DNA of 21,737 bases. It comes from a virus. This document shows, piece by piece, positions 1 through 21,737 of this stretch. Below the pieces are notes generated by a model. It saw nothing but the letters and a program-made list of their open reading frames with translations, was not told where the DNA came from and ran no database searches. Within the stretch, counting starts at the first letter, position 1. Each line of letters opens with the position of its first letter. Location: positions 1-21,737 of the IMG/VR virus record IMGVR_UViG_3300021963_000745; one strand, given 5' to 3'. The position numbers were made by a program, and so were the translations under genes.

Positions 1-2013
1 ATATTTATTTGGTCTTGCTTTTGCTGCTGTTGGTGCTGTTGGCTTACTTCTACTTGAGGTAGCTGCTGTATCTTGAGCTGCAATAGCTTCAGCCAATCCT
101 GGCATATTTCTAGGTGCTGTTACACGTTCTGTTACAGGTTCTGTTACAGGAGGTGTTACAAGAGGACTTCTACTTGAGGTAGCTGCTGTATCTTGATCTG
201 CAATAGCTTCAGCCAATCCTGGCATATTTCTAGGAGATGTTACACGAACAGGATCAGAAACTTCTCCACTTAGTTGTTGAAGTGTTTCTTCTTCTTTTTG
301 TGGTATACTTCTACTTGATGTAGCTGCTGTATCCTGAGCTGCAATAACTTCAGCCAATCCTGGCATATTTCTAGGTGCTGTTACACGATTATCTGATACT
401 ATAGGTTCACCTACACGATTATCTGATCCTCCCATTATCATTGCAACCTTATTATTATAGTTTTTAGTTTCTTGCGGAAGGTTGCCTATTCCCCCTTCAG
501 GATTCCATTTTTTAATATTCCCTTGACCAAAGTTATACATAGCAAGAGCCGTAGGAATATCTCCACCACTCTGTTTTAATAAGTCTTTAAACATATCTGC
601 AGCACCAGTTGCAGATTGATAAAAATCATTACGATCCGTTACCCCATATTGCTTGGCAGTAGGTTCCATAAACTGAAAATGACCTAGAGCGCCTTTTGCA
701 TTTGGTTTAAATGCTTTTGGGTTTGTTCCAAAACTAGACTCTGCTCCGTATACTGCATTCAGTAGCCCTTTTGGAAGATTCCTCTCCTTTTCTAAATTAG
801 ACATAAATTCTAATTCTGCAGGTGTGCCTCCCGTTGCTCCCTTCTTAACAACAAGGCCATTTAGTCCTTTGTAGTCTTTCTTATTGTCAGTATCATTACC
901 TACACGACCACCTTCTGCGCTGTTCTTGAAGCCGCCAAAGGCACCGTAAATACCTGCACCAGTTGCAGCAGCACCAAGAGCTTGCTGAGCAAATCCAGGC
1001 TGTGGTGTTAAAGTTAAAGAGTTTGTAGAAGCAGGAAGCGGGAACCCTCTAACAATTGACGAGTAATTCTGTAACTGTTGTTCTGGGAATTTACTTTCTT
1101 CCTCAAACTGCTTCTTCATGATATCAATGGCCTGTTGTTCCTGGCTTTGATATCCTTGACCAACAGCTTGAAGTGAAGCTAGTTCTCTTGCTTTTTCAGC
1201 AGGAGCAGCCGTCCCTAGAGCAGCTAGTTGGCTTCCTGCTGCTAGTTCACGACCTCTCTGAGCAGCAATACGGGCTTGAGCGTCTTCATATGCAGCAGAT
1301 AGCCCCTTAGCCTGTATCTCAGCTAATTGCCCTTGTAAGCCCTTAACCTGCTCACCTTCTAAGATAGCTTGACGACTGCCACCAAAGCCACCAACTTTTA
1401 CAGCATCGCTGGCAATACCCTGACGAGTAATATCAGCTTGTTTACGAGCTTCTCTCTGCTGAATATCTACTACATTTTGCATGAAAGGAGACATATAAGA
1501 ACTTACCTGACCTGGAGTTGTCTCCTGAGCAGCAGATGCTGTTAGACGGGTTGCAGGATCAAAATACTTCTCACCTTCTCCTACTAAGCCCCTAATGCCC
1601 TGAAAGGCACTTGTTTGGTCACCGGTAAAGCCAGCAATCTGCGCCCCTTGATAAGGTTTATATCCTTCTTTTGCTCTAAGATCTGAAATAGCCTTAGACT
1701 TACCTAAGATATCGGTAATATATGGCTTTAGTTCTGCTGGTATCTCAGCAGTCTGAGAAGTGGTGCTTGGAGTTGAGGGACCACTACTACCACCATACTG
1801 CCGTAACTGTGTAAGCTCATTGACAGTGCCGGAACCACCTAAGCTCTTTAGGACAGCAACCTCATACTTGTTTACATGAGCTAGTTCTGTATCACCACAG
1901 GTGCCTTTTCCTGCAATCTCAGAATACAACTGCTTAAAAATAGCTACCTTATCTAAGAGGGATAGCTTATTTAATTTTAATGTAATCTTTTTTAAAGTAA
2001 TGCTATTGCTCAT
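1..2013 (-). CDS. Internal virion protein with SLT lytic transglycosylase domain (3' end outside window)
   Basis: Translating the minus strand from the ATG at 2013 gives 671 codons without a stop, so the gene runs past position 1. Residues about 410-510 match the soluble lytic transglycosylase (SLT/goose-lysozyme-like) pattern: NAVYGAESSFG with the likely catalytic Glu at residue 425, then GALGHFQFMEPTAKQYGV and ALAMYNFGQGNI. This fold cleaves the peptidoglycan glycan strand. In podoviruses such domains sit on ejected core proteins (T7 gp16 type) that open the cell wall during DNA entry. Residues 1-380 are Gln/Ala-rich and probably helical. After the SLT domain come three copies of a 27-residue Pro/Ala-rich repeat. 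The start lies 1 nt after the stop of the upstream gene (TAA-G-ATG), which suggests translational coupling. The domain call is strong; the role in ejection is inferred from family and position. Confidence 0.88.
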   Translation of the reverse strand, partial: MSNSITLKKITLKLNKLSLLDKVAIFKQLYSEIAGKGTCGDTELAHVNKYEVAVLKSLGGSGTVNELTQLRQYGGSSGPSTPSTTSQTAEIPAELKPYITDILGKSKAISDLRAKEGYKPYQGAQIAGFTGDQTSAFQGIRGLVGEGEKYFDPATRLTASAAQETTPGQVSSYMSPFMQNVVDIQQREARKQADITRQGIASDAVKVGGFGGSRQAILEGEQVKGLQGQLAEIQAKGLSAAYEDAQARIAAQRGRELAAGSQLAALGTAAPAEKARELASLQAVGQGYQSQEQQAIDIMKKQFEEESKFPEQQLQNYSSIVRGFPLPASTNSLTLTPQPGFAQQALGAAATGAGIYGAFGGFKNSAEGGRVGNDTDNKKDYKGLNGLVVKKGATGGTPAELEFMSNLEKERNLPKGLLNAVYGAESSFGTNPKAFKPNAKGALGHFQFMEPTAKQYGVTDRNDFYQSATGAADMFKDLLKQSGGDIPTALAMYNFGQGNIKKWNPEGGIGNLPQETKNYNNKVAMIMGGSDNRVGEPIVSDNRVTAPRNMPGLAEVIAAQDTAATSSRSIPQKEEETLQQLSGEVSDPVRVTSPRNMPGLAEAIADQDTAATSSRSPLVTPPVTEPVTERVTAPRNMPGLAEAIAAQDTAATSSRSKPTAPTAAKARPNKY
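46..387 (-). repeat. Three 81-nt direct repeats inside the transglycosylase gene
   Basis: Copies lie at 46-126, 166-246 and 307-387, each 81 nt (27 codons) and nearly identical. Each encodes a segment containing RNMPGLAE and AAQDTAATSSRS (one copy reads AD for AA). The spacers (39 and 60 nt) differ and are rich in Val/Thr/Pro/Glu codons. The repeats sit C-terminal to the SLT domain and keep the reading frame. Confidence 0.93.
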
Positions 2014-2014
2014 C

Positions 2015-2449
2015 TTATTTCCTAAGTTCCTTTATGAATGAAGCCACGTATTTAGTATACCCAAGGTCTTTATTATATCTTAACCAACCAAGTCTTCCAA
2101 AAGCTTGTATAAAATCTATCTTTTCTAATTTACAAAATTCTTCTAAACTCTTAGAAGCTGTTACTAACCAAGTCTCAGCAGAATTAGGAGTAGCTCCTAC
2201 TAAGTGAATAATTAAAACCCTTTTCTGAGGATACTCAGTTATCTTAGTAGTAAAAGCCAATTCTATTTCTTTAGTTGTTTCATCACAACCTATCCATAGT
2301 TGTTCTAAGTCTTTCAGAAGTAAATCGTATATATCAGATAGTAGATATTCTCCTGCTGTTTTCTCTAATGCACTCTGAAGAAATGGAGAGACAAGAGGGA
2401 ATACATCTTTAATATAATCTTTACTTAATCTAAATACTACTAAACACAA
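2015..2449 (-). CDS. Small GNAT-acetyltransferase-like phage protein, 144 aa
   Basis: The frame begins with TTG at 2449. The next in-frame codon upstream that could initiate is ATT, and a stop lies six codons upstream. AGG stands about 8 nt before the TTG, so TTG is the likely start. The middle has the alternating pattern IWIGCDETTKEIELAFTTKI followed by a hydrophobic strand (RVLIIHLVGA). The C-terminus has AFGRLGWLRYNKDLGYTK, resembling the last strands of GNAT-fold phage proteins (strand, then R-GW-, then a G-Y- segment). It lies between a 752-aa internal virion-type protein and the transglycosylase protein, so it may be a minor virion protein. No acetyl-CoA loop of the R/Q-x-x-G-x-G/A type is clear, so enzymatic activity is doubtful. 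The GNAT assignment is an inference from pattern. Confidence 0.7.
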   Translation of the reverse strand: MCLVVFRLSKDYIKDVFPLVSPFLQSALEKTAGEYLLSDIYDLLLKDLEQLWIGCDETTKEIELAFTTKITEYPQKRVLIIHLVGATPNSAETWLVTASKSLEEFCKLEKIDFIQAFGRLGWLRYNKDLGYTKYVASFIKELRK

Positions 2450-2475
2450 AATATAACCTATTTTTTAGCTTTGGG

Positions 2476-4734
2476 TTAGTGAACTAGTGTTGATAAGCCT
2501 GTTTTACTAGAGTTCTTTACTTCTCGTTGCTGTTTAGCTGTTCCAAACGATTGCTTACGTAGGTCTTTAATAAACTTATCAATCTTATCAGAACCAGCAT
2601 TAGAAGAACCATTACCTATCATAGCTACTACATCAGCAGGAAGAACGTATTCATCCCTACTTAGCATAGCAATGTCAGGATTACCACCTTCAACTCTATA
2701 AACTACATTATCTGACATGCCATCACCAGCACCATCTACTCTGCCTTCATGGTAAGAGAGACTGCCACCTTCTTTAAAGGAGCCTTCTTCTTCTCTTTTT
2801 CTTTTTAAAGTAGCACTGTCTTGTTGACCATAACCACCAAAACTTTCTGTAGTTTTGTCTTTACCAAATGAATAATCATAAGCAGCTTTAGCATCTCTTT
2901 CATCAATAGCTTCTGGTGACATATCAGGACTAATAGCTTGTCCAACACCTCTGCCCATAGCAGTAATCCCCTTACCTACAGTAGGACCACCTAATACGTT
3001 TGATATAGTATTAGCCCATCCGATGCCAGGAGCAAATCCAAAGGCTACATCTAGTGCAGTAGCTATTGGGTTCTCTTTAGCATATGCTACTTTGTCTTCA
3101 ACATATCCTGTTATTAAACCAGCTAAACCTTTAGCTTCTGGTTCGGGAGGACCATACTGAGGACCGTAATCAGGATTAGCTATGCTACCGAAGCCTGGAT
3201 TGTTGTCTGGATCATAACTTTCGCCTAAGCCACCAAATCCTGCAACTCCTGTATTGTCAGGATCGGTACCGCCAAAGCCTGGATCGTTGTCTGGATCATA
3301 ACTTTCGCCTAAGCCACCAACTCCTGTATTGTCAGGATCGGTACCGCCAAAGCCTGGATCGTTGTCTGGATCAGAACCTGTACCAGTTCCAGTATCACCA
3401 GTGCCACCGCCGCCAGTGCCACCGCCGCCAGTGCCACCGCCGCCAGTGCCATCATTGCCGTCATTGCCGTCATCGCCGTCATCGCCATCAGAACCATCTT
3501 CTAAGTAAGCTACTTTACCACCTCCAAAAAGACCAATAAGGCCACCTGAAGAAGCTTCTCTAGGTGTATATGCATACTGAGAAAGAACTGGTTTACGTTT
3601 CTCATTTCCTAAGGCAATAGCTAATGCTTGTGCGCTAGATAAGGGAGCATCTTGTCCCTCTCCACCAGGAAGAAGTTCTCCACCAGTTAGAGTATAATCT
3701 TGAAATGTAGGAGGAGGTCTTGGTGCTTCCTTTTTATACTCAGGAGGTGTTAGAGCTAGTCCTAGTCCACCTGATATAGCTCCTTTAATGTAAGGTGTTT
3801 TACTGCTACCTAGAGTTTTAATATTTTCTAAAGAAGCTTCAGCTACAGACATATCTTTAGCAGCACCTTCACCAGCAGTTAACAAACCATATTTACCATT
3901 AGTAGCTTGAGCAGCTTGTGCATCTGTAAGCAGTTGGTTTTCTTTAAAATCTGGACCAACCATTGACGTAGAACCTTTAGTTACTCTAAAGCGTGTTCCA
4001 CTATCTATTGCTGTTTGGTCTGCTGCTAGTTTAGCATTAATACTTTCTGCCTTATCTGCATAATAGGGAGAAAGAGTTGCTGCATCTTGTGGCGGTAGGG
4101 ATAGGGAAGCATAGCCATCTGTAGCATCTGTAGCTGCTGTAGCACCATATTCGTTAAAACCAGCCTCACCACCAAAAGAACCATAATTGCCAGCATAGTT
4201 TGCTGCATCTGTTGCTATTGTTCCTGCTGCTGCATCTGATACTGCTGTTCCTGCCGCTCCCTCTAGTCCTGCTGTTCCTGACATTGCTTCTAAAGCTGGC
4301 CCTGAAGCTATAGAACCTATACCTGCTGTCCCTGCTGAAATAAGCCCACTCTTTAGAGCATCTTCTCCTGACTTTCCAATAAGTAAATTACCAGCCGTGC
4401 TACCTACACCGGCACCAATAGCACCAGCTACTGCTCCTCCTACTGTCCCTGCTCCTACTGAAGCCCCTAATGCAGTTCCAATTCCAGGAGCTACCATTGT
4501 TCCTGCAATTGCCAAGACAATAGGAAGAAGGCTACTAAGATTGAATGCTTCGGGTAGACCAGTATCAGGATTAATTGTCATTCTTCCTGTAGCGGCCATA
4601 GCACGAACTTCACTATCTGTCATATGGACAAGTCTAGTGTCGCCTTTACGCCCCTGTAATGCAAGAAGACTAGCTAATCCCCTAAATGGAGCTTCTGAGT
4701 TAGCCTTATACTGAGAACTAAGTGGCTGTTGCAT
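2476..4734 (-). CDS. Large Gly/Ala/Asp-rich virion protein, probable internal (ejected) structural protein, 752 aa
   Basis: I do not recognise a named family over the full length. Residues about 65-160 are a long hydrophobic Gly/Ala stretch (for example LPIVLAIAGTMVAPGIGTALG) that could cross or perforate a membrane, as expected of ejection proteins. Residues about 410-520 are low complexity: Asp/Gly (DGDDGDDGNDGND), three GTGGG units and 25-residue DPDNDPGFGG repeats. The C-terminus carries EGRVDGAGDGMSDNVVYRV and LSRDEYVLPADVVAMIGNG. This resembles the GPGTGTSD-x-I-PA-LS-x-GEYV-x-PA motif seen in many phage virion proteins. A second hydrophobic Gly-rich stretch lies near residues 550-600. 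The gene starts 6 nt after the preceding stop and ends 26 nt before the GNAT-like gene. A tape-measure-like role is an alternative. Confidence 0.8.
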   Translation of the reverse strand: MQQPLSSQYKANSEAPFRGLASLLALQGRKGDTRLVHMTDSEVRAMAATGRMTINPDTGLPEAFNLSSLLPIVLAIAGTMVAPGIGTALGASVGAGTVGGAVAGAIGAGVGSTAGNLLIGKSGEDALKSGLISAGTAGIGSIASGPALEAMSGTAGLEGAAGTAVSDAAAGTIATDAANYAGNYGSFGGEAGFNEYGATAATDATDGYASLSLPPQDAATLSPYYADKAESINAKLAADQTAIDSGTRFRVTKGSTSMVGPDFKENQLLTDAQAAQATNGKYGLLTAGEGAAKDMSVAEASLENIKTLGSSKTPYIKGAISGGLGLALTPPEYKKEAPRPPPTFQDYTLTGGELLPGGEGQDAPLSSAQALAIALGNEKRKPVLSQYAYTPREASSGGLIGLFGGGKVAYLEDGSDGDDGDDGNDGNDGTGGGGTGGGGTGGGGTGDTGTGTGSDPDNDPGFGGTDPDNTGVGGLGESYDPDNDPGFGGTDPDNTGVAGFGGLGESYDPDNNPGFGSIANPDYGPQYGPPEPEAKGLAGLITGYVEDKVAYAKENPIATALDVAFGFAPGIGWANTISNVLGGPTVGKGITAMGRGVGQAISPDMSPEAIDERDAKAAYDYSFGKDKTTESFGGYGQQDSATLKRKREEEGSFKEGGSLSYHEGRVDGAGDGMSDNVVYRVEGGNPDIAMLSRDEYVLPADVVAMIGNGSSNAGSDKIDKFIKDLRKQSFGTAKQQREVKNSSKTGLSTLVH
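3189..3373 (-). repeat. 75-nt tandem repeats encoding Asp/Asn/Gly-rich 25-residue units
   Basis: The unit beginning ctcctgtattgtcagg at 3246 recurs at 3321, exactly 75 nt (25 codons) later, with an essentially identical sequence. A diverged partial unit precedes it at 3189-3245. The encoded unit includes SYDPDNDPGFGG and TDPDNTGVGG. The second copy departs from the pattern after about 3373. Confidence 0.9.
3401..3490 (-). repeat. 15-nt and 9-nt tandem microrepeats (GTGGG and DGD/NDG units)
   Basis: Three perfect copies of gtgccaccgccgcca (3401-3415, 3416-3430, 3431-3445) encode Gly/Thr units. They are followed by four or five 9-nt units of the attgccgtc/atcgccgtc type (about 3451-3490) encoding alternating Asp/Asn and Gly. 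Both periods are multiples of three and preserve the frame of the 752-aa gene. Confidence 0.9.
4139..4216 (-). repeat. 78-nt dispersed repeat, copy A (in the 752-aa gene)
   Basis: This stretch is identical to 13678-13755 except for one base (c at 4165, t at 13704). It encodes 26 residues including AANYAGNYGSFGGEAGFNEY in the same frame in both genes. The flanking sequence is unrelated. Confidence 0.95.
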
Positions 4735-4740
4735 TTCTTG

Positions 4741-5001
4741 TTATGCTTTCTTTCTGTGCGAATTAATATAGTTAGATTGTTCATAAGTCATATCAGTAAA
4801 TACCGATGTATCCGGTCCCATATTCTTTTTCATCCCTTTAATAGAATCCTTAGCATAGGCCATACCCTCTCCAGTAGTAGCTCCAAAGTAAGCACCTCTA
4901 GGAGGAATAGTAATACCTCTATTGACGTTCTCAATGAACGTGCTATTCTGGATTAGATCAAACATCTTCTTGTAGTTATTATTATTATTATTATTAATCA
5001 T
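4741..5001 (-). CDS. Small phage protein, unknown function, 86 aa
   Basis: I do not recognise this protein. The frame is open upstream to 5073, but that part lies inside the preceding gene. I therefore start at the ATG at 5001, 1 nt after that gene's stop (TAA-G-ATG). This gives MINNNNNNNYKKMFDLIQ, where the run of seven Asn is encoded by an AAT microsatellite. The Met at 4965, after the microsatellite, is a possible alternative start and would give 74 aa. The rest is hydrophilic with a Gly-rich patch (GAYFGATTGEGMAYAKD) and a basic end (HRKKA). It lies between a 91-aa protein and the 752-aa virion protein in the tail/ejection region, so a structural or assembly role is possible. Confidence 0.68.
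   Translation of the reverse strand: MINNNNNNNYKKMFDLIQNSTFIENVNRGITIPPRGAYFGATTGEGMAYAKDSIKGMKKNMGPDTSVFTDMTYEQSNYINSHRKKA
4976..4996 (-). repeat. Trinucleotide microsatellite (TTA)7, read as AAT on the coding strand
   Basis: Seven uninterrupted TTA units on the plus strand lie a few nucleotides inside the predicted start of the 86-aa gene and encode poly-Asn. Confidence 0.95.
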
Positions 5002-5002
5002 C

Positions 5003-5278
5003 TTAATGTAATGCCGTCCAACCGGCTGGAGTTCTATAAACATACATTGTTTGGGCGCTTGTAGAAAATGCAATATCCCCTGGATTTGGCCTTGGTATAG
5101 TATTTATATCTAATACAGCATATACTTTATTAGCAGGAGAAGCAGCTAACTGAGCATCTCGTTGCTCTAGTAAAAACTTTAATTCACTAGTATACTGAAC
5201 TAGTTCATTATAAAGAACTTGAGGATTTGTTTTTTCTGCATCTCTAAAAAGAGATAGTTGTGGATATAGTGTAACCAT
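5003..5278 (-). CDS. Small tail-region protein, 91 aa
   Basis: The first half (QVLYNELVQYTSELKFLLEQ) looks like an amphipathic helix or short coiled coil. The second half (RPNPGDIAFSTSAQ, then MYVYRTPAGWTALH) has the P-x-x-GD-x-x-F-x-T ... Y-x-x-x-x-GW pattern of small beta-rich domains often found in phage tail or fibre-associated proteins. A coiled stem plus a small beta head would suit an oligomeric virion appendage, but this is inference. It starts 9 nt after the gp10-like gene and ends 1 nt before the 86-aa gene. Confidence 0.72.
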   Translation of the reverse strand: MVTLYPQLSLFRDAEKTNPQVLYNELVQYTSELKFLLEQRDAQLAASPANKVYAVLDINTIPRPNPGDIAFSTSAQTMYVYRTPAGWTALH

Positions 5279-5287
5279 TTCTTTTTT

Positions 5288-7156
5288 CTAACGCTTTCCA
5301 TCAGGTTGAATAGACATACGTGTAGCACCCATACGCCATCCTGTATTAACACCAGTAGACTCTAAACTAAAACTAGCCTGTCTACCTCTACCTCTAAAAT
5401 CTACTTTATCTGTTTCTGAACCAATTATAAATGGACCTTTAGTTATTGTATCACCATTTGGAAATTGCTTTAAGATAACAGAAAAAGATATTGTTCCATT
5501 CTTCAAGAAAAAGTCAGGAATAACACGATCAATAAACATTATCTCACCACCTTCATCAATATCAAAGTTAGCAGATTGAAGGAAAGAAGATACAGCAATA
5601 CCATCACCAGTATAGATAGATACTGGTTCATTATTAAAGAGATATGAAGTGCTGGTCTGGATACCAGTGGTTATAGTATTAGAGAATACAACAGAGTCTT
5701 CAAACGTAGTATAAAAAGTATCTCCAAAAACCCAATGATCTTCTAATATATTATAAATAACATAACGTGATGGTTCTTCTGAATCACTCCCAGGTATTAA
5801 CCAAATGACTTCGTTAAACTCACTATTAGTTCCAGCATAAACTTTATCACTCTGTGTTAAATTAAAATTATCAAATACATCTCTACGAATGGTACAATCT
5901 AAACGCTCTACTCTACCACTAAACCTATAGAAGTTATTCTGTGACATCCAATAAGGAACACCATCAGCAGCTACAGCAGCGTGTGGACCAACTAACCCAC
6001 AGTTAGTGCCTAGCTGTGTCTGGCTAAAAATAAAAGGAGGACCAACATACTGAAAAGCATATGCGGCACGATCAGTCCATACATGAATAGCATTTCGCGC
6101 ACGAATACCTCCTCTAATTTCAGTTCCATCAATAAGAACCAATTCACCGGATGTAGTAGAGACAGCAGGAACCCAATTAGTATAGTCCTCTTGATCGGAC
6201 CATCTTACAAGTAATGGGTTGTAGTTACCAGTTCCAAATTCAGTTGTTCCTAGTGCAAATACATGACGATCATTAGGAGATACTACAATAGCGTCAATAA
6301 TTGAAGGTGATGAACTAACAATAGTAGCTCTTTCAGGAGTTACACTAGCATCCGCATCCCAATAGAATAGCTGACTACCTCTACGAACTGCTAAGAGGTC
6401 TTCGCCCCAGTTGTCTAAGCTCCATTGATTAGCCTGAAAAGTAAATCCTGAAGATGAGGCTGCTACGTTCCATGCTCTCATTCCAGTAGTGGATACACCA
6501 GCATTATAGAAACTAGCACCAAAGCCAAGACCTTGGATACTGTTAGTCTGCTGTGTTGTTAATAACCTACCCATGACTGCATGACCAGAATTAAGAACTG
6601 TAGAAGAAGCTAGAACACTTACACCAAAGTAGAAGCTATTTAAACCATCAATACTTGTTACTCTATATGTTGGACCACCAAAGGCTGAAACAGCAAAGTT
6701 AGTTCCTAATGTAAAACCATTCAGAGAAGCATTACTAAATGTTAACCAATCACCAACACTAACACCAGAATTGGTTAAGCTGACATTGATCTGAGAAGAC
6801 CCTACACTAGTATTAAAGTTACCTGCTCCCGATACACCAGCATCAATAGATACTGTCTGAATAATAGGAGTAATATCGTAACTATAGTCATTCTCTGTAA
6901 GATATAGACGCTGTTCTGTGCCACTACTTAGTAGCTTCTCTGTGTCATTATTTATCCAACTTAGTAAGTCTCTAGCTGTGCCTAATAGAGGAGCTGCTAA
7001 AAACTTAGCATAGCCACGCATGTTTTCTGGCATACCAGCTCTAAAGCGAACTTTATCACCATTATACCATTTACCTTCTTCAGCATACTCAGTGGATTCC
7101 CGATGAAACCCAGGCTTGAATACTAGTTTAATTAACTTTGAACTACTACTCGGCAC
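5288..7156 (-). CDS. Tail hub/nozzle protein, P22 gp10-like (packaged DNA stabilisation protein)
   Basis: The 622-aa protein has the features I associate with phage stabilisation/tail-nozzle proteins. The N-terminus reads FKPGFHRESTEYAEEGKWYN then KVRFRAGMPENMRGY. It is followed by LLSWINNDTEKLLSSGTEQR and later beta-propeller-like strands with conserved turns (AIHVWTDRAAYAFQYVGPPF, GLVGPHAAVAADGVPYWMSQ, NFYRFSGRVERLDCTIRRDV). In P22 the gp10 ring closes the portal channel; T7 gp12 plays the equivalent role. Length lies between P22 gp10 and T7 gp12. The start codon is GTG at 7156, preceded by aaggaa about 13 nt upstream; no ATG lies nearby. It directly follows the second cupin gene. Confidence 0.85.
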   Translation of the reverse strand: MPSSSSKLIKLVFKPGFHRESTEYAEEGKWYNGDKVRFRAGMPENMRGYAKFLAAPLLGTARDLLSWINNDTEKLLSSGTEQRLYLTENDYSYDITPIIQTVSIDAGVSGAGNFNTSVGSSQINVSLTNSGVSVGDWLTFSNASLNGFTLGTNFAVSAFGGPTYRVTSIDGLNSFYFGVSVLASSTVLNSGHAVMGRLLTTQQTNSIQGLGFGASFYNAGVSTTGMRAWNVAASSSGFTFQANQWSLDNWGEDLLAVRRGSQLFYWDADASVTPERATIVSSSPSIIDAIVVSPNDRHVFALGTTEFGTGNYNPLLVRWSDQEDYTNWVPAVSTTSGELVLIDGTEIRGGIRARNAIHVWTDRAAYAFQYVGPPFIFSQTQLGTNCGLVGPHAAVAADGVPYWMSQNNFYRFSGRVERLDCTIRRDVFDNFNLTQSDKVYAGTNSEFNEVIWLIPGSDSEEPSRYVIYNILEDHWVFGDTFYTTFEDSVVFSNTITTGIQTSTSYLFNNEPVSIYTGDGIAVSSFLQSANFDIDEGGEIMFIDRVIPDFFLKNGTISFSVILKQFPNGDTITKGPFIIGSETDKVDFRGRGRQASFSLESTGVNTGWRMGATRMSIQPDGKR

Positions 7157-7160
7157 TTAT

Positions 7161-7451
7161 TTACTTTCTTTCCTTTATCTTTATATTCTTTTGAATATTT
7201 ATTACTCTACTATTAGGTTCTACAGCAATAAACTCATGGGCTTGATATGGCTTCCAGTCATAAATACGACCAAGAATTAATGGTATTTCCCATCCAATAC
7301 CTTTTGCTATAAATGAACCACGAGAGACAATAGAAATATGTATATTTTCTTCTGTATGTTCATGCATATTAAGGATATCTCCTACATCTTCAAAATCGTA
7401 GCAAATTCCTTTAAGATCTCCTACTTCAATAATAGAACTAAGCAATGACAT
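7161..7451 (-). CDS. Cupin-domain protein B, 96 aa
   Basis: This is a single-domain cupin (small beta-barrel). Motif 1 reads GDILNMHEHTEENIHISIV, giving candidate metal ligands His30, His32 and Glu34/35. Motif 2 reads WKPYQAHEFIAV with His72. The frame is open up to 7526, but that part overlaps the upstream gene by 89 nt, so I choose the ATG at 7451 (14-nt overlap). A TTG two codons on is an alternative. It pairs with cupin A at 8669-8995, with the same motif spacing and HISIV core, and each cupin closes a fibre-plus-small-gene set. Cupins bind sugars, acids or metals; an isomerase, glycan-binding or fibre-associated role could fit. The substrate cannot be read from sequence. Confidence 0.8.
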   Translation of the reverse strand: MSLLSSIIEVGDLKGICYDFEDVGDILNMHEHTEENIHISIVSRGSFIAKGIGWEIPLILGRIYDWKPYQAHEFIAVEPNSRVINIQKNIKIKERK

Positions 7452-7683
7452 CTGGGGGTGCTTGAACAATCTTGCTGCCAATTGGGGGCGGCGGGACATA
7501 AGGAGCAATAGGCCCATACATTCCATTCAAAATTTTACCATGTAGTATAACCCCATTTTTCTCTACATCATTACTACTTGCAGTAAATGGAACTGCATCG
7601 TGACCATACAACTTCAAAATACAATCTATCATTGATCTATCTTCTGAAGAAAATACTAAATTAGTAACTTTTTCTATATTCAT
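7438..7683 (-). CDS. Small protein after fibre 2, 81 aa, possible fibre-associated/assembly protein
   Basis: Sequence features are SSEDRSMIDCILKLYGHDAV, PFTASSNDVEKNGVILHGKI, then YGPIAPYVPPPPIG. The pattern of an ER-x-x-I-x-C strand, PFTAS-x-x-D, and a Pro-rich tail after YGPIA resembles small proteins I remember downstream of phage tail fibres, but I cannot name a family. It lies 12 nt after fibre 2 and overlaps the following cupin by 14 nt. The position mirrors that of the 76-aa gene after fibre 1, although the two show no clear sequence similarity beyond a Pro-rich end. A fibre chaperone or decoration role is inferred from context only. Confidence 0.72.
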   Translation of the reverse strand: MNIEKVTNLVFSSEDRSMIDCILKLYGHDAVPFTASSNDVEKNGVILHGKILNGMYGPIAPYVPPPPIGSKIVQAPPDVIA

Positions 7684-7695
7684 AATATCCTCTTA

Positions 7696-8652
7696 TTAAA
7701 CTGTTCTAATAAAAATACCAGTTCCATAATCATCACAACAGGTTGTAGCTGGAATATCACTTAATGACCTCCATGTTCCAGATGGTGTAGTTGTTCCTGT
7801 AATATTTATTCTAGCAATGTTTGATGATGCAACGTAAAATGCAGCATATCTTAAATCGCTACCAGCAATAGTTGCCCCTGGAGCATAAGCGGCATTTCCT
7901 ATAACACGAAATAAGCCTACTGCACCAACAGCTCCTAGAGCGGGTACAGGCACTGATCCTGTTAAATTAGTAGCATTAGTAGCACTAACGGCAAATGATG
8001 CATTGGTTGCAGATGTTGCAAAAGTTGCTGATACAGCATTGGTTGCACTAATGGCAAAGGATGCATTAGTAGCAGATGCTGCAAAGACAGCACTAACATT
8101 GGTTAAAGCAGCACCACTACCAGCGTATGAAGCAGCACTCACAATACCACTAAATACAGCAGATGTAGCACTTACAGTAGAAGTAACTACTCTATTAAAA
8201 GTTCCAATACTTGCAGTAATTGAGTTAACAGAGATGTCTGTCTCAACACCACCAAATTTATTAATATTAATACTGTCACAAGCTACCATCATGCCAGAAC
8301 CACTACTTACAACAGATACAGCCGTTCCACTTGGAGTCTTTACTGTAATACCAAAAGACCCAGAAGTGTTATTATATAAGAAATAAATCTTTTCTTTTTG
8401 TGGAATAGTAACTGTTACTGCTGCTGTTAGTGTTCCATCAAATCGAAGACCAAAACTTCTTGAAGTATCTGCTGAACCATTTTGGGTAGTAAGGCTTACA
8501 CCAGTGCTACTTACAGACACAATCTGATAACCAGCCACAGCAGTATCTAATAGATCAATAGTGTTCTGATTTAAGATTGCTCCCCAAGAGTTAGGATTCT
8601 CCCCATTCCCTTGAAGTTCTAATCTTAGACGGTCTGTGTAAGTGCTTGCCAT
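7696..8652 (-). CDS. Tail fibre / receptor-contact structural protein 2, 318 aa
   Basis: The N-terminus (MASTYTDRLRLELQGNGENP, NSWGAILNQNTIDLLD, AVAGYQIVSV) matches the N-terminal domain I know from many marine phage tail proteins, followed by strands such as LTAAVTVTIPQKEKIYFLYN and MMVACDSININKFGG. Residues about 165-230 carry Ala/Ser/Thr/Asn-rich repeats (FAASATNASFAISATNA), homologous at DNA and protein level to those of fibre 1. The C-terminal 75 residues are a distinct short tip (GSVPVPALGAVGAVGLFRVI ... TTCCDDYGTGIFIRTV). The gene lies 16 nt after cupin A. It is probably a shorter second fibre or side domain. Confidence 0.83.
   Translation of the reverse strand: MASTYTDRLRLELQGNGENPNSWGAILNQNTIDLLDTAVAGYQIVSVSSTGVSLTTQNGSADTSRSFGLRFDGTLTAAVTVTIPQKEKIYFLYNNTSGSFGITVKTPSGTAVSVVSSGSGMMVACDSININKFGGVETDISVNSITASIGTFNRVVTSTVSATSAVFSGIVSAASYAGSGAALTNVSAVFAASATNASFAISATNAVSATFATSATNASFAVSATNATNLTGSVPVPALGAVGAVGLFRVIGNAAYAPGATIAGSDLRYAAFYVASSNIARINITGTTTPSGTWRSLSDIPATTCCDDYGTGIFIRTV
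7970..8095 (-). repeat. Short fibre repeat block in fibre 2
   Basis: About two units of the Ala/Thr/Asn-rich fibre repeat are encoded here, one shortened. The stretch gcactaatggcaaaggatgc matches units in fibre 1 exactly or nearly so. Confidence 0.85.
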
Positions 8653-8668
8653 GGTTTAATTAAATCCT

Positions 8669-8995
8669 TTATTTTATTTTTTTCTTTATATATCTATTAG
8701 TCTTTTGAAGTGCTATGCACTCCACACCCTTTACTATATTTATAATCAAAGAATTATCTACGAGTGCAATAAATTCATGCGATTGATTAGGTCTAAAATC
8801 AACAACCTGACCTGCAATAACTTCGATTTCTTGTAACTTGCCTATTATCTTAAACTTCCCGTTTCCGACAATAGAAATATGCTCTGCTCCTGGCGCATGG
8901 TTGTGCATAGGAAGAGTATCCCCTGCGGCTGCGAACGTATAGATCGTCCCACTAATTCCGCCCATATCGAATTTCTTCAGAATTGGTTCAGCCAA
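8669..8995 (-). CDS. Cupin-domain protein A, 108 aa
   Basis: Cupin motif 1 reads GDTLPMHNHAPGAEHISIVG (ligand candidates His31, His33, Glu38). Motif 2 reads GQVVDFRPNQSHEFIALV (His73). The frame starts with TTG at 8995, overlapping the previous gene's TGA by 8 nt (TTGGCTGA), with GGAG about 11 nt upstream. The first ATG is ten codons further on and would cut into the N-terminal strand. Base composition changes inside the gene: by hand count 8881-8940 is 35/60 G+C, whereas 8821-8880 is 20/60. The change falls at the HISIV codons, which are identical over 15 nt in cupin B. This suggests a recombinant gene. The function is unknown; the location suggests a link to the fibre or its receptor glycan. 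Confidence 0.82.
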   Translation of the reverse strand: MAEPILKKFDMGGISGTIYTFAAAGDTLPMHNHAPGAEHISIVGNGKFKIIGKLQEIEVIAGQVVDFRPNQSHEFIALVDNSLIINIVKGVECIALQKTNRYIKKKIK

Positions 8996-9218
8996 CGACG
9001 AAGGCTCCGGTATCTACAGGGACAACTGTGTCTGGTGGTGCGACTGGAATCTCTACAATTTCCTTTGTGGCAGGATTATAGAAAAACAAATCCTGTTTGC
9101 ATGTGTCATCGCAAGCTACCCAGAATAAAGGCTCCGCGACTTCAAACTTCTCCACCGCAACTTCAGCGACACGATAGCCAGTTAAGACTTCTTCATTTAG
9201 GGAAATCAAAGCAAACAT
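8988..9218 (-). CDS. Small protein after fibre 1, 76 aa, possible fibre assembly protein
   Basis: The ATG at 9218 overlaps the fibre 1 stop (TGATG) and is preceded by ggaggag with 8-9 nt spacing, the clearest ribosome binding site in the region. The longer open frame to 9284 is therefore not used. The sequence VAEVAVEKFEVAEPLFWVAC, then YNPATKEIVEIPVAPP follows a pattern I recall from small proteins downstream of phage tail fibres (F-x-V-x-x-x-L-x-W-V-x-C, acidic, then a Tyr-rich strand and a Pro tail). Such genes often encode fibre chaperones or tip attachments. That role is an inference here. It lies in the GC-rich segment that also contains the fibre 1 tip. Confidence 0.78.
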   Translation of the reverse strand: MFALISLNEEVLTGYRVAEVAVEKFEVAEPLFWVACDDTCKQDLFFYNPATKEIVEIPVAPPDTVVPVDTGAFVVG

Positions 9219-11884
9219 CAGTAATACTCCTCCACAATAACGATACCCTGTGCGCCAGCGGCACCAACGCCTTCGATCCCACATCCGCCAGATTGTTTGC
9301 CGCCGCCGCCGCCACCGCCGCCATAAGTGCCACCCACACTACCCGCTTGAGCTACCGCACCACCCGCATTCGGACCACCCCTGCCGCCGCCACCCATTAT
9401 AGACGAACCGCCGCTGCCGCCAGTTGCCGCCCCGGTGCCAGCGGTATATCCCCCGCCAGCCCCGCCCTTGATGTTCACGCTGCCACTTGAACCGACGCCG
9501 CCAGCGCCGGGAGTAGAATCCGTTGCAGCCGCACCTGTCGTAGCTGAAGCATGTGTGCCATAAGATGAAGTCGCACCAGCCGCGCCAACCGTTACTGTCA
9601 CAGTTGCAATCGCCGTAACATCAACGTATTTTATTGATGACCCGCCAGCGCCACCGCCAGGGCCAGCGCCACCAGTGTATCCGCTACCACCGCCAGCAAC
9701 CACCGTGACCTTGACCGTCTTACAATTGGCTGGCCGGGTCCATGTGCTTGAACCAGTAGTGGTGAATACTTGCATGGTCGGCTGCGCGCCACCAGCCGCC
9801 TGGAAAGTTGGATCGACGCCAGCGCCGTTGCTGGTCAGCACTTGGCCGACCGTACCCGCAGTCGTGACTTGAATAGCCCCAGTCGCATTTCCAATCAGAA
9901 CGCCAGCATCTGTGAATGTCGCAGCCCCAGTGCCGCCACTCGCAACACCCAGGGCTGTAGATAAGGTGGTTGCTCCAGTCACCGCAAGAGTGCTGGAAAG
10001 AGTTGCCGCGCCGGAGGCGCTCAGTGTCGTAGCCGCAACCGCTGCGGGCGTAGTCGCTCCAACCGTTCCGTTGATGTTGATTGAAGCGGTGCCGGTCAGG
10101 TTGGTGACTGTGCCGGATGCGGGGGTGCCTAGAATTGCGCCGTTGCCCAGCGTTGCTACGCCAGTAACACCAAGGGTGCTGGATAAAGTAGTCGCCCCGG
10201 TTACGCCAAGGGTGCTGGACAAGGTTGCCGCACCGCTTGCACTCAGCGTAGTAGCACTAACAATACCACCAATTACATTGACTGCATTAGTAGCATTGGT
10301 TGCACTAACGGCAAAGGATGCATTGGTAGCTGATGCAGCAAAGGTTGCTGATACAGCGTTAGTTGCATTAGTAGCACTAATGGCAAAAGATGCATTGGTA
10401 GCAGATGCAGCAAAAGTTGCTGATACAGCGTTAGTTGCATTGGTTGCACTGATGGCAAAGGATGCGTTAGTAGCTGATGCAGCAAACACAGCACTAACAC
10501 CAGTTAGAGCAGCACCACTACCAGCGTATGAAGATGCACTGACAATCCCAGTAAATATAGCAGATGTTCCACTTACTGGTCCAGTAAATACAGCAGAACT
10601 TACTACAGTTAATTGGTTTACAGTAAAGGTTACAACAGATGTAGCAGCAGTGGCTGAAATACCTGTTAAATTGGCACCACTACCATAGAAAGAAGTAGCA
10701 CTTACTATACCACTAAATGTTCCACTAGTAGCACTAACAATACCGCCAATTACATTGACTGCATTGGTTGCATTAGTAGCACTAATAGCAAAAGATGCAT
10801 TGGTAGCAGATGCAGCAAAGGTTGCTGATACAGCGTTAGTTGCATTGGTTGCACTAATGGCAAAGGATGAGTTAGTAGCAGATGCAGCAAAGGTTGCTGA
10901 TACTGCGTTAGTTGCATTGGTTGCACTGATGGCAAAGGATGCGTTAGTAGCTGATGCAGCAAAGGTTGCTGATACAGCATTAGTTGCATTGGTAGCACTA
11001 ATAGCAAAGGATGCATTGGTAGCTGATGCAGCAAACACAGCACTAACACCAGTTAGAGCAGCACCACTACCAGCGTATGAAGATGCACTGACAATCCCAG
11101 TAAATACAGCAGATGTGCCGCTTACAGCAGCAGCAAAAGATGCTCTGTTTAAAACATAAAGATCATTAACAGTATAGGCGCTTACTGAAGTAGGAGCAGT
11201 TGGCAAATTAGTTAAATTACTACCATCACCATAATAAGCAGCAGCACTTACATTGTTGGTAAATGTTCCACTTGCACCAGAGATGTTACCTACTGCTTTA
11301 AACGCAGCCCCTACACTTAATACGCCATCAATGGCTGTGCCACCGACAACATGTAGCGTTCCAGTTATACTAGCAGCAGAATCAAGAGCAAGTGTACCAC
11401 CAATAAAATCAGCAGAACGAACAGTGGCAATAGATACACTAGTAGGGATTGATGCACTGACTACCTGCCCATAAGTATTAACTTGAAATTGAGAAACTGG
11501 CCCATAGCTACCGGCAGAAACACCAGATGTATTTAAACTAAATGTCGGATTACCTTCAGTACCAGTAGCATTTGAAATAGAGATACCATCACCAGCAGTA
11601 AGAGTTCTCCCATAAACATTACTAGCACTAACAGCTACAATACCTGTAACTCCAGTTAAATTAGCCATTGTATTAATAGTCGATGCAGTGGCTGTAAGGG
11701 TTACGCCATTAAACTGAATTGTCCCATTAATGTTCAGAGTGCTGCTACTTAATTGTAATGGAGAATTAGCTCCACTACCATCTTGAATAGTTTGTAATGA
11801 AGCACTTAAACCTACATTACCACTACCTACCTGTAACATCTGTAGATAAGTATTAGCAATCTTTTTTCCGGTTAGTGTAGCCAT
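9218..11884 (-). CDS. Tail fibre 1 with repeat shaft and polyglycine tip, 888 aa
   Basis: The N-terminal virion-attachment part starts MATLTGKKIANTYLQMLQVG and continues with IQDGSGANSPLQLSSSTLNI, a form common to marine phage fibres. Residues about 280-390 and 460-540 form a shaft of 24-residue repeats (FAASATNASFAISATNATNA). Residues about 545-720 switch to another repeat style (TTLSASGAATLSSTLGVTGA, ASGGTGAATFTDAGVLIGNA). The last 165 residues are glycine-rich: FTTTGSSTWTRP and VKVTVVAGGG, then many GGG runs, ending GAAGAQGIVIVEEYY. Such tips resemble polyglycine receptor-binding domains of phage adhesins (Salmonella phage S16 gp38 type, by analogy only). DNA encoding residues after about 545 is GC-rich (43/60 at 9301-9360 versus 23/60 at 10741-10800). 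This suggests an acquired tip. Confidence 0.88.
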   Translation of the reverse strand: MATLTGKKIANTYLQMLQVGSGNVGLSASLQTIQDGSGANSPLQLSSSTLNINGTIQFNGVTLTATASTINTMANLTGVTGIVAVSASNVYGRTLTAGDGISISNATGTEGNPTFSLNTSGVSAGSYGPVSQFQVNTYGQVVSASIPTSVSIATVRSADFIGGTLALDSAASITGTLHVVGGTAIDGVLSVGAAFKAVGNISGASGTFTNNVSAAAYYGDGSNLTNLPTAPTSVSAYTVNDLYVLNRASFAAAVSGTSAVFTGIVSASSYAGSGAALTGVSAVFAASATNASFAISATNATNAVSATFAASATNASFAISATNATNAVSATFAASATNSSFAISATNATNAVSATFAASATNASFAISATNATNAVNVIGGIVSATSGTFSGIVSATSFYGSGANLTGISATAATSVVTFTVNQLTVVSSAVFTGPVSGTSAIFTGIVSASSYAGSGAALTGVSAVFAASATNASFAISATNATNAVSATFAASATNASFAISATNATNAVSATFAASATNASFAVSATNATNAVNVIGGIVSATTLSASGAATLSSTLGVTGATTLSSTLGVTGVATLGNGAILGTPASGTVTNLTGTASININGTVGATTPAAVAATTLSASGAATLSSTLAVTGATTLSTALGVASGGTGAATFTDAGVLIGNATGAIQVTTAGTVGQVLTSNGAGVDPTFQAAGGAQPTMQVFTTTGSSTWTRPANCKTVKVTVVAGGGSGYTGGAGPGGGAGGSSIKYVDVTAIATVTVTVGAAGATSSYGTHASATTGAAATDSTPGAGGVGSSGSVNIKGGAGGGYTAGTGAATGGSGGSSIMGGGGRGGPNAGGAVAQAGSVGGTYGGGGGGGGKQSGGCGIEGVGAAGAQGIVIVEEYY
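10268..10500 (-). repeat. 72-nt tandem repeats in fibre 1, distal block
   Basis: About three copies of a 72-nt (24-codon) unit, for example starting at gcattggtagctgatgc, each encode FAASATNASFAISATNATNA with flanking Val/Ser. The sequence is nearly identical to the proximal block at 10760-11050. Confidence 0.92.
10760..11050 (-). repeat. 72-nt tandem repeats in fibre 1, proximal block
   Basis: About four copies of the same 72-nt unit. Both blocks are preceded by the same larger segment (SASSYAGSGAALTGVSAVFA) and followed by NVIGGIVSAT, so a unit of roughly 500 nt looks duplicated with different repeat numbers. Confidence 0.92.
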
Positions 11885-11893
11885 AACTTCCCC

Positions 11894-12175
11894 TTAAATT
11901 GTATTCCAATAAGCATCTTCATCTTCCCATAGAGAAGATGCAGCATTCCAACTCTGGTTGTCCCCAGTAGGAAAATTTGGTCTTGGGTCTTTAATGTATT
12001 CATCATCTCTTACATCCGGTGTCTTATTCTGTGGATGGTTCTTTAAATCGTTCTTTCCTTCATAGTCAGTAGGACATACTAGTAAACCATAACTGTTCCA
12101 TTTAAGAACACGATGTGGATACTGAAACCCACAGATGTCACATATAGCAATTGCTCTTTTGTCACTTGCTGGCAT
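11894..12175 (-). CDS. Small Cys-containing (degenerate zinc-ribbon-like) phage protein, 93 aa
   Basis: The sequence AIAICDICGFQYPHRVLKWN then GLLVCPTDYEGKNDLK has a Cys-x-x-Cys pair at residues 12 and 15 and a single Cys at 34 where a second CxxC would be expected (C-P-T-D). His21 and His47 might complete a metal site. The C-terminal part (DDEYIKDPRPNFPTGDNQSW) is acidic and probably extended. I recall similar small proteins just before fibre genes in marine phages. It ends 9 nt before fibre 1 and starts 9 nt after the gp4-like gene. The function is unknown. Confidence 0.78.
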   Translation of the reverse strand: MPASDKRAIAICDICGFQYPHRVLKWNSYGLLVCPTDYEGKNDLKNHPQNKTPDVRDDEYIKDPRPNFPTGDNQSWNAASSLWEDEDAYWNTI

Positions 12176-12184
12176 AATAACTCT

Positions 12185-12862
12185 TTATGGTAGGTTTAAT
12201 CTTGGAATAATTCTAAAGTTAACCCGTTCCCTATCTTCTTCCATAGCTCTAGCTAAACGCTCTTCATACTCCTGTTTCAAGAATTGAATACGTCCTCCTT
12301 CAATACCAGACCGCTTCATTGACATAAAGTAAGATAGTCCAGCAGTTAAACAAGGATAGAACCTACGTGAAATATCAGCAATCTGAACAGCAGACTTATT
12401 AACATCTTGAATATACTTGACCTGTTCAATCTTCAAAGAGTAGCCATCCTGATCTGGAATAGGCCATAGAAAGAGTTCTGGATTAGTTCTACTACGGCGA
12501 ATAGCATACTGAGTAGGACGACCAGTCTGTGACTTTCTAGGAATAATAGCATATTCTTCCATACTAATACGAGATAACTGAATGTCTACTCCTGAACTTA
12601 CATTAACAACAACTTCTAAAGTATCAATAGTGCTTGATGTTAAAGCATAGGCAGTAACACTAGTAGATACTGAAACTATTGTAGTATCCGTAGTCCAAAG
12701 AAGAACACCTCTATTCTGCCAATCCTGTAGCAACAAGTTAATTGATCGTCTAGCAGACTTAGGATCATGTCCCAAAGTCTGCTCGCCACCAATCATCTCC
12801 ATAGCTTCTTGGATTACTTCATCAATGTCAAGTGAAAAGTTGTAAGTTCCAGACGTAGACAT
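12185..12862 (-). CDS. Tail accessory factor, P22 gp4-like (tail tubular protein A type), 225 aa
   Basis: The N-terminal helix segment reads IDEVIQEAMEMIGGEQTLGH, followed by SARRSINLLLQDWQNRGVLL. This is the pattern I associate with gp4-like / T7 gp11-like proteins that sit under the portal ring and extend the DNA channel. The central beta strands include AYALTSSTIDTLEVVVNVSS, the conserved-looking turn GRPTQYAIRRSRTNPELFLW and the PIPD segment. Helices at the C-terminus (LKQEYEERLARAMEEDRERV) complete it. It fits with the gp10-like nozzle gene downstream and the adaptor upstream to give a short tail. Confidence 0.82.
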   Translation of the reverse strand: MSTSGTYNFSLDIDEVIQEAMEMIGGEQTLGHDPKSARRSINLLLQDWQNRGVLLWTTDTTIVSVSTSVTAYALTSSTIDTLEVVVNVSSGVDIQLSRISMEEYAIIPRKSQTGRPTQYAIRRSRTNPELFLWPIPDQDGYSLKIEQVKYIQDVNKSAVQIADISRRFYPCLTAGLSYFMSMKRSGIEGGRIQFLKQEYEERLARAMEEDRERVNFRIIPRLNLP

Positions 12863-12892
12863 TATTTAAAAAAACTACTTTCCCTTATATTC

Positions 12893-13117
12893 TTATTTGG
12901 CCTGTCGTTTACCAGTAGTGGACATCTGAGACATCTTTGCAGAGCCGTATTTCTTACGCCCAATGGAAGCAGCTAGTGCGGCAGGGTCTTCTACCCCTTT
13001 AGCCCGCAACCCCTTTGTAAGGGCTTTAAAACGCTCTCCAGAGCCTAGTTTACTAGCAGACTTCTTTACTTTAGGGCTTTTAGAAATTTCAAAACCAATA
13101 TTTGATCTAGTAATCAT
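12893..13117 (-). CDS. Small basic phage protein, 74 aa
   Basis: The protein is Lys/Arg-rich with a central conserved-looking segment (GERFKALTKGLRAKGVEDPA, then LAASIGRKKYGSAKMSQMS). I remember this LAA-x-IGR-KYG pattern from short proteins in the structural region of many phages, without a known function. A good ribosome binding site (aagggaag) precedes the ATG at 13117. It lies 10 nt after the 317-aa gene and 30 nt before the gp4-like gene. The charge suggests nucleic acid or virion-interior contact, which is inference. Confidence 0.8.
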   Translation of the reverse strand: MITRSNIGFEISKSPKVKKSASKLGSGERFKALTKGLRAKGVEDPAALAASIGRKKYGSAKMSQMSTTGKRQAK

Positions 13118-13127
13118 ATTCTTCCCT

Positions 13128-14081
13128 TTACCGCTGCTTTTTTAAGGCTTTACCAAAACCACGAATAGCAGCACCTACACCTCTTGGCTTTGACTGCTTA
13201 GGGGAAGAACTGCTTGATTTACTTTGGCCTTTGGCAATCATACCACCATGTTTTCTGTTTACTGTGCTGTTATTTAACCGACGATCACGGCGACCTTCTC
13301 TATCCTGATCTGGATATTCATACTTTACATTTTCTGAACCAAAGACATTTTCAAAAGGAGCGTCAAAGAATTTAGGTCTTTTCTTCTTATCAGTAGTATT
13401 ATCCTTAGTATCAGTCTTAGAAGAATCATTAGCCCTTACTACGTTAGGTGTAGCAGAAGCTATTACGTTATTAGTGGTAGTCTGAGAAGAATCATAAGGA
13501 TCATATTTAAATTCAGGAATACGAATATCTAGTCTTGCTTTATCATTACTTCTATTTTTGTAATCTTTTTCATCAATCTCATCACGCCTACGCTGAAGCT
13601 CTGCTCGTGAAAGCCGCTCTGTCTCCTCACTATTACCACTAGGAACACTATCAGGAGAAGAATCTAAAAGTTGAGGAGTAGCACCATATTCGTTAAAACC
13701 AGCTTCACCACCAAAAGAACCATAATTGCCAGCATAGTTTGCTGCATCTGTTGCTGGAGCATTTAAAGCATCATATGCCTGAGATACACCTGTTATAGCT
13801 GCGGTTCCCATAGCTTGTTTTATCATATCTGATTTTATGTTAGATGATACAAGATCATACCCTTTTGCTGCTACACCAGGACGGTATGCCGGATAAAGTT
13901 TAGGTAATAGAGAGGCTGTTTTTGCTGCTATACCAGCAGCTGCGCCTACTGGTGTAAGCCCTAAAACAGAAGCTAGAATCTCCTGTCTATTCTTTGCTTC
14001 ATCAGTATCTGAAAACTCATTCTGAGCTTCTACTTCGTATTCACTTAAGGCATTTTTAAGACTACCTGATCGACGAGCCAT
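13128..14081 (-). CDS. Hypothetical virion-type protein with shared C-terminal RG-motif module, 317 aa
   Basis: I choose the ATG at 14081 (MARRSGSLKNALSEYEVEAQ) because it overlaps the previous stop (TAATG); the frame is open 10 codons further upstream into the 147-aa gene. The early part has an Ala-rich segment (ILASVLGLTPVGAAAGIAAK). The middle contains a 26-residue stretch shared with the 752-aa protein through a 78-nt DNA repeat. The last 80 residues (KKKRPKFFDAPFENVFGSEN, RKHGGMIAKGQ, a Ser run, KPRGVGAAIRGFGKALKKQR) are nearly the same as in the 308-aa protein at 14874-15800. It appears to be assembled from modules shared by neighbouring genes. The function is unknown; a virion-internal role is possible. 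Confidence 0.75.
   Translation of the reverse strand: MARRSGSLKNALSEYEVEAQNEFSDTDEAKNRQEILASVLGLTPVGAAAGIAAKTASLLPKLYPAYRPGVAAKGYDLVSSNIKSDMIKQAMGTAAITGVSQAYDALNAPATDAANYAGNYGSFGGEAGFNEYGATPQLLDSSPDSVPSGNSEETERLSRAELQRRRDEIDEKDYKNRSNDKARLDIRIPEFKYDPYDSSQTTTNNVIASATPNVVRANDSSKTDTKDNTTDKKKRPKFFDAPFENVFGSENVKYEYPDQDREGRRDRRLNNSTVNRKHGGMIAKGQSKSSSSSPKQSKPRGVGAAIRGFGKALKKQR
13678..13755 (-). repeat. 78-nt dispersed repeat, copy B (in the 317-aa gene)
   Basis: Matches 4139-4216 with one mismatch in 78 nt, 9.5 kb away and in the same orientation and reading frame. Confidence 0.95.
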
Positions 14082-14524
14082 TATCTTCTTGCCTTTACAG
14101 CCTTTCCCCAACCGCGTTGAGCAGAGCCATGGATAGGAGAACCTACTCTGCCGCCTGAAGCTTGACTAACTTTCTCCATAGGACCAAGTTCTTTTATAAG
14201 TTGCTTAACTCGTTCTGGAGGAGCGCGTTTTAATACATCTTTTGCATAACTTTTTTCTTCTTCTGTAGCAGTAGACATATCTTTGTTAATACTAATTGCA
14301 TCATTAATGTCTGCATCAGTTGGAGGAAAAGTAGGCTTTAGTAAACCTCCTGAGTTTTTTAATGTTACAATAGGTTTAATGGGACTAATCTCTCCAATCA
14401 TTTCAGGGGAAGTAGGGTCAACGGTTAAATCATCTAAAGCTTCTAACTTATCTTTTACTGATGATTTAGGATTAGTTAAATCACTATGAGCTGATTTAAT
14501 TTTTCTAATAGATGGAATAGCCAT
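14081..14524 (-). CDS. Hypothetical small virion-type protein, 147 aa
   Basis: I do not recognise a family. It is Lys/Pro-rich with helical stretches (EEEKSYAKDVLKRAPPERVK) and ends in ASGGRVGSPIHGSAQRGWGK followed by AVKARR. That end is a variant of the GG(R/M) ... RG-W-GKA C-terminus found in neighbouring genes. The start ATG at 14524 has aaagga about 10 nt upstream. The stop overlaps the start of the 317-aa gene. The likely role is the same as the neighbouring proteins, but this is not known. Confidence 0.75.
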   Translation of the reverse strand: MAIPSIRKIKSAHSDLTNPKSSVKDKLEALDDLTVDPTSPEMIGEISPIKPIVTLKNSGGLLKPTFPPTDADINDAISINKDMSTATEEEKSYAKDVLKRAPPERVKQLIKELGPMEKVSQASGGRVGSPIHGSAQRGWGKAVKARR

Positions 14525-14566
14525 ATCATAGTGTCCTTTTTTAATTAATGTATATAGTAGATAATA

Positions 14567-14713
14567 TTACCAACCACGAATAGCTGCTTTAATACCTCTT
14601 GGTTTGTTAGGAACTGAGTAGTAGCGATTATCATGTTTTTGTATTGTAGAGTTACGATTCTTTTCAGCCTCTACAGCTAAGTCCCAAGTATCATGATTTT
14701 TACCTTTTAACAT
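14567..14713 (-). CDS. Small protein with RG-motif C-terminus, 48 aa
   Basis: Reading the gap on the minus strand gives MLKGKNHDTWDLAVEAEKNR at the start and YSVPNKPRGIKAAIRGW at the end. The final residues match the KPRGVGAAIRGWGKAL end of the 308- and 317-aa proteins, which supports it as a real gene or the surviving 3' part of a paralogue. The upstream ribosome binding site is weak. It ends 42 nt before the 147-aa gene. Confidence 0.6.
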   Translation of the reverse strand: MLKGKNHDTWDLAVEAEKNRNSTIQKHDNRYYSVPNKPRGIKAAIRGW

Positions 14714-14743
14714 TAAATAAGAATTTTTTCTTAAACCATATTT

Positions 14744-14872
14744 TTATATATCTTCAGGGGATGCTCTAGCAACTGATCCCATATGACCAGTAGCATCTCT
14801 AAGCATTCCAGCAGCTTCAGCACTTTCATAATCGTAATCTGTGCCTTCAGGATCAAATGGTTCTTTAACCAT
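14744..14872 (-). CDS. Small acidic protein, 42 aa
   Basis: The ATG at 14872 lies 1 nt after the stop of the 308-aa gene (TAA-A-ATG), consistent with translational coupling. The protein begins MVKEPFDPEGTDYDYESAEA and ends SVARASPEDI. It is strongly acidic at the N-terminus. No family is recognised. Together with the 48-aa frame it accounts for most of the 349-nt space between larger genes. Confidence 0.5.
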   Translation of the reverse strand: MVKEPFDPEGTDYDYESAEAAGMLRDATGHMGSVARASPEDI

Positions 14873-14873
14873 T

Positions 14874-15800
14874 TTAGAGGGCTTTACCCCATCCACGAAT
14901 AGCAGCACCTACACCTCTTGGCTTTGAGCTATTACTTGATGACTGCTTGGGGGAAGAACTGCTTGATTTATTTTGGCCCTTAGCAATCATACCACCATGT
15001 TTTCTTTTTACTGACCGATCACGACGACCTTCTCTATCCTGATCTGGATATTCATACTTTACATTTTCTGAACCAAAGACATGTTCAAAAGGAGCATCAA
15101 AGAATTTAGGTCTTTTCTTTTTTTCAGTAGCATCATCAGCACCAGCACTATCAGCAAGTGCTTTCCTAACAAGCTCTCGACGCTCTGCACCATTACGAGC
15201 ATCCTGTGCATCCTGATTTGAAGCAAATGCGCCACCATCACCAGCATCAGAAGAATTGTCTTCCATAATAGGTCTACCTGCTCCACCACCTGCTCTTGGA
15301 ATGTTGCCTTCTTCTGTATCGCCATCTAGAAGATTAGCAAGACTTGCGCCAGCAATAGCGCCACCAGTAATAGCAGGGACATAATAGGTTTTTCTTTTTG
15401 CTGCTCCACTACCTGCTGTTGAAAGACCACCTGCTCCACCACCTGCTCCACCACCTGCTCCACCACCTGCTCCACCACCTGCTCCACCACCTGCTCCTGG
15501 ACGAACTGCTACTGCTCTAGAAGGACTAATTGCTACTGCTGTGCCAGTAGGACGAATTGCTACTGCTGTGCCTGGGGTCTTTACGGCTTCAGGCTTTAAA
15601 AATCCAGTAGTAGCTGCATTTTCTGCTTGATTTGGTCTAACAGAAGCAGCGGAAGTTGAAGCATCAGCAGTAGGAGGATTAACTTTTATAGCTGCTGCTT
15701 CTTTAGCTACTTGTGCATCATCAGCTCTTTGCTTAGCTTTTGATGCTTTAGGTAATTTTATCTTTTTACCAACTTCTTTGATTAGTTTTCCTACTGTCAT
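14874..15800 (-). CDS. Hypothetical virion-type protein with Gly/Ala repeat and shared C-terminal module, 308 aa
   Basis: The N-terminus is basic (GKLIKEVGKKIKLPKASKAK). The middle holds Pro/Ala/Val repeats (TGTAVAIRPTGTAVAISPSR) and a long GAGGGAGG run, then the short hydrophobic ITGGAIAGASLANLL. The C-terminal 80 residues (KKKRPKFFDAPFEHVFGSEN, RKHGGMIAKGQ, KPRGVGAAIRGWGKAL) are almost the same as in the 317-aa protein, so the two are partial paralogues. The ATG at 15800 has aaggaa upstream with a long spacer. It lies between the head-tail adaptor and two very small genes. The function is unknown. Confidence 0.75.
   Translation of the reverse strand: MTVGKLIKEVGKKIKLPKASKAKQRADDAQVAKEAAAIKVNPPTADASTSAASVRPNQAENAATTGFLKPEAVKTPGTAVAIRPTGTAVAISPSRAVAVRPGAGGGAGGGAGGGAGGGAGGGAGGLSTAGSGAAKRKTYYVPAITGGAIAGASLANLLDGDTEEGNIPRAGGGAGRPIMEDNSSDAGDGGAFASNQDAQDARNGAERRELVRKALADSAGADDATEKKKRPKFFDAPFEHVFGSENVKYEYPDQDREGRRDRSVKRKHGGMIAKGQNKSSSSSPKQSSSNSSKPRGVGAAIRGWGKAL
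15431..15490 (-). repeat. 12-nt tandem repeat, five copies, encoding Gly/Ala
   Basis: Five perfect copies of ctgctccaccac, with partial units on both sides (about 15427-15496), encode the GAGGGAGGGAGG run. A shorter partial block recurs at about 15278-15295 in the same gene. Confidence 0.93.
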
Positions 15801-15820
15801 AATATAATTATTCCTTTTAT

Positions 15821-16477
15821 CTAATTAGCTTTATTAATGATATTGTCATCAGCGCCAGCAGGACTGCTTGGAGCTTCCATATCATCTCTACGAGTTCTAC
15901 GAGCCTGATTACGCTGCAATTCAAGTAATGCATTATAACGAGCCTCAAATAGCTGCAATGCAGCATAGTCTTTTTGATACATCATGGCTTCAACCATGCA
16001 AGCATTGAACAACATGCCATAGCAAAAATCAGAGAAGTAATTATTCTCTGATACAGAACTTAAAGTAGCTGGACGAGCCACATAAACAACAGTGGCATCA
16101 TACGTAGATACTGGAGTTGGGGCCAATAATACAGTAGTGTTGTTCCTTCTAGCATAGTATTTAGGTTCAGATGTAGACGCTGCAACCGGCCAGTAATCAT
16201 TGATATATTCATCGGTCCTTAAAAGAAGATTGATCTTAGAGCTATTTGAAATGAAGTTGATGTTTTTAACAACCCTAGTTCCTGAAGGAAGCGTCAATTG
16301 ATTATTAGATGCACTAATGGCAACAGAAGTGTAGCTGACTAAACCATAGTCATCTAAATCAGTTGTCATTCGTTCTTCAGCACGGTATACCATGTTGGGA
16401 ACATAAGCAGCAAACTCTGTGCTATCGTTCTCACAAGCCTGGATAATATCGTTAACTAAGTATGTGTAACTAGCCAT
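15821..16477 (-). CDS. Head-tail adaptor protein (SU10-type adaptor family), 218 aa
   Basis: The layout follows phage adaptor proteins: helix with YVPNMVYRAEERMTTDLDDY, an L-P-x-G-T-R strand (QLTLPSGTRVVKNINFI), then EPKYYARRNNTTVLLAPTPV and ATVVYVARPATLSSVSENNY. These are followed by FSDFCYGMLFNACMVEAMMY and a long C-terminal helix. These proteins form the ring that joins the portal to the tail. The N-terminal ATG overlaps the previous gene's stop by 8 nt. The family call is from remembered pattern; the role follows from the family and from its place after the capsid gene. Confidence 0.83.
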   Translation of the reverse strand: MASYTYLVNDIIQACENDSTEFAAYVPNMVYRAEERMTTDLDDYGLVSYTSVAISASNNQLTLPSGTRVVKNINFISNSSKINLLLRTDEYINDYWPVAASTSEPKYYARRNNTTVLLAPTPVSTYDATVVYVARPATLSSVSENNYFSDFCYGMLFNACMVEAMMYQKDYAALQLFEARYNALLELQRNQARRTRRDDMEAPSSPAGADDNIINKAN

Positions 16478-16781
16478 AGAAAACTGCTACAGTAGAAGCA
16501 GAAGTAGGAGCAGATACCATTACAGCACCTTCCATCCTAAGTCCTAACTCTCCAATAACAATGTTTTCTGCATCATTAGCAGTTGTTAAAACAAACTTAA
16601 TCTTGCTTCCCTTAATAGCTCCATAAGGAGAAGTTGATGTTCCTGTAATCAGAAAGGTGCCAACACCGGAAGCATAGATACCTCTAATACGTGTGTCAGC
16701 TACCGTTACACTAGATACTACATCTAAGACAGCGCCGCTGCCTGTTACAAAACCTTGTCGAAGGGGTGTATTTGTTCCCAT
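16470..16781 (-). CDS. Small structural-region protein, 103 aa
   Basis: Beta-rich sequence (FVTGSGAVLDVVSSVTVADT, RIRGIYASGVGTFLITGTS, then KIKFVLTTANDAENIVIGEL) ending in Ala/Ser/Val. Single small beta domains of this kind are common next to phage capsid genes, but I cannot name a family. It is the first gene after the 215-nt gap that follows the capsid gene. It overlaps the adaptor gene by 8 nt. Confidence 0.75.
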   Translation of the reverse strand: MGTNTPLRQGFVTGSGAVLDVVSSVTVADTRIRGIYASGVGTFLITGTSTSPYGAIKGSKIKFVLTTANDAENIVIGELGLRMEGAVMVSAPTSASTVAVFYG

Positions 16782-16802
16782 TTTGTATTCTCTTTTCCTT
16801 TT

Positions 16803-16810
16803 TATTTATA
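16803..16810 (-). promoter_or_regulatory. Possible late-type promoter element TATAAATA
   Basis: The minus strand reads TATAAATA 22-29 nt upstream of the 103-aa start codon, the consensus of T4-type late promoters. The region is very AT-rich and no late sigma factor is seen in the window, so this may be chance. Confidence 0.22.
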
Positions 16811-16926
16811 TATGCTTAAAATTAACTAAGTTAAGAAGCAAAAAAAACATTTAGTCTGTAGGCTTCGTCTTTATTCTTTTTTTCTTTATGCTCCCTATAA
16901 ACAAATATAGAGGAGAAGATTTTTTT

Positions 16927-16970
16927 AGGGGGAGGGAGAGAAGGACTTTTACCTCCTCCTCTCCTCCTTA
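16927..16970 (-). other. Purine-rich/pyrimidine-rich imperfect hairpin after the capsid gene
   Basis: In the minus-strand transcript a GGAGGAGAGGAGGAGG arm (from 16967 down) can pair with CCUUCUCUCCCUCCCCC (to 16929) around a loop of about seven bases. There are eight continuous inner pairs, counting two G-U, then further pairs broken by A-C mismatches. It is followed by a run of A, not U, so it does not look like an intrinsic terminator on this strand. It may stabilise the capsid mRNA 3' end. The whole 215-nt gap (16782-16996) has no gene. Confidence 0.5.
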
Positions 16971-16996
16971 CCTATTTCTTTTTTCTTTATTAGCTA

Positions 16997-17932
16997 CTAG
17001 CTGCTACCTGAAGCACCGTAGAAACCACGCCAGTCAGACCAGCCAAAGCTGTAACGCTCGCGGGCCTTGTAACGTAGGTTGCCAGTGTCGAAGTCGGGTT
17101 CCATCTTCGTCTGAAGAGGAACACGAACGAACATCTTGGTACCATTGGGAACATCAGTCTTCATATACCAAGCGTTAGTGTCAGTGAAGCGACGGTTTAC
17201 AAAGAACCCCTTAGGAACCAAACCCTGATTACGGATTGAGTTGATATCATTCACATTCGTAACACCAGTTGTGGAGTTTGTTGCGGTTGTGGTTGATAGG
17301 GTGCTGTGCAAAATCTGATCGGCAGTAAATACCAAATCAGATGGGATATGCAGAGAGACTGCCCGTGCGCCAATAAGAATACCACGATCATCCTTAGCTT
17401 TGCTAATTTGGATCAAGGCAGACTCAAGGGCTGATTCACTTAGATCAGTTGCACCGAAGGTATTTGACTGAGAGCCATCGCCTACGGTTGGGTGTGAAGC
17501 AGAGAATAGTGAAACACCATCTCCACCTAGATACGAGCTATTGAAGCCGTTGTTGAAAACATCGGCTGCTTTAACTTGCTTGGTATTTGCCATTGCACGA
17601 GCAAGACCGCTTGCGCGGAGCTTTGCAAAGGTATCATACAGGTTGTCTTCCATAGCTTCTTCAGTGACTGAGAAAGCAAGAGCAATAGTCTCGTTAGTGT
17701 AACGAGCTACATAGCTTTCCTGTGCTGAGTCATACTGAACGCCAGCGCCTTCTGTCTTAGTTGGTGCTGTGCCGAAACCAGTGAATAGAACTTCTTCTTC
17801 GAATGCACGATCAGAGTTTTCTGTCTTATAGAGAACTGCATGTTCGTTATCAACATTACCATACTCAACGCCGAACACGGCATTCAAGCTAGGAAGAAGT
17901 TCTCTGGCAATACTAGAACGATTAATAGCCAT
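16997..17932 (-). CDS. Major capsid protein, 311 aa
   Basis: The length, position after a scaffold-type and a decoration-type gene, and sequence fit a phage major capsid protein, probably with the HK97 fold. Useful segments are VARYTNETIALAFSVTEEAM, the LFSASHPTVGDGSQSNTFGA segment typical of several capsid families including Mu gpT-like ones, and ILIGARAVSLHIPSDLVFTA. The C-terminal strands are TDVPNGTKMFVRVPLQTKME then RYKARERYSFGWSDWRGFYG. The gene has aaggaag about 10 nt before the ATG. Its DNA looks somewhat richer in G+C than its neighbours, which could reflect codon selection for high expression. Confidence 0.88.
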   Translation of the reverse strand: MAINRSSIARELLPSLNAVFGVEYGNVDNEHAVLYKTENSDRAFEEEVLFTGFGTAPTKTEGAGVQYDSAQESYVARYTNETIALAFSVTEEAMEDNLYDTFAKLRASGLARAMANTKQVKAADVFNNGFNSSYLGGDGVSLFSASHPTVGDGSQSNTFGATDLSESALESALIQISKAKDDRGILIGARAVSLHIPSDLVFTADQILHSTLSTTTATNSTTGVTNVNDINSIRNQGLVPKGFFVNRRFTDTNAWYMKTDVPNGTKMFVRVPLQTKMEPDFDTGNLRYKARERYSFGWSDWRGFYGASGSS

Positions 17933-17951
17933 TTGTCTTTACTTCCTTTCT

Positions 17952-18536
17952 TTAGTTAACTGATGAGTCAGCAGAGATGTATGCATCAACATGCTTGACA
18001 ATACGGATTTCAAGCTGTGGGAATGCACGTTCTGCGGCTACGTTGATGTCATTACCACCTACTGCTAGAACGGAAATTGCCCGAACCATGCCAGTACCCG
18101 TTGTGCGGGTGCCAGCAGCAATACCGAAGCCAGACTTACCAGTGATGGTAGAGCCAGCTCCTAGTGTGACCTGGAAGTTCTGACTGTTGATATCACCAGC
18201 GGAAACTGATGCATCAGCCTGAACAATGAATGTTGCGGAAGGAGAATCAACAACATCAGCATAAGCTTCAGTTGTTGAAGTGCCTGAAGGCCAATAAGGC
18301 TTCCAGGTTGGAACACCATCTGCTACATAATTACAGCCAATGAAAACGCCCATGGCCTTCTGGGTTGTGGTTGTGAGGACGTTAATGAACCCGCTTGCGT
18401 TAACTACAATGTCACCAGTGAAGATATTAGATGCATAGCCGCTTGCAATTGGATAGCTGTTGCTACCGCTTGAATTAGGACTACCACCACGAACGCGAGA
18501 AGGAGCAAAACCGGCCAGTGCTTTAGATGTAGACAT
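17952..18536 (-). CDS. Head decoration-type structural protein, 194 aa
   Basis: The sequence AGFAPSRVRGGSPN, YPIASGYASNIFTGDIVVNA, AMGVFIGCNYVADGVPTWKP, FIVQADASVSAGDINSQNFQ and EIRIVKHVDAYISADSS follows a beta-rich pattern that I recall immediately before the capsid gene in many marine phages. It is usually annotated only as a structural protein. It resembles small capsid-decorating proteins in size and composition. The gene ends 19 nt before the capsid gene start, so both are probably expressed together. Confidence 0.75.
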   Translation of the reverse strand: MSTSKALAGFAPSRVRGGSPNSSGSNSYPIASGYASNIFTGDIVVNASGFINVLTTTTQKAMGVFIGCNYVADGVPTWKPYWPSGTSTTEAYADVVDSPSATFIVQADASVSAGDINSQNFQVTLGAGSTITGKSGFGIAAGTRTTGTGMVRAISVLAVGGNDINVAAERAFPQLEIRIVKHVDAYISADSSVN

Positions 18537-18587
18537 ATTAAGAACACTTTACCTTTCTATTTTGCTTTATAATATTAAACATGAGAG

Positions 18588-18615
18588 AAAAAACTTAGTC
18601 ACTTATTTACTTAAG
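18588..18615 (-). terminator. Weak candidate intrinsic terminator after the 168-aa gene
   Basis: The minus-strand transcript has CUUA(A)GU / ACUAAG, six pairs with one bulge around a 9-nt loop, directly followed by UUUUUU (plus-strand A run 18588-18593). The stem is AT-rich, so strength is doubtful. If used, it would separate scaffold-region from capsid transcription. Confidence 0.35.
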
Positions 18616-18635
18616 ATAAGATACTAGAGGAGTAA

Positions 18636-19142
18636 TTAGTCCTGGAATTTTGGAATCTTTCCGCGACTAACTTGAGTTTTACTCGTATTATGAATTGGCA
18701 TCTTGGAATCGTTATTACTCATCAACTGAGCATTAACTGCCTGAACCATTTCTTTACTACGATTCTCGTAAAACTCTTGACGAGATTGAGCAAGTTCTGC
18801 TGGCATCTTTGCCAACGCCAAGTCTCCGCGACAGACTGCACCTGCATATCGTCCACCCTCTCTCACGACAGAGGAATTAAGCATATCTGGAACAGATTCG
18901 CTTTCCACAAATTCCCATCCTTCAGCAAGACGTTTACCAATATTCTGGTAATCCTCATTGTTATTAACCATTACGCGGATCCAGCGTAAAGCATAACCCT
19001 GACTTAGGAATCGTTTCTTAACAGATTCAGGAATTTCTAACCAATTAGGTTCCTCAAATACTGTTTTGCGAGCCTTATTTGACCGTTCAGATGCTTCTCG
19101 TGATACTAGTTCTTCTTGAGCGCGACTTAAATTATTTGTCAT
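18636..19142 (-). CDS. Conserved head-region phage protein, 168 aa
   Basis: The sequence YALRWIRVMVNNNEDYQNIG, RLAEGWEFVESESVPDML, then RYAGAVCRGDLALAKMPAEL and REFYENRS-like helix is a pattern I remember from proteins between scaffold and capsid genes in marine phages: LRWIR, GWE-x-V, GDL-x-L-x-K-P. It ends in a short basic tail (SRGKIPKFQD). The function is not known; an assembly or minor head role is inferred from position. Confidence 0.75.
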   Translation of the reverse strand: MTNNLSRAQEELVSREASERSNKARKTVFEEPNWLEIPESVKKRFLSQGYALRWIRVMVNNNEDYQNIGKRLAEGWEFVESESVPDMLNSSVVREGGRYAGAVCRGDLALAKMPAELAQSRQEFYENRSKEMVQAVNAQLMSNNDSKMPIHNTSKTQVSRGKIPKFQD

Positions 19143-19184
19143 TTTGTATTATTTTAGCCCTTCCACGTTGTAGTTTTTTTTTCT

Positions 19185-20270
19185 TTAGAGATTAATAGAA
19201 GTATAGTCGCCATCAGCTTCTTGAACTTTAAGCTTTTCTGCGGCATACTTCTCCAAAGGGATACCCCATTTATTGGCTAGTCTAACGTCATCTTGAGTTA
19301 GTTTGACTTTATTCCCTCCATTAGATGAGGTCTTAGGGGATGTTCGTGATGCACCCGCTACCGATTGAACAGCGCGTGTTTGCTGTTGTCTTACAGGAGG
19401 CTCAGCTTCTTGCTGCTGCTGTTCCTGATTTCTAGTAGGAAATTGATCTCTAAGACGACGATCAACTTCAGTATAGTAATCTTCTTCAGAAGAATCATAA
19501 CCTTCTTCTCGTAAATGCTCATCAATAGTTAGAGCAGCTTTAGTCATTACTTGATCTTTACCAAACCAATCATTCTTACCCGCCCATTTAATAGCCTTAT
19601 CATCGTATACTTTTTCTTGTGGGGCGGCTGCTTGCTGTCTTACCGTAGTCTGCTGTTCCTTCTGACGAGCCTCATATTCTAGCCAAGCATTCTTCTTTTC
19701 TCTAATAGCTGCAATATCAGCATAACCTTTTGCCATTGCTTCTTGAGCATTTAACAAACCATCAGTGTCGCTATTTTCAATAGAACGCTTGAACAGTTCT
19801 TTTGCATTTTGAATATTAGCTTCGACAGAACCTTCCGTAGAAGCTAAAGAATTTTTTAGGGTAGCTGTTAACTGCGTGTCTCGTTCTTGAAGCGATGCCT
19901 TTAGAGAAGTGGTTTCCGTAACCAATCGAGTGATTGCTTCATCCCGTTCTTTACGCTGACGAATAAGCTGACGAATGCGCTTTTGAGCGCCTTGAGTTTC
20001 AACACCAACCAATTCAGGATGTTCACTGGCTGCTTCTTCATTTCCATGCTCTTCTTTAGTTGAAGCAACTGAACTTGATACTGTAGCTGGAGTTCCTTGA
20101 GCTTGACTTCTTTGGCCTTCTTCTTGCGCTCTGTTGCTCTGGTTAGAAGAAACTTCTTTTTCTTTGGAGTTAATGGGTTCGATTTCATATTCTACCTTTA
20201 GGAGGTCTTGTCCTTTATCTGTAACTGCAATTGTTGACCAGTTGTCGTTATTAGTTTCTTCTTTATCCAT
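19185..20270 (-). CDS. Probable capsid scaffolding protein, 361 aa
   Basis: The protein is highly charged and largely helical. A disordered Glu/Gln/Ser-rich N-terminus is followed by a predicted coiled coil at residues about 90-220 (QKRIRQLIRQRKERDEAITR, LKASLQERDTQLTATLKNS, IREKKNAWLEYEARQKEQQ). Then comes a Gln-rich linker and a compact C-terminal segment (KLTQDDVRLANKWGIPLEKY). A coiled body with a small C-terminal capsid-binding domain is typical of scaffolding proteins. Position before decoration and capsid genes agrees. It is the first gene after the terminator at 20323-20363. Confidence 0.8.
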   Translation of the reverse strand: MDKEETNNDNWSTIAVTDKGQDLLKVEYEIEPINSKEKEVSSNQSNRAQEEGQRSQAQGTPATVSSSVASTKEEHGNEEAASEHPELVGVETQGAQKRIRQLIRQRKERDEAITRLVTETTSLKASLQERDTQLTATLKNSLASTEGSVEANIQNAKELFKRSIENSDTDGLLNAQEAMAKGYADIAAIREKKNAWLEYEARQKEQQTTVRQQAAAPQEKVYDDKAIKWAGKNDWFGKDQVMTKAALTIDEHLREEGYDSSEEDYYTEVDRRLRDQFPTRNQEQQQQEAEPPVRQQQTRAVQSVAGASRTSPKTSSNGGNKVKLTQDDVRLANKWGIPLEKYAAEKLKVQEADGDYTSINL

Positions 20271-20322
20271 GTTAATTTACTTTCTTTCTTTACAGAAAAT
20301 CTTTCTTTTTCTTTTTTATTTT

Positions 20323-20363
20323 AAAAAAAAATAAGCATCTCCTATTTCCCGGTAGGAGAACTT
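20323..20363 (-). terminator. Intrinsic terminator between co-chaperonin and scaffold genes
   Basis: The minus-strand transcript has a perfect 7-bp stem UCUCCUA/UAGGAGA (20359-20353 with 20344-20338) around an 8-nt loop. AAG/CUU pairs extend it across a small internal loop. Nine U residues follow at 20331-20323. This is the best terminator in the window. Confidence 0.75.
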
Positions 20364-20380
20364 TTATGTGCCACCCTTCT

Positions 20381-20409
20381 ATTATAATACATTTTCTTTA
20401 AAGATGCAA
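20381..20409 (-). promoter_or_regulatory. Candidate sigma70-like promoter upstream of the terminator
   Basis: On the minus strand a perfect -10 TATAAT (20386-20381) lies 17 nt after TTGCAT (20409-20404), a partial -35. The predicted start near 20374 is only about 10 nt before the terminator stem, so a transcript would end after roughly 50 nt unless it reads through. Confidence 0.42.
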
Positions 20410-20431
20410 GTAGTTAAGTTATTTTATTTTC

Positions 20432-20851
20432 TTAAGGTGTTAAGTTAAAGGTAGTATCTAAGTCTTTAGGATTACCAACCTGCATAATTACCTGATCATC
20501 GAAGATTAGAAGGAGTTTAATCCCTTTATAGACAAGCTTTTGCCCTGTATGCTTGCCATAACAAACATAATCATCCTTCTTGCACCATGGACCAAGAGGA
20601 AACTTTTTCTTATCCCTGTAAGCTAAATCACCTAAAAGAACAACCTTAGCTACCGTAGTTAAGTAATTGATATCATCTACAATCTTCCCAGGTAAGTAAA
20701 TACCTCCCTTTGTCTTATCCCGTAAGTAAACAGGACGAAGCAATACATGATATCCTTTAATAATAGGTAGATCTTTATCTTCTAATTCAATGCCGTCATC
20801 AGAAATCCACTCATCATTACTCATTGCTTTATCCATTTTTACTACTTGCAT
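20432..20851 (-). CDS. GroES-like co-chaperonin, 139 aa
   Basis: After a 25-residue acidic N-terminal extension the protein follows the Cpn10 pattern: PIIKGYHVLLRPVYLRDKTK, GGIYLPGK (the K-T-x-GGI-x-LP start of the mobile-loop region), TTVAKVVLLGD, CKKDDYVCYGKHTGQKLVYK and KLLLIFDDQVIMQV. GroES proteins cap GroEL; T4 gp31 is the classical phage case, needed to fold the capsid protein. Its place between portal and scaffold genes supports a role in head-protein folding. It is longer than bacterial GroES (about 97 aa) because of the N-terminal and C-terminal extensions. The ribosome binding site is weak; the Met five codons on is an alternative start. Confidence 0.88.
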   Translation of the reverse strand: MQVVKMDKAMSNDEWISDDGIELEDKDLPIIKGYHVLLRPVYLRDKTKGGIYLPGKIVDDINYLTTVAKVVLLGDLAYRDKKKFPLGPWCKKDDYVCYGKHTGQKLVYKGIKLLLIFDDQVIMQVGNPKDLDTTFNLTP

Positions 20852-20875
20852 GTTATTTTTCTTTATCTTTCCTCT

Positions 20876-20893
20876 TTATTATTATTATTATTA
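20876..20893 (-). repeat. Trinucleotide microsatellite (TTA)6
   Basis: Six uninterrupted TTA units lie between the stop of the 63-aa gene and the co-chaperonin start. They use the same motif as the (TTA)7 tract at 4976-4996. Confidence 0.93.
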
Positions 20894-20894
20894 T

Positions 20895-21086
20895 TTAAAA
20901 GTCGTCTTGATAGAGCCTTGTCTTTACTATATGATGAAAGTTCTCTTTTGCCCACTCTAAACCAGCAATTCTTCCTACTACATATTTGTAATTAGCATAA
21001 TCTTCCACATTTCCTGCTATTAATGATCTAGATAAAGTAGCAATCTCCTTATCTATAGCTACATTTAGTTCCTCTACTAAAACCAT
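20895..21086 (-). CDS. Small phage protein after portal gene, 63 aa
   Basis: It is a short helical protein (LNVAIDKEIATLSRSLIAGN, EDYANYKYVVGRIAGLEWAK) with the G-x-x-x-DY-x-x-Y-x-x-x-x-G-x-x-x-GL pattern that I recall from small proteins next to portal genes in marine phages. It starts 1 nt after the portal stop (TAA-T-ATG), so translation is probably coupled. The function is unknown. Confidence 0.75.
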   Translation of the reverse strand: MVLVEELNVAIDKEIATLSRSLIAGNVEDYANYKYVVGRIAGLEWAKENFHHIVKTRLYQDDF

Positions 21087-21087
21087 A

Positions 21088-21737
21088 TTAGGGGGTGTTT
21101 AAACCCCCACTTATAGATGGCATTGTAGGAGTTTTACCGTTAAGTTTATTAGATTCTTTTACTAAAGTACCCATTAAATCAGCGGCTTTCATATCTTCTT
21201 GTAATTTTAGGTTACCGGCAGAACCAGCTTGTTTTACACCTGCATTCAACTTAGCAATAGCTTCTTTAGAGACACGGTTCTTATCATCTCTATCAGCTTC
21301 TGATGTTGCTTTTAAGGTTTCTTTAATAAGATTAGCTTTAACTTGAGCTTCCTTAATCGCTAGTTCCTGCTGCTTTAGCTGAGAATCTGCGCTTGCCTTT
21401 GCCATCTCTATCTGGACACGCTGTCCTTCAAGGCTTAGACGCTGCCCTTCAATACCAATACGCTGTCCTTCCAGAGCAACCATCTGAGCTTCAGGTGTTC
21501 CAGCAGCCTGTTGAGCGGCCATAGCCTGATTAGCCTGTGATACCTGTTGAGCAGCCTGAGCCATGACCATCTCAATAACTTTAGGATCATTAGGATCAAT
21601 CTGTTGATCTTGTTGACCTACTTCCATCCCTTGCTGCTGTATCATCTGAAGCATTTGACGCGCAACGCCGTTAACTTGCTCCTGATACTTCAAGATCATA
21701 TGTTCAGAGATGTTGGCCTGAAGAACAGGAACAATAC
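21088..21737 (-). CDS. Portal protein, C-terminal part (5' end outside window)
   Basis: The frame continues upstream of the internal Met at 21699 to the window edge, reading IVPVLQANISEHMILKYQEQ. This matches the Q-A-x-I-x-EH-x-x-x-x-Y segment near the C-terminus of phage portal proteins. It is followed by a Gln/Met-rich helical part (QMLQMIQQQGMEVGQQDQQ), a repeated LEGQRIGIEGQRLSLEGQR segment and a coiled coil that ends in SISGGLNTP. The portal forms the dodecameric ring at the DNA-packaging vertex. The long Gln-rich helical tail may form the barrel that projects into the capsid. The assignment relies on the tail sequence and on the order portal, scaffold, capsid. Confidence 0.78.
   Translation of the reverse strand, partial: IVPVLQANISEHMILKYQEQVNGVARQMLQMIQQQGMEVGQQDQQIDPNDPKVIEMVMAQAAQQVSQANQAMAAQQAAGTPEAQMVALEGQRIGIEGQRLSLEGQRVQIEMAKASADSQLKQQELAIKEAQVKANLIKETLKATSEADRDDKNRVSKEAIAKLNAGVKQAGSAGNLKLQEDMKAADLMGTLVKESNKLNGKTPTMPSISGGLNTP
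21091..21108. repeat. Short inverted repeat at the portal gene end
   Basis: GGGGG and CCCCC flank TGTTTAAA, which with the adjacent C contains the 8-nt palindrome GTTTAAAC. It overlaps the last codons before the portal stop. As RNA it gives a short GC stem at the portal/63-aa junction. Confidence 0.5.

Follow-up and report, generated by a model that had tools for sequence, protein, structure and literature searches.

The tail-fibre chaperones of the Tfa type, as typified by gp25 of phage Pam3 and Tfa of phage Mu, are encoded by a small gene directly after that of the fibre and are built from a variable N-terminal module (a beta domain that fits the tip of the fibre) and a conserved C-terminal one, which is helical and trimerising (PMC9608196). 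Among the solved cupins, TM1459 holds manganese by four histidines (H52, H54, H58 and H92; PMC5031596), CelOCE is a copper enzyme that acts on cellulose (PMC13353379), and KdgF (PDB 5fpx/5fpz) is an enzyme of cellular sugar-acid metabolism without fibre linkage. In the literature we found no description that links a cupin to tail-fibre assembly (the cupins named in jumbo-phage and Cellulophaga papers are other proteins). The window analysed here (the whole 21,737-nt stretch of a water-borne phage, IMGVR_UViG_3300021963_000745), whose fibre region has no match among phage genomes at the DNA level, carries two sets composed of a fibre, a small protein (hereafter adaptor) and a cupin.

All six genes lie on the minus strand. 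The first set comprises fibre 1 (9218-11884, 888 aa, with a glycine-rich C-terminal domain, Gly_rich_2; Pfam PF21722, E 7.6e-7; phrog_863, E 2.9e-16), adaptor 1 (8988-9218, 76 aa, of the ALISPNE type), whose start shares one base with the stop of fibre 1, and cupin A (8669-8995, 108 aa, TTG start). It is followed by fibre 2 (7696-8652, 318 aa, of the GTWR...FIRTV C-terminal type; phrog_12796, E 9.9e-8; phrog_31104, E 2e-15), adaptor 2 (7438-7683, 81 aa) and cupin B (7161-7451, 96 aa from the ATG at 7451, with an MSLLSS start; the open frame reaches a further ATG at 7526, from which it measures 121 aa). An earlier note on this DNA had claimed this order, with the adaptor overlapping the cupin in each set, and our analysis found every gene in its place and overlaps of 8 nt (cupin A) and 14 nt (cupin B). 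Adaptor 1 ends in the diverged alpha-type tail DTGAFVVG (8991-9014; GGPSVVA in the relative L004/L010), and adaptor 2 in the alpha-type tail APPDVIA (7441-7461), the last codons of which overlap the cupin B start.

The same note had regarded the module as present twice, a claim that stands for the gene order, the cupins and a fibre repeat, and fails for the adaptors, which have no detectable relationship to each other (best E 0.9); the cupins fall in separate clades. As the note had proposed, the fibres share repeats at the DNA level (up to 85% over 218 nt, E 1e-70); these consist in fibre 1 of 72-bp tandem units spanning 10287-11035 (two arrays, 10287-10486 and 10767-11035), are present in fibre 2 too, and are confined to the middle part, the N- and C-terminal ends of the two fibres being different. 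The cupins align with 43% identity over 83 residues (E 2e-22) and have in common the HISIV core that had been pointed out, together with the same four histidines. Within the alpha family, the cupin tree places cupin A beside L004 (95/80) and, in another part, cupin B beside L054 (95/71). Duplication of the whole module was rejected on account of the unrelated adaptors and the cupin tree, and the two cupins, which are paralogues, were in view of their separate positions more probably acquired independently than duplicated in tandem.

Both adaptor genes come straight after a fibre gene, as expected of a Tfa gene. The N-domain of adaptor 2 matches Tfa N-domains (phrog_1141/1795; 3MF5 and the Banzai Tfa) and is homologous to proteins annotated in Pseudomonas phages as Tfa-type chaperones. 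Adaptor 1, on the other hand, showed no Tfa link by Pfam or PHROG, and since Foldseek and VIA-align returned no relative of it, its likeness to Tfa rests on a related role and on the homology of adaptor 2. In its structural model residues 1-60 are ordered and the remainder has low confidence, so that an all-beta domain followed by a disordered C-terminal tail is predicted. The modular design (variable N-terminus, conserved C-terminus) is that of Pam3 gp25 and Mu Tfa; unlike these, the window adaptors lack the C-terminal helical trimerisation domain and possess instead, after about 60-70 aa, a short conserved peptide, accompanied by a separate cupin gene. The 3MF5 and Banzai proteins, which have their N-domain in common with the adaptor 2 family, show a longer Tfa-like C-terminal part and no cupin. 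Furthermore, when one adaptor family was collected through its N-domain alone and then scored for C-terminus and cupin, a cupin accompanied 0/9 members with a long Tfa-like C-terminus (such parts being judged helical from their sequence), 29/30 of those with a tail and about 1/21 of those with neither. For S1 adaptors devoid of a tail, no cupin was present on the locus in 40/42.

Related cupins, of three kinds (alpha, beta and gamma), were identified in hundreds of IMG/VR contigs and environmental phages, the beta ones alone at at least 568 places in IMG/VR. For 137 of the 152 distinct cupins with upstream sequence (alpha 49/51, beta 78/89, gamma 10/12), an adaptor with a tail precedes the cupin by no more than 400 nt, usually with a fibre directly before the adaptor, and most of the remaining cupins have a tail adaptor between 160 nt and 2 kb upstream. 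The linkage was recovered too with the small protein, rather than the cupin, as the collecting query; clustering divided the small proteins into 24 groups. Cupins of this family are consequently not found mostly away from fibre genes, the circumstance that the earlier note had named as telling against its proposal that cupin and small protein serve the fibre; the proposal gains support from this linkage, and from the twofold match of the adaptors, to the fibre and to the cupin. Exceptions are an alpha cupin that stands straight after a fibre without an adaptor (L019), a Tfa-like adaptor without tail that adjoins a cupin (L040) and a QTL tail on a 24-kb fragment in which no beta cupin was found (L312).

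On the fibre side, the N-domain type of the adaptor tracks the C-terminal type of the fibre (mutual information 1.45 versus 0.26 shuffled; 0/5000 shuffles), ALISPNE-type adaptors (as adaptor 1) going with Gly-rich fibres. On the cupin side, the C-terminal tail tracks the cupin type, with PxVI(A) for alpha, QPxxxGxQTL for beta and PSxxIPxxVL for gamma: the pairs number 39 for alpha-PxVh, 1 for alpha-QTL, 65 for beta-QTL and 1 for beta-PxVh (Fisher p 1e-26), where the alpha and gamma tail classes were defined by regular expression, partly post hoc, a reservation that does not apply to the beta tail. This matching persists inside single adaptor families. In one genome (L310) the two sets agree in fibre type and in adaptor N-domain, and combine respectively a QTL tail with a beta cupin and an IPASIL tail with a gamma cupin; similar two-type genomes are L318 (beta and gamma) and L012 (beta and alpha).

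On balance, we lean towards considering that adaptor and cupin form a split (two-piece) helper of the tail fibre, either a chaperone or a complex at its tip, with the cupin as a hub that holds fibre-specific adaptors by their C-terminal peptides. The adaptor encoded after each fibre gene would fit, by its N-terminal all-beta domain, the C-terminal domain of that fibre (as does the ‘tentacle’ domain of Pam3 gp25), and, where Tfa has its helical trimerising domain, ends in a flexible stretch, usually with proline, and then a conserved peptide at the C-terminus. This peptide would dock on the cupin from the same fibre region (tail and cupin subtypes being matched), and the cupin, whose small beta-barrel bears an invariant site of four histidines, would be common to several fibre-adaptor pairs; by gathering the adaptors, it may help the fibre tip to fold, trimerise or be capped. 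The docking is suggested by the sequence matching, and the chaperone or cap role is likewise our inference. Two observations count against this hub: the solved relatives TM1459 and CelOCE are dimeric, with no obvious fit to a trimeric fibre, and the invariant metal site exceeds the needs of a pure scaffold. More tentatively, and with some doubt on our part, the metal-loaded cupin could be a universal socket that reads the C-terminal peptide of the adaptor (perhaps its free carboxylate at the metal), with three plug-socket pairs (alpha, beta and gamma), sometimes two per genome, so that unrelated fibre-adaptor cassettes would be interchangeable via the common plug.

The metal site is also what recommends a different role. 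The AF2 model of the cupin barrel has a pLDDT of about 95 over residues 1-90, and of its 187 Foldseek matches in the PDB at E <= 0.001 the top ones are cupins, including KdgF, CelOCE and TM1459; by Cupin_2 (PF07883), cupin A scores 20 bits (below the gathering score of 27.2) and cupin B has no match. The ligands predicted in cupin A, H31, H33, H39 and H73, are invariant in 61 sequences, H39 occupying the position of the usual cupin Glu ligand, and the four probably bind a metal. TM1459 resembles these proteins as a small single-domain cupin whose HxHx3H spacing is common with the beta and gamma cupins; it differs from the window alpha cupins (HxHx5H) in spacing, with about 22% identity, and is not from a phage fibre locus. 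KdgF, of the same fold, is the protein that both cupin profiles match best in sequence (E 3e-4 and 1e-3), and CelOCE (PDB 9bwf), also a compact cupin with a metal, has a similarity (E 1e-3 with the beta profile, Foldseek E 1e-5) too slight to transfer activity. The adaptor might carry the cupin on the fibre tip as an enzyme or lectin, whose metal site binds or acts on a glycan of the host surface. The invariance of the histidines, the action of KdgF and CelOCE on sugars and the ability of one cupin to serve several fibres speak for this; nevertheless, we consider it rather unlikely, as those enzymes are only weakly similar in sequence (E 3e-4 to 1e-3) and the replacement of the Tfa chaperone domain by tail and cupin favours an assembly role.

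Less probable still is that the cupin oxidises or otherwise alters the adaptor tail or the fibre during assembly, with the tail as the sequence that it recognises. A conserved peptide beside a conserved metal site, and an apparent 2OG-oxygenase gene next to one of the L310 sets, would be in keeping with such a modifying enzyme, but we know of no four-histidine cupin that modifies peptides, and the ligand set of 2OG oxygenases differs from the four-histidine site, on which ground we discarded the cupins as members of that class.

It is very improbable that the adaptor C-terminus is a by-product of the ribosome-binding and start region of the cupin (translational coupling without protein interaction), even though stop/start overlaps are frequent and, in alpha cupins of the MSLLS type, where the alpha tail partly overlaps the start codon, NVIA is the start read in a shifted frame. 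Among 56 distinct beta tails, Gly at -5 is present in 56/56 (GGC19 GGA18 GGG10 GGT9), Pro at -9 in 52/56 and Gln at -10 in 51/56, with third bases that vary freely; the beta tail is kept at the protein and not the DNA level, which already contradicts coupling for this type. Moreover, tails occur on adaptors that precede another gene or lie 1-4 kb from the sole cupin, as in L116 (where the one cupin lies 1-2 kb from a pair of QTL adaptors that each precede a further fibre) and likewise in L127, L266, L225, L228, L257 and L285, and therefore the beta tail acts in trans; homologues without a cupin are also without a tail. As tail and cupin are mostly adjacent, part of their matching could be hitch-hiking at recombination points. 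A frameshift that yields an adaptor-cupin fusion was put aside, given that overlap length and relative frame vary, and no natural fusion was seen among the cupin frames. Hardly credible, lastly, is a passenger cupin (a metabolic or anti-defence gene brought into the variable fibre region by recombination chance): the gene order is that of a cassette and fibre regions are insertion hot spots, but the linkage, with tails that match, holds across the three cupin subfamilies and in many phages that are unrelated to one another.

Fibre swapping drives the evolution of phage host range, and little is understood of how a new fibre remains compatible with the other parts of the particle; plug-like tails that fit a shared cupin would, if true, explain modular fibre exchange. 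Tail and cupin constitute a testable peptide-protein pair with matched specificities, and a recognisable marker of fibre genes in unannotated environmental phages. In the deposited genomes of the Manatee Spring phages MW202640 and MW202879, where the genes are annotated merely as ‘cupin 2-like protein’ or hypothetical, with no function proposed, we found the same fibre-adaptor-cupin order, of alpha and beta type.

On the minus strand of the window, a 21.7 kb environmental virus record, an SU10-type adaptor protein (12185-12862) is followed by a 93-aa protein, fibre 1, small 1, cupin A, fibre 2, small 2, cupin B and a phrog_3287 virion structural protein. Rechecked gene calls bore out the coordinates, lengths and overlaps reported in the earlier note, and its view that a fibre, small protein and cupin module is present twice holds for the layout, but not in the sense of one duplicated block. 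Since cupins A and B are paralogues (43% over 83 aa) placed in different parts of the alpha cupin tree (alpha being the type present in the window), small 1 and small 2 are unrelated to each other, and the fibres have only their middle repeats in common, we regard the two sets as separate cassettes that share one layout. Elsewhere in the window, a 752-aa protein (2476-4734) had no significant family match in Pfam or PHROG.

A profile built from five cupin sequences had matches at 45 loci of IMG/VR and on a single bacterial contig, JAKFWF010000028.1 of a Hyphomicrobiaceae MAG (the sole such relative of the alpha cupin, a possible prophage and host clue); among deposited phages only MW202640 and MW202879 were related. 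Fetching loci through the ALISPNE-type small protein (S1) instead of the cupin brought up a more distant second family (beta) at the same gene position, with at least 568 places in IMG/VR, and adaptor-based collection likewise yielded a third (gamma); all but a few loci are metagenomic fragments. Gamma-like second cupins directly follow the beta cupin at L280:5285, L275:614 and L283:5288. The AlphaFold2-predicted cupin is a nine-strand barrel (pLDDT about 95 over residues 1-90), closest among solved structures to KdgF, CelOCE and TM1459, with weak sequence matches (E 3e-4 to 1e-3). Four histidines, G46 and N86 are invariant across 61 alpha and beta sequences, one histidine taking the position of the customary glutamate ligand. 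TM1459 shows the same replacement and binds its manganese through four histidines (PMC5031596), so the cupin likely binds metal. Given its likeness to sugar-active cupins, it may have an enzymatic or lectin role.

The small proteins (hereafter adaptors) that go with these cupins mostly end in a conserved peptide, the tail, whose sequence follows the cupin type: PxVI(A) for alpha, QPxxxGxQTL for beta and PSxxIPxxVL for gamma. Among 152 distinct cupins for which 450 nt or more of upstream sequence was available, 137 have a subtype-matched tail adaptor within 400 nt (alpha 49/51, beta 78/89, gamma 10/12; the alpha and gamma patterns were broadened after the data were seen, the beta pattern is stricter). 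The tail adaptor lies somewhat further upstream in L241, L261, L281 and L291, where a 58-61 aa ORF (IYPNSxPEFR...GYxGKW) intervenes before the beta cupin, and 1-2 kb away in L116, L127 and L266. Exceptions persist in L019 (alpha cupin right after the fibre), L040 (tail-less Tfa-like adaptor) and L312 (QTL tail, no beta cupin found on the 24-kb fragment). Just before the cupin, L127 (4274-4522) and L266 (4738-4974) encode a tail-less, apparently helical protein (AIAHDARRAARA...), the tail-bearing adaptor being ~2 kb upstream.

The alpha/beta tail-cupin association is strong (Fisher p 1e-26, the sequences not being fully independent) and also holds within one adaptor family and within one genome: in L310, two sets of identical fibre type and adaptor domain pair QTL with a beta and IPASIL with a gamma cupin, and L318 and L012 resemble it. 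Between the beta-cupin set of L310 and the next fibre lies a 179-aa protein (2325-2864) whose C-terminus resembles 2OG-Fe(II) oxygenase (PKHD-type). With the final 14 residues removed, the small proteins form 24 clusters (eight with at least three members), and adaptor type tracks fibre C-terminal type (mutual information 1.45 vs 0.26 shuffled, 0/5000 shuffles, with fibre classes assigned by simple patterns). ALISPNE, NYxMVDT or MAHFAQLDENN adaptors accompany Gly-rich fibres, phrog_1141-type adaptors GTWR...RIS fibres, LTIIPxD adaptors collar-like fibres and IYxYN adaptors ...YIKT fibres; both window sets conform, the tail of window adaptor 1 (GAFVVG) being diverged. The adaptor is a putative two-sided linker, its body matching the fibre and its last residues the cupin.

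That start-site overlap alone accounts for the beta tail is excluded by free codon use (in 56 distinct tails, picked solely for the QTL ending, Gly -5 is invariant with all four codons used about freely, and third codon bases are highly variable) and by tails on adaptors with no cupin gene directly after, yet one on the same contig (L116 twice, L127, L266, L225, L228, L257, L285). Pro -9 occurs in 52/56 and Gln -10 in 51/56. The alpha case for a protein-level signal is weaker, because the last tail codons often overlap the MSLLS cupin start.

The Pam3 chaperone gp25 holds the fibre tip with a variable N-terminal beta-sandwich and trimerises through its C-terminal domain, which is helical and conserved (PMC9608196). 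The Tfa-type chaperones of 3MF5 and Banzai share a homologous N-domain with adaptor 2 but, unlike it, have longer C-terminal parts and no adjoining cupin. Among proteins gathered by this N-domain alone, a cupin accompanies 0/9 with a long Tfa-like C-terminus, 29/30 bearing the tail and just one (L327) of about 21 that lack both features; the S1 family agrees, 40/42 tail-less members having no cupin on the locus. This near-exclusive occurrence leads us to propose that tail plus cupin may take the place of the Tfa C-domain, the cupin being the hub of what would be a split chaperone or a tip complex. In L305 (579-818), a phrog_1141-type adaptor with no cupin downstream has a tail that stops short (QPTTTG), which may reflect joint decay of tail and cupin.

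Follow-up and report, generated by a model that had tools for sequence, protein, structure and literature searches.

Why does a fibre gene of an AT-rich phage turn GC-rich towards its tip, and which of the genes behind it share that history? The window studied here is a whole virus record of 21,737 bp, in which the minus strand encodes the major genes, a phage structural module. A nucleotide search of the window against named phages gave no match, and no tRNA landmark was found within it. The phage is a marine or estuarine podovirus related to HTVC023P-type pelagiphages, with a major capsid protein 48–55% identical to those of phage DSL-LC04, pelagiphages HTVC023P and HTVC027P and Roseobacter phage CRP-901, and, as in these phages, with a tail adaptor gene that precedes the fibre. 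Multigene transfer of metabolic genes has been described for HTVC023P-type phages, and the text of that paper, when searched, did not mention tail fibres, cupins or cassettes (PMC9599517).

The locus comprises a first unit of three genes, fibre A (9218–11884), smA (8988–9218) and cupin A (8669–8995), followed by a second unit in which fibre B, smB and cupin B are arranged alike (Table 1). The original prediction, made from the letters alone, read the GC-rich segment at 8881–10250 as a likely exchanged host-range cassette that carries the fibre tip, the small gene and the N-terminal half of the cupin, all three probably acting together in receptor recognition.

Table 1. Features of the two fibre units, with positions in the window
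Feature	Position	Strand	Evidence or remark
Fibre A N-terminal anchor and shaft, resident	10253..11884	-	Fourfold-site GC 0.17; DNA identity to siblings L182/L183 95–99%
GC-rich shaft linker (TLSASGAATLSSTLGVTGATTLSSTLGVTG), common to both alleles	10152..10250	-	Junction alignment
Fibre A C-terminal part (tip), exchanged	9218..10152	-	No sibling counterpart except a 68-bp second linker, 9926–9993
Gly-rich tip domain, Pfam PF21722 Gly_rich_2	9230..9763	-	Fibre residues 708–885; E = 7.6e-7
smA, 76-aa small protein	8988..9218	-	Start overlaps fibre stop (TGATG)
Cupin A, cassette part, residues 1–92, TTG start	8719..8995	-	Conserved H31, H33, H39, H73
Resident leader DNA, read as last ~15 cupin A codons	8669..8718	-	Near-identical to sibling non-coding DNA
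Fibre B of second, unexchanged unit	7696..8652	-	Siblings 95–100% identical
smB, small protein of second unit	7438..7683	-	PHROG tail-fibre matches
Cupin B, second unit	7161..7451	-	Probable start 7451; open frame reaches 7526

The block itself is real. The GC profile is not smooth, with 300-bp values of 0.33–0.43 outside and 0.59–0.66 at 9151–10200, and the hand counts behind the prediction are correct at 9301–9360 (43/60), 8881–8940 (35/60), 10741–10800 (23/60) and 8821–8880 (20/60), the exception being 8701–8760, which has 18/60 and not 19. The shift is a synonymous-site effect: GC at fourfold-degenerate sites goes from 0.15 outside to 0.51 within roughly 10247–8840, and by part it is 0.17 in the N-terminal part of fibre A, 0.53 in the tip, 0.39 in smA, 0.44 and then 0.32 along cupin A, and 0.12 in fibre B. 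When fitted to these sites, a change-point model with two boundaries puts the edges at 10247 and 8840 with a log-likelihood ratio (LLR) of 63.8 (maximum of 14.6 over 300 permutations). The compositional left edge, 10223–10346, agrees with the predicted start just after NVIGGIVSAT, and the right edge is soft by composition (8936–8759).

Composition alone might account for the step if the DNA were resident and Gly/Ala-rich adhesin tips simply needed GC-rich codons. The tip is about one-third glycine, and a short Gly-repeat stretch at 3385–3459, in a gene that is otherwise GC-poor, also reaches a fourfold-site GC of 0.50. However, the synonymous shift extends into smA and the cupin, neither of which is Gly-rich, and of the 20 complete fibres that share the anchor, 17 have no comparable rise and stay GC-poor to their ends (end values 0.05–0.20). 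The three of these 20 that do have a large jump are the window allele, the sibling allele and L264; in two open-ended fibres (L026 and L039), GC rises too, with unrelated tips. Because the 17 stay GC-poor to the end, the step is not a glycine-codon artefact, and the notion of a purely compositional origin, barely credible, is refuted by sibling alleles whose gene content differs here.

These siblings, the contigs L182 and L183, were found by a search with the fibre anchor, come from two metagenomes, have anchors 99% identical and belong to the same species as the window phage. These 97–98% identical siblings match the window at 95–100% identity over roughly 3500–8718 and at 91–99% over roughly 10160–13264, and differ from it over exactly the cassette stretch, where overall homology is absent (about 10,152 to 8,718). 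In this slot, they carry a different Gly-rich tip, an unrelated small protein (MDRYAIIDGSDVINVIEYDA..., YAII-type) and a 69-aa lipoprotein-like ORF that replaces the cupin, which is replacement by unrelated sequence and not point hypervariation; the second unit (fibre B, smB and cupin B) is the same in both alleles. As the siblings match both flanks but lack homology between them, the idea of an exchanged cassette was correct, and tip, small gene and cupin are carried together in the exchanged interval. A further contig, L084, has the window allele and is identical over 10,903 bp spanning both junctions, although it and the window may be non-independent samples. Elsewhere in the window, at 13265–13778 and 15132–15796, L182 and L183 again have no aligned sequence; these two gaps lie in or near repeat-bearing genes (13128–14111 and 14874–15800).

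All of these sequences are metagenome contigs, and the shaft linkers are repeated and common to several phages, as would suit an assembly chimera in which reads from a GC-rich phage had been joined to an AT-rich one at repeats. We regard such a chimera as very improbable, given that L084 is 100% identical over both junctions, that the alternative allele occupies the same position in two contigs from two metagenomes, that the linkers of unrelated phages are just 72–85% identical, and that, of the two joins, the left is in frame and the right lacks a shared repeat. The block is, with high probability, a recombinationally exchanged tip-end host-recognition cassette (Gly-rich tip, smA and cupin) of an HTVC023P-related podovirus.

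Comparison of the alleles also moves the borders of the exchange. On the left, the alleles are near-identical through NVIGGIVSATTLSASGAATLSSTLGVTG and then diverge within the next TLSSTLGVTG repeat, at 10200–10150, so that the GC step at 10250, which had been taken as the edge of the swap, is shared by both alleles up to about 10200–10150. Since the step is common to both, a GC-rich tip had been joined to the shaft earlier, and the step predates the swap seen here. Linker-like DNA with the identities given above occurs in many unrelated phage contigs, which makes the shaft linker region a plausible crossover site.

On the right, homology between window and siblings resumes at GCATAGC (8718), at codon 93 of cupin A, placing the junction near the cupin C-terminus and not, as proposed, inside the gene at HISIV. 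The cassette consequently includes 92 of the 108 codons instead of the N-terminal half alone, and the last ~15 (codons 94–108; IALQKTNRYIKKKIK) come from in-frame reading of resident leader DNA. The NIxKG with which related cupins end lies at about residue 90, and in the model of cupin A the predicted local distance difference test (pLDDT) score is 57–58 over residues 91–108 and at least 89 in every earlier 10-residue block. A hybrid cupin, with an N-terminal half exchanged along with the tip and a resident C-terminal half joined at HISIV, would agree with the fall in GC near 8880 and with the HISIV motif that cupin B shares, but is hardly tenable: the siblings have no cupin at all in this place, homology returns only at about 8718, and the C-terminal half of cupin A is nearer to the foreign cupin of L085 (63%) than to the resident cupin B (50%). 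By the alignments, cupin A was exchanged whole. Its origin by local duplication of cupin B was considered and rejected, cupin A being 39% identical to cupin B versus 55% to L085; in a cupin tree, the two fall into different groups, with weak support. The gene apparently starts at TTG (8995), and the homologous overlap in L085 has a GTG start codon that is lost in the window.

The cassette most likely derives from phages whose synonymous sites are richer in GC, and it sits between the resident fibre anchor and shaft and the resident second fibre unit, with crossovers in the shaft-repeat linker (10200–10150) and just inside the 3′ end of the cupin gene (~8718). A search for a donor of the tip returned the identical contig as its only relative, and no close donor was found for the other two genes, the best foreign matches being 60% for the cupin and 53–64% for smA. 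The nearest taxonomically labelled whole triad is on a Comamonadaceae metagenome-assembled genome (MAG) contig, with a cupin identity of 55%.

The match of the tip to PF21722 clears the Pfam cut-off. Gly-rich tip adhesins are familiar from the gp38 type of phages T2 and S16, and the two are alike in having a Gly-rich distal domain that ends a long fibre, whereas the window tip belongs to the fibre as its C-terminal domain and is matched only to PF21722. Homologues of smA lie directly downstream of a Gly-rich tip at all loci where this is visible (14/14), and across 35 cupin-bearing cassettes there are six unrelated small-protein families, each with one tip class. With tip classes hand-assigned beforehand, the mutual information between tip class and small family is 1.68 bits, compared to a permutation maximum of 0.77. 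Because class and family pair so consistently, the small gene appears to be the cognate partner of the tip, travelling with a given tip type.

What smA does is suggested by its position, its pairing with the tip and weak structural matches, from which it is probably a cognate tip assembly chaperone or cap. Its model is beta-rich, with a pLDDT of ~94 over residues 1–58. A fold search in the PDB returned nothing significant and no solved relative, a profile search of Pfam and PHROG matched no family, and among viral structure models there was one weaker match, annotated as a tail assembly chaperone. That fibres and cognate chaperones are exchanged as modules between distant phages is established for Alteromonas phages A5, V22 and P24, where, as here, a small gene immediately behind the fibre is transferred along with the fibre C-terminus between otherwise unrelated phages (PMC10579305). 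In that case, the phages compared are of different families and the chaperone carries DUF4376 (PMC10579305), whereas the window has an smA without Pfam or PHROG family, a cupin in the cassette, two alleles in one species and a GC step.

Joint inheritance had been taken to imply probable joint action of all three genes in receptor recognition. This stands for the tip and its small partner, whose pairing recurs widely, but is weaker for the cupin, which follows many unrelated tip and small-protein pairs: in dozens of phages it is found behind small proteins of six or more families, and the smA family also occurs without it. The cupin, the less expected part of our result, is by these loci a conserved third gene of fibre cassettes that has been little described. 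Its family is barely covered by PHROGs, and a search of open-licence papers for cupins and tail fibres gave nothing that describes a cupin within a fibre cassette.

Residues 1–90 of cupin A have a predicted cupin fold (E ~1e-5 and TM 0.58–0.70 against small metal cupins), and its Pfam match, to Cupin_2, is weak and below the cut-off. Four histidines are invariant in the family; of the canonical motif 1, G(X)5HXH(X)3-4E(X)6G, the HxH is invariant, the Glu is not conserved and an invariant His lies one position later. Small metal cupins such as TM1459, KdgF and the cellulose oxidative enzyme 9bwf have the same fold, with HxH and a distal histidine, but are only 18–23% identical to the window cupin, which has its third His at HxH+6 instead of the usual position and is a phage fibre cassette gene. 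The cupin is probably a metalloenzyme; with low confidence, it may be a cytosolic metalloprotein that serves fibre maturation. We infer that it serves fibre cassettes in general as a metal-binding accessory and is not a tip-specific receptor binder.

A C-terminal tail common to unrelated small proteins (PxVIA/PTVI) was considered as a cupin-docking peptide and rejected: the identity of its codons (GTCATTGCTTA) from family to family is due to their overlap with the start of the cupin gene (ATG TCA TTG CTT, MSLL), which places the constraint at the DNA level. Small genes that are unrelated to one another run into the cupin start through a near-invariant overlap (ATGTCATTGCTTA) in L284, L285, L287, L290, L293, L310 and L320 and at 7438–7451 in the window, and this overlap may reflect either translational coupling or a recombination joint.

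Other genes can occupy the third slot. A 2OG-Fe(II) oxygenase, which, like the cupin, is of the double-stranded beta-helix fold class, follows smA in L089, L091 and L092 and probably also in L095, and elsewhere there are lipoprotein-like or signal-peptide small proteins (L182, 5220–5429; L266–L277, upstream of fibre B). Third-slot genes might instead be receptor-tied factors of the infected cell, for example for superinfection exclusion, and be inherited with the tip for that reason. A lipobox-like LLASC in the sibling slot ORF and the genes with a signal peptide or lipoprotein-like features that separate the small gene from fibre B in L266–L277 point in this direction; still, we consider it improbable, as the cupin has no signal peptide and, sitting behind many tip types, shows no evident receptor matching. 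Another reading, speculative and rather unlikely, is that in many aquatic phages the small metal-dependent cupin encoded by the third gene modifies the fibre tip or its partner and is functionally interchangeable with the 2OG-Fe(II) oxygenases of the same slot.

The likeliest mechanism is recombination within the shaft repeats, by which the distal end of the fibre is traded along with its folding partner and a single accessory gene; this would alter what the fibre binds and spare the virion-attaching anchor. Such a swap would be expected to change adsorption specificity and host range. One uncultured phage species thus offers two complete host-recognition cassettes in one slot, with borders directly placed to within tens of bases, a clean natural experiment. 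Should the fibre indeed be modified by the cupin, or by the oxygenases found in its place, enzymatic fibre modification would be a general and exchangeable part of host recognition, and the view of adsorption specificity in marine phages would change.
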